This document shows, piece by piece, positions 1-64,000 of a stretch of 64,000 bases of DNA. The position numbers were made by a program, and so were the translations under genes. Source of the stretch: Tetmemena sp. SeJ-2015 (lineage: Eukaryota; Ciliophora; Spirotrichea; Sporadotrichida; Oxytrichidae); contig JAJKFJ010022051.1 of assembly GCA_027382625.1 (NCBI GenBank), positions 1-64,000 on the forward strand, written 5' to 3'. Every line of letters starts with the position of its first letter. The stretch's first letter is position 1. The notes beneath the pieces were generated by a model. The model had not been told where the DNA came from. It was given only the letters and a program-made list of their open reading frames with translations, and did no database searches.

Positions 1-30
1 CGCACTCGTGTTTTCGCACTCGTGTTTTCG
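1..30. repeat. 14-bp tandem repeat at window edge
   Basis: The unit cgcactcgtgtttt occurs twice in tandem and begins a third copy (cg). It is markedly richer in G+C than what follows. It may be the edge of a longer array continuing to the left; it is not a C4A4-type telomere. Confidence 0.7.
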
Positions 31-1219
31 ATGAATAATATTGATTGATATATTAAAGATGATATTAATAAGAGACTTGTACTCACATAATTTTTGACAT
101 TTAATTCCAATATCATAATATTAAAAAGTTATAAATCACATTCTGATTAATTCTCTGACTATAACCGTAGCAAAAAGGGCTTAATAAAGGCGAGAGTGAA
201 AGATTATGGCATATTTCACTTCAATTCTTATCTTATAGCATTAAAATAGATGATTTAATTATTTATATAGATTTATATTGAATAACTGGAAGTAATAATT
301 TCATAGTCATTGAAATCCTCCTCTAAATACATTTATTCTTTATTATTATCTTTTTGCTTTAAGGATTCTTGGTTACCAATTATAAGGATATTTTCTATGT
401 TTTCTTACATTTTTCCCTTCTATTCCTCAACATTCATCATTTCAAATAATAAAGATGAGAAGTAGCAATAATTTATTCATCATATAAATGCTTTCTCTCT
501 CAAGATATATTTAACTCTAATGTTTATTTAAAAAGAAATTTATAGAAATAAAAACTACTTTTGAGTAAGTTATTTAAATTTGTAATGAGAATATCAAGCA
601 TTTCCGAAGAATATATAGGAAAACTAATTTATCAATTTAAATGAATTAAAGCAATAGAAGCATTTTGAACTAATTCAAATTATTCTAATTGAATACATTC
701 ATCCTGAATTCAGTGAATTTATATCCTTTCATAAAGGAACAATAATAAATGCCTGCATTTTAATTCGCTTTGCGCAATAAAACCTAGGTATCGCTGAATT
801 AGTAAAACTGAAATTACTTAAAATACTATCAAATATCAGCAGATTATACCATTTTATTCATTCCATTTTTGTAGCAGTAATCTTTCATTATTTTAATTGA
901 CAAATAATAATATTCATCAGCAAATTCTGAAATAGAATAAATAGACAAAAATAATTTTATTCCTTTCGATAAAATAAATGCTTATAATTATTGATGATTC
1001 TAATTATTTATTTATTGTCTTTTATTTTAAGATCCGAATCCAAAGTATCATATACATATGAGTGTTTGCCCTCTTCGCAATAATTTCTTTATAGCTAATT
1101 AACTTGAGCTTATTTTGAATTGCTTTCCCCTCTTGAGAGCTATATAAACTTTATTTATAAATTGAAAACAATAACATTTGAATAATTCTAAAAGCAACTT
1201 ACTTCAGATAAGAACGAAG
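31..1219. other. AT-rich stretch, no gene seen
   Basis: Very AT-rich DNA with no recognisable protein, RNA or repeat on either strand. UGA-only open frames exist but have the composition expected by chance. Confidence 0.5.
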
Positions 1220-1465
1220 ATGCCAAAGGCATGTATCGATTCTTGCTTTCAGTTCCAACTTTTAATATAGAATTCTAGATTGGCCCAAAGCTAAATAGCT
1301 TTTCCTTATTTTTAAATTTAATAATAAAAAAGAGAGTAAACTTATTCTCAAATATCTAAGGTTATTATTAGATTACTACAGTAAAAGTCTCAATTTTTCT
1401 TTTAAATTGTGTTAAGAAACTTTTATTTGAAAGAAAATGACATCGGCTAAATTAAAAATTATTGA
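1220..1465 (+). CDS. small ORF, unknown (81 codons, Gln-rich)
   Basis: An ATG-initiated frame begins MPKACIDSCFQFQLL and runs 81 codons to TGA, reading many TAA/TAG as Gln. I do not recognise it. The Gln-rich, K/R-containing composition is compatible with a ciliate protein, but in DNA this AT-rich an 81-codon frame closed only by TGA can arise by chance. No neighbour supports it. Treat as a candidate coding island only. Confidence 0.25.
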
Positions 1466-2559
1466 AAAAGATGAATTCACTCAATTATAACTATAAATAA
1501 TTGAATGGTTAAAAATACACAATTTCGAACTTTAAAATTATATTATCTAAAAAATCACCTTGAAATTAGTCCTTCTATTTTCTAAATATTAAATTTAATT
1601 GCTTGAAAGCACATTTAAATTTATTATTAAAAAACTAACATAACATTAAAATGTTTCTAATTTTATTTAAACCAAAATAATTAGACCATCGCATTTTAAT
1701 TATTTGACTTATTAAAAGTGAATTCTATTAATTTTTAAAATTATTTCATCACCATTAAAAGTGTTGATTTAAAATTTCATTTTAAAAGTTGCTAAAAACA
1801 TGAAATAAAAAAATTTAAAAATAATAGTTTAAAGAATTTTATTTGTCGCCTTATTTTCTGATATGAGGATCTAAAAAGAGGTTGCATAGAATATATCGTT
1901 TTTATTTTAATGATCAATTACGAAATTCATCTTTTATTCAAGTAATAGTTTATTTGTAGTCTTAAATTTTTTTTTTATAAATAAATTGAATATTTTGTAA
2001 ATTAAATTCAATTATTTTTAAATTAAAAAATAAAATAAAATAATATTTAACCTTTTCCTATTCACCTGAAAATTTTTGAGTGATACTTGAATTGATATTT
2101 TTATTTTTGAAGCTATCTTAATTAATTACTATCTATTTTGATTCCCTTTGATTTTATTCTAAGTTTTAATGGTCTATATTTATATCTAATTTTGAGGTTT
2201 ACTACTTCAAATATAATTAACTTTTTTCTCCTTCTTCAGAGCACTCTTCAATTATTTAATTTTCCTTTTAGGTTTATTTAAAAATTAATATAATTAACAA
2301 TAATAAGAAAATATTAAATTATAGAGAAAAACACATTCTGTAAATAATTCAGACATTTTATTTCTCAATATTTATCAGTTTAAACTTAACTTAATTGTCA
2401 TTTATAATTTTTAAGCTTTTAAAATTGAATTATTTTCTTATTCTCCTATAAATAAAGCAGATTTTTACTAAAAACTCTAAAGTGAAGAAAAAATTGTTAT
2501 CTATTTCTAGATTCTTTTATCTTCTAATTTCATTTCATTAGAGTAATTGATGAATATCG
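1466..2559. other. AT-rich stretch, no gene seen
   Basis: Low-complexity A/T sequence with no supported gene or repeat. Confidence 0.5.
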
Positions 2560-3060
2560 ATGCATTTGTATTAGACTCTAATCTTAAAATCGAAAAGAGA
2601 TAAAATTATCAACAATAGCTGGAACTTAAAAAGATTTTAAAGGAATTACTGTGAAAGTGCTTACAGCATTAAAGTTATCATTATAGTTTCACATGAAATA
2701 AAATTTCGTAATTATTATTTTGCATTTAAATTTTACTTATCTACTATATCAGCAAGGTGCCTCGATACATTCCGAAGCACCTAAAAATAACTTTTGCTCT
2801 TCATTTATGGACAAAAAATAATGTTTTTTACATAAAACTTTCTGGACGGTAATTAAAAATTTGTGACTGAGAATCTTTCAAAAATTATATTAAACTTAAA
2901 ATAATTAAAATAATTTTTGAATTTCATAGATCAAGAATATGATTTATTTTAAATAAATATCTATCTTAAATTAATTACTTTTTCTTCAGATATAGTTTTT
3001 CGAATATTGTCCTTGAATAGAAATGAAGTCTCTGCTAATGTAGTTATTAATTTTGGATGA
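2560..3060 (+). CDS. ORF, unknown (166 codons)
   Basis: From ATG at 2560 a single frame stays open for 166 codons to TGA at 3058, with TAA/TAG read as Gln. The middle part (around ISARCLDTFRSTQKQ) is less A/T-biased than its surroundings. No domain is recognised. A second, overlapping frame opens at 2550 (MNIDAFVLDSNL, 34 codons) and could be the real one. UGA is expected only about once per 60 codons here, so length alone is not strong evidence. Confidence 0.2.
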
Positions 3061-4540
3061 ATCCTCTTACCAATTTTAAGATTTTATAATTCTGCTTTAA
3101 TGAATTAAAATATTTTATTGATGAGACTCTATTAAAAATAGTAGTTATATAAAATTAAACTCAAATGAATCGAATGGTTTGTGGACGGATTAGCCAATAT
3201 GATTAATTCTTTAGGATAAGAAGTATTAATTGTATGGAATTGAATGCATACTTTAGATAGATTAAAATGGTTTTTAAGTGTGTGTGTATATACTGCCTAA
3301 TTTATTTTAAAAGTAGCCAAAATACTATACTAAATGGACAAGGAGAATACTAAATTGAGTTCCAAAACTTCATATTTCAAGTTACTTTTTGTAATCCAAT
3401 TCTGAAGCATAAAATAGACTTGCTGAGCTAAATATGATACGCAGTTATGTCCAACGAAAATCCACCATCAAACTCAAGTCTAAGCTGATGATAAAGTGCC
3501 AATTTGCTTTTTTAATTCTGTGGAACTATATTTAAAAAATAATTTTAGTTAAGTGAAATTAGAGGTCTTAAAATTTAAGTCTTGATGTGAATGATCGCTA
3601 AATAATGTAGAAAATAATTTCAAATAATTTATGATAAGGATAAACAACCTTTGAAGTAGTTAAAATCTAATTTTACTATCCACTATGCTAAAATACTCAT
3701 TCTTTCAAAACAATCTACTTTGATTTTAATTCTCTAATTTTACATTCTGAAGAATTTTTTAAAGACAGACAATAATTGTTTATTGAAATGAACTGGCCTT
3801 CGGCCTTAATATTTCACTCCTCTTTGAAGAGTTTTTAATAGATTTATAGAGATATTGGAAAACGTCATCTCATTTGGCTTTTAGAAATCATCTAACAACT
3901 CTCTCATAATTAATTTGAATAGGATTACACATTTAATATTACAATTTATTTCATATAGTTGACTAATATTTAATAGTGCAAATGTTAATGCGAGAATATA
4001 TAAATCTTAAAAGGAATTTAGTAAGAATTTCATTTATAAAGCTAGGGAAAAAATTTTCAAAAATATAAGTTTAATAATAGTATAGGATGAATATGAATTA
4101 GTGATCGCTGATTTATTTTTTAGAAATACAAGAAAATCTATTTAAAACGTACTGGGCAGGGATTTGCTTTAAATAATTTCCATTCCCATTTATGGAATTC
4201 GCACTTTTATTCTGGTTTTTTTCCTTGAAATTCTTTAAGCTTATCCTTATTATAGTTTGAATAGCATGAACTTGAAAATCTATACTTGTAAAATTATTCA
4301 AATCAGCTATTATCTTACCTTTATCAAGATTTGCATTTCTTGCTTGTTTCGTTTTAGAAAAGCTCTTGCAAATCTTCTTTTAATAGACTTAGCATGCTTT
4401 AGCTAACTTAAGTTTCATCTCTAGCTCAGATTGGATCAATGAGATTTAAGAAGCCTATATTTGCATAAGGATGATGTTTAATTATGCGCTAAACTTATTT
4501 AGAATCCACATAATAATTACCAGAAAAAAAAGGTTTACTT
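3061..4540. other. AT-rich stretch, no gene seen
   Basis: No recognisable gene. A 66-codon UGA-closed frame near 3357-3558 was seen but has chance-like composition. Confidence 0.4.
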
Positions 4541-4543
4541 ACA

Positions 4544-4660
4544 ATGGATGTTGAAAATTCTATTCTGGCCACACTGAGTCTGTGCGGTGGTCCTTATGCT
4601 TGCTTCAGTCCCACCTTTCATTTTCTTAAATTTATTTATAAAAATATTAATTAAAATGAC
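4544..4660 (+). CDS. possible 5' coding fragment, unknown
   Basis: An ATG at 4544 opens a short tract of clearly higher G+C encoding MDVENSILATLSLCGG followed by PYACFSPTF, after which the sequence falls back to A/T. It looks like the first segment of a gene or a macronuclear-destined segment, with the rest elsewhere. No family recognised; boundary at the 3' side is approximate. Confidence 0.25.
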
Positions 4661-5800
4661 CTAAATATATTCAGCTGTCTCCAGTGTTAAACAACAATTT
4701 AATTGAAAAGACTTAATATCAATCATCTATTCATATTCATCCTATATTAGAATTACCTGATTTTAAAAACACATAATGTAAAACTTTTTTATAATCTTTA
4801 AAAAGCGAGAATTATTAAATCCTCCTATATATTTAATTTGGCCTTTAGAGACGCTCTAAGAACTCTTAATTTTTATCTTTTTTATTATTTATCTATTCGG
4901 AGAGGACTACTATATTATGGTGGAGAGCAGGCTTTTATTCTTCTATTCTTAACTATAGTCAACTGATACTTTTTGAGATTGAAGGCTTTTATTCTATATT
5001 TTCAGAGTGTTGAAATTCTAAGTAAGTCTCTTCAAGTTTTCTTGATTTAATTTTTTTCTAACAGACAAATAATTATAATTTAATCAGAATAAATACGATG
5101 TAATTTTGATTGAATTTACTTACTAATGGTAGATAGATAAATGGAAAAATAAAATATTTTATGATATAAAATTGAAAAATTATTCCAAGTGTAATTAATA
5201 AATGATTGCAATAATGACCAAATTTCAATTAGTTTCGAATATTCGAAATCCCGTTCGAAACTTTGGAGCAGCTTTCTGAATCTTAAAGTAAAATTTACTA
5301 CTGGGGTGCATTTATGTCATCGCCTTCTTCATCATCATCGCAATTTATTTAAATTTCTAAATAAAAAAATTTATTTATTAAATAACTTATAAATTCCTAC
5401 CATGATGCCAAGGCAGTTAATTTCTCCAAAAAAATCATCAGCTTTTATTATATAATTCTCTGACGCTCATTTTCTTTTTGTTGATTGGTTATTTGAATTA
5501 GGGACATCGGTTCTTTTTGGAAGCTAATCAATTTCTGCCCCTTACAATTACTACTAATTTTAATTTTTATAAATACTAAATATGAATAATTCATTGTATA
5601 ATCTTTGATTTTTAGAAGAGAATGAAAAAAATATTTTTATTGGAATCGAATTCAACAGTAAGGATAGGATTTTTAGTTTTCCAAATCCAAATAAACGATG
5701 CATCCATTTTTGATTTTTATATTATTTTAGCATAATAGATAGATTAATTAGAAAGTAACTCAATTTATTATGCAAAGCTATCAGACTTAAGATAATTTAT
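4661..5800. other. AT-rich stretch, no gene seen
   Basis: No supported gene. A GC-richer spot near 5230-5340 (ttcgaatattcgaa palindrome and following bases) has no recognised function. Confidence 0.4.
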
Positions 5801-5804
5801 CTTT

Positions 5805-6250
5805 TATATGAGGGCATTCTCCATTGATCTATAAAATATTTTTTTTAGTTCTAATGTTGCTGCTGGTAATATGGATATTAAATATTCGTGAAAATTCAAA
5901 TAATGATTTCAATAAATCTTTCACAATTAACATGAAATAATTTTGTGTTATATTTGCATTTATCTTTGAACTCTAAATTTTGTGATAACCGTTATTCATT
6001 TAATCAATCAGTTTGTCTATCTTATTTCGTAAGACTTCATTAAACTTCTTCTTTTTCTTGTTCGTAGTAGATCATGTATTCAGGATAGGCTTTGCAATTT
6101 TCCAAAATCATGAATACTTCACTACCTTACGTTATTCTAATTATTACATAATTTTAAAAATTTTGAAGAAGAAAATTAATTATTTTAATATGATTCTTAA
6201 AATAAGGATTTCGTGGATATTAAAACATACACACCCTTAATCTCTCAATT
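5805..6250 (-). repeat. ~450-bp dispersed repeat, copy 1, with minus-strand coding
   Basis: This segment is repeated in the same orientation at 63,510-63,965. The best conserved block includes tttgcaattttccaaaatca. On the minus strand it reads VFMILENCKAYPEYMIYYEQ with TAA/TAG as Gln. Between the copies the Pro and Ile codons differ only at third positions (cct/ccc, atc/att), which fits past selection on protein. After an A-rich run a +1 shift continues as KFNEVLRNKIDKLIDQ, so this copy looks frameshifted. No family recognised. Confidence 0.75.
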
Positions 6251-6432
6251 CAGCGAATAAGTTTAACGATATAAATATTGATTATAATGATTATATTCTT
6301 ATAGCTAGAAATAAAAATAATTAAATAAAAAGTATTCTTATAGTTTTTTCCTGATATAAACTTAATTCGGGTTGAATATTCATGTTAATTATATTAATCA
6401 TAAATTATATTGTAAGTTAGTCCTTAAGCTGA

Positions 6433-6900
6433 GTCATAAGATCGGTCTTGGCCAGGAATCAAAGGAAACAATTTAAGAAAACCATTTTATATTTTGCAAA
6501 AGAAGTGCTTAAATAGGTCTCTGTTCAATCTGAGCACTATTGCCAACAAGGACCTTGGCCTAGATTATACACCAAACTGTTTCACTTTTTCTATAAGCAA
6601 ATTTGTGCGAAGACTCTTCCATTTATATAATTAAAAATAAAAGTTTTATATTTTAATACTCCGATCTCTTTGAGAAGTATAGAGCGGCTCCCCGTTATGA
6701 ATCAATAATATAAAAATAAAAAATAATCTCTTTTTGCTAGGCGTATATCAAAACCCTCGTGCGAATATGCTATTACCGCTGGATGTAATACCCTTCAAAT
6801 AAGTACAATATTTTAGATAATTAGATACTAACTTCAATCAATAGCAAAAATATCTTTAAAAAAGAAAACATAATCTAAAGAAGGAGAAATTTAATTTTGA
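6433..6900 (+). CDS. ORF, unknown (155 codons)
   Basis: A frame opening just after a TGA at 6430 runs 155 codons to TGA at 6898. It contains stretches with mixed composition such as SEHYCQQGPWPRLYTKLF and SKPSCEYAITAGCNT, unusual for random A/T sequence. It has no clear start codon, so it may be a segment of a split gene. No domain recognised. Confidence 0.3.
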
Positions 6901-8070
6901 ATAATCATTTTCAGATAAATCAGCTTCGAGTTTGGAATTAAATTTTCCCAAACCTTAATTTAAGTTCGATAGTTGATTCCATCTTAAGATATTTATAAAT
7001 TGGTTACTCTTCTTTAAGCAATATAAGAAGTAACAATTTAAAATGAATTAAAACCCATTAAGCCATTCAAAATCTTTTTAAACTTGGCTTGCTCCTTAAA
7101 TATGTATAAAACTAAAATCTGGTTATATTTTATAGAAAACTGATTTGCCATTTTATCATATCTAAATAAAAATATGCTTGATTTTATTGTACTTCAATCT
7201 TTGAATCTTTCAAAAAATCTAACTTAATTAAATTTTCTTTTATCATTCTAAAATTATCTTTAAATTATAACATAGGATAATATTTGGCTAGCTAAACAAT
7301 ACTTTAAAAATGGATGAGTTGAGCTTGTTCCATGATATAGATCTTGAAATAAACATTAAAATAAAATATTTGAACTAGAGGAGGCTTTTTATCTCTATCC
7401 TCGAGTCTCTTTCTTTCTATTTCAAATTTATGCCACAAAATAATTCATCTATCTATTCTTCTCAATTAAATAATAGATATTATCTTTTATTATAAGAAAA
7501 TTAAATTTTAATTATCATCAGCATATGCATAGAATTAACAAAATATAAGTAAGATTTGTTGAAATAAGAAAAATAGGGGTTCTTATGAAACATATCATTG
7601 CTCTCGAAGACTCTATACTCTATTCGGATAAAGTAGACTAGAATTCTTATTTGATCTTTAAAATTGCCCAAAAGTGCTCTAGACAATCTCTTAATCAAGG
7701 AATGAAAAATCTTTTACTCATAGACTGATTCTATTTATAAGAAGGATGGTGAGACTTGTTTTAAAAAATCTGGATTTTATCTCATTGATGTTTATCAATT
7801 ACTATTTATGCAAATAGAAAGCTTTTAATCATGATTTTCATAACCAGCTAAGGAAGCTTAATGAAATATTTTTAATTAAAGCTTGTTTTTAAAAATTAAA
7901 TCATCATTTGAATTGTTAAAACTTTTGAAGAAGTTATGAATATCAAGCATTTAGCAAAATTTTTAAGAATTAGGGTTAAGAAATAATAAATGTAAATTTA
8001 TCTTAACTTGATGAGATAGTTTTTTTTATAATTTTTATTAAAGTTGAAATTCAAAAGAGCTTGAGCCGAT
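6901..8070. other. AT-rich stretch, no gene seen
   Basis: No recognisable gene or repeat. Short standard-code frames near 7501-7698 on the minus strand have chance-like composition. Confidence 0.4.
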
Positions 8071-8253
8071 ATGGAAAGCAAATACAACATCAAGACAAAG
8101 CATAATAAAGGTATGGGAGAGCTTTATAATAATATTCTTCTTTCTAAGTCTCTTTATAAATTATTCATTTATATTAAATAATTTTCAAACTCAATATTTT
8201 TATTAGAAAGATAAATTATTTCTAAATTTCAATTATATAAATTTTTTCCTTGA
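8071..8253 (+). CDS. small ORF, unknown (60 codons)
   Basis: ATG at 8071 starts MESKYNIKTKHNKGMGELYN and stays open to TGA at 8251. The first 25 codons are less A/T-rich than the rest, suggesting a short genuine 5' segment followed by non-coding DNA. No family recognised. Confidence 0.2.
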
Positions 8254-9092
8254 AAAGGTGCTTTGTATATACACCTTAAAATATATATCTAGAGGAGTTT
8301 TCTCCTAATTTTTTCCCCATAAATTATTTAAAAAGTAGACCTTAGAAATTAAACTTTCTTATCTATCGAATTAATTAACTAAATGTATTAAAAACTAGAT
8401 TTTATAAATTATATGTTCTAGAAAAAGTTTTGGAATGTACTATTTCACATATAATTATTCCGCATATGCGGAAAATCACTCTAAATAATCAATTTTTTAA
8501 GACAGGATATAATATTTCAATTTGAATTCAATTAATTTCTACAATACTATTCATTAAATTTTTTTTATATAAATATAAAATTTGCTTATTTACTCAAAAA
8601 ATAAAATTTATATTTGTGAAAACTCATTTGCTCTTTCATATCTTTTTATAAAATTAATGGCTAAATTAAAAAGGTTCCTTCAAACTTTGAAGATGTATAA
8701 AGGAGAAATATTTAAAGTTTTTAATATGAATTCAAAAGAATAGAACTACTTCTTTTTATACTGAAATTTGTTCTTTAAGAAAATTAAGTTTTATCAGTTT
8801 TTCATTTTAAATTCGATAAAGTATGTTCAGGTATTAGCTAATTTAAAAATTTATCATTTCGACATAAAAAGAAAATTGAGTCTATAAATTTTATTGAACA
8901 GAAAGCTATAAATGGTTTTCTTGTTCTTCTACTAAAGTAATTTTTGCTAAAGTTTTATTAATGTATAAAATATATGAAGAGATGACTCTTGTTATAATAA
9001 AAATTTGACTTAATGTTTTTACTGTAGAGAAGTAACTAATTTCAAAAAGTGGCATTCCATTTGATCTAAGTGAAGTGAGAAGTTCTACCGAT

Positions 9093-10095
9093 ATGATACT
9101 ACTACTTCGCTTTAAAACTATTAATCCAAATAGAGATAGTTTAGCCTATTTTGGCTATCAACTAATTAGCAGACTTGTAGGAATAACTCCAGCTATAGTC
9201 AGAAATATTTGTCTCAATTAAATTAATGACAACCAAAATAAATAAACTACTAGTAATCGAAAACAACACAATCAAGTTAGGAATTTAAACTTAGAACATC
9301 TCCAATTTTTAGTTTCTCAAGAAACATTAATTTAACAAGCAGGCATGAGCTTGGCAGAATGATGCATTATGTTCCACAGAAAGTTTCCTGATCTTTTCCT
9401 CTCTAGTTCTAAACTGAGGTCAATTTATTTCAAGAATAACATAAAGCGAAAAGCAATTGTAACTTTAAAACATCAGACAAACAAATAGCAATAAAAAATT
9501 CAAGTACTAGAGCAAGAGATGATGAGCCTCATACAAAACTCTATTGACGAGAGAAGAGAACTTCTGTTTGTCGATGAAGTAATGTTCACTACAGCAACAA
9601 AGCTTTGATTAGATTACAGCAACAGGAATGATAATATCAAAGTTAAGGATAAACTTTACACTTAGTCAAGTTATGCAGTAGTTTGTGGGATCTCTATTTC
9701 CAAAGGAAATGAATTATTTTACACTCATGAAAGGTCTATTGACACAGATAAGTTTATGGATTTCATCCTAGGAGCTCATGAAATTTTCAAGAATAGAAAA
9801 TTAACAATATTATTGGATAACTTAAGAGTTCATCACAGTAAAAGAGTAAAAGCTCTTTGCAAAGATTTATAAATTGAGCTCATATTTACTTTATTCCCCA
9901 TAATTCAACCCCATAGAAAACTTTTTCTCCCTATTGAAGAACCAATATAAAAGAATGAAGATGAGAGCATCCCTCAAGAATGAAAAAATTAATGCAAGAA
10001 AATTAATTACTTAATCCTTCAGCAATATAGATGATAGCATAGTTTAATAGTTATGTGTGAATAAACTTATTAAGTTAGGATTAATTCTTAAGTGA
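9093..10095 (+). pseudogene. Tc1/mariner-IS630 (TBE-like) DDE transposase, damaged
   Basis: With TAA/TAG as Gln the frame encodes an N-terminal helix-turn-helix-like region (LISRLVGITPAIVRN), the first catalytic Asp in LLFVDEVMF, the second in ILLDNLRVH and the Glu in SPQFNPIENFF, giving D-x33/34-E spacing as in Tc1/mariner and TBE transposases. This enzyme class cuts and rejoins transposon ends. Two in-frame TGAs (9360, 9606) and one 1-base shift before SPQF break the frame. The second TGA aligns with Lys in the copy at 39 kb, so it looks like a mutation. The gene ends 7 bp from the convergent 25-kDa ORF. The start is uncertain; the frame is open from about 9012. Confidence 0.85.
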
Positions 10096-10102
10096 AATTA
10101 TT

Positions 10103-10762
10103 TCATATGTTAAATCTTAACTTAGAAATGTTTTATGCCAAACCTTCATGACTTTGATTTATTAAAGAATGAGATTGATTTTCAATCATTAGTACATTAG
10201 GTAGGAATGGTGCTTTTGATGCTGAGCCGGGGCCTTCATTATTTTTGAATCTCTTGAGTGTAGTAACAGGAGGAGGGTTGGGTTTTTATCTTCTTGCTTT
10301 AAACACTTTTGATGATTACTTCATGAGTTGAAGAGTCCTTCCGTTTTTCTCTTTGAGATAGATTTAGTAAATTGAAATCTTACTTGATATAAAAGGATGA
10401 CTAGTGAGCTGAGAGAGCCACTCATCGGAGATTAGGATGAAATCGTTTTTAGTTGATCCATCAGAAGCAGAGTTTCTTTTATCCTGAGTGAGCTTGACAA
10501 TGTGATTCAAGTATTCAGGTTGGAGAGTGTTAACTATGTTGAAGAAGTATTGCCTGTCTATAGGTTTTTGCTTTTCATCCATGTCAGGTAGGAACCTCAA
10601 AAGTTCTTAATCGTCCTTGATTCCCTTGAACACTTGTCGAACAGATAACTCATCATATTTTGGCACCTTTGTGATTTTGACATCTGACATTTTCAAAAGC
10701 AGTTTGTCACCTTTGAGAATTTGTCGAAAGTAATCTCTGTTCACTCCCTCAATCGGTGGCAT
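10103..10762 (-). CDS. TBE-like accessory protein (~25 kDa), convergent to transposase
   Basis: From ATG at 10762 (MPPIEGVNRDYF) a frame of 219 codons runs unbroken to TGA, using several UAR as Gln. The central block RQYFFNIVNTLQPEYL followed by LISDEWLSQLTSHPF matches products at 26.6, 40.0 and 48.6 kb (RRFFFGVLATVRAEYL and VISDEWFEQL), so it is a conserved family travelling with these transposases. Size and position recall the 22-kDa ORF of hypotrich TBE elements; the function is unknown. The C-terminal third is basic and Pro-rich. Upstream, 10774-10806 reads as a 33-nt GT..AG segment on the coding strand and could be an intron extending the gene to about 10,945, but joined frames still meet a TGA. 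Confidence 0.75.
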
Positions 10763-11067
10763 GTAGTAGCTCACTAAAATAAAAAATTATTTTCAATTTA
10801 TTTTACGTATTCTAGTGAAGTAGGAGTAAGAGGTCTTGCTTTGATTCTAATCTCAACCATTCCTAAGGCCCTATTCTCATCAAAGTTTCGTCCATGTTGC
10901 CATCCATTGATTCCTCAAACTGGTCCACTTTCTTTTTGAAGATTCCATATTCTAAAATAATAGTCTAAGTTTATTAGCAAGATTTTATAATAAACTGGAT
11001 GATTTCTTATATGTAAATAGTCAATAACAATCAAAAGTATAAATTGAGGAAATAGAATCATTTTTGA

Positions 11068-11235
11068 TGATAAATTTTAATCACAGTTTATGAAGATGAA
11101 TTTGTGATAAAATTTTGTGATTATTTGTGATTTATTTGATTTTCTGTGATATTTTCTGATCTGAAAGCTAATTTAAGCTTTACTTACTAAATAGCCTTGA
11201 GTAGGCTGTGATTGGGTTTTGTGATTTTTTAGTTG
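11068..11235. promoter_or_regulatory. clustered TGTGAT motifs between divergent genes
   Basis: The space between the minus-strand 25-kDa gene and the plus-strand helicase holds at least six copies of (t)tgtgat, for example near 11,101, 11,113, 11,125, 11,143, 11,207 and 11,219. The clustering in a divergent intergenic region suggests a regulatory or protein-binding array. It could also be a decayed minisatellite. Confidence 0.3.
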
Positions 11236-11297
11236 TCCTATTTACTTAAAATTTAATAATAAATTATTAGCCATAATTTAAATAATAACTAATATAA

Positions 11298-13969
11298 ATG
11301 AAGGAAGATAGGAGCGCACTCTATGACAGTGATGACTCTCGATGTGATGATGACTCCAGCTTTGAAGAGGAAGATTTAACTAAAGCTTCAAAAGCTCACA
11401 TCAAAGCAAAATAAAAGTAATCAAAGCAAAATATTTTGGGAGAGAGAAGTAAGTGCTCTACAAATAGTTATTTGTTTATAGAGTCAAAGGAATAGCATGG
11501 ATTAGCAAGCAACGAAGATGCAATTGAAATCCTATAAAAAATCACAAAAGGATTTAAGCTCACAATGAAAGACATCCAAAACCATAAACTATTGAAAACA
11601 CATCCCCTTTCTGATTATGAAGTTGATGAAATAAGAGACTTCATTAGGGTAAAGAGATAAAAACTCTAAAGACAAAATCCATAACTTTCCTCTCTTAAAG
11701 AGGAACAAGATGACCTTCTCAATTATCTTTCCAACTATTATCTTGAACAATAAAAAGAAAGTGTGATGCAAATAAAATAAGAAAAGCTAGCTATCTAAAT
11801 AACTCCCCTCTAAAACCAAGAGACTTAATTACAGTAAATCAAAATTTCCAAATTTATTTTGGAAAACTATAACGCCTTGAGAATGGAGATAAGCTTCTCG
11901 TTCAAAAATCACTCATAGAAAAGCTTTATCGAGGATCTAAAATTAATGATAAATTGTCAAGAGTATTAAATAAATCGTGAGTAAGAAAAATTAGAAAAGT
12001 TATTTAAGAATAGAGAATTAGACTCATTAAATCTAGAGCTTAAAAAGTTGAATATCAATCAAGTCCTCAATATACATTTCAGAATGTCAAAGTATTGACA
12101 TCATTGTAGTATGAAGGATAAACTCTATTCCACACCTTATATCCATTCTTGAACTCTACTAAAATTGCTGATAAGATTAGTGATTAAAAGCAAGACATTT
12201 TCAAACAAATGATTCTAACTCTCAACCGATATTTGCAAGACAATGACATTCCCTATAACCCTCACTTTATTGGGCTACTTTCTGAACTTTGTCCATTGAT
12301 ACTTAGGGATAATAATTAATTAGAGGAACACTCCGCTGCAATAGAAACTTATGTCAAAGAGCTTGGTTTTAATCCTATTGAGTCTGAACTGATTTCTAAA
12401 AATCCTAAAAATTTCTTTTGGCCTGGCTTCATTAAGAAACTTTAAAGTTGCTGTCAAAAATCAAAATAGGTATTGATAGAATTCATTTCTAAAATATAAG
12501 TTCTCTCCGATCCCTATATTAGTTTAGACGAGCTTCTAAAACTCCTAAGATGTAGAGACATTTTGTTTACTCTTGTTAACAAACAAATAAAATAAAGCTG
12601 CCTCTTGAAAGATGCTTGGTGATTCTTTAATCAATAAAAGATTTCCAAAAACAAGACATCATCAATGTTCTTGAATTAGATGAATAAAACTGGATGAGAG
12701 AAATTGCAAAAAGAACATCTTAAAGCTCAACTAAGAAGTTAGAGTAATGTAGGAATGCAGACACCAACTAATAAATTTTTGAAGAAACAATTAAGGAATT
12801 CCATTAAAAGAGAGAAGTAACTTTGGAAGAATTGATGCAAATTTCAGAAAAAGTTGAGAATGTTTGTGACTAATATAAAACATAATGAATATTAAGCAAC
12901 AATCGCAGCTACTGTTTTGAGCTGCTCGAGTAGCACTATCCAATGTCATCTGCCAACTGCATCGGGCAAAACTTGGATTATTAGTTTAATCGCAGAATAT
13001 TGGAAATAGAGAGGAAAGAAAGTTTTGATCATAGTCCTATATGATATCCTCAAAACATAAGCACAGAGATAACTTCTTCCTCTCGGAATAAATTTGAGTA
13101 TTGAAACTATAGAAAATTTTTATGGACAAAAGAATGTTCATGAAATCACAATCGTGGATGAGTACGACTAGATAATTACAGCTCATCCTTTTAAAGTAAT
13201 TCAAGGAAAAATTTTTGGAATTTGGGATATGACTCTAACACAATTTTATCTTTTCAGCGCTACTTGTGATCCTGGCATATAAAGAATCATTCAAAAAACT
13301 TTAGGATAAACTAAAATCCTTTAATTTTAAAGTGAAGTTGAGTATGTGTCAGGAATTCAGTAAGACTTAGGAGGAGATATAGAGATATTCAAGAAGTAAT
13401 CTGAAAGAGTGGATCACACAATTAAGTTTATTGAGAAGTACTCTAAGCACATTCCTTTGATTATCTTTTGCGATCAAGACACTCATGATAAATACGAGAA
13501 AATAATCAAACAATTAGGAATAACCAATTTTAGGAGAGGGGTGTCAGTAGAAAATTTAGATGAAATATAGCAATGGCACTCAGGAGTTTTTATGCTAAGC
13601 CCTGAGGAGTGTTGTGGCTACAATACTAGATTTAGATAGGATGCTAAAGTAATAATTTCTTGCAACATAACTTCTGAGAGTCAGTATTAGTAGATGAGAG
13701 GCAGAAGCTCCCGAACTAGAGGAATACTGTAGTCAGTCTATCTAGCAGTGAGTAACTAATCCAAGAGCTAGATCATTCAAGGCATGAAGTAACTTTCAAT
13801 GCAGCAATTATTTGATGTTGAGAAACTACTCGAACTAGTTTACAAACGAAGGAATACTAAACTTCTCATAGAGACTCTTTAACAAACTGCTGAAAATAAG
13901 GATGATATCAGATCTTTATAGCATTTAAAGCAAGTTATCGGCGAAAAAGATTTCAGACGACTACTTTGA
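11298..13969 (+). CDS. superfamily-2 DExx helicase, ~890 residues
   Basis: ATG at 11298 begins an acidic N-terminus (MKEDRSALYDSDDSRCDDDS) and a long Gln/Lys-rich, coiled-coil-like region. From about 12,890 a 359-codon frame holds helicase motifs in order: a YQATIAATV block, motif I LPTASGKT, motif II VDEYD, motif III FSAT and motif VI QMRGRSSR. Such proteins use ATP to move on nucleic acid. The gene uses dozens of TAA/TAG as Gln and ends at TGA 13967. Three 1-base shifts (near 12,095, 12,625 and 12,880) interrupt an otherwise UGA-free reading; they may be sequencing errors or early decay. Its position beside the transposase and 25-kDa genes suggests it belongs to the same element or locus. 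The exact SF2 family is not assigned. Confidence 0.8.
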
Positions 13970-14317
13970 ACATGATTAAGCTTCTCTTCATTTAATCAAA
14001 GTAGGGTGTCTTAAATTAATTAGTTCTCAAAGAAAATGAATTAAATTTATATTTCCCCAAAAATTTTACTAAATCTTAAAGGACATTATTTATTCCAATA
14101 TCTACTTATAATTTAATTGCTCAATTTTTCTAATAGATAATTTATTATTATTTTTTCTTATTTAAGTAGTTTAAAAATAATTTTTGGAAATTTTCAGAAT
14201 GAAATAATTATTGATTAAACAACTAAATTATAATAATTTTTAGCCATATCCTAACTTTTGATTACTGACTTATTATCTACTAAATGGGCAATTAAAAATA
14301 AAAATAATAAAATTACA
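13970..14317. other. AT-rich spacer, no gene seen
   Basis: Short AT-rich spacer after the helicase. I looked here for an inverted copy of sequence upstream of the transposase and found none. Confidence 0.5.
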
Positions 14318-14470
14318 ATTTAAAGAAAAGTATCGTAAAATTTTAAGAATTAAATTATAATCGATTTCAAAAACCAGCACTTATTGTACTCATTCAAGAA
14401 ACCAATTAATATTCTATGTAAGAAACCATCTATTATCCTATGAAAGTTACGTCTATTTAAAGTTTTTTAG
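14318..14470 (+). repeat. dispersed repeat shared with 37,960-38,075
   Basis: The block gtaaaattttaagaatta ... ccagcacttattgtact ... attctatgtaa matches 37,970-38,060 in the same orientation with small changes. At the second site the related sequence sits between two identical 15-bp repeats, so both may be short IES-like or MITE-like elements. Confidence 0.6.
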
Positions 14471-14521
14471 GGATATTTCACCTGATTTGAGCAACCACTC
14501 ACATATAAAATTCACTTAAAA

Positions 14522-15034
14522 TCACAATTTAAAATGATTTTGCTTATTTATACTGAAAAAGGGGAAGTATAAAATTTTCGAGATTTTAACATTTTTATAA
14601 TATCTTGACTAGTTTGAAATTGCTAAGACAAAAGGAAGATATAATATTTTCATATAGCAAGTTATCCTTTTTACGTAATTTATAGCTGAGAATATAAAAA
14701 AAATTAGAATTAAAATAATCAATAAATTAATAAAATTTAAATCCTTGGTACATGAAGTGTGATATATTGGGTTGATTTTCTTACCATTAGATAAAACATT
14801 AAATTATTAGAAACTTTGATCCTTGCCACTTCTTCGTATGAAGCCTGTGTAGCGAGTTGTCTCTGTCATAAGTTTTTTAACTTGGATAATTTGTTGGTTC
14901 GAAGTTTGTGACATCGAAATCTACATAGCCCCCTCCTATCGTAATGGTAGGAGAAACAACTATTAAAATATTTTAAGGAGCTATCGAGCAAGCTTCATAT
15001 TGGGCTTCTTAGCTCGTAATTTAAAGGCCAACAT
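14522..15034 (-). CDS. three-copy repeat ORF, copy a (170 codons)
   Basis: On the minus strand ATG at 15034 starts MLAFKLRAKKPNMKLARQ and the frame is UGA-free for 170 codons. The first ~100 codons align in frame with the copies at 17,515 (MLAVKS, LPPLRQE) and 18,339 (MVTVEIADSPPDLQLVRQL), sharing features such as LPLRQE and RRSGKDQS. Copy a is the only one with no internal stop in the aligned part. The tail after about codon 100 is AT-rich and may be non-coding. Function unknown. Confidence 0.45.
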
Positions 15035-15090
15035 TTTATATCTCTTCATTTACTGTTTTAAATTAATTCCGATTTTCATTTAAATTTTAA
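14675..15090 (-). repeat. ~415-bp repeat, copy a (inverted)
   Basis: This segment is the reverse complement of the repeats at 17,450-17,875 and 18,290-18,702. Shared landmarks include gaaaatcggaatta, ccattacgatagga, ggcaaggatcaaag and the tail ttctcagct. The three copies differ by substitutions and small indels, roughly 65-75% alike by eye. Confidence 0.8.
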
Positions 15091-16059
15091 ATATATTGAA
15101 TAATTTATTCATTAAGTTTTTATTTGATAATTAAGGACTCTAATAATCAAAGCAGCATAGAATTTAAATTGATTGGTAATTTAGATTTTAGAATAGGAGT
15201 TCTTTGAATAATTATTTATGAAAATTTAAAACCTGGCCAAAGTTCGAAAAGGTGAATATTAAAAATACCTTTATTATTTCTAACTTTCATAGAGTTAAGC
15301 ATTTTACTAAATTAAATCTAAATTTTCAAAATGGTTAATTTAGTTATTTTAATTATTAACTTTATTTGGCAGGAGAGGAAGAAAATTTCAGCATAAAAAT
15401 AGTCTACATACATTAATTTGTCGTATATAATTTTTACCACAAATAAAAATTAATGACTTAATTATATCTTAGAAGAATAACATTTGATATTAAATTAAAA
15501 TGGAATATTTCAGTAGCAGTTGAAGTGTTTCCAATTGAATAATTACTACACCAGTTGATTCAGCAATAAATTCTAAAAAACTTTTCCTCCTTGCAATTTT
15601 TGCGTTTGAGTGTTAAGTACAGAGTTATAAGTGACATAAGTTTAGCTGAGTAAGATATTGAAAATGAGGATGAGTGTGTGAATCGTATCTCTTTAATGAG
15701 AGGTACTGTAAAGATGATTAAAGAAGAAACTCCTATTAATTTTTTATAATCTCGATTTCAACTTTTCATTTGTTATTTTAACTAATCATCTATTTTAATT
15801 AAAATTCCTACTATAATTATACTTAATAAAAAAAAATTATCTTAATTTGAACTTTTAGAATTGATTTGAAGACATTTCTAAGAGATCATGATATGATAAA
15901 ATTATACGAAAAGTAGGAAATTACAATTTTACTAATTTTGAGGAATAAAACATTTCAAAACACAAATATTTAATCAAAAAATTTTGTAATCTGGGATCAA
16001 TTTATAAAGCATTATTGATATATTCCGTTTTACATTAGAAAGATACCTTTTCTACTAAA
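15091..16059. other. AT-rich stretch, no gene seen
   Basis: No supported gene. A somewhat GC-richer patch near 15,600-15,720 has no recognised coding content. Confidence 0.4.
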
Positions 16060-16492
16060 GTCTTAATTTATACGGTCTTCTTTTATTTCTCTAAAACGAT
16101 TATAGATATTTTACTAAAGAGGAGAAAACAAATTCATCTATTCCGAAGGGTAAAAGAAGATTGAGACTTTTAAAGCGTCATTTATAGTAAGATTAAAATT
16201 TATCTAGATACCTTTATAGAGATTATTCAACTTTAAACCTCCTTATGTCTATTTTTAAGAGGCTAAATATTCATTTTTAATAACCAGGACAGAATATGAC
16301 GCTTCTGAATGATTTAATTTGAAAAGGATTCCATCTGCCCTCATTCAACAACTCTTGTCCCTTCACTTGAATGAATTACTCAGAACTGGAGCTTGCTTCT
16401 GTAAGGTGGAATAGAGATAGACTTAAATCTTTGACATTAAAGGAATCCAAGATGCAAAGGCAACTTCTAAAATGATGCAAAGAGATTACTGA
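16060..16492 (+). pseudogene. coding island, unknown, one in-frame UGA
   Basis: A frame reading RGENKFIYSEGQKKIETF, then KPPYVYFQEAKYSFLITR, meets TGA at 16310 and continues in the same frame as RIPSALIQQLLSLHLNELL and TGACFCKVEQRQTQ to TGA at 16490. Composition is protein-like and G+C rises over the second half. It is either one gene with a nonsense change or two adjoining segments. No family recognised. Confidence 0.4.
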
Positions 16493-17449
16493 TCGAGATT
16501 AGGCACTCGATAAAAAATTTGAACTTCTCATCTTTCCTATTAATAAATTATTAATCCCATTATCCTAATCTTCATCATTTTCTTATGAAAGAAATATTTT
16601 ACCTTAAAATCAATTCATTTTTTTAATTTATGAGATAATGGAATGAAAATTTAGTCTAAAATCCTTTTCTGGAACAATAAATTGAAAAATAGATAAAGAA
16701 AATTATAAAATTTCAAGGAGTGTCTGAATGAGTGCTGTCCCTATTTTTCTTATAATTTCTTTGTAATAGTATTAATTTCTGCCTTTAAAATGATTGTCTT
16801 AAAAATATTTCTCACTTATTTTTATTTTACCAATAAATAGTAAATAATTTCATTCTTTAAATTTATATATGATATAAGTTTAATTAAATTTTATTTTTTA
16901 AGAATACAGTTCATTATACTTCTTAGGAAGAAGAAATCATGGAGATTTAAGAGGACATCCCCGATCTTGATTCATTAGATTTGATCGCTTTACTTCTCTA
17001 AAACTAATAACAACCTGTGGATATATCTAATTTATCGCAGCCTCCACCCTTCATAATTTTTTATGATTTAAAAATAAAATTCTAAATTTTTGAATTCACT
17101 CCAGTCATATGTTCTTGTGGAAATAGATGCGGGAATTGTCACAATTCAAATTTAATAAAATTCATTCAAATTAAATTTTTTTTATTTCTAAAAGAATTCT
17201 AAATAAGTCTAATCATCTTCCCAAAGAATAATCTAGGTAAATACTTTAAATTTTAATTTACACAGCGACATAAATTTCAATTTTGCTATACTGAGTAGAA
17301 GCGAGCTTGTTCAGTAATTAGGAGGTACTTTAGTCCTTATGCCACTTTTAGAGCTTGACTCGATTTCTAGATTCTGAGAATGCTGATGGTGGAACTCGAT
17401 CTCTTTAATTGCTAATATCTATGTAAAAAAGCTTTTTAAAAATAGTTAA

Positions 17450-17875
17450 GCTATATAGTTAAAATTTAAATGAAAATCGGAATTAAATTAAAATAATAAA
17501 TGAGGAGTTGTAAAATGTTGGCCGTTAAATCATGAGATGACTATTCCAATATGGGACTTGTTGGATAGCTCTTCAAATTATAAGATGAGTTTTTTCTTCC
17601 ACCATTACGATAGGAGGTACCAGTGAAGGAGATATCGATGTCTTTGACTCCGAACCAAGAAATTAGCCAAGATAAAAAACTTGTGATTGAGGTAACTCTT
17701 TAAACAGGCCTCCTAAGAAGAAGTTGCAAGGATCAAAGTTGCTTATAATTTCATGCTTAATCGAATGGTAATAATTTTAACCCAAAATCTCACACTTCAA
17801 CTGCCTAGGATTTTAAATTTATTAATTTATTTATTAATTTAATTCTCTTTTTAATTAAATTCTCAGCTACAATTG
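17450..17875 (+). repeat. ~425-bp repeat, copy b, with decayed ORF
   Basis: Direct copy of 18,290-18,702 and inverse of 14,675-15,090. ATG at 17515 opens the family frame, but codon 7 is TGA where copy a has CGA (Arg), a single C-to-T change. Downstream the frame continues as LPPLRQEVPVKEISMSLTPN and RRSCKDQS, so the ORF was probably once intact. Confidence 0.75.
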
Positions 17876-18289
17876 ACCGACAGCGAGCAAATAAACTAGC
17901 AAGGTAGAGAATAGCAGATTAAAAGGTGGTCGTCCTTCGTTCAGTTTTTGAAGAACCAAACTCAAAATCTTTTTAAAAAATGAGGCTAAATGAATAATAG
18001 TTTTTTAAGCTTTAATCAGTATTTGTGGCGATAAATAAAAAATTTTATACATAGAATAGGAACTGATTTCTATAAACAGTCCAATATGCTAATTCAATAA
18101 AATTGATTATTTATTATATTCCTAATATTTTACTTTTCTTTACTTTAAATAAATTTAGATAATTCTTTATAATCAATAACATTCAATATAGTCTTGAAAA
18201 GTATCGGGTGATATTGCATTTAATTTATGAATTATTTTTTTGCTTAAGAATATCTTTTGTAATAATCTGATTTGGAATATAGTAGTAAT

Positions 18290-18702
18290 TTTAATTAAAA
18301 TCGATGATTGATTAAAATAATAAATGGAGAGTTGCAAAATGGTGACAGTTGAAATCGCAGATTCACCCCCTGATCTGCAGCTTGTTCGATAGCTTATTTA
18401 AAATTAATATGAGTTTCTTCTTTAATCATCTCCTCAGCACCTCTCAGCAGCGAGATATGATGTGCGCAGTGATCTCAAATCCTAATATCAGTTTCAGCAA
18501 AACTTGTGTCGCTTATAACTCTGTATTGAGCGATCCCACACAAAAGTTGCAAGGATGAAAAGTTCTTAAAATTTGATGCTGAATCGAATGGTGTAATAAT
18601 TATTCAAATCTGAGATACTTCAACAGTCACGATTTTAATCCATTTTAATTTAATATCTAATTTAATTCTCTTTTTTATTAAATTCTCAGCTATAATTCAT
18701 TA
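18290..18702 (+). repeat. ~410-bp repeat, copy c, ORF cut by mobile element
   Basis: Third copy. ATG at 18339 begins MVTVEIADSPPDLQLVRQL and remains UGA-free to the end of the repeat (ttctcagctataatt). There the GC-rich element inserted, so the reading frame now runs into foreign DNA and stops at a TGA near 18,783. The insertion therefore post-dates the spread of this repeat. Confidence 0.75.
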
Positions 18703-18710
18703 GAATTAAA
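18703..18710. repeat. 8-bp target-site duplication, left
   Basis: gaattaaa directly precedes the element end gggtagtgggtccc and is repeated exactly at 22,445-22,452 after the other end. Confidence 0.9.
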
Positions 18711-18840
18711 GGGTAGTGGGTCCCGGACCGCACAGGGGTTTCCCCACACCCGCACATATGTCCCCAGACTGCACGTGAGGCCTGAGTCAGTATGTGCGGT
18801 CTCGGTACCGCACATATATTACCCCAGACCGCACATATAT
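18711..18840. repeat. left terminal inverted repeat and subterminal motifs
   Basis: After the 14-bp perfect end, the motif ccgcacatat recurs at 18,750, 18,808 and 18,829, and inverted at 18,791. The pair tatgtgcggt / accgcacata (18,791-18,816) is a perfect 10-bp inverted repeat around a 6-base spacer. Such arrays are typical transposase-binding sites. One inverted copy lies near the right end (22,345-22,354). Confidence 0.7.
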
Positions 18841-18945
18841 TTCAAGTCATCGTAAATGTTCTCTGTATCTTAATCAATATGTTTCACACATGAATTTTAA
18901 TTGGCTAGATTGGTGTTCTTATCTTAGCAGATATTATTACAAATT

Positions 18946-19038
18946 TAATAGGTATAACAGCTATTTATAACATTGGTATATTGTCATAAATTTAAATGTC
19001 AATATACCAATGTTAGGAAAAGCTGTTTTACCTATAAA
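18946..19038. repeat. long imperfect hairpin inside the GC-rich element
   Basis: The arms aacattggtatattg (18,969-18,983) and caatataccaatgtt (19,000-19,014) are perfectly complementary. An outer arm, ataggtataacagct, pairs with agctgttttacctat with one mismatch. This 90-base AT-rich palindrome stands out in a GC-rich element and could be a nested MITE or a structured regulatory site. Confidence 0.7.
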
Positions 19039-19133
19039 TAATAAAAATAATATAATAGTTGATTTAAATCGGTATTGAGTAGTTAATCATTTCCAGTATT
19101 AAATTAATAGTAAGGTGTGAAATATCTGTATTA

Positions 19134-19719
19134 ATGAACGCCACTCAAGAGAGCAGATAACGCAAGCGGAATCTGGTCGAGTTCCTCTAATATTATGATA
19201 ACTTCAACTATATCGCACCTCACATACCATACCTAGACCTCATAACCTTTTTGATAGGCATGGGTAGTCCGAGTCCTCTCGTCCAAACAAAGAGGTGGAG
19301 TTCACCAAAGCAGAGAATCAGGGCCAAGCACACAGCCGATCAGTAGTTACTTGCCATTGGCTGAGCTACGGGACCGTTTACAATGACCATAAAATCCTGC
19401 CCAGCTACAATCAAGAGGCCAAATTCATAGGCATCAAAGCCATCACTGTCGTGATGATCGTCCAGAGGTAACGCCGCAACGATTTCATCCAGGAATCGAG
19501 GAGATCCAACTGAAAAGGAGTGCGTAAGATAACCTGTGAGATCGAGGCGCGCATCACCAATGCCAAGCACCTGCTAGAGATGGCACACACGAGCCTCAAA
19601 TAGCGCATTGACTACTACTCTACTAAGTGCGATTAGGGGCACCCAGGGTCAGCCCGGCCACGCTAGCCAAGCTCTTCCTTAGGAACGAGATATACTTCCG
19701 CTCAGGCAGCTGCTACTGA
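19134..19719 (+). pseudogene. element ORF 1, unknown, basic
   Basis: ATG at 19134 begins MNATQESRQRKRNLVEFLQY. After about 50 codons the coding appears to shift frame and continue as SYGTVYNDHKILPSYNQ and KFIGIKAITVVMIVQRQRRN. It passes one in-frame TGA, reads ITNAKHLLEMAHTSLKQR, shifts again and ends LAKLFLRNEIYFRSGSCY-stop at 19,717. Basic stretches and high G+C support real coding. It converges on ORF 2. No domain recognised. Confidence 0.45.
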
Positions 19720-19760
19720 TAGATTCGCAAGGGCTAGCGGCACCGGGACATCTAAAGGAG

Positions 19761-20407
19761 TCAGTAGGACCGCCTGGCCCAACACTGACCCTGTGAAATG
19801 GATCGCTTCAGCTTGCTCTTCCTTCTCTACTCTATTAACATCTTTTGAATCTCCATCCGCTGGCCAAGCTTGGCCCTCTGGTCCTGGAGGCGTAGGAGCA
19901 TAAATGACTGCTTTCTCTAGCTGAGGAAGGAAAATCGCTGTGCCGACAACTTTGTCTTGGAGATAGGCAGCCTTTCGAGGAAGCTCCACTACATATCCAC
20001 AGTCTTCTGGCTCGGCCTTGTGGAAGCCTTGAACAGAAGATTGTACCCCTTCTTGAAGATCTAGTCGACTGGCTTGTACATGGAAAGTATGGTCAAGAGC
20101 CACACTCTATCAGCCATTTGCTACTTATCCATCAAGATGCACACTTTGTCCCTCCCTGCAACTTCCTAGGGCTTGGAAAAAAAGATATCTAATGAGGGGG
20201 AATGGGACAAGTCAGTAGTCTTATCTCTTCATACGTGGCACACCAGACTACGCCTACAATCACGTGCAGTAGGTACTATTCGGCCACTTCTTTACTCATT
20301 AGCTGGGGCAATAAGTAGCCATTCCTCTGCGTGGCATCGTTCAGCTCCTGCTTACTCTTAATAAAGGAGCTCACCTAGAAGGAAGTCTTGTTATTCGAGG
20401 GATCCAT
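19761..20407 (-). CDS. element ORF 2, unknown (~215 residues, one frameshift)
   Basis: On the minus strand ATG at 20407 begins MDPSNNKTSFQVSSFIKSKQ. The frame continues through MSKEVAEQYLLHVIVGVVW, shifts once near 20,210, then reads DKVCILMDKQQMADRVWLL and a basic C-terminus, ending at TGA 19,761. UARs serve as Gln. The composition and the ATG start are convincing. A standard-code frame on the same strand (19,702-20,103) is a shadow of this one. Function unknown. Confidence 0.55.
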
Positions 20408-20648
20408 AACTTTATAGACGATACTAATAATTATAAATGAACATGGAGATAACTTATAGCTTTAAGATGTATGGTTTCACCTGCTTCACTCGAGTAAGGT
20501 AAAAAAAATGAAGTGGCACAACCTGAGTAATTGGCTTAGAATCAGTTAGGCAATTTTTAAACGCACTTAATTAAATATAATAATCACTCTCATACTCTGT
20601 CGTCCCTATTGCTATTATCCTTTGTATTACTCTTAGTCTCCCTCTTAC

Positions 20649-21074
20649 TCATATTCGCCTTTAAGCCATCACCAGGTCACTTTGAATCACCAAATCCTCA
20701 TTGAGGGTAATCTTGAACACACTCTCCCTGGAAGATATGCAAGCTAGGTCCAGTACTCCTCCCAGCACATCACCCAGGGCGTAGGTGTAGCTGCAGGACT
20801 CGAAGAATCGATCATAATGGATGAGCATGGACTTGCAGAACTACAGTCTGCGCTTCCTAAGAATGAAATTCACCTTGCTCGAAAATGACTACTGGAGTAA
20901 ATGAATATGGCCTGATTCTTTGTTGAGTGTATCCTTGAGAATAGCCTCTCTTCTCTTGACCGAGGCCTTGATGGTATTGAAGCTTTAATCTGCATAAGCT
21001 TTCTTCAAGAGCTCGGATGGACTTGCACTTTTGATATTGGTTACTCGAGGCTTCAAGGCGGCATCAACCATCAT
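20649..21074 (-). CDS. element ORF 3, unknown (141 residues, intact)
   Basis: ATG at 21074 starts MMVDAALKPRVTNIKSASPS, and the frame is clean for 141 codons to TGA at 20,649 with four UAR codons as Gln. The N-terminal half is basic and helical-looking (KASVKRREAILKDTLNKES). The C-terminal half contains YDRFFESCSYTYALGDVLGG. It is the best-preserved gene of the element. It lies upstream of ORF 2 on the same strand. No family recognised. Confidence 0.65.
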
Positions 21075-21238
21075 TAGAGACCTCCTTAAATAGGAGTAAG
21101 GTTTAAGTTTTTTAAGTCATACAATACTCCAGGTTTAGAGCCTTTGCTGTAGCGAGTTGTATCTCGTCTTGACTTAGGGGGTCCTTGGGAACCTAATTAA
21201 GCTTTTCCCAAAGCTTTTATGGAGAGCGGGGCCCAAGC

Positions 21239-21614
21239 ATGACAAAGTTTAGAGCAGCATCTTTGAACGTGGTGAGCTAGTTGAGGCCATCTGATCAAAT
21301 GCTCAACTTCTCTATTGCAGAGGTGATGTATGAAGAGGTTATGGGGCTAGATCTTTGATTGAGAGTTAAAGACTATTGAACATCTAGGATTCGACCATTC
21401 CAGCATGCCTCTCGATGAGCACGATTACCTGTTCTGAGAGATCTATGAGGCCCTGATCAAGAGCCACAGACTCGAGTCCACTTTCTGGGTGAGCTTTGAG
21501 AATCTCAACGAGGTCGGGGACCTTGCCAAGATGGAATAGGAGGGGCCCGGGGACAGCATGTAGAGCTAGTAGTGCAAATAACCATCTAGAAGGAGCTTGG
21601 GGGCGTTTGGCTGA
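21239..21614 (+). pseudogene. element ORF 4, unknown, acidic
   Basis: ATG at 21239 begins MTKFRAASLNVVSQLRPSDQ and reads IAEVMYEEVMGLDL before a frame change near 21,355. Coding resumes as LKTIEHLGFDHSSMPLDEHD, crosses one TGA and reads EIYEALIKSHRLESTFWVSF, then NLNEVGDLAKMEQE. The composition is acidic and clearly protein-like. No domain recognised. It is transcribed away from ORF 3. Confidence 0.45.
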
Positions 21615-22444
21615 ACCAAGCTTGGTATATAGAGAGAACCTTTGGCAGGTGGCGAAAATAGGTTTATCTTTTTAATGCTTTGGGACTAGCTTTCTGCAGA
21701 ATACATATGAATCCCCCTAGCTCTTTGAGTGTGGGGTAGGGGGAACGTCGAAATCCCAAAAGGTTGGCTTGCTTTCTCGTTGGATCCAAAATATTTGCCC
21801 CTTTTCAGGTAAGCTTGACTTGATCTCTTGCTGGGTTTGGAGTATCGGAAGTGGGCAAGGGTGGGGGTAATATGGAATGGTTTGGCCCGTCAAGCTCTGA
21901 ATCACATTCGTAGGGTAAACATGAGGCCCGGGAAAATTTTAGTGTTTAGGCTCAGGGGGGCCCTGTGGGTTTTTATGAAATATATTAAAAATAGTAAAAT
22001 TCACCAAACAAATACCTTAATGATCCCAGGGCTTTACTTACTGAAAAAGTAAATTTTTGGTAATTGAAATTTTAACTAAATACTGCTAGGCCCTTTTTCC
22101 CGTGGTAGCAGTTGGGGGGCCTCAAACCGATCGAAAAAAATTAAGTATCCCTTTGATTTTATTTTATTTTTTTATCAAAAATTTATAAAAACCCGAATAA
22201 GGTGAAACCCAAACTAGCCAATTAAAATTATGTTTGAAACATGTTGATTAAAATAAAAGAGGGAAATTTACGATGATTAAAAATATGTGGGGGTACCCGG
22301 GGCCCCCATACTGAAATTTAGGCCCCAAAGTGGGTTTGGGGGGCATATGTGCGGTTTGGGGAAACCCCCGTGGGTCCCGGGGCCCCAGTGCGGTGTGGGA
22401 AACCCCGTGCGGTCCGGGACCGCGTGTTGTGGGACCCACTACCC

Positions 22445-22452
22445 GAATTAAA
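22445..22452. repeat. 8-bp target-site duplication, right
   Basis: gaattaaa immediately follows the right terminus (ggacccactaccc), identical to 18,703-18,710. Confidence 0.9.
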
Positions 22453-23329
22453 CTAAAGACCTCGATATAGCATTTTAAATGAATAACGAATAAAAGTGCA
22501 TGCAAACTTTTTCTTTCATTATATTTATAAATCTAAAGAAAAGTATTAGGAATTTTGCAGCCTCCCATTCAATTCATTATATAATAAAATAGCAAATATT
22601 TGCCTTTCAAACTTCAATATAAGATTTAAGCACCACTAAAGTTCTTGTAATTTTTTTTTATATTTATTCAATCTGTGGTTCTTCAAGTTGTGCCATTTAT
22701 TATTGAGAGATTGATTTTTCTTTGTAATCATATAAAAAATATTATAAATTGAGAATATATAATCCCTTCGAATCCTATTATTTATCTTAGAATAAATCCT
22801 TTTAAAAAGTTAAAAGTATTTAAAGAATATTTTTTGACTAATTTTTGAGAAAATTTAAAATTTTTAAACCCCAAAGGGAAAAAAATTTTAAATTGCTGAC
22901 ACGGTCTTTTCTTATAAATTTTAAAAATTTAAATTTCCCCAGGCTTCTCCCCCGGGGTAATTCAATACAAGCTTAATAGAAAGAATTTACTAAATTGAAA
23001 TCTAATCTAATATAGATTTAAAATATTTTAATTTTTTGTTTTTAAAATTTTAAAAAAATAAAGGAAAAGTTTTAAATTTCGTTTCGGCTTTAAAAAGCTA
23101 AAATTTGAATTTGCTTGATATATTCTTTATTTTTTCATAACTTTGCCAATTAAAAAAAATATTATGACAAAATAACTCTTTTTTGCGCTGACCTTCGGCG
23201 AAGAAATCGTAAAAATGTAAGTGTCCAAGAAATTGCATTCTCAATCAAATTTCATAAAATTTAAAAAAATTTTTAAATTTTTCCTTTTTTATTTTTTTTT
23301 TCTATAAAATTTTAACCCTTCAGCCCCCC
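22453..23329. other. AT-rich DNA with homopolymer-rich patches
   Basis: No gene seen. From about 22,850 on, long runs of A, T and occasional G/C doublets resemble poorly corrected long-read sequence. Confidence 0.4.
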
Positions 23330-23650
23330 ATTTTTTTAAAAACCCTTTTAATTCCTTTGGGAAGGCCCGGAAAAGAGGCGAAAAACATTTTTTTTTCAAA
23401 AGTGTTAAAAAAAATAAGTATTCAAGACTCCTTTCAAACCGAGTATTGCTAGAAAAAAATTTTAAAAAAAGGTAATTTTACTTTTTTTAAAAAACCCCCA
23501 AATTTTTTTAAAAAAAAAATGCAACATGCCAATTATGGAGGGATTTGAAGTTACTTCTCTAAAGGTTAGTAAAAAAAACTAAAAACTGTTGCTACTTACT
23601 GTAAAAGCTGGCTTCTTATTTAGTAGTGAAAAATCGGGGATGGAAAGATA
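23330..23650 (+). repeat. dispersed AT-rich repeat, copy 1
   Basis: Resembles 32,890-33,210 in the same orientation. Shared blocks are gagtattgcta..ggtaattttac against caagtattgcta..gataattttac, and gttgctactta..ctggcttctta..aatcgggg against gttactactt..ctggcttccta..aatcgggg. Both copies sit in homopolymer-rich sequence. No coding content recognised. Confidence 0.5.
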
Positions 23651-24481
23651 ATATTATTCTTAAATATGTTTTCATTATTTTTTTAGAAATAGGCTAGGAA
23701 ATCATGTATAGTAATAAAATTAAATGCTAAATAGAAATATATGTATATTTAACTTTAAGCATTATTTTAATTATTTTTTCTTTAAAATATTTTTTTGATA
23801 AGCTTCATTTTATTTATTATGTATAATTAAGCATCTATGTAAAAAAATACAAAAAATAATTTAAAAAAATAATTAGATATTTATCAGACCCACTTGCTAC
23901 GAATTAAATAAGACATATAGTTTCTTAAGAATTGTTTTTCTAATTTTAGATTTAAGACAGTCTTAAGAAATATTTTTAAAGAATATTGTTTAGTTATAGA
24001 AATTCTCATTTTTAAAAATATATAAAATTTAAATTATCCTAGACCCCATTGTTATTTTTATAAATTTAATTCACTTATCATGTTAAATTAATTATAAATA
24101 TATTAAAATTAATTTTGAAATTAGAAATTTGGACAAATAATTGGCAGTTGAAGTGTAACTAATTTATAAAATTAATACAATTTTTATTGAGCATCAAATT
24201 TCAAAATATTTTTATCTAACAACTTTTTTATAGGATCTCTCAGTATAAACGACACCATTATATATTTTTAGCATAAAAAATAAAGAAATTTATTTTTTCA
24301 TCAAAATTATCTTCTATAGTGAAACTTTAAGATAATTTAAGAAAAACTCAATTGAAATTTGAATTACTTTTGAGAAAAATCTTAAGATCTTTGATTTTAA
24401 AACCATTTTAACTGCCTCCATTTTGTAATTTCTCATTTAATATTTAACAAACATAAATTATAATTAAATTTAAAACTATAA
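23651..24481. other. AT-rich stretch, no gene seen
   Basis: No supported feature on either strand. Confidence 0.5.
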
Positions 24482-25250
24482 TTAAATAGTTTGTCTGTGC
24501 TCTAGGGTATAATAGATTAAAATATATAATGTTATAGATGGAGAAATCTCCTTTGAAAAGTATTTAATGTTTATAAATCGATGTCGAGGATCTTCGAAAT
24601 AGTATAAAGCAACAAGACGAGGAAAATAAAACGGAAGATAAAAGTTCTCAAAAGTAATAAAGCTCCAATCCTTAGAGCATTTTGAAAACAGATAGATAAC
24701 AAAAATTAGAGAATGATATCTTAAATTAATTTTTATTTCACGAGAGGTGCTACTATATAACGTGCTCAGGGTTTCTGAAGGAAAAAACTTAAAGTGCAAT
24801 AATTTGAATAATATGGAAATTATCCATAAGTACGTTAGTTACGCAAAAATTATTTTTCTCATATTCAAGCTTACTCAAACTATCCTTGCAAGACTTTGAG
24901 GAGGAATAGTAACTTGTAATAAGGCTGAGAGAAGTACTCAACCTCGTTATTCCAATTCCTGAAGTGTGAGCTACCTTCTCATACTCTTGATGGGATTTCA
25001 AGGAATTCTAGAGTCATAAGGTGGATTAATGGAGTCCTGGGCTCTTAGCATTTCGCTAAACTAAGACTGAGTTATTTTTAAATAATTTCCCAATTATTGC
25101 TGATTCAATACAAAGGGTTGCGATTTTAAAAATTTTGCTTAAAAAACTTAGTCCTTTATTTATGATAAATAATTTATGAAAATAAATAGATCTTTTGAAA
25201 GTAATAGCACTGTACAAAGCCAACCATAATCCAGAGTTTAGCAAAATATT
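24482..25250 (-). pseudogene. minus-strand coding island, unknown
   Basis: Three consecutive minus-strand tracts stay open even under the standard code. One of 105 codons (24,482-24,799) includes FYFPRLVALYYFEDPRHRF, an improbable length here for a frame avoiding all three stops. It is preceded by SHQEYEKVAHTSGIG (24,789-25,001) and by LNSGLWLALYSAITF (25,056-25,244). They lie in different frames, so frameshifts or splitting are required. Hydrophobic and aromatic residues dominate. No family recognised. Confidence 0.35.
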
Positions 25251-25529
25251 TAAGCGAATTATGCTTTATATTTAATTTTTCTTCGCCCAAGGATTAATTC
25301 TAATAGACAAATAAAGTTAACATAGCTGATAATAAGTTTAATTCATATAATAAAAACTATAATAACTAACTTTTAATTCATTCATTTAGAAAATTAAACT
25401 TAGTACTTTGATGAAAATTGGGGATCCGTAAGGGAAATTATTCCAAAATTTTTGATTTAAGGCCATTTATTTGAAATCCCTTTATTTAAAATTAAATCAA
25501 AAAAGATTATTTTTTTTTAAATCTATTAT

Positions 25530-25732
25530 ATTTTCCAAGTGGTATCTCCAATTTTACTTTTCTTGATGACCTTTCCTATTCTTCAATTTATGCAATCCTT
25601 TCAAAAGAAACTAATGAAAGAGTACGACCATGTCTTTAAAGTTAATTTTATCATCTTTTGCAAGAAGAAGGATTTATATGAATGCTATTGTTTACCTCGC
25701 GTGCGCAGTGAGGCCTCTAGTAGGTCATGATG
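25530..25732 (+). pseudogene. coding island, unknown
   Basis: Two overlapping plus-strand frames are protein-like: one reads SGISNFTFLDDLSYSSIYAI then KETNERVRPCLQSQF; the other ends KKDLYECYCLPRVRSEASS at TGA. The change of best frame suggests a shift around 25,620. G+C rises at 25,690-25,740. No family recognised. Confidence 0.3.
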
Positions 25733-25739
25733 GGCTTAG

Positions 25740-26600
25740 GGATCGCTAATTTATTTTAAATTAAGCATATTTTTTACAAGTTAATTTTATTATTGGGTTT
25801 TTCTTATTAAATGATAAAAATGAGCAACAAATTTTCTAAGGCTAAAATATAAAAAAGGATATAGATAAACTTCAGTAAAAAGCTTTGGGGGAATAATTTA
25901 AAGGGGGACTATAAAATCAATTTATAAACAAAAATTAATTGAAAGTAATTGTAAAAATAAAATTTTGAAGATTTTTAGACTTATAATTTAAAACCCCTTC
26001 AATTATACTTCCCAGCATTTTTCAGAGAAGAATTAAAGATTTACTAGACAATTTAAGAAATCTAGGATAATACAATATTTTAAAATTAGGATGAGTATAA
26101 AGAGGATGATGTGATTAGGGAAACTTATAAATTATGAGAATTAGGATAAATTTTTTATAAATTTATGTTTTATTTAATGAAGAGGGGAGCAACTACATAC
26201 TCATTACTTAGCTTAAAAAATGAAGATATATATTAAAATTATTGGGAAATAATATATACTTCTGGCCCATTAAAATATTAATTAATTAAAATAAAATTTT
26301 AAACCAAGAAAATCTTTGTGAATTAATTTTAAATATTATTATCATAAAAAATTAATAAAACTAGAGATGATAAAAGAAAAACTGAACTTAAATTAAAAAA
26401 ATAAAGAAAGATAAAATAAATTTTTAAAGATAAAAAAAGAAGGGTAAAATGTGAAAAATAAATATCTTTATCAAAATAGTTACAATCATAATTAAAATCT
26501 TAAACAGTAATTATAAAAATTTATAGGATTACAATTTTTACTTCTGATAATTTCCTATGATTTTTATACATTACAAATCCTCTATCTCAAATAATCGAGT
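25740..26600. other. AT-rich stretch, no gene seen
   Basis: No supported feature; boundary DNA in front of TBE-like copy 1. Confidence 0.5.
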
Positions 26601-26605
26601 ACTAA

Positions 26606-27090
26606 TATGATAGAATTCCATTTTAACAAGGAACAAGTCTCAAACAAGTTGCCAGAACGAAGGTTCTTCTTTGGCGTCCTTGCTACTGTACGTGCAGAGT
26701 ACCTCAAAGAGATCATTGATTATGCACACAGGAAGAGATTCTAAGTAGAGGAGAACGACCCAAAGAAGCAAGGAATAGTATCAGCGACGAATGGTTTGAG
26801 CAGCTTCAGAAGTATCCCTACTTCTCTAGTAAGTTTTAGAGTTAAACTGTGTAGAAAAACCTGGCACTGGCATCTACTTAATGAAGGAGAGAGAAAAGGG
26901 TATTCAGAGCACGGAAGGAAAATACAACATCGAGGTGAGCAAGCGTCTATCACTATACAAACTTAGGGACGACGAGATGCACATAGACGCGGAGCAGGTT
27001 CGAAGATGAGGAAGCTAGGTCCATCTGGCCCAACAGAAGAGAAGAAAGGAACCTCAATCCCTTCTTCCCAGATAAGCAAAAGTGACTTAA
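26606..27090 (+). pseudogene. TBE-like 25-kDa accessory protein, copy 1, partial
   Basis: Reads LPERRFFFGVLATVRAEYL, then KKQGI and SDEWFEQLQKYPYFSSK with one small shift, and continues into a basic tail (FRARK, SKRLSLYKLRDDEMH). It aligns with the intact gene at 10,103-10,762, whose N-terminal 60-70 residues are absent here. An in-frame TAA near 26,743 must be Gln for the reading to continue. Confidence 0.7.
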
Positions 27091-27445
27091 AGTCAGCATT
27101 AAGTTAAGCTTAAATACTTTTCCTAAATATTCACTCTACCTTTTCTCGACATAACTTTGTCTTCTTCTTCCACTCTCTTACAACTACTCACTATTAAATC
27201 CTCTGTACGATAGTAATCATGCATCAAGTATGAGCCAGCTTCTTATGTGTCCCTTAACAATTCCAGTAAAACTAAACCGTTGAACTTGGCGAGTTTCGCT
27301 ATTCCTGCAAGAACGCACTTGTAGTTATATTACTTTCTACTCTAAACTTCTATGTTTTGTGCTTCTTGTACCAACTCTTCTTCATGAAGGTGTTTTTGTG
27401 TAAAAACAGCTTCGTCAGCACATACAAATCAAGCTATCCCTCTCA
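27091..27445 (-). pseudogene. TBE-like transposase, copy 1, catalytic core deleted
   Basis: Minus strand shows the first-Asp region (FVCADEAVFT-like) and the C-terminal region after FNG, but the stretch between GIS and FNG that holds the second Asp in copy 2 is gone. The junction lies near 27,290. Confidence 0.75.
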
Positions 27446-27479
27446 CACCTGAGCAGTGTAAAAATATTTCAGATTAAAT

Positions 27480-27840
27480 TTTAATAAAATGGCTTAGTGA
27501 AGTCTATAACGCGCTTCACTCGATTCACAGTTTTGTTTCGTTATGCCCTTTCAAAAGATAGATGCTTGCTAAGTCTACGGAGAGATCTTGAGATAAGGAA
27601 ACTATCTATGGAAGATCTTTTGCGCCTACTTCCCAAAATGAAGGTGCTTAGTGGCGAAGAGTTTGAGGATCAATCAAATAATTGATGTGCACAAATTAGA
27701 AGTGGATGAGGAACAGCTGACAAATCCTAACCTATATGCAAAGCAGCTTTTAATGCCCAGAGTATAGTGCGCGCTGGCACTCTCAACATTTTGGATGGTG
27801 TTGATGTTTTTGACCTAGGACAATGAAAGTTGAAAAAGTT
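27480..27840 (+). pseudogene. 'region A' small ORF of TBE-like element, copy 1
   Basis: Reads VKSITRFTRFTVLFRYALS, then SLRRDLEIRKLSMEDLLRLL, and after a shift INQIIDVHKLEVDEEQLTNP. The same tract, always antisense to the transposase, occurs in copies 2, 3 and 4. I do not recognise the protein. It could be a third ORF of the element or an inverted remnant of a longer one. Confidence 0.5.
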
Positions 27841-28493
27841 TTACTTATAAATACTCCCTTTCATTAACTCTTTTGGTTTTTATTTTGATATTTTGAATAA
27901 TAATTAAAATTTTAGGATGTTATAATTACTTATAACTCGACTCATCTTTTAGCTAATTAAGTTGTTGAGAAATTTAATAGAGAGATGATTATTGAAGACA
28001 CTGTTTCATAAAGCGACCTAAAGATAACATTTAATCAGATTTATTTTTTATTGTTATTCAGGATGAAATAAAGTGTTTCATCAAAACAATTATAATAAAT
28101 ATAATTATTTAAAGCCATATATTTTCACTAACATTCATATTAATCCATCAAAATGAAAAAATTATATTACCTTAACAAACTTTTATTTTAAGATTTATTG
28201 ACTTTAAATTGAAATTAGTTTCTTATATTTCATAATTGAGATAGATTAAAAATTAAATTATTTTCTCGATCAATCATTCCATAATCTCTTCAGTAATTAA
28301 TTTTTTTTTACCATTAGATTTAATGTTCATCATCTCACGATCGATTAAAAGGTTTATAAAACACTCTTTGCAAATTTATTATTATTCGATTGAAGACAAA
28401 ATTTTAATTAGAGTCAGAACTTAAATGAAGATCGAAGTAATTAAGAATTTAAACGGAATTAAGTAGTAGCACCAAAAGAGTATAAATAGAGCT

Positions 28494-28770
28494 CTCGTGT
28501 TACTAGAATAGCCACCTTAGAGAACTCGCGCAACTCATTAGCAACAGTGATTGCGACCCGTCACCTTCATCTGAATGATAGAGGTATCGGATTGACTTAC
28601 ATCTCAATATTTTCTGTTTTTGCTGGATAATCTTAGTGAAAAGAAAATTACCTCCTGATATGCCAAGGATACTCCATGTTGTTATAAATTTTTTCAGAAT
28701 GCATAGTGCAGAACAATGCAAGTGTTCTCTTGAAGTTCCATCATCGCAGGAAGTTCCAAACAGCATATCC
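28494..28770. other. coding-like island of unsettled strand
   Basis: G+C rises here. The minus strand has an 87-codon frame without any standard stop (28,503-28,766; MLFGTSCDDGTSREHLHCS). The plus strand reads RIATLENSRNSLATVIATRH then LNDRGIGLTYISIFSVFAG. I cannot choose between them; the plus strand agrees with the paralog just downstream. Confidence 0.35.
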
Positions 28771-28869
28771 TATAATCTCTCTAAGGTTATTTATAGGTGA
28801 TTTTAACCATGATCATACTTTTTTTAGCCCTAAAATTCTAAAAAAGGTGATCAATAATTAAGGGTCTGA

Positions 28870-29080
28870 GATCCAACATGGAAGGAGGGAGTGTTTGTCT
28901 CAAATGATTTGAGGGGTCACCATTACCCACTTCTTAAATTAAATACTATTCACGCTGGATTAAAAACTAGATTTCTTTGAGAGGGGAAATTCTACATAGT
29001 GGAGGCATTTAGAAATTTCTCCTCATCTCCCAATCCATCAGCAGGCTAACTTTGGTGCCACGTCATGTTTTCTAGATTTT
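28870..29080 (+). pseudogene. diverged paralog I (GHH..P / EAF..N family)
   Basis: The frame reads DPTWKEGVFVSNDLRGHHYP, meets a TGA, then FYIVEAFRNFSSSPNPSAGQ and LWCHVMFSRFQIS. The plus-strand segment at 31,885-32,050 reads RRLVFYSQGFIGHHNPHNVT, EAFSNG and ILCHIKDPRFQLS. Shared residues include VF.S....GHH.P, EAF.N, .CH and RFQ(I/L)S, with a synonymous gag/gaa at Glu. Paralog I has an insertion of about 25 codons. Function unknown. Confidence 0.5.
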
Positions 29081-29666
29081 AAATATCTAATTTGCATAAA
29101 ATTATTAAAACTCTATGTCGATTTTGTAATTATTATCTGTTAAAAGCAAGCTTAGGTGAGCTCAATATTATTTCTAAATTGAGCAAGATATTTCTCTGAT
29201 TGCATTAAGATAAGAGACGAATTTGAAGAGGCAATAGTTTTACAAACTCAGAAACAAGAAATTATTTAAGTTCTCAAATTTTAGTAATACGCTACACAAA
29301 CATCCTAAAAGTTGCTCCAAAAAGAATCTGCTTGGAATTTATTGCTTTATCAAGTGATAATAAATTCAACTTTGCCATTATTTTATATTTTAAATATTTT
29401 ATATTTTGTAAGCATATTAATCTTTTTGTTATTAAATTTTTAGCTTTTTCAAAGTAATCATAACTATAAAACTATTAAAAGAATGTAATAAAAAATGCTA
29501 TCCTATTTAAATCTAAATTAAAAAAAAACAGAGGATGTCCCTCCTGGATTGATCATTCAAAAAATATGTCAAATGATTTTAATATAAATTAATCAAAATC
29601 TATATAAAGTTTTTATTAAAAAAAAAACTTAATAATTTATATGCTTATATTTACTCTGGAAGTAAA

Positions 29667-30311
29667 ATGAAAAGTAAAAAAGATTTAAGGAGAAAAAAGT
29701 ATGCCCCAATTTCATTCTTTGCTAAAGCTAAGAATAAACAACTGCTAGATGACTTGAAAAAGAAATTCCTAGACTTTACTATAGATATTTCTTTCAATAT
29801 TTATAATAATTAATATGGAATTTTAAGTTCATAAATTATATTTCAAAAAATTTAATCACTTTATCAAAATAATTTTATGGCTATAAATAACAAAGGGAAC
29901 ATATTAAGTCACCATGCCAGCTTTCTCATTCTGCTTTTAAAAGTAAGCAAAAAGTGTTTCTCGATTTTTTATGAGACTTGGAGAAAATTTGAAATTTCAT
30001 AGATTTTACGCTATATAAAATGCTAATTTAAAGTTAATAAAATATATCATGGCCAAATCCTACTTCCTATCAGAGTAGGCAGGAAAAAATCTTCAGTATT
30101 GCTTAATTAGACCCTCATTATTATAAATTCAAAGATATAACTCCTTTTAGGCTCTCAAATCCAAGAGGAAAATTGTAATCTATTGCAAAGAGCTACATCT
30201 GTGGGATAACCACTATTCTTTTAGACCTTTGAAATTCTCTTCAATCCATTAAAGTGCTTTTGCAAAGTCAATTTATAAAATTTTTAAAAGTAATTCATGC
30301 AATCGTGCTGA
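29667..30311 (+). CDS. ORF, unknown (214 codons)
   Basis: ATG at 29667 starts MKSKKDLRRKKYAPISFFAK, and a single frame runs 214 codons to TGA at 30309. Later parts include FSIFYETWRKFEISQ and GQILLPIRVGRKKSS. UARs are frequent, as in other genes here. The basic start and mixed composition favour coding, but no domain is recognised and chance cannot be excluded. It lies on the strand used by the coding tracts on both sides. Confidence 0.35.
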
Positions 30312-30589
30312 CTTAATGAAAATTAGTATTCTTTTTGGGACCTAAAGGAAACAGAAATTATATTTATTTAAAATATATTAATTATTTTCTAAATAAATTT
30401 TAAGTTTTTGGTTTAACAGTTCAATCTAATCTATGAAGAAGGTGAAAGAATTAAATATTTCAATATTTTAATTTATTATTTGTATGAATATATGTTTTAT
30501 AAATTCTCAAAAATTAATTTTAAACTGAAAACAAAATATATTAGGGTAGATTTTATGTTAATAATAATTATACCACAATTTCATTTTTT

Positions 30590-30836
30590 GTATCTTTAAA
30601 TTTATTAGCTAGAAATTATTTTTAATTGAAGAATTCTTTGATAAGAATAAGTAACTCGAGACCAAATTAGAAATCCTTAAATCTTTCCCTTCACTTGTAA
30701 ATTTATTTAAAGAAAGTCAAGGATGAATTTGATCTTGAAGAAGTAGACACATTTTAAGCTCAAATTAAGTCTTTTAGTAGTTATAATTTAGAATATTCAC
30801 AAATAATAAAGTTAAAATCTAAGATATGAGATGCGG
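30590..30836 (+). pseudogene. coding island, unknown, one frameshift
   Basis: Reads DKNKQLETKLEILKSFPSLV then LFKESQ, shifts, and continues KDEFDLEEVDTFQAQIKSFS to TGA at about 30,830. The charged, helix-like composition is unlike the flanking DNA. No family recognised. Confidence 0.35.
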
Positions 30837-30979
30837 CACTCTTATATAATAATTGGGAGATTAGAAGTGTATTTCATAATGTCTTTAATCTTTGCTTTTA
30901 TTTCCCCAAGTGGGGATCGAATTTAGTAATCCGTAGATAAAAAATATAAAGTATTTAATATAAGGGAGCATTGGTTATG

Positions 30980-31430
30980 ATGAGCACTAAAGCCTTGAGA
31001 TAAAAAACACTACTTAATGATCCCCTTTCTTCGGATAATAGAGCCCACAAAAGAATAACTATCGTAATAAAATCACAAAGGAATTAAGGAAGATGAAAGA
31101 GAAGTTGTTATGGTAGTAAATTGGCATTTCTTGTGGAGATAGTTTTTTTAAGCCAGTCATTTATAAAGAAAACTGTTACCTTCTTCAGGAACTTAGACTC
31201 AGAAGTTGTTATGGATGCTTTACAGCTTAAAGTTTAGGTATTAGTCTGTCTCGTTATATCAAGTCCGGATTTGGAGAATAGAAACCTGCAAAAAGAAGTC
31301 AGATTGATTGGATATTTATGAACTTGAAATAGCATCATTTGGCGCTTTTAACAGTTTCACTTCTCCTTGAAAAAGATCATTTGATATATTTTTTTATACT
31401 TTTAATACTAAAATTTTTAACTGAATGAAG
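30980..31430 (+). pseudogene. coding island, unknown
   Basis: An ATG-led tract (MMSTKALRQKTLLNDPLSS) passes into a frame reading KMKEKLLWQQIGISCGDSFF, ENCYLLQELRLRSCYGCF and GFGEQKPAKRSQIDWIFMNL, open to about 31,425. A competing frame (KEDEREVVMVVNWHFLWR) overlaps, so the exact reading is unsettled. G+C is higher than the surroundings. Confidence 0.35.
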
Positions 31431-31810
31431 GGGTAATCCCGTAATAGATACAAATACAGCACATGGGGACCAAGAATAACCACCTATCGATACAAAGCTT
31501 ATTAGAGCGCTAGTGGTTGTGACTCCACGGTTATAATGAAGCAATCTACCGGACCCGAACAAACTAATAACCTCTCTGGGCTCTTTGATCTGACTGGACA
31601 ACTTTAAGCTAAAAATTCATCTGGTAATAAGGTTAAATTTCAGAGGCGGGAAAAAATATTTTTAGTCTCCTGTAGGAAAAGAACAGTCCACGATAATAGA
31701 TGATACTTTTAGATGACATAGTGTCATTGATTCAGCCTGAAATGCTACTATCTACGCAACAGATCTCAAATCAGTATCTATAATATACACTTACATATCC
31801 TTCCTGAGTT
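31431..31810 (+). pseudogene. coding island, unknown, frameshifted
   Basis: Successive plus-strand tracts read VIDTNTAHGDQEQPPIDTKL, then VIMKQSTGPEQTNNLSGLFD and a basic stretch (FQRREKIFLVSCRKRTVH). After one more shift comes MILLDDIVSLIQPEMLLSTQ. Polar, Gly/Pro-containing composition marks it as coding. A 74-codon standard-code frame on the other strand (31,377-31,601) is taken as a shadow. Confidence 0.4.
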
Positions 31811-31879
31811 GACTTAGCGGTTTAAACAACGATCATTATTTTTCTGGGCCATATAATCTGAAGAGAGTATCATTAATTT

Positions 31880-32060
31880 ATTGCTAGGATATCAAAATAG
31901 GAGACTAGTGTTCTACTCGCAAGGCTTCATAGGTCACCATAACCCACATAACGTGACAGAAGCATTTTCTAATGGAATTATAATCTCCCTCATCTCAACA
32001 AGCAGAATTTTGTGCCACATCAAGGATCCAAGATTTTAACTCTCTAATTAAATTTTAATA
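31880..32060 (+). pseudogene. diverged paralog II (GHH..P / EAF..N family)
   Basis: Partner of 28,870-29,080. It reads GYQNRRLVFYSQGFIGHHNP, NVTEAFSNG and ILCHIKDPRFQLS in one frame. Conserved motifs in the same order and spacing show common descent. No function known. Confidence 0.5.
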
Positions 32061-32110
32061 TTTAATCTTAGAATTCCGTATTAATACTATTTTAGGATAG
32101 ACAACTTGTA

Positions 32111-32380
32111 TTATTCTACTCTTTGTAAAAGTGCCACTTTCCATCGAAGAGTATCCTTAGTCTGCCTTAATGGCAATGTCATCTTCCACATCTATGACTA
32201 GCCAGCAGCACAAGAGGTCTTTTGTGACTTAGATTGTCTATTCAGAGTTAAGAACTTGTCATGATTTTAAGCAGAGATACTAGTTTGTTGGAGTCAAATA
32301 GATTTTCCGTACAGATGAAGATGGCGGGTCGCAGCCATATGTGGTTACATTAGTTGACGCATGTTATTAAAGGTATTAAT
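32111..32380 (+). pseudogene. coding island, unknown
   Basis: One frame reads MAMSSSTSMTSQQHKRSFVT, then QIFRTDEDGGSQPYVVTLVD. Another, in phase with paralog II upstream, reads RRVSLVCLNGNVIFHIYDQ and AAQEVFCDLDCLF. Both are protein-like. The tract ends where G+C drops near 32,370. Confidence 0.4.
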
Positions 32381-32889
32381 TTAAGTTTCATACTTTTTTT
32401 ATGCCCTTACAGGGATACCCCTTAATTCCATTTATTTAATTTTTATTTATAATTTTCCCATTTATTTTATTAATTAATAGTAATAAAATCATTTTAAATA
32501 AGATATATAAAAGCTGATAATTTAGTCAATTTATTTCCTAAGATAGAAATTAAAATATATTTATGTGACTAATAAAGTTCACTGTTTTTTAAAATTTCAA
32601 GCCTTTTTATTCAGCATCAAATATGAAATAAAATATGAATTTGTACTCGAATTTTGAATTTAAATCGTCTGATCATCCGTTTCGCTACTGAGAAAAATTA
32701 TGAATTTAGAGTGAGAACAACCCTTTTTAATTTTCTATTTACTATCGATAAAGCTGTTAATGAAGATAATTTCAGACTTTAGAATTGCTTCAGATTTTAA
32801 AATTAGATTATTTTTTTCAATAATTGCCCAATCAATCTCATTCATTCATTGGTTTTAATTTAAGGTAAAATTTTTTATTTCCAAAATAA

Positions 32890-33210
32890 AATTAAATATT
32901 ATACTTTTAGTTTCCAATTTTTAAAAATTTTTTAAATTTTTTAAAACCAATGAAAAGGGATGAACCTCTTTTCTTTTATGCTAAAAGTTGGTATTGAAAG
33001 TTTTCCTTATCGGTCAAGTATTGCTAAAACCATTGAAAGATAATTTTACTTATTATTAATTCCTGAAAATTATAGGGAGCATTCGCACCATATGCTAATT
33101 TAGATGAATGTTAATCTACCAATAAAAATTTTATTATAGACTTAAAAGTTACTACTTCCAATAAAACCTGGCTTCCTAATCAATCGGGGCTGACGCATAA
33201 ATGAATTAAA
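32890..33210 (+). repeat. dispersed AT-rich repeat, copy 2
   Basis: Partner of 23,330-23,650; the shared blocks are given there. Confidence 0.5.
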
Positions 33211-33239
33211 TAAATGAGAAATTTAGTAAAAACGTTTAT

Positions 33240-34480
33240 AATTCCTCTCAAAAAATTTTAAATTCTAAACTTATTTTAAAACCCAATTTAAAAAAAATTA
33301 AAATTTTAAAAACTTTTAAATTTTAGGGTTCCTTTACCAATTTTTAAAGATTTCCCCTACTTCTAGATTTTTATATTTATTTTAATATTAGAACTCTATC
33401 ATACGATGACTTGGTCACTGTGAATTAGAAACTGTCAAAACTAAACTTAAAAATTTAAAAATAGATTAATATTAATTTAATTTTAAAATTTTTTGACTTA
33501 AGGGGTTTAAAAAATTAAAAACACATAAAATATGAATTTTTTAAAAAATTTTGAAAATTTTTTTTAATCCAAATTTTAAATTTAAAAAAAAAAATTTTTT
33601 AAAAAAAAATCTCTTTAAAATAATACCCAAGATTAGATTAAATAGGCAAGCGAATTTATTTTAAACTTTAATTAATAAAAAGAACCAATTCTCTCTAGAT
33701 TATATTTATAACTAAAAGATTAATTATGCATCTATATTTTATTTGTTTTTTATTGGAGATATCAAGATACTTGTTTCTCTATAAAATTTAATTTAGGTAT
33801 CTAAATTTTACTTAAAGTTCTTATTTCAAAACTTCAAAAATCTTAAAAATGATTTATAGAATTATAAAAAAGATTATTGCTCCTGTATCTTTCAAATTGA
33901 TCTGATTTTAATAAATTATTAAAAAAATTTTATTTTATATTATATAGTTTAGAAATCTATTAAGTCGAAGCATTCTCAGAGATAAATAATTAGAAATTAA
34001 TATAATTTTGGTTGAGAAAAATGAAGTTTTTGGAGAGAATTTAAAGAATAAATTAAGAACTTCCTTCCCTGAAGTTGAATTCAGATATCCAGGATAAAAA
34101 CAGATCATTCCAAATAAATTTACTGGATAACAGAGTATTAAAGCAAATGAAAATATTTTTTATTTAAATAAATATCTACTGCTATGGAATCTCACTGCCA
34201 AAATAAAATATTATCTTATCTTAAGGTAATAATTAAAAAGTAAAAGTATTTAAATAAATGTGAACACTAAATTTTAAAAGAATCACATTTAAAATGTAAT
34301 TTTCTCCTGAATCCAATTCTACCAATTATATAGGACAACTCTAAATTCTTATGCATCAAATTTAAGTCCTTTAAAAAGTTAAAAATCATATATCCTATTT
34401 TCTTCACAATTATAAAATAAAGTTTAAACTAATGTAATATATTTAAACTAAAATTTGTATATAAACCTTCACAGTAAATT
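33240..34480. other. AT-rich and homopolymer-rich stretch, no gene seen
   Basis: Long A/T runs at 33,240-33,620 resemble uncorrected sequence. Nothing else recognised. Confidence 0.4.
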
Positions 34481-34489
34481 ATTGGTAAG

Positions 34490-34944
34490 TTTTAAAGCTT
34501 ATTTTTGTTGGAATATTCTTGAATGGCGTTATATATGCTGCCCCCAAGAATATTAGAAACAACATGCCCTAAGTTTTAGCCTTATTCTTTTATAATCAGT
34601 GACGATATCTCGACGGGTCTGTTAATAAGGTTTTGAAAATTTGATCATATTTTTAATCAAAATAGAAGCAGCTAGGCCTTAAAAAATCTTCACACCCTAT
34701 AATATGACTGAGTTCCATCAGAGATCTTATTGTTTATCCACTTACTATCATGTTTATTTTTTAAAAAAATCTAAAAGACTTTTTTAATAAGAGGCAAATA
34801 AAATATTTAAAAATAATTCAATAAAATTATAAATAGAAGATCTAAGAGACAGTGGAATATTACAATAATTAATTATTTTTTTTTTTCTTAATAAAAAAGT
34901 CCGATTCCTTTCCAAAAAAATAAAGAATATATTACATTTTTGAA
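34490..34944 (+). CDS. ORF, unknown (about 150 codons)
   Basis: UGA-free frame reading AYFCWNILEWRYICCPQEYQ and MTEFHQRSYCLSTYYHVYF. Overlapping frames are also plausible near 34,510-34,640. No start codon is obvious and no family is recognised. Confidence 0.2.
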
Positions 34945-35369
34945 AATTACTGCATATTATTTTAGTTGTTTGATATTCTGTCTTTTAATTGATAGAATTT
35001 TAATCGAATAACTCAATGAAAGTGCTCTATCTCATATTGCATTTATAATGGAGGGATTGCTCGTTTTCATAATTTTAAATGGATATTAGTAATCAAAAAT
35101 ACTTTTCTTTCTTTTTAATTCTACTCTTGAGTCCAGACTGAATTTTTTAAAAACATTTTCATATAAGTTAGTTCTCTTCCCAGCAGTAGTTCATTGTTTT
35201 CTTTAACAAGCATTCACCCAATTTTTTTTAAAAAGTATCTATACATTAAATCAATGACTGCTTTCTGTTTACAGAATAGTTTATTCTTCTCAAAACATTT
35301 TGCTGCCTGCTCCTCCTTCTTTCATTAAAAAATTAAAAATAATTTAAAATTCAATAAGGAATTTAACTT

Positions 35370-36020
35370 AAATCAGAGATAACCCAACAGGCCAAAGTGA
35401 AAACACGATCATAACAGGAGTAGCCTCAGCTTGAACATTTTTAAACACAGGAAGTCATAAAATTGTGAGTACGACTAAACTATAGGCATTACTCTGGGCG
35501 CAAAACTTTTAAACTTGCTTATGTAAGAAAAATCGAATAGGTTTACCTAGGTCATAATGAAGTTTTGAAGGAGTCTGGAGAACATGTAGAGTAAATTGGT
35601 GGTAACATGCTCCAGTGGCTAGGCCTCGCATGCAAACCTTCACAATATGCGTTTATGAGTATTATAGCAGCATACTTTTGCTCCTAAGCAACAAATTTCG
35701 CTTCTGGATTTTTACCGATCGATTACACTTTGCTATAGCCCACAATACCTTTTAAGGGAGGTCATTAATTTAAGGCCAACGTGCAGCTGCTAAGTACGCA
35801 GTGCTTTTCTCATAAGATTCAGGGCTCATTATAATTCACTCATTCATTAATTATAAAAACACTAATCAACTCAGAGAAGTATTATGATTGGCTAAAAATG
35901 GCTTTAGTCGCGTTCATAATAATTTTTGGGGTGATTGCGGGTCAACCTATTTAATTATTTTCCACACAAATAAAAAAGTGCAATAAGTTGATCCAGGAAA
36001 GAAAAGAGTTAGTTTTTTGA
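35370..36020 (+). CDS. probable membrane-anchored protein, unknown
   Basis: From 35,469 a frame of 183 codons ends at TGA 36,018. It reads RKTFKLAYVRKIEQVYLGHN, GNMLQWLGLACKPSQYAFMS and FASGFLPIDYTLLQ, and near the C-terminus a hydrophobic segment WLKMALVAFIIIFGVIAG followed by a basic tail (KKCNKLIQERKE). That is one likely transmembrane helix with a short charged end. An upstream Gln-rich tract (QQEQPQLEHFQTQEV, from 35,370) is in the same frame but separated by one TGA (35,466). G+C is clearly raised. No homologue recognised. Confidence 0.5.
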
Positions 36021-37940
36021 AACTTATGTTTGATTATAGATATAAATTTAATGGAAAATAGAAGAATGAGAAAAAGAGATTAATTAGAACATTTTCACAT
36101 TTAATAATTAGTCTTTCTCCCAGAATCTGATTAGTTTTTTACTTTTACTTTGATTGGAATTCCGATGGAGGCTTTCACCAGATCCGATTTGATAATTATT
36201 TTGGAATCACCACTAAATAGGTTATCTAATTATTACACGCAGATCCATTATATTACTTTCATCCGATTAGATTCTGAAAATCTCTAATTATTTCGTGTTT
36301 GCAATCAGCCTCTATGATTGAAATCGGACTATTTATTTATTCCGTTAATTATTTGAAATTATAAATCAGTATTTGAACTCTTGGTGATATTATTAATTCC
36401 GAAGTATTTACAAATTGAACAACAAGTCTTCTCCAGCCACCCCCTTCATCTAATTATTTAATATTTCTTAAACTCGATTTTAATTAAATTCTGAGATATA
36501 TTAAATAAAACTAATTTTAAACAATTATTATAAAAAAACATAATATATTTAAATTTAAGGCAATAATTATATGAATTAAATTCATCAATAATTCATTTCG
36601 TCAATTGATATTATTACTATTTAAAGGCCGTAATTTAAATTAAATTAAAACTTATATCTTAATTTGAGAACTCATAATCAACGATAGAGTTCAATAAAAT
36701 GCTTCAAGCAATCAAATTTTTATTTTAAAGTGGATACCAACAATATTCTTATCTAAAATCACTATCGCACCAAAATAATTAAAAATTTAATATTTAAAAA
36801 CTATTGAAAATAATGTTATTTTTAAAATAATATTACTCTATGAATTAAAGATAAGTCGGCATTAATTTTCTTTTGTAAAAATATTTATACTTTATGGCTT
36901 ACATCAACAAATTTTAATTAAGTTATTTATAATCGCAGAACCAATCTAATAAGTAAATACTTTAAAGTATAAAATATAAATTTAAAGAATATTTTTAAAA
37001 CTGATAATATATGCGAATAAATCTAAGAGATTTTTCCTGATATCCTACCTTTTCTTTCACTTTAGATATTTCCCCAAATTTTATTATAATTTGCTCATAA
37101 AACATATAATTATATTAACATATTTCTCATTCATTTTATCTCGTAGAGAGCAACTTCATTAATCTAACAATATTTTTTATAATACATATTGATTTTTCTC
37201 GAAATTATTTCTTACAGTAATAAATGCCTGAATTGGCTGAAGTAAAATTATAAGATATGTAACATAAATCTCAATTTATAATAATTTAATGATTCATACA
37301 CGAGATTCTTAAATTTAATTTAGTATTGTTTTTTAGCTTTGATATCTATTGACTATTCTACTTTTTTTAAAAAAATAATTATAATTACAAAATTAAAATA
37401 AATTATGTTATAGTTGAATTAATCTTCTCCGATCAATGTGATTATATAAATATTTCAACATTAATAAATATATAAATATATAAAGGCTCGAAAAATTTTA
37501 ATTTAATTGATTGGACTCAACTGTGAGATGGAAATTATTGATTAAATTATTTATAACTTCTGATTTAAAAATAATTTAAAAAGAGAATATCATAAATTAT
37601 AAGCTCTAAGTTAAATCTTCTTTTATTTTGAATTTTTTTTTTAAAAGCATCATAATTGTATTTAGATTTAATAAATTTTTGGAAAATAATAGTTTAAACA
37701 TAATCAAAAGTAGTGAAAGCAGTAAGATTTTTATGTTGCAATAATTTAATCATCATTATATTAAATAAAAGAAAAATAATTATAATAAAAATCTTGATTG
37801 ATTAGATTCTTTACCATAATAAAAACACAGAAAAGAAAATAATTGGAATATTTTGAGAATTAATTTAATTTTTAATATTTCATACATGGCTGATAATTTA
37901 ATTAAAATAGGGGATTTAGTAAAATGATATAAGGGGAGTA
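36021..37940. other. AT-rich stretch, no gene seen
   Basis: No supported gene. Near 36,125-36,320 there are imperfect inverted matches (agaatctgattag against ctaatcggat-type arms) of unknown meaning. Confidence 0.4.
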
Positions 37941-37946
37941 TTAATG

Positions 37947-38075
37947 TGGTGGCTGCCTAAAGTAAAGTAAAGTAAAATTTTAGGAATATAATTAATAATC
38001 AATTTCTTAAAAACAGCACTTATCGTACTGAATTAGAAAATCAGTTATTATCCTATGTAATGGTGGCTGCCTAAA
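37947..38075. repeat. IES-like segment bounded by 15-bp direct repeats
   Basis: tggtggctgcctaaa occurs at 37,947-37,961 and again, identically, at 38,061-38,075. The ~100 bp between them are AT-rich and related to 14,318-14,470. In spirotrich ciliates an IES removed during macronuclear development is flanked by such pointer repeats, one copy being kept. A MITE with a target duplication is an alternative. Confidence 0.5.
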
Positions 38076-38307
38076 TAGCTCTAACATCTCTTGATTTTCA
38101 GTTTGTCAGATATTCAAAAATTAATGTCATTTTTTATGTATTAGTCTTTATCTCCTCTTATCAGAGAGATAAGTCGTGATCCTCATCATCCATTTCAATT
38201 TAATCTGGACGATACTATGAAATTTAAACTGAGATACTTGAATTGCAAATAATTTCATACATTTTAATTATAACTAAATTGATTTTAAATTAAAAAAATC
38301 AAAAATA

Positions 38308-38406
38308 ATGTTTTCAGCTTTGTTTTTTTTAATTCTAGTTTCCGCTGACCTTTCTACAATTGGCGGCCATTTGAAGCATGTGGAGCCAGTCACAGTTGAA
38401 ACCTGA
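38308..38406 (+). CDS. short secreted-type peptide or first gene segment
   Basis: ATG at 38308 gives 32 codons to TGA. The N-terminus MFSALFFLILVSA is a textbook signal-peptide hydrophobic stretch, followed by DLSTIGGHLKHVEPVTVET. G+C rises at the end of the tract. The frame reopens after the TGA, so this may be the 5' part of a longer gene. It lies 160 bp before TBE-like copy 2. Confidence 0.35.
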   Translation: MFSALFFLILVSADLSTIGGHLKHVEPVTVET

Positions 38407-38689
38407 GCTTAAATCTAGGTGGAATTAATTAATTAAACCCTCTAGTTATTGTGTTACCTACCATTTAAATCAAAAATTAAATTTCACCTATTTGCACATT
38501 GGTCCATAAGCACAATTAAGGAGTTACTGGTTATAAAAATACACTCTAGTTGTGCAAGTGTACTAAGAGAAAATAAGTTGTGTATAATTAATTTCTTTAT
38601 TAATACTTATAATCATGCGAGTCAAACGTGAAATTACTCAAAAATAATTACACATCCTATCTCAGTTTCATTTTGACTCTAAGGTATGG

Positions 38690-39030
38690 ATGTAGTCACC
38701 CTTATCAGTAGTAATAGCCAGTTCTCAACATCAACTCCATCGCAAAAATGTTGAGAGTGCCACACTATACTCTCGCATTTGAAAGTTGCTGATGAGAAAG
38801 TTAGGAGTTGCAGCTGTTCCTCATCGTACTTCTATGTTTCAAGATGTGCACATCAATTATTTGATTGATCCTCAAACTCTTTGCCACTAAGCGCACTTCA
38901 GTTTGGAGTAGCGCGAGAAGATCTTTCATAGATAGTTTCCTTATCTCAAGATCTCTCCGTAGACTGTAGCAAACATCTATCGTTGAAATGACATAACGTA
39001 CAAAACTGTGAATCGAGTGAAGCGCGTTAT
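38690..39030 (-). pseudogene. 'region A' small ORF, copy 2
   Basis: Minus strand reads YNALHSIHSFVRYV, SLRRDLEIRKLSMKDLLALL and INQIIDVHILKHR with shifts. It is antisense to the transposase that starts just to its right, where a transposase N-terminal DNA-binding domain would be expected. Confidence 0.5.
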
Positions 39031-39063
39031 AGACTTCTAAGCCATTTTATTATAATAATCTGA

Positions 39064-39648
39064 AATATATTTACACTGCTCAGGTGTGAGAGGGATAGCG
39101 TGAAGTTTGTATGTGCTGACAAAGCTGTGTTCACACACAACACCTTCATGAAGAAGAGTTGGTACAAGAAGCACGATAACATAGAAGTTTACGAGTAGAA
39201 AGTAAATATAACTACAAGTGCGTTACTTGCAGGAATCAGCTTAGAAGCTTATGTCCTTCATCCTCGCTCTATCAAGCGAGAGCAGTATGTTGCGTTCCTT
39301 AAGAAGCTCAGAGAGAAGATCACAGACGGTGAGATCGTTCTACTCGTTGACAACCTCAGCGTACACAAGACAAAGGAAGCGAAGAAGGCATACGCTGAGT
39401 TGAACATCACTCCTGTTTTTAATGTTCCATACTCGCCAGAGTTCAACGGCATTGAGTTTTACTGGAACTTAGTTAAGGGACACTATAAGAAGCTGCTGCT
39501 CTATCACTTGATGCATGATTAAGCTATCGATACAGAGGATTTAATAGTGAGTAGTTGTAAGAGAGTGGAAGAAGAGAAGACAAAGTTATGTGCGAGATAA
39601 GGTAGAGTGAATATTTAGGAAAAGTATTTAAGCTTAACTTAAAGCTGA
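39064..39648 (+). CDS. TBE-like DDE transposase, catalytic domain intact
   Basis: A 194-codon UGA-free frame carries all three catalytic residues: Asp in FVCADKAVFTHNT, Asp in LLVDNLSVH and Glu in YSPEFNGIEFYW, with exactly 34 residues between the last two (DD34E). W in MKKSWYKKHDNIEV and the basic LVKGHYKKLLL tail are typical of the Tc1/IS630 class. Four UARs are read as Gln (for example VYEQKVN). The N-terminal helix-turn-helix half seen in the 9-kb copy is missing upstream of a TGA at 39,061, so the product could perhaps cut DNA but would lack the usual end-binding domain. Confidence 0.85.
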
Positions 39649-39654
39649 CTTAAG

Positions 39655-40108
39655 TCACTTTTGCTTATCTAGGAAGAAGGGATTCAGGTTCCTTTCTCTC
39701 TTCTGTTGGGCCAGATGGACCTAGCTTCCTCATCTTCGAACCTGCTCCCGCATCTATGTGCATCTCGTCGTCCCTAAGTTTGTATAGTGATAGACGCTTG
39801 CTCACCTCGATGCTTGTATTTTGCTTCCGTGCTCTGAATACCTTTGCTCTCTCCTTCATTAAGTAGATGCCAGTGCCAGGTTTCTCTACACAGTTAAACT
39901 CTAAAACTTACTAGAGAAGTAGGGATACTTCTGAAGCTGCTCAAACCATTCGTCGCTGATAACTATTCCTTGCTTCTTTGGGTCGTTCTCCTCTACTTAG
40001 AATCTCTTCCTGTGTGCAATCTTCAATGATCTCTTTGAGGTACTCTGCACGTACAGTAGCAAGGACGCAAAGAAGAACCTTCGTTTTGGCAACTTGTTTG
40101 AGAGTTGT
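39655..40108 (-). pseudogene. TBE-like 25-kDa accessory protein, copy 2, partial
   Basis: Minus strand reads VLATVRAEYLKEII, VISDEWFEQLQKYPYFSSK, EKPGTGIYLMKERAKVF and VSKRLSLYKLRDDEM, followed by a Pro/Glu-rich tail; small indels break the frame near 40,020. It converges on the transposase as in the 9-10 kb cluster. No TGA closes it before the transposase gene, so its end is uncertain. Confidence 0.7.
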
Positions 40109-40388
40109 TATTTTTTAAAAAAATAATTTTGCATATAATTTCTCAGTTATCTTATAAATAGTATGCATTTAAAGGTATAAAATTCTGAGAATATGAAGAA
40201 GACTTCAAAGCTACCCTTTTATATGGCTTTAGATTACTTGTATATGGTTAAAATGTTATCGGGTTTATAAGTTTTAATTAAAAATTAAAATTTATATTGG
40301 TATTAATGATATCGCAAGTAAAATTCAAAATCATATTCAAGAGTTATAGTTTATAGAGGAATAAAAAGATTTTATTAAACCTCTAGAC

Positions 40389-41111
40389 TCATGTAAATAT
40401 TTTTAAATTAAATTTAAAAGAAATTTATTAGATAGACTTTTTCCCTTTTATTTAATATTATTTATTTGAAATAAGTAAAAAGAACTTTTTATCATACTGT
40501 AATTTAAGAATATAAGCGAAATAAAAAATTAACCCTTTAAGGGTAGAATTGATTTATGCGTAGAAAGAATAATTACAAACCGTCTACAATTTTAAATTCA
40601 TGGCCCTATGTATTGCAATAAAACATTGCTATTAGAGAACTGAGAAATTCGGTGGACTTATTAATACTTTCATCCTTCTTGAATTTGTAACAGCGAAATA
40701 ATCGGAATAGATAAATCTGAACCAAATAATCTATGTTGATGGTTAACTATGAAAGAATAAAAATTACTTGAGTCCCTGGAAGATCTAAACCTATCGAATG
40801 TAGTAAGCTGCACCTTCAAATGAATTTGAAGAATGTATCTATTGGTTTACTTAAAACAAAATTTCGCAAAAGTATCCATTTCAATATCAAGCTTTAAACC
40901 ATAGGTTTTCCCATTAAGTTTCTATGAAGATTTAACAATCGTTTCTCATAATCAGGTCTAATATCCTAAGTGATTGTATAAGTATTCTAGAGTAAGCGGA
41001 TCAAATATAAAAATATTATTCTTCTCGCACAGCGCCAGGGTCATTATAATCAAAGCACTCTTCAATTAGACAACTTTTCATCTATCGATTACTAAGCTAG
41101 ATCACTTCCAT
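40389..41111 (-). pseudogene. minus-strand gene remnant, unknown (240 codons, three UGAs)
   Basis: From ATG at 41111 one frame reads MEVIQLSNRQMKSCLIEECF, DYNDPGAVREEQY, RNDCQIFIETQWENLWFKA, NSFEGAAYYIRQVQIFQ and NSRRMKVLISPPNFSVLQ in a constant phase for 240 codons to TGA 40,389. Three internal TGAs interrupt the first half. G+C is raised over 40,600-41,150. It is either a gene with nonsense changes or a case of UGA read as sense. No family recognised. Confidence 0.4.
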
Positions 41112-44100
41112 GATGATAAATTAAATTTAATGTAAGAGAAGCAATAAGAAACGGCCATTAAGTCTCTCTAGCAATTTTAAATCTGATTTTTCTGCCAAAG
41201 CTCTATTATTATATTTTAATATTGCAATTTAATAATTATTTAGTTGTTATATCTAATTTAAAAATAATTATAATCATCTAATCAGTTTCTATTTGGGATT
41301 CTTTCACAAAATATTCATTTGATACATAAAATCGAGAAAAAATACAATGTGAAGATTTAATTTTAAATTAATATAGGGAGTTGTAAATTAACCTCCCTTT
41401 CTATAATATAACATCGAAATTGATTGATTTTAAAACTTAATTTTATATATTTTTATAAAAAACTCTGAAAAATTGAAATTATGGGGTAATTAATATTCCT
41501 TAAAATAAATTAATAAATTTAAGAGATTAGAATTTCAGAGATATCAATTATAGCTAATAATTAAAGTGAAAATTATTTATTTTTATTTATGAAGTTATTT
41601 AAACCTTCTTAAATGATAACCGGAGCTTATTCGAGATGCGATCAAAATTTATATTATTTCCTTCTTTAAAAATATTTGAATCTTCTTTTCAGCCTTAATC
41701 ATCATGATCTTAATTATCTTCCTTACATATAAATTTTGCCACTTGTAATAAATTTCCAAATTCTCTTAAAAAGTATAAAAAAAAAGTATTAAAATTAAAA
41801 AGTGTTGATAACTTTATGAATTAAAGAATGATAATTAAAAAATTTCAACATCAGTCCTAGCTGACAAATCTTATATTTTTAAATCTGATTACAATATTCT
41901 TAATTTAGGAAAAATTAGGAAAATTTATGAAATTTTATTTGAAAAATTGTAAATTTGATTGAAAATTAAAAATTTAAAACTGACTCTCTTAGTCAATTGC
42001 TCTTGGTATATATAAAAATTGAGCCTATCTCACGGAATAATATTTGAATATGTTTAAATATTAAGTAACATGAGTTATTAATTGAACCAGGATGGAGATT
42101 ATTGTTCTGTATTTATATAAATTTTATCCCTTTTTTCTTTTCTGAAGAAGAATTACTTCTCTCTGAAATTTTGACTTGGGTAATTTCTTAATTTAGAGTT
42201 GGTATAATTAAAATCTCAAAAATCATATTCTTTGAAAGTTATATCAATAAAGCAGACTCTATTTAAAAAAATATCTAAAAACCTTGACATTTAAAATTTT
42301 TTGTTGAAATCAAAGACTAATAGTTTTTACAACCCTTTATTTTTATTTTATGGGAAAGAAAAAATAAGACTATCTAAGAAATATTTATTCTAATTAAAAT
42401 GGAACTGTAGAAGATAGGAGCAGAAAAATTAAGCAAAATTAGTTTTGGCATTTTTAATTACTTTATCTGCAAGCTCTTTTATTTTTAAATAAATTTTATT
42501 CTCTTTCGAACTAAAATTATTTTAAATTTTTTCTTACATTTCCTCTTAATTTTGTTCCCAGTTGTTAATTCAGTCAATTTAATTTTTCTAGTTATAAATT
42601 GATCATTTAATTTTTCTTACCTAAAATTGAATTCTAGTGTTCATTAAAATTCTAACTACAATTTAAAGGAGTTAATTCAAAAATCTTGAGCATATAATCT
42701 TGTCTTTCTTAAATGTTAAATATAATTACACTATTTTTAAACATATTTAAGTTTATGAATATTTAATTAAAAATAGCATTTTATATTTTTAACTAATTCT
42801 TATAGGATAAAAATTTGAAAATAAATCAAGCTATCCTGTTGAGAGAAAAATTGATATGCAAATTTTAGATTTTATGAGCTTTAAATCTGTATCTTTTTAA
42901 AATAGAGAATTAAAAAAAAGCCAGAATAAAAATGATAACTCTCCCAATTTAAATATTTTAATTAAATATTTAGCTGAAATAAAAGGAGTGCATCTTCAAA
43001 TAAAAGAAAAAATAAATATGATTATATAAATCATTTTTATATAGGAAAAGATATCTTAATATTCTAATTTTATCGAAAAATGAAAATTATTAACAAAATT
43101 AAATTTTCTCTTAAAATTATTTTACATTTCAAAGGCATGAGATCGTAATCTATAAAAGCTGCACAAGAATTTGAAGGTATCGAACTTTAATTGAGGTAGA
43201 AAATTATTGAAGAGGAAATTAACGATGAAATTCTAGCTGATATCATATCTCAGAGGTTCTTACAATACTAAAGTAATTGATTTTATTTAATTTAAGCACG
43301 AAATATTAAAATATATAAATAAGACAATTTTAAAATTCATCAACCTAAGAAGAAAAAATAATTTTGCACAAATTATAAAATTAAATATAAAATTATAAGG
43401 TGTCAACTCTATCAATATATCTTCATATAATATTATGAGTCTTTAAATTTCATTCTACTATTTGTTAAAATTTAATTTCTTATTCAACTAACCATAAATA
43501 TAATAAAGCAGAAATTAAAATTATCTATTTTTAAATTGAAAATAGATTACCAATTTTTTTGTATCTTTTATAACACCACTCATTTAAGATTTATTTTAGA
43601 AATTTAGAATATAATAAATATTGAATTATTCTACGAATAAGTAATAAATTAATTAGCAATTATCCCTCAGGGAATTTAAACCAGTAGTCATATAACGGAA
43701 GTAAAAATTTTATAAAAGAGATTTATAGAGGAGAGTTTAATTATACAGCTAAAAGTTATTTAACTAACTCCAGATTTAAAAATTTAGATATGGAATTTTT
43801 TTCATTATACCACCATGGTCCCTATTCATTAATTTAAATTAAAGCAATTCCTAGCCCACCCATCATCTTCAAAAAATAAATAAAAAATGGGATGTTCTCT
43901 TTTAAAAAAATTGATAAAAAGTAAAAATTGTGTAAATATTTCTAATCCTTACTCTGCTTTAATTTAGGTTTTGTGCAAAGATGGTGAATGAGTCTGAAAA
44001 TTTCTAAAAGAGAAATAAAAAGTGGTCAAACGAGAAAGGAGAAAAAATTCTAAATCGCAAGAATTAATAATATGATGACATCTTTTTAAAATGTCTTAAT

Positions 44101-44890
44101 TCAAAATTTTGATTTTTAATCTCTAATTGGATTAAGACTAACAATTATATATCTAATGGATAGATTATCTAATGTACTTATTATTTTTTCAATTCCAATT
44201 TCTTTTTAACTAAATTCTTAATTTAGTTTTTAAAACTATCAACAATAAAAACCTTATTTGGTAATATTAATATATTTTAATATGGGAGTAGAAATTTGAT
44301 ATTGTGCTTAAAAAGATAGTGTAACTATAAAGGAAGAAATAGAGTAGAAAGAAGAAATAAAACAAGAGGAGGGAGCAAACAAAAATTAAAATGGCTAAAA
44401 TTGTACTTTTAAACAAATCTTTTAATTCAAATTAATTTTGTGATTCATTAAAATATTAAGTAGCGAGATTAGAAATGATGTAATCTTAAAAATACTCATT
44501 TGAGTTTCCAAATCTATGGTTTATTCTATAATTATTAATTTTTTACTTTATCAATTTGTATATCTTATGATGCATAAAAGTTTCAATTAAGTTCGATATA
44601 TCGCATTCAACTTTTACTATAAAATAAATATTGAAATATGAAAGAATATTCTACTTAAAAAATTCAGAAGAAAAATAAATATAAACTATTTTAATTCAAA
44701 GTAAAATAAATAATTTACAATAAATGTTAAGATTTTCTAAAATTTAAGAGAAGATGCAGTTTTAAATTTCTCAAAGAGGGTTATAATTTTAAAAATTAAG
44801 TTTTAGAGCATCTTCCTATAAAAAGCTCGACTTGGAAATTAGTTACGGTAAAAATTTCAAATATATTTTACAATATGCACATGTAGGTAA
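41112..44890. other. AT-rich stretch, no gene seen
   Basis: Almost pure A/T-rich sequence. I see no recognisable gene, RNA or repeat family. Confidence 0.5.
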
Positions 44891-44891
44891 A

Positions 44892-45615
44892 GTAGATATT
44901 TAACTTAAATTATCTCTTTATGTAAAGGGTATAATATTAAGAATCACTGAATGAAAGATTGAATCAGTGATTATCTAATTGAATTATAGGGTGAATATGA
45001 TTGCATGATCGAGGATTGGTAAAACCTAATCAAGATAGAGTTCTTAAAAAAAGTGATATATATTAAATTAGAGATAGTTTTAATTGATTATGTATTTTAA
45101 ATTAATGAGGGAGCGAGCTCCTACCAGTTTAGTGCAAGATAGCCATAGAATGCTGCCTTAGTCTAACTTTTAGTTTTTATGTCCGCGTTCAAAAGGGGGG
45201 GTAGTTGTTGGTGAAAGTAGACTCCTTCTTGATGTTGTAGTCAGTGCGGTATTTCCTTGCGTATGATGTTAATCTCTTTCCAAATGCTGTTCAAAAGTAC
45301 TCAAATCCAAGCATACTTTTGTAACACTTTGAGCTTGCCAGTGAAGATGAGTCTCTGTTGATCGGGAGAGATGCCTTACTTATCCTAGGCACTTACCTCT
45401 TAAGAGGTCACTTTCAAGTTGGGTTCTTAGTTGTTGATGTAGTTGTAGTTGACGATGATGTTGAAGTAGATGAAGTCGTTTAAGTAGACATTTAAATTAA
45501 ATTAACTCTATATATAAAGCGTAATATGATATGAATCACAGAACAAGGACTCAAACTCAATGTATTTCCCAGTTAAATCAATCCTCGATGATGCATTCAT
45601 AATCACCCTATAATC
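44892..45615. repeat. direct and inverted repeats framing a ubiquitin remnant
   Basis: A ~60-bp direct repeat (gtagatatttaacttaaat.. at 44,892 and gtagacatttaaattaaat.. at 45,484) flanks the ubiquitin-like tract. In addition attatagggtgaatatga (44,984-45,020) is an inverted copy of 45,580-45,614 (both include cgaggatt). This nested arrangement could be a duplicated target, an IES boundary or the ends of a small mobile unit that captured the gene. Confidence 0.6.
45189..45481 (-). pseudogene. ubiquitin-like gene remnant
   Basis: The minus strand reads NNQEPNLKVTSQEVSAQDKQ, then GISPDQQRLIFTGKL, matching the ubiquitin core (IQDKEGIPPDQQRLIF-type). Further on comes DYNIKKESTFTNNY, matching its DYNIQKESTLHL strand. 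Between them lies a ~25-codon extra stretch with a frame change and a TGA, and the C-terminal LRLRGG is replaced by NNYPPF-stop (45,189). It therefore lacks the Gly-Gly needed for conjugation. Two TAA and two TAG codons are needed as Gln. A captured or decayed gene is most likely; an MDS cut by an IES is possible. Confidence 0.75.
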
Positions 45616-46740
45616 CTGCGGAAATTAATATTTACAAAGTTAACAGTTTCAAAATATTCATTAACAGAAGATGTGAGATTTTCCATTAACATTTATAATC
45701 ATTTTAATAATCTCTAGTAGTTCTTCTCTCTTTAAATGTGATCATTTCAGATTTTTTTTTAATTAAATTATTCTTCTCTTAAGTTAATCCTTAACTCTTT
45801 AAAATAAATTTATCATATTTCATTTATCTACTTGACAAGCACATTTATATTTTAGCTGTCTTTTATATTTTGTGAAATTTATTATCTTCAAATGTAAAAC
45901 GTTTTATTATTTTTAAAGAAATTTTACAGGACAGAATCAATTTCAGTAATAGAAAAGTCAACCTTATGAAGCTCCAAAATCCTTTTCACTATTTTCAACA
46001 TTTGCAAGAGCAGCGGCATCAATATTCAATTAAATTAAGAAATTATTTTCACTTACAAAAATAAAAATTATGATTATTCTAAAATATTAGGAAAAATTCA
46101 TTACTAATTTATTGAAGGCCTTTCAAAATTTTCAGCAATTTAATTTTAGATTTTTTGATAAAAATTAGGAGATTTAATTTACAGAGATAAAGTACACTTA
46201 AATATATTTATTGATTGATAAAAATAGATATTATTTTCTAAAGAATAAGATTTAGTTCTTGAGTTTCTTATCCATATCAAAAAATATATATTGTCAACAG
46301 TATTGTCAATTTGAGTGCGCATAATTTCTATTAAATATTAGTCTCTTATAATTACTTAATATGATAAATTCCTGATTAAATTTCTATCAAACTTTTCTAA
46401 TTAATCTACTAAAAGAAAATATTGACAAATTCAATTTTGATTAGAAGCAATAGAAGCTTTCAATTATGAATTTTAGTTAATATTTAATAAATTAAAAATT
46501 ATTTATTTATCAATATTTGGTGGTCGAAGGACTACGATTTTCTATTGCAAAAGAAAATATAAAATAATAATGAACTATGCATAAGTTATTGGATTAAATT
46601 TAATATAGATATAATTTGAGTTTAATTTATTTACTTTAATGCTATATTTTTAAACTTTGATTATCTTATTTGCTCAATAATGGTCCTACAAAGTATATAC
46701 GAATGAGAAAAATAATTTTTAAAGATAAATATTTTTTTAA
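45616..46740. other. AT-rich stretch, no gene seen
   Basis: No supported feature. Confidence 0.5.
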
Positions 46741-47097
46741 ATGATGATAATTACAACTAACGAACTGATAAAGTGTGTGATTGGTTTGACTACGACATGG
46801 ACTAAAATTATCAAATCGAATAGTTCTATTAAGAGTGCTGCAAAAATTAATCCTTCTCAAGAAAGTCCTATAATTACTTTAAAAGAAAATTTTTTGCTTT
46901 AAGTTAGAAATATTTGGAGACTAATCAAACTAGAAAAATGGATTTAAGTATACAGTGTACGGACCTAATTCAAATCCAAATAGTTGGATGCAATAGAATT
47001 CATAAACCCAAAGGCAAATTAATTTTAAAGATAGATTAGGAGGACTGAGAATGTTATTGCCACATAATTTTTCATTTTTAAAAAATAATTAATTTGA
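46741..47097 (+). CDS. ORF, unknown (118 codons)
   Basis: ATG at 46741 starts MMIITTNELIKCVIGLTTTW. The frame includes KINPSQESPIITLKENF and FINPKANQFQRQIRRTENV and ends at TGA 47,095. Mixed polar composition and an ATG start favour coding. A standard-code minus frame (46,666-46,860) overlaps and is taken as a shadow. No family recognised. Confidence 0.35.
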
Positions 47098-47536
47098 AAT
47101 CAAATCAAAATATACAATCTATTATTAAAATTATTATTAAATTTTCAAATATAATAAAAGTAGCAAAATAAATTATTACAAATAAGGTATGATATTATGA
47201 GTCTAATGATTTTAAAATAATAATTCGAAAGTTTACTTCCTCCTAATTTATGTTTTTTTTTGTATTATTTAAAAAATTTCCACCAATACAACCTCAAATG
47301 ATTGTTTATTTTTTGTATTCTGGGGCTTAAACATATTAAAACTACTAAAGTGCATAGCAGCAAACTCCTTAAAATTTCCAATTATTTAATTATAGGAGAA
47401 ATTTCATACTAAATAGAGAATATTCTTCTTAAAAATAACTACTGATTAATCTATAACTCTTTATTTATATGTGAGGTTTGAGTTATGTTTCACGAAAATG
47501 GAAGAATTAATAAATCTCAAGTTTTAGCTATAAAAG

Positions 47537-47881
47537 AATTTCAGATTTAGCCATTCTTTGTGTTATATACCACAATTCCGTGTCTAAAAATATCTGTATG
47601 AGCAGGTGGTACAAGTTGACCGAAAGATTATAATAATGAAAAACAGTTCCATTATTAGTTGATGCACCTTTGGCTAAAATAAAGTGATTAGCAAAGGAAA
47701 TGATTTTAAAAGAGCATTTCAAGAAAGCATGAAAGTCAGGAGTAAGTTTTTACCAAGTATAATATCTGCAAATGTTGAAAGTTGCTGAGACCAAATCAGG
47801 GATTTATTGGCGCAGGAACATCAACTCTTATTAAAATTCGAAAGGAATAGACCAGATTTATGGTTCGAAAAGGCGAGGTGA
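47537..47881 (+). pseudogene. coding island, unknown, two in-frame UGAs
   Basis: A constant-phase frame reads YIPQFRVQKYLYEQVVQVD, TGA (47,660), KVISKGNDFKRAFQESMKV, TGA (47,786), then DQIRDLLAQEHQLLLKFERN and RPDLWFEKAR to TGA 47,879. The charged helical composition of the last part is very unlike random A/T DNA. No family recognised. Confidence 0.4.
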
Positions 47882-47899
47882 GTAATACCACTTTAGATT

Positions 47900-48540
47900 T
47901 TCACCTATGATATTCTTGCATGACTCAATTTACTCAGCTATTCTATTAGTTGCTTAAGTATATTCGTTTGAAGCTAAAGGCTCAGAATAGATCAGGAATT
48001 GGGGACTAAAGAGTTTTAATGGAGGTTGCCTTTGAGAAAAGAAGTAGATCAATATTGAAAATTCAAAAAATTGAATTGAAGAAGAAGACAATAAGTTAGT
48101 GAGAATTAAAATTCGAACAGAGAATACAGACCAAAGCTTAATACTAAATTTAAATAAACGGCTGTTTATAAATAAAAAAATTATCCTGAAAATATAATCA
48201 AACTGTTTGAATGAAATTATAAATTTAAGTGTCAATCCCCAATTGCAAGAAAAAATATTCGCTAACTTGCCTTGGATACTCTCTTATAATATAAAAATTT
48301 AACTTTAAAATTTTAAATAATCAAATATAATAATTTATAACCAATCTTAATAGCAGAGTTCAAGAAATTTTGGACATTCTTAATATAGAACAATAACAGT
48401 TTAAATATTTCATTAAACTTCATAATTAAATTTTAAAGGAATTTAATTTCTCATTAAAACAAAAACTATATATAATTTGTAAAAATCAATCTAAGAGCAC
48501 AGATCGTTGCGTCTCTCAGAATAGTCTAGCGAATCCATAC
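47900..48540. other. no gene assigned
   Basis: A 93-codon standard-code minus frame (47,954-48,235) rich in Phe/Ile is present but has no supporting feature. Otherwise AT-rich. Confidence 0.3.
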
Positions 48541-48547
48541 TGCTAAA

Positions 48548-48655
48548 CTTTATACGAATAACAGAGCTAAACTCTAATAATTACAAGATAAGTAGGGATA
48601 CTTCTGAAGTTGCTCCCTTCATTCATCGCTGATAACTATTCCTTGCTACTTTTTT
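48548..48655 (-). pseudogene. fragment of TBE-like 25-kDa gene
   Basis: About 100 bp match the minus-strand 25-kDa gene of copy 2 (gtagggatacttctgaag and cgctgataactattccttgc), covering the ISDEW..QLQKYPY part. No other transposon sequence surrounds it, so it is a relic. Confidence 0.8.
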
Positions 48656-48659
48656 TTAT

Positions 48660-50010
48660 TCTCATACATTTGAAATTGATTAATGTATATTATTTCTATT
48701 ATAAATTTTGCATTACTTATTATTTTTATTTATAAATCAAGGATTTTATTTAAATTAAATTTTAGAAATCATATTTAATTTAGAGTTTACACTGTCAAAG
48801 GCTTCCAAGATAATTTATAAATAAATTATTAATAATTTAAATAAATGTTAGACTAATTTTTTAATTAATTTAAACAGATAATGTAAAAAAGTTTTTGCAT
48901 GAGATAGAAAGTTTCAAGCCCCTTAATTATCAACCTCCTAAGCCTAAATTCATAGAGTCCGCTGTCTAATTTAATAAATAAAGAGTTCATATTTTAGTTG
49001 TATTTCTAATTTAAGGTAATCATTTATATATTAATTAAGGAGTTTTTTCTCATGGCTTATTGATATAATAGGTATAATATGGTGAGAATTCACCAACTAA
49101 TTTAGCCTCGTATAGTCATTACTCAATGACCATATTTTAATTTGAGTAAGAGAAAAACCAGTGGCTTCTAGACATTCAAACATAATTTTTTAATTTAAAT
49201 TCACTAAATATATTTTATAGATTCCATGTATTTATGTATTGCCAAAAATTAATTGTATATTTTGTTTTCTAATCACTTTAATATCTCTCAAGAGACATAA
49301 AAATATTTCCTTTAGAATGCTCTAGCATATTATCACCAGTTTCCCGCAGCTAAATTTTTTACTTTTATTATTCCTGCTTATTTTTGTTAAAGATAGCCCT
49401 TTACTTAATTCTCCTTCTCACTCACTAAGAAGAGTCTCACTATTAAGAGACGAGGAAAACCTAAAAATGTCCAATTGATTTTCAAAGTTCAAGGTAAGGA
49501 GATCATGATTCTATTCTTTAAAAATAATTAAGAAATTAACTAATTTATTTCAAACTCGAATTAATTAATTAAAATATTTACATAAAATAATTTTTTTAAT
49601 ATATAATATTGCCGATAAGTAGCTATAAAATATATTAAAGATTAATATTGACTTTAAAAAGGATCATTTGAAATTCAGTTTAAACATCTCTCATTTTGAA
49701 GAAGAATTGAAAAATTAAATTAGAGTGAAAACTCCAATTTTAATTTATATTTAGAAAGTAAGGGAATATTTAATAGAATTTCCAGAATAAAATGAAGTTG
49801 AAAATAAGTATATTAGGACTTTTAGGAGAAATCAAGGAAATAAAATTGAAAGAAAGCAACATTCGAATTGATGAGTTAATATAATCTTAACAAGCTAACC
49901 AACCAACCATATGAGGGAATTACAAGACAATGAACAGCTGCACAACATTGACCATCAATTCTAAAATCTTTTTAACTGTATTCTATTCTCAACTTCAGCT
50001 CACTGCAAAT
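48660..50010. other. AT-rich stretch, no gene seen
   Basis: No supported feature. Confidence 0.5.
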
Positions 50011-50016
50011 CCAACT

Positions 50017-50190
50017 TCAGATTACATTCATTCGCTTCAAGGCCTTCATTCTTCTCAGCTTTATCTCCTTACAGAAGGCGTAGTCTCCCTGTATTTTATC
50101 ATGCATGAAGTATAGGTGATAACCCTCAGTTTTTAAAACGTCCAACTTGAGTATTTGGCCTTCTCCTTTATCTCGACACAATTTCGTTGT
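50017..50190 (-). pseudogene. 3' coding fragment, unknown
   Basis: Minus strand reads GEGQILKLDVLKTEGYHLYF, MHDKIQGDYAFCKEIKLRRM and KALKRMNVI, ending at TGA 50,017. G+C is well above the surroundings. The tract looks like the C-terminal end of a gene. A standard-code plus frame (49,930-50,115) overlaps it and is taken as a shadow. No family recognised. Confidence 0.4.
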
Positions 50191-50199
50191 TGAATATCA

Positions 50200-53100
50200 A
50201 AGAAGTCATTAAAATTAATTTTTTGTTAAGTTAGAATCTGTTCGCGACTCCTTTTCTTTATTGTATAAAGTCTCTCTACACCATCTTTACGATAAAATGA
50301 ACAATTATCTCATATTTAAATATTTATAATACCATTTGATTCAGTATAAATTAAAAAAAATGTTCATCCATTATTTTTGGGAGAGCTCAGTTCAGATTCT
50401 AGGTCTCACAAGTTTTGAATATTATTATGCTTAGAGTGAACTTTAATAGTGCATGGGGCATAAATCACTTATTTTCAATGTTCTTAAGAAAATTAAGGAA
50501 GATAAAATTATGCTTTTTAATAGCTATTACCAAGCGGGAGATGATGGGGAGTTGAATCTGTTAATTAACTTCCATTAATTTACAGTCTCGAATTATAATG
50601 AATAAAATATATTTATAGCTTCGTTGAACTTTGAATAATTTATTAAAAATAAAATCCATTATATTTGATTTTTAATAACTTGAAAATATTTAGAATTTAT
50701 TTTTTAAACTATTTTGCTTCTATTTCTTCTTTGTCCTTATCTTTTTTCGTATTATCCATATTATTATTTATGCTTTGACAGTTTTTATATTTGTTGGTGT
50801 TTTTATTGAAGTTATAATTAGTGGTGGAAAAGTTTGAAAAGAAAGGTATTTGTAGTCGAACTAAGATTGAAAAAAGGCTAATAAAAATTTGTTAACCCTC
50901 TGATCATTTGATTTTCAATCAAGGATAGTTCTTTTTTTTATCTCAATATCTCTTACCAAGCTATATATTAATCATATTCTATCCATGTTTTAATAAATTA
51001 TCGATTATAATTTAATTATAGCTATTAAAATTATTTTGTCTTATCTCTAATTCCTTATCAGGAAATAACAAATGATCCGCTTATTAACTATCTGATATAA
51101 ACTGCTACTCAAAAATATATCACAAACATTTAAAGAACTACTATTTAACCAATTTTTATTTTTATTTAATTGGTTTAGAAAAATAACCTTCCAAAATTGA
51201 ATAATATCAACATAATTTTATATATGATTTATTATCAGGAATTTTGATTAAAGAAAATTCTGTCTGGGATAGCTTGTCTAAAAATTTATGACAGACTTTT
51301 ATTTTAAAAATCTTAATATCTATTTGAAGGTTGCAATTTTTTTAATAATTATTTAGATAACAATTGTTAAGGGCAATTGAATTAAATATTTTAAAAAATG
51401 CCAGTGAATTATTCCTTCAATCTAATTAATGAGGAGAAAGTGTATATCCCCCGTTTTAAGCGAAAATCTTTTTTTTCTTCTAAAATTCGTTTAATGCTGA
51501 CAAATTCGCTAGAAATGAAAAATGTGTGGCTATTTTTTTAAAGAAACATTTCATTAATGATCAAAAATTAATTATTTATTATTTTAATTAAATATGCTTT
51601 AAATTAATGAATATCTCTATTTAAAGATTAATCTATAATCTTTTGAGGATATTAGTGTTAATATAATCGTATATATTTTGATATCAATTTTTGTTTAATA
51701 AATCTTTAATCGTTGTTTTATAAAGACTTATTTTGCATACTTAACTCAAATAATATTTAAAATAAATCTCTTATCTACAGTTTGAAATTAAATAAGTATT
51801 TCCTATTTAGAATAAGGAAAAATCGTATGTGAAAATAAGATCTCAACTTATTAATCTAGGATACATAAAATATTGCAGATCCTTTTTTAGAGTAACTAAA
51901 TATGAGTTTAATTTATTATCGAAAGATAAAATGATCCTAGCATTCATTAGTCAGCACTTTTAAATTCAATATATATATATATATATTAAGAATTAGATCA
52001 TAACAATAATTTCTAAATCATATAATAAGCATATCTTGATGTGCACTTCTGCAACCCTTCTTTCAGTTTTAATAGAATTTCTAGAGGAGTAGACAAAAGC
52101 TTTTTTAGGATTAATTAACAACTGAGAATTATCATGAAATATAATTATAATTCTGAGACTAAAATGATCTCTTTTATCTAGTTGAGTATTATTATGATTC
52201 ACTGAATTCCTCTTATTTAATTAAACAGATGATTATGAGCTGTATAATCTTGTCTGATCTCTATTGTTTGAGATTGGAATCTGATTATTCTTTTTTTATG
52301 CTCAAAAGTTCATATTCATATTCATATAATTAAACAGAGTTTAACCTCATATTAAGAATTCATAAGATGACAAGTGCCATAGTATGTTGTTATTTTTTTA
52401 ATCCAATTCTCCATTATATACCATTTCTGGTTTCCTCCTTAAGCCATTTTAATTCTTAGAATATGATGTTTAATTAAATAAAATTGTTCACATGAAATAT
52501 ATAAATACTAAGAATGAATTGACAATTAGAGGAAAAGAATTCTCAAGTGCATTGATTTACATCACTTAAATACTCACTGAGATTAAAATAAATCCTCCTC
52601 CAATCTGGTGGCCATACTCTTCTTACTTAAATGGCGATCTATTTTTTAATTTTTCTTAAATTTATAATCAGAAATGAACTGAAGAGCTTTCAACTTTGAA
52701 TTAGGAATACAAAGTAATTCTCAAAATGTTCAATAATACAAAAATATAAAATATTTTCAAAAATAATTGACAAGTTTTGTTTTTTTAAACAGTAAGATGC
52801 TTCAATTTAAATATGATGTTTAATTTGATTATCAAATTAATCTTAAATTAAAATTATAGGTACTTGATATTTTATCTAATTTACATAATTTTGAACTTTT
52901 TGGATCGGAAAATAAACATTAGAAATATATTATGACTTTATTAAATACTTTAGGATGAGTAGATAAACAAAATTTTATTGAGAAAATTTGAGAATAATCA
53001 TATAAAATCTTATTCTTGAATATTAAAAGATAAACTCATAATTCATAATAGAAAGTTCTAAATTCTAAATCGAAAAAAAACTAAATAAATACTAGCAGTA

Positions 53101-55540
53101 GAATTCAGTTCCCCTATTATATACCATAAGATATGGATTTGATTCCAACTTTATTCTTTTTTAAATTATAAATTAGTTTTGGACATAATCACTTGCCAAA
53201 TACCTATAATGATATAATTTTGTTTTATTTCCTTTTCTTCTCTTATAACCAAATTATAAATAACTAAGTTATTTTGTTTAATTCCTGGTATATAATCGTT
53301 ATAAACATTCATTTACATGTTTTATCGAGTTGAAAGCAAATTATGTTTTTAATTTATGTCTATTTGGTAATACGTGTTGCTTATTAATAAAAAATATAAT
53401 AGTATTTTAAAATAGAAATATGTTCTAAGATGGTAATTCAGGAAAGGTTTAGAAAATTATTAAGTTATACAATAAGCCACTTTGGATTTAAAATTAGCAT
53501 ATTTTTTTTGTTAAAAGGATCTAGTATACAAATGGGAAAAGAAAATTGAAAGAGAAAAATAACAGAGAATCTATCAAATAAATAATTTTAATGGAAGCTT
53601 AGAAATAAATAGGAAAAATTTTAAAAAGTTCAGCTAGGTCAACAGTCACTGACTGTACAGTTTAAAATTTTGAAAATCCTGCTTAAATCTAGAATAATTT
53701 CATCTCCATAGTCAATCCTAAGAATCAAGTTATGATGTTTCTTTTTATCTTTGAAGAGTGCTCCAATTTAAACAATGAAATAATAATATTCTTTAAAGTT
53801 AATGCTGACTGAATAAAGTATAATTCAGATTTGAACGCTCCGTATAGTGCAAATGTAATTAGGGAAAAGGCAGGAATATATTGAACTATATCTAAAATTA
53901 AACTTTGCTACTTCATTCGATTTAGCCTTTAAATCAGTTTGACTAAGTTATGAAATTCAATACAAATTAGATAAGTAAAGCATGTCAAGCATATAATTAA
54001 TTACGAATAAAATAACTTTCAGTTTTATTATCTAAACACACATTGGCAATTATACTTTTCCAAAGCATCCTATTTTGCATTTTCAATTAGAGTGAGCCAA
54101 AAATGAATCCTAGACTCTAAAATTACATTAGTTTGTAAAATCTTTCTTAAATCTGTTAAAATTAAAATTAATTAATAAGTATGAAAATATAATTCATTTA
54201 TTTTAAATAAATAATTAATCCATAAAAATCTGAGGAGGTTTTGGTATTTCATGGAACTAGATAAACAAATTATTTTAATCCTGAGTTAATATACAAAGGT
54301 AATGAAGGATTTGATTAAAGATTTGCATAAAAATAGGGTTTGTTTTTTGGGCAAGGAATATACTTCAGCAACAGCTCTCAATATTCAGGCAACTATTTCT
54401 GTTTATTTTTTTTTAAAATAATTTTTAGAGGGAGGGAAAACAAAAAAAATTTTTTTAAAAATTTAATAAAAAAAAATAAAAAATTATTAAGAAAAGGAAG
54501 TTTTTTAATATTTTAAATATGGTATTAATACGAATGCAAAAATCGGGTGTAAGAAATTTGAAATAAAGAAATAAAGAAAGTGACTAGAGAAGCCTTTATC
54601 GTTAAGGGGAATGTTTTCCAAATTAAAATTCCAAGGATTCCAAAAAATTCTAATTCGAATTTTTAAAAGTTCATTATGAAGTCTAGTTTCTTTTATATTG
54701 ACGCTGATCATAAATAAAAAAATCAAGCACAATATCAATCGCCAAAATATATGCTAATAAATAATAGGAGAAAATCAGAATCGAAAAGGATAATAGAAAG
54801 ATAATGAATTGGTGCATTATAAGATAGCCGAGTCCAGAATAATTATCAAACTTGATCTGGCGAAGGCCTCCATTTCAGAATTCAAGTTAAAGTAATAGTA
54901 AAAAAAATCAGATTCAGTAATAATTAAATAATTACTAAGCGCGTAAATAGTTTTATTAGTCGATTTGTTACAATAAGCGATCATCTATTGGTATTCTTTC
55001 ATTATTATAATTAGTATATGTTTTATTTTTTTAATATATTTAACAAAAATGAAAGTCAGGAAATTTTAAAAATTTAAATAAATAAATTAAAAAGAAATTA
55101 AAAAAATTAAAAAAATTTTAAAAAAATTTTGTTAAACTTTTATATTTTAATATTACATAAAAACTCAAGCATTATAATAAGGAAAAAAAAAAATTTATTA
55201 AAATTTAAATTTTAAATTTTAAAAAATTTTTGGTTTTTGAAAGGAAAAAATTTATTTGAATTTTGTAAAAAAAAAATCTTTTTAAAAAAAAATTTAGTTT
55301 TTAAATATCAATTAAAAAATTTTTAAATTTATTAGTATAGAAAAAAATAAACTGAATAAAGTAACATAGAATTTTTCTAAATAAATATTAAAGATTAAGA
55401 GTTATATTTAATTTAAATGTATCCCATTTTGAATTTTATATAGCAGAATAAAATGAAATAAGAAGGATTTTTTTATCGTTTGATTGATAAAATGGATCTA
55501 TTTTATGACACCCCATAAAGGAGGATTATTTTATTATAAA
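50200..55540. other. AT-rich stretch, no gene seen
   Basis: About 5.3 kb with no recognisable gene. It contains a short (at)n run near 51,968-51,986 and a homopolymer-rich zone from 54,400 on. A 77-codon standard-code minus frame (54,505-54,738) has chance-like composition. Confidence 0.45.
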
Positions 55541-55544
55541 CCCG

Positions 55545-57080
55545 AAAATATGATAAGAAAATGAAAATTAGTTGTGTATAAGTAATTTATTTATTGATAC
55601 TTATAATCATGAGAGTCAAAAGCGAAATTACTAAAAAATAACTACACATCCTATCTCAATTTCATTTGACTCTAAGGTATGGATGTAGTCACCGTTATCA
55701 GTAGGAATAGCCAATTCTCAACATCAACTCCATCCAAAAATTTGAGATGCCAGCGGCACTATACTTCGCATTTGAAAATTGCTTTGCAGATGAAAAGTTA
55801 GGTTGCAGCTGTTTCCCCATCGCATTCTAAGTTTCAAATGTGCAATCAATTATTTTATTGTCCTCAAACTCTTCGCCACTAAGCGCACTTCATTTGGAGT
55901 GCGCGGAAGATCTTCCCTAGATAGTTTCCTATCTCAAGATTCTCCGTAGACTTAGCAAACATCTATCGTTAAATGGCATAACTACAAAAATGTGAAACGA
56001 GTGAAGCCAAAATTCCTAAGCCATTTTTTAATGAAAATATTTTTAATTCATTGAGAGGGGTAGCGTGAATTTGTATGTCTGACGAAGCTGTGTTTACACA
56101 CAAACACCCTTTATAAGAAGATTGTAAAGAAGCAGATAAATAGAAGTTTTCGAGTAGAAAGAAATATAACTACAAGGCGTTTCTTGCAGGAATCAGCGAA
56201 ACTAGGTTAGAAGCTTATTCCTTTTCCCCGCTCTATCAAGGAGAGCAGTATGTTTCGTTCCTTTTAAAAAGCTCAGGAGAAGATCACAGACGGGAATCTT
56301 TTCTCGTTGACAACCCCAGGGTACACAAAACAAAGGGAAACGAAGAAGGCATCGCTGAGTTGAAAATCATCCTTTTTAATTTATACTCGCCCGAAGGGCA
56401 ACGATTGAGTTTTACTGCTGGGAAATTAGTTAAGGGACACTTATAAAAAGCTGCTGCTCTACACTTAGCAGATTAAAACTATCGAAAACAGAGGATTTAA
56501 AAGTGAGTGTTGTAAAAAAGATGGGAAAAAGAGAAAAACAAAGTTATGTGCAGAAAGGTTTGAGTGAAAAATTTAGGAAAAATATTTAAGCTTTAAATTA
56601 ATGACTTTTAAATTTACTTGTCTTTTCTGGGGAAAAAGGGTTTTAAGGTTCCTTTTTTCTTTTTTGGGGCCAGATGGACCCCAGCTTCCTCAATTTTTCA
56701 AAACCCGCTCCCGCACCATGTGCATCTCGTCGTCCCTAATTTTATTAGTGATAGACGCTTTCTCACCTTTGATTTCTTGATTTTGCTTCCGTGCTCTGAA
56801 TCCTTTGCTCTCTCCTTTTATTTTTAGATGCCAGTGCCAGGTTTTTTTCCCACACAGTCAAAATCTAAAACTTTCTAGAGAAGTAGGATACTTCTGAAGC
56901 CCCTTTAAACCATTTGTCTTTGATAATTTTCCTTTCTTCTTTGGTCGTTTTTCCTTTTTCTTAAATTTTCTTCCTGTGTGCTCTTCAATGTCTCTTTTGA
57001 GGACCCCTGCACGTACATAGCCCGGGGCGCCAAAGGAAAAACCTTCGTTCTGGCAACTTGTTTAGAGTTTCCCTTTTAGG
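55545..57080 (+). mobile_element. TBE-like transposon copy 3, indel-ridden
   Basis: Colinear with copy 2 from the terminal sequence (agttgtgtataagtaattt, 55,570) through region A, transposase (catalytic tract about 56,080-56,580) and 25-kDa ORF (to about 57,062). It carries dozens of 1-4 base insertions and deletions, many in homopolymers, so no gene is readable for long. Substitutions are comparatively few, which fits sequencing error better than long decay. Confidence 0.85.
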
Positions 57081-57084
57081 GTTT

Positions 57085-59770
57085 AAAATTTTTAAATTTT
57101 TATTTTTATTATTACTCAGTTATTGAGATAGGGAAAATTTTCCAAAAAAGGGTTTCCTTAATTTTAAAATTTAAGGGTTTAAATAAAAAGTATAATTATT
57201 ACAAGCATGGTGATTTTCTGCCATTAATTTTTAAAATTTTCAACTATAAACTAGCTTTTTTTGTAAGGCTCCACTTTTAAAATTCCCAAAATTTTAAAAA
57301 AAATTTTAAGGAAAACAATACCCTTTTCCGTATAAAATTTTGGGAAAGCTGGTAAGAGAATGCTACCTTTTATTGAAGGTTTTGAAAAATAAAAAACAAC
57401 GACATTTTTTTAAAAAATATTCTTACCAATAAAGGTAGAATATGAATCGAATGGTCTAAATATTAATCAAATTAGACAAACTATAACTGCCTTTATAATA
57501 TACCATTTTAATTTAAATACTAATATAATTCTCTTTTCTATTAAATTTCAATCAATTATTTGAAACATCTCTTTTTCTTTTTAAACTATTCTTCCGCCTC
57601 CTCAATTTACTCATCATCTTCATCATCTCCTTATTAATTATTCTTCTTATTATTTTTAGTTTTACTGCTATTATTGATATCACTGTTTTCCTATTACTGA
57701 GATAATTATTGGTTAGATAATTAAAAAAAAGAGGGGTTTAGTGGAAGTCTAACCTTCGTCCAAACAATTCACTCATCTAGCCATTAACCCTCTAATAATA
57801 AAGTATTAAATAATGATTTATATTTATTTACAAAAATTTACTCCACATTATTTTTTTCAAATACTCTGCTGGTAATAAGCGATTACATTATCATATTTTT
57901 GAAAATTTTTTAAAAAATTTGGGGAAAATTTTTAAAAAAGGGGAAAATTACATTTTTTAAAGAATTAATTAAAATTTCTCTTTATTCTTATCTGCTTATC
58001 AGACTATCATATAATAAGGTGCTTTTTTATTATTTTGATTAATTCAATCGTTAAAGGTATATTAATTTAACTTAATTTTATTTTTTTAAAAAATAATTAT
58101 AATATAATTTTGAAATGCTTGTAGCCTATGTGCTAACTGGAGATATCCTGAAAGTGGAGTGCCCAAATTTTGCTCCTCCTCAGGAATACAATAATATATC
58201 TCTGCCTCCTGAAAATAATTATTATCTTAGCATTCCATATTAATTTCTAATGAATCAATTTAAAAGAAATATAATTAATTTTAAATGAGAATCGAAACAA
58301 AGATAGTCAATCATAAAAAAAAAAACATAACCCCCTTAGGCTTTTGTAATAATACTTCCTCTTAATTCAGATTATTTATCCTATTGTTGTATTTGCGATT
58401 CGATAACAGAAGTTTTACATTTTACTTAATGATCGTTCCTTTGTATTTCAACTTCCTCGGTGTTATTTTTTCATAGAGATACAAGCCATTTTTAGTATCA
58501 TTTCATATCCAAGTGCTCAAAATTATTTCATGATAATAAATTAATTTAAGACATATCATAGAACATATGATATTTGTGTCATATTTGCTTTAATGATATG
58601 GCTATATGATTTCGTGAGATAAATACCCAACTCCTATTATTTTAATTATATATCGCTCCCATTTGGCCTCTGCCCCTTCTTTAACCTTTATTTGATAGTC
58701 CTTTCTCCAGATCTTGTTTAAATTCTTAACTATAATAAAAAAAGCAATCAACTAATATTTTTTTAACAATTTGAATTTTATATTTTTAAATTTTTTAATA
58801 GTACAATGATTAAGCATATTAAAATCCTCAAATTAAAATTAGATTTGATGGGAGTAAATGTTTTCTGTCTATTACAATAGACCTCTTGATTTATTATTAT
58901 ATATCATATAAAGTAAATGAGGTATAATTATTTAATACAGTAATACAGTGATTATAGTTCCTATGCTATACGAGAACAGTCCTGCTTCCAAATCCTTTAG
59001 AATTAAATCTTTTCAAAAATTAAAGAGCAAAATTAATAATTACTAAAATTGCTATAGATATCATAATGAGGAGAAAGAGTTTATATACTCTTCACTACTC
59101 ATTTGGAGTCTCTTGAGAGATATCATTTAATTTTTTTACATTTTAATAAGCAGTCATTGTTCTTTAAAAGCATGCTTTGATGGTAAATTGGTCTCTTGAA
59201 TCTAGTTGTTTTTCTCGATTATTTTTCTTACAATTTATCTCACCAATTATAAGTTAAGGGCTTAGTATTCGATTAGTAAATTAGAAAACTTTGATAATCT
59301 GAATGTTTGATGCTGAAATACTCTGTAATTTGTATCATCCTAATTGAGGCTGTGTATCTGTACATTATGAGTTTCAATAATCTAAGCATAATTTCTCTTT
59401 CGTAGGTTCCTCTAATTGCTGTTGACAATGTTATTAGAAATATTTTACTAATTTTCTTATGTTCTCAATAATTCTTTTTTAAAAAATTTAATTATAAATT
59501 TTGAGTCAAAGAAGGTTTGGCATTATGTATCATCTTCTATTACTATGTATTAATCTTGGGATCTTCGTTTTTTTAATTTAATAATGGGATATTTAAACAG
59601 AAAAGTGTACCTATACAACCATAAAAATAGATGTAATTGAAAGTAACATATTTTATAATTTGTGAGGGATTGAATCTTAGTTTGACTTTGTCTCGTTCAT
59701 GCCAACAAAGATAGAAAGAAATGAAGCACGGTCTTACAAAAATTAAAAATTTGTTCAATAATCACTAGAG
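57085..59770. other. AT-rich stretch, no gene assigned
   Basis: Homopolymer-rich to about 57,420. At 57,430-57,545 a tail-like match (gaatcgaatggt.., taattctctttt..attaaatt) to the 18-kb repeat family may be a fourth, fragmentary copy. Nothing else recognised. Confidence 0.35.
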
Positions 59771-59784
59771 TAGATCCAGTCACT

Positions 59785-60010
59785 ATGCATCATCCCAATG
59801 TAGAGGTGCTAAAATGCCAATCCACCCAATGCCAAAGAAACAGCCGACTAGACTCTCTCTCAGTGACTTTGAGTAAATTCCTAAGATTTATGGAAGTGCT
59901 ATAAAAAGATGGCAGAAAGTTATTTGAGAGGCAGCTCCCTCATCGTTGATCTGGAGACTGGTGCCAGGTTAGTACGCCAGAGCTACCTTAGCCAAATAAT
60001 CTTTTGACCT
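59785..60010 (+). pseudogene. coding island, unknown
   Basis: One frame reads MPKKQPTRLSLSDFEQIPKI and YGSAIKRWQKVI before a TGA. A neighbouring frame then reads MAESYLRGSSLIVDLETGAR and LVRQSYLSQIIF to TGA. G+C is clearly raised. The pieces suggest one gene with a frameshift or two abutting segments. No family recognised. Confidence 0.4.
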
Positions 60011-60019
60011 CCCGCGCTA

Positions 60020-61395
60020 ATTGAGCAAAGTTCTTTATTATTGAAGATGAGGGAGGCTGTATTAGTTTTATACTTTCTTTTAAAAAAGACCGAAAATGAT
60101 TAAGTATAAATTCTAGAGCTTAGGAGTCATGAAATTAGAATTAATTGGATTCTTATTAAATTCTAGCATATATCTAGAAATATAGCTAAGATAGGAGATC
60201 AGCAACTATTTTTTTTAAAACCGGATTGAGCTTCAAAATTATTTATTTTATCAAATAGTATCATAAAATAGACTCAAGTTGTCTTCTATATGATAACTCA
60301 AAGCGTCTTTTAGAAAATATAACTTTTCTAAATTTCATTTTTAAAATTTAATAAAAGGGTTTTAAAAGGTTTTAATTATAACTTGACGTCTAAGTCTTAG
60401 TCTCCCCAAAAGATGAAAAATTATCTACATAGATGCGTAAATATTTAAAAAAATAGTTTTTTTAAAAAAAATAATTGAAAAAAATTACAACCTAAATACG
60501 TTAATAAGTATTTTATTATACAAAAATTGGCTCAGATTGGCTTAAGATCTCCTAAGACTTTTTTCTTTAATTTAAGCTTCTTCCTTTTAATATTTGATCA
60601 GAGCAGATTATTAAAAAAAGCAGAATTAAATTTATAATAAGAATAAAAATTTTTATATCCTTTGAAGTTGAAGTTCGAGTTATTTTAAGTTTTATTAACT
60701 ACCATTATATTGACAATTTAATTAAAAGCACCTTCATCTTTACAATTCCTTGGGAATAACAATTTTAAAAATTTGTTCCTATTAGAATAGTATCTAAAAT
60801 TTTTTTTCTCCAAAATTTCCTATCTTAATAGAAACTTAAAACCACATCATTTTTTTGAATTAGCTCTAGAAAAGTCCTATTTTGAGACAGCTAACTCAAT
60901 AATTAGATGCTTACAATTTTCAACTTTTCATTAACATATTAATTCAATTATGAATTTAATTTTAATTTTATTTAGTTTTTGAAAAGTACTCAGGAGTAAG
61001 ATATGATAGTATTTAGGCAGATTTCCCAGGATATAAGTTTCATGTCATCTATAAAATGATCAAGTTTAAAAATATTTTTTATTTTTAAATAAAAAGGACT
61101 CTATTTTAATATTTAAAATTTATCTAACTTTTCCTCATTAGATATTTATACGTATTTTAATTGAATTTGTAATAATAAATATATATATAATCTATTCTAA
61201 TTGTTAAGCCTATCCTGGTTTTCTAATTTAGTATACTTGATTTCTTTTATGATAATTCAGTTAAGATATAAATTTATAGTTTTATTTCATTTCAAAAAAT
61301 TGAACTTAAAAATTTTTAAGATATTTTTATTGATTTAAGAATAACTTTTTATAAAAGCACTTGAGAACAAAAAATAATTGTAAAGCCGAAACACC
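60020..61395. other. AT-rich stretch, no gene seen
   Basis: No supported feature. Confidence 0.5.
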
Positions 61396-61470
61396 ATAAT
61401 ATGATAAGAAAGTGAGAATAAGTTGTGTATAATTAATTTCTTTATTATCATGCTAAATGTATTCTCTATC

Positions 61471-61778
61471 TCAGATAACTGAGTGTTAGGTTTCATAGGT
61501 TGCTTGATCATTACTCTCTAACTTTTTCAAAGGTTCTGATACCTTGTCTATCTTACAATGTCTTGTTGCGAATTATATTGCATCATCTTCACTTTCAACT
61601 AGTAGTATTTCTCTGGTTTCATATCGCATTCAAGTATGATTGCAACTATAGACCAAATGTCCCACTGCACTGAACCGTTGAGCCAAGTCTGTCTCTATGG
61701 GAAGTAGCCTGCAGTTCCTTGCACCGATGCTTCCTCAATGTTTTCTCTTCTTACAACTCTGTTGAAGTCTATGACAGC
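61471..61778 (-). pseudogene. protein-kinase C-lobe fragment (TBE kinase-like ORF)
   Basis: Minus strand reads VIDFNRVVRRENIEEASVQG then TAGYFPQR, LNGSVQWDIWSIVAIILECD and KPEKYYQLKVKM, then after a shift EPLKKLESNDQATYE to TGA. This is the activation segment (DFN in place of DFG, GTAGYFPQR in place of GT.GY.APE) and helix F (W/SDIWS) of a protein kinase. DFN and the missing APE Glu suggest altered or lost activity. Oxytricha TBE elements carry a ~57-kDa ORF with a kinase-like domain, so this fits an element-encoded protein rather than a host gene. Confidence 0.7.
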
Positions 61779-61992
61779 CGTTAAACTCTAGCGAGTATGG
61801 AATATTAAAAACAGTAGTGATGTTCAACTCAGCGTGTGCCTTCTTCGCTTCCTTTGTCTTGTGCTCGCTTCCTTTGCCAAAGAGTAGAACAATCTCACCG
61901 TATGCGATCTTGTCTCTGAGCTTCTTAAGAGGCGCTACATACTGCTCTCACTTTAAAGAGCGAGGATGAAGGACACAAGCTTCTAAGCCTGA
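61778..61992 (-). pseudogene. TBE-like transposase fragment, copy 4
   Basis: Minus strand reads GLEACVLHPRSLK, then EQYVAPLKKLRDKIAYGEIV, and KEAKKAHAELNITTVFNIPY. The second catalytic Asp tract is changed (LLFGKGSEHKTK in place of LLVDNLSVHKTK), and the frame breaks off at LEFNG, directly joined to the kinase fragment. Catalytically dead. Confidence 0.8.
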
Positions 61993-62035
61993 GTCTTTTG
62001 GAATCATTAATATATTTTCAATTTATTATATTAAA

Positions 62036-62305
62036 ATGGCTTAGTGAAGTCTATAACGCACTTCACTCAATTAAAAGTTTTGGATGTTATCCCATTTTAA
62101 CGATAGATGTTTGTTACAGTCTACGGAGAGATCTTGGGATAAGGACACTATATATCGAAGTTCTTCGCTAGGTACTCCAAACTGAAGTGCGCTTAGTGGA
62201 GAGAAAATTGATTTTTTCATTTGGAAAACAACTTTCAAATGCGAGAGTATGGTTCGCGTTGGCATTGTCAACATTTTTGCGATGGAGTTGATGTTTAGAA
62301 CTGGC
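62036..62305 (+). pseudogene. 'region A' small ORF, copy 4
   Basis: Contains atggcttagtgaagtctata and cagtctacggagagatctt as in copies 1-3, on the strand opposite the transposase. Substitutions and gaps disrupt any long frame. Confidence 0.6.
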
Positions 62306-62319
62306 TATATGATGTAAAT

Positions 62320-62880
62320 TAAAAAATCATTTTAGAGTAGTGAATTAAATAGCCATGATTAATGGATAGGATGTGAAGTTTTCTAAATAAAGGATTAATA
62401 CGAATACTTTATCGTGAATAGATTTTTTATAAAATAACTTACGAGTATTTGCCATAACTGTAATTGGGGTTTGATAGCTTTATTTGCGATTTTAGATAAA
62501 ACACTCTGAATATTGATTTCAGAATAACTAGTTCATCTATTACTTTAGTCTAGTGCTCAAATTATTTTTCTACTCGAATGCCTAAAGTTCAATTCATACT
62601 TCTTTCTATTTATGCTTTACCTTATTATAATTCTAGTTCTAGCTCCAAACTATTATTTATCTCACGCATTTACTAAACATTCTGAATGCACTGCATAGAT
62701 CACATTTAGTTGAACTTGCTTCCAATACTAACTCTTCTCTTTCCCTTTATCTTTAGGCTTCTTTAGTTAAGCTAGCAATAGAAGTATGGGATAAATGGGG
62801 GAGGAGGAGTAGGGCAAAATTTATATTAGAAATTTTAAACTGTAAATTCGCACCAATGACTACGCAAATTTACACTATTG
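62320..62880. other. AT-rich stretch, no gene seen
   Basis: Right flank of copy 4. No matching terminal repeat was found by eye. Confidence 0.4.
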
Positions 62881-62886
62881 ATCCCG

Positions 62887-63325
62887 TCAATTTGATCCTG
62901 GAAAATTGTCATAAACTGATGAACTTAACATCTGAGAATGTTTGACGCTGGCCTTCTGATCTCTTCTAGTTAATGATATCCTCCTGCGATTCGGTTGCTT
63001 CTGTAACGAACTTCTATCAAGTTCGGTTTTCAGTATCTTGGACCTTTGAAGCAGTATTAGATATATAAGACTGCACTCCTGCATTCCTAGGCTCCCAGAA
63101 CTGCTTCCTAAAACGCAATGGCAGTTGTGATATGCATCTTTCTACAAGCCTTCGGTCTATCACTGAACAACTCACGAGTGTGACAGTCTTTATGATTGCT
63201 CCCAAGTGAAAGAATAGCTCCTGCTCTTATAATCGAGATCTCTGTTGGGTCCAAGATGTATTCAGAGACTAAAACCATAGCTATTAGTCTTCCATTATTC
63301 AAATCTAAGACATGAAACCCCTAAT
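62887..63325 (-). pseudogene. coding segment, unknown
   Basis: From about 63,325 the minus strand reads VLDLNNGRLIAMVLVSEYIL, DPTEISIIRAGAILSLGSNH, KDCHTRELFSDRPKACRKMH and ITTAIAFQEAVLGAQEC. After a shift it continues as LLQRSKILKTELDRSSLQKQ and a basic, Ser-rich tail to TGA 62,887. G+C is near 42%. It is one of the most convincing unassigned tracts and may be a macronuclear-destined segment. No family recognised. Confidence 0.5.
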
Positions 63326-63509
63326 ATAATTAAGTAGCTACTAATTAATCAGTAGTTATTTTAGATAAAAATCAATTCACGATATAGTATTTGTATTCAT
63401 CCTATAATATAAATCAATTACCTGCTATGTATTTTTTTATTTTAGACTAACATATCGATTAATATAAAATATAATTTTTTTTGTTAAGTTTTCTTGCTTA
63501 GAAAATTTA

Positions 63510-63965
63510 TCTTAAATGAGAGCAATTTCTATTGATCTTAAACATATTATTCAGTTATAATGTTTTTGCTGGTAATATGGATTATAAATATTCATGAAAA
63601 TTAGTAAATAATAATTTTAATAAATCTTTTCCGATTAACATGAAATAATTTTATGTTTTATTTTGCGTTTAATCTAAGAACTCTTAAATTTATGATAACC
63701 ATTATTCATTTACTCAATCTTTCAGCATGAATGTCTGTTTTGTTTCTTAACTTCATTGTATTTCTTGTTCGTAGTAAATCATGTATTCGGGATAGGCTTT
63801 GCAATTTTCCAAAATCATGAATACTTCACTACCTTACGTTATAATCCTAATACTTACTTAATAGCTAATAGTGAATTAGCAAATTAATATTTTTAATCCG
63901 ACTCTTAAAATATGTTTTGCGGATATCAATAAAATATACACTCTCATAATCTCTTAATTTAGTGA
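63510..63965 (-). repeat. ~450-bp dispersed repeat, copy 2, with minus-strand coding
   Basis: Direct copy of 5,805-6,250. The minus strand again reads FMILENCKAYPEYMIYYEQE; downstream MNNGYHKFKSSQIK matches MNNGYHKIQSSKIN of copy 1. Here the frame is broken by a TGA (after RHSC). Confidence 0.75.
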
Positions 63966-64000
63966 GTGAGTTTAATAAATTAATATATACTTACTGCTTG

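Follow-up and report, generated by a model that had tools for sequence, protein, structure and literature searches.

Non-autonomous elements, Pack-MULEs among them, show that a mobile pair of ends can multiply foreign coding DNA. In ciliates, transposons of the Tc1/mariner/IS630 superfamily include TBE of Oxytricha, Tec of Euplotes, and Bogo and BstTc1 of Blepharisma, and these are the nearest known systems to the inner relic described below. TBE elements are described as carrying an accessory ORF on the reverse strand and making 3-bp ANT duplications (PMC4724952), while Tec elements are described as having three ORFs, of which ORF1 is a Tc1/mariner-type transposase (PMC9797194). TAA/TTA duplications are reported for Bogo and a DDE_3 domain for BstTc1 (PMC9942856). 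A second kind of DNA transposon, Merlin, is characterized by repeats of 24-462 bp, a terminal GG and 8- or 9-bp duplications, with homologues reported in 24 of 33 ciliate genomes (PMC8101967). Here, we describe a 3.7-kb block that we read, with a probability of about 0.86, as a composite non-autonomous DNA transposon: a single Tc1/IS630-like insertion into an unrelated element, followed by loss of the catalytic core and then by multiplication through the outer ends by an enzyme acting in trans.

The block lies in a 64,000-nucleotide stretch of the genome of Tetmemena sp. SeJ-2015 (contig JAJKFJ010022051.1), hereafter the window. The outer element measures 3,734 bp (18711-22444). Its 14-bp ends, GGGTAGTGGGTCCC, at 18711-18724 (+) and 22431-22444 (-), are exact inverted copies, and the gaattaaa duplications on either side are exact as well. 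GC content is 0.425-0.464 inside the element (three whole 1-kb bins, 19001-22000) versus 0.20-0.33 in most other bins of the window, the highest outside value being 0.414 at 39001-40000. The preliminary description had reported these ends, duplications and compositional step, and all of them lie as it placed them. The relatedness of the two arms to each other spans about 200-240 bp with gaps, not 14 bp, and the arms carry CCGCACGTGCGG palindromes.

Features of the composite element, in window coordinates
Feature	Position	Strand	Remark
8-bp target-site duplication, left copy (gaattaaa)	18703..18710		
Outer element, left terminal inverted repeat; GC-rich, containing CCGCAC motifs	18711..18922	+	inner limit approximate
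Left-arm-only part of the outer element	18923..19055		hairpin arms 18945-18987 / 18996-19038
Relic of the nested Tc1/IS630-like transposon	19056..22197	+	start TAGTTGATTTAAAT, end AAAACCCGAA
ORF1 relic: N-terminal (HTH) part of a DDE_3 transposase, catalytic core absent	19134..19769	+	match to L059
Deletion junction, about 640 bp lost relative to L060	19769..19770		
ORF2 relic, homologous to the 268-aa accessory protein (L059:2163-2966 -)	19800..20452	-	two frames
ORF3 relic, homologous to the large accessory protein (L059:3992-5242 -)	20655..21173	-	
ORF4 region: DNA-level match to free relatives	21317..22020		no frame settled
Right arm, including the outer element's right terminal inverted repeat	22198..22444	-	run-rich stretch
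8-bp target-site duplication, right copy (gaattaaa)	22445..22452		

We searched the assembly from which the window comes (146 Mb, 5213 contigs). For ribosomal protein L3 of this assembly, many eukaryotes are closer than 4v8p (Tetrahymena thermophila), which makes that species an improbable source. The end GGGTRGTGGGTCCC occurs 42 times genome-wide (25 forward and 17 reverse, counting the two in the window), and a reversed-pattern control occurs once. The left 228 bp of the element has at least 54 matches (40 of 45 candidates scored), a figure that counts the window itself and short secondary matches at places already counted. Composite copies on different contigs match most of the window element and share its structure. 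The outer elements that we read range from 219 bp to 7.9 kb, among them a 219-bp version (L066) and a 6.18-kb version with a different interior (L065); none of those examined has the same arms without the inner relic. Perfect and mutually different 8-bp duplications flank five of the eight elements read at both ends (GAATTAAA, TAATTAAA, TTTTTATT, TTTATTTT and TAATATAT), each with a chance probability that we calculate at about 1 in 10,000 for such base composition. The flanks of the other three agree at 7 (L065), 6 (L066) and 2 (the composite L026) of 8 positions. This count excludes the C3388 end pair, which was not read at both ends, copies running off contig ends, and L009, L014 and L015, in each of which a single end is recognizable. 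The joined flanks of the window insertion matched in halves only, with no empty site, among 40 of 1436 candidates. The block is thus confirmed as a genuine mobile DNA element belonging to a repeated family; the proposed insertion, and the suggestion that further copies would carry different 8-bp duplications, are both borne out.

Some outer elements contain further repeats: close to the right end of its inner relic, L010 harbors another element whose ends are similar, and part of the L065 interior is another abundant repeat. Other repeats thus invade outer elements often.

The composite encodes no readable enzyme. When the window copy, L011 and L065 were scanned in six frames against Pfam, no transposase domain rose above threshold, and no DDE_3-type catalytic domain was found in the window copy; L011 gave a sub-threshold HTH_SB match (E 0.071). 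Interior pieces used as queries detect more distant relatives elsewhere in the genome, at about 71-83% identity, four of which we fetched with their surroundings (L059-L062). L059 has an open frame of 478 aa that matches PF13358 (DDE_3) at 6.1e-26, and a profile of the inner transposase family, A3, matches the catalytic domain of Sleeping Beauty (5cr4, 2.3e-6). Residues D302, D380 and E414 of L059, invariant in 7/7 aligned transposase sequences, are taken as its catalytic triad. In a set of 5.8 billion proteins, seven relatives of the inner transposase pass E 0.001 (7751 candidates scored), the best with 59% identity over 56% of the query. The intact relatives combine the DDE_3 transposase with accessory ORFs on the opposite strand.

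Compared with these relatives, the ORFs of the window copy, in which the preliminary description had recognized no transposase signature, take on a different meaning. ORF1 matches the L059 transposase in three frames as far as residue 277, that is, before D302, and so does carry the N-terminal part of a Tc1/IS630 transposase. ORF2 matches the 268-aa accessory protein in two frames, both ORFs being broken, and ORF3 matches the larger accessory protein of the same nested transposon. At 19769/19770, the window copy lacks about 640 bp of L060 (1572-2211), a region that spans D302, D380 and E414 in L059 numbering. On these similarities, ORFs 1-3 are what remains of another transposon, of Tc1/IS630-like (DDE_3) type, that has ends of its own and makes 3-bp duplications. 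Belonging to it, they amount neither to a new transposon family nor, in the window copy, to a working set of novel genes, contrary to the earlier suggestion. The suggested ORF order + - - + holds for the first three; the ORF4 region matches free relatives at the DNA level, and translated comparison left its frame undecided. Likewise, the reading of UAR as Gln holds for the genome, where open, constrained ORFs with in-frame TAA/TAG are present, and is not demonstrable from the broken ORFs themselves.

Free and composite copies also differ in their pattern of substitution. Between L059 and L060, mismatches counted by codon phase are 8/41/11 and 12/42/17 for the transposase and 49/10/18 for accessory protein B, concentrating at the third codon position in both proteins. 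Among ten aligned composite copies the phase signal is flat, and the composite L010 compared with L060 also gives even phases. Against L059 and against L062, one block of L010 is biased (29/53/20 in each case), which we attribute to continued coding on the L059/L062 side. Judged by codon phase, the free inner family has been under selection, with codon-level constraint keeping both transposase and accessory protein in intact relatives, and the composite passenger shows no sign of it among its own copies.

The free relatives also delimit the inner transposon. Their match starts at window 19033-19055 in 23/23 loci, which represent 21 places (L040/L060 and L041/L061 being the same places). Free copies start with TAGTTGGTTTAT and finish with ATAAACCAACTA, with variants. 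Our end scan returned 19 end pairs and flagged 12 as duplications; eight pairs with chance left matches, one of these flagged, were set aside. The free copies that could be read at both ends number 11, at 11 places, and are short derivatives of 2,168-2,285 bp; all 11 show a 3-bp TTA/TAA duplication instead of the TA duplication by which Tc1/mariner/IS630 elements are recognized. The target is C-TWA-G in 10/10 copies with both flanking bases visible, and the left end of the intact-type L059, L060 and L062, the end available in these copies, follows CTTA in 3/3.

The junctions between inner and outer DNA bear on how often the two came together. The left inner junction, ctaataa|TAGTTRG, occurs in eight of nine other composites, L012 being divergent there; the window copy itself has ataTAA, not ctaaTAA, as its left inner flank. 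The right inner junction, CAA|TAAGG, is found in four of the nine (L010, L011, L012 and L014), is altered in L009, L015 and L026, and has no placement in L013 and L017. The last three bases of the left-arm-only part, taa, are found again to the right of the inner relic. The left junction common to these composites makes it most likely that nesting happened once, before the composite spread by multiplication via the outer ends. The outer ends differ from the inner ends in both sequence and duplication length, and the different 8-bp duplications show that the composite moved by the outer ones.

From these observations we infer the following order of events. The outer inverted-repeat element, which has GGGTRGTGGGTCCC ends and an 8-bp duplication and in which we detected no enzyme belonging to it, would be the unit that moves. 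On a single occasion, a Tc1/IS630-like transposon equipped with ends, a transposase and accessory genes of its own would have entered the inner portion of the outer right arm, leaving taa on both sides, and would then have lost its catalytic core. The composite would have multiplied as a single unit because an enzyme supplied in trans recognizes the outer ends.

Our searches did not recover the enzyme that acts on the outer ends. It would belong to a superfamily that makes 8-bp duplications, of which Merlin is the best fit by ends. A Merlin (IS1595-type) transposase encoded elsewhere may cut at the GGG... ends and generate the 8-bp duplications, a reading that we hold tentatively, at somewhat short of even odds. 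The outer element has a terminal GGG, an 8-bp duplication (perfect in 5/8) and arms of about 200-240 bp, which is within the Merlin range of 24-462 bp starting with GG and of 8- or 9-bp duplications, and the genome contains 12 DDE_Tnp_IS1595 matches, all above cut-off. Against it, none of the 12 shares a contig with an exact GGGTRGTGGGTCCC end, and between the outer ends of the window copy, L011 and L065 no DDE_Tnp_IS1595 domain turned up by six-frame Pfam scan. Two of the 12, L071 and L072, are long open ORFs surrounded, in the 2.5 kb read for each, by nothing more than weak 20-21-nt repeats (75-76%), L072 having no outer-type end with up to 3 mismatches within that distance; both look like host genes. 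An autonomous Merlin copy may be absent from the assembly.

The outer family, with its GGGTRGTGGGTCCC ends, CCGCACGTGCGG palindromic arms, 8-bp duplication and repeated invasion by transposons, could instead represent a DNA-transposon superfamily that has not been described, with an enzyme still to be recognized, a reading that we consider unlikely. A Mutator-like origin of the ends, with the inner relic as cargo in the manner of Pack-MULEs, strikes us as quite improbable. The long arms, the 8-bp duplication and the foreign cargo resemble Pack-MULEs, and five MULE-domain matches in the genome exceed the cut-off. These matches are few and near the cut-off (best 4.6e-5, 30.7 versus 27.6 bits), none is on a contig with an exact outer end, and no MULE transposase lies between the outer ends in the window copy, L011 or L065 by six-frame Pfam scan. 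Moreover, ends and a duplication of its own mark the cargo as having arrived by transposition. The hAT dimerization domain had no match in the genome, the control genomes being silent as well. A Rep- or helicase-like gene (in the L010 insert and in L024) was at first taken for the outer element's gene; we dropped it because in L024, L063 and L064, the L010 insert apart, it sits in separate elements of about 2.2 kb with their own 54-64-bp repeats.

The presence of inner and outer parts together in the composites would also be expected of one element only, whose GC-rich arms are longer ends of a Tc1/IS630-like subfamily that moves itself with an unusual 8-bp duplication. This is very hard to reconcile with free Tc1-like copies that stop at the same boundary as the inner relic and make 3-bp duplications, or with L065 and L066, which have the outer ends around other interiors. 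An assembly chimera or plain segmental duplication, which the run-rich right third of the element and the many copies stopping at contig ends might suggest, deserves next to no credence, given that five 8-bp duplications are perfect and differ from one another and that the structure recurs on different contigs. Bases in runs of at least 4 make up a fraction of 0.03-0.06 in 19000-21500 and 0.18-0.43 in 21500-24500, compared with 0.09-0.15 in the AT-rich DNA left of the element, and identity between the window copy and L010 is 90-94% in 19211-21710 and 79-80% beyond. The run-rich right third is probably poorly polished, and its single letters are unreliable, even though ends and duplications match exactly.

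Taken together, our findings favor a composite moved by its outer ends. They imply that ORFs inside a mobile element need not belong to that element, as a broken transposon can ride between unrelated ends. They also offer a test system under the ciliate code, in which a Tc1/IS630-like family whose targets are C-TWA-G and whose accessory genes are under constraint stands beside an 8-bp-duplication family.

Several features of both partners are familiar. Like TBE, the intact inner relatives have accessory ORFs on the opposite strand. The inner family differs from the known ciliate Tc1 types in its own ends, TAGTTGGTTTAT, its C-TWA-G target and its different accessory genes; unlike theirs, its ends lack a telomere repeat, and 33 residues separate the second D from the E. 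The window copy differs further in that its catalytic core is deleted. The outer element resembles Merlin (related to IS1595/IS1016) in its terminal GG, 8-bp duplication and arm length, and departs from it in the CCGCACGTGCGG palindromes of its arms and in that no Merlin transposase was found between such ends. In contrast to Pack-MULEs, the cargo here is a transposon, which would have inserted itself and is now broken. Both 3-bp duplications in ciliate Tc1/IS630 members and non-autonomous elements with foreign cargo are already known; what is particular to this locus is a dead transposon carried as the passenger of an element that makes 8-bp duplications.

Besides the composite element, an inverted-repeat insertion at window 18711-22444 that encloses a broken Tc1/IS630-like relic, the window carries two further matches to the DDE_3 transposase domain, and therefore contains several Tc1/IS630-like transposons or relics, as well as an ORF resembling a helicase. 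The left flank of the composite element (window 18600-18697) is a portion of a highly abundant repeat (1436 candidates at an initial look), at or near whose border the element is located. Homopolymer runs are commoner in window 21500-24500 than in the surrounding sequence, and this interval is probably poorly polished.

Features in the window and at loci elsewhere in the genome (L numbers; locus-internal coordinates)
Feature	Position	Details
DDE_3 match	window 39106-39492	3.1e-16
DDE_3 match	window 9561-9890	1.3e-11
371-aa ORF	window 12854-13969	resembles DEAD/ResIII helicase (1.8e-5 and 5e-5)
Free Tc1/IS630-like family	L042-L062	example copy L061:856-3140
~2.2-kb separate element	L064:1434-3709	own inverted repeats, one gene
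~2.2-kb separate element	L063:2777-5069	own inverted repeats, one gene
~2.2-kb separate element	L024:2368-4614	own inverted repeats, one gene
Long open ORF, Merlin domain	L071:369-1811	
Long open ORF, Merlin domain	L072:538-1962	
Near-perfect palindrome	L065:2025-2488	arms 165 nt, 99%

Free relatives of the inner relic target C-TWA-G with a 3-bp TTA/TAA duplication; both ends were read in 11 copies, which span 2,168-2,285 bp, and most of these lack the ORF2-ORF3 part. The two Merlin-domain ORFs, which have only weak inverted repeats nearby, are possibly host genes descended from transposases. The palindrome sits within a 6.2-kb element sharing the composite's outer ends.

The ~2.2-kb elements, perhaps more novel than the composite element, have inverted repeats of 54-64 bp (97-100% identity) and a single gene, which shows a third-position signal of codon constraint; the encoded protein is 465-502 aa long and contains a Walker A-like motif. 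The genome holds 95 matches, fragments included. Scoring of 8000 candidates gave no homologue with E<=1e-3. The protein's profile matches are to DUF5906, at 3.9e-4 and under that family's cut-off, and to a PHROG DNA primase, at 1.2e-4.
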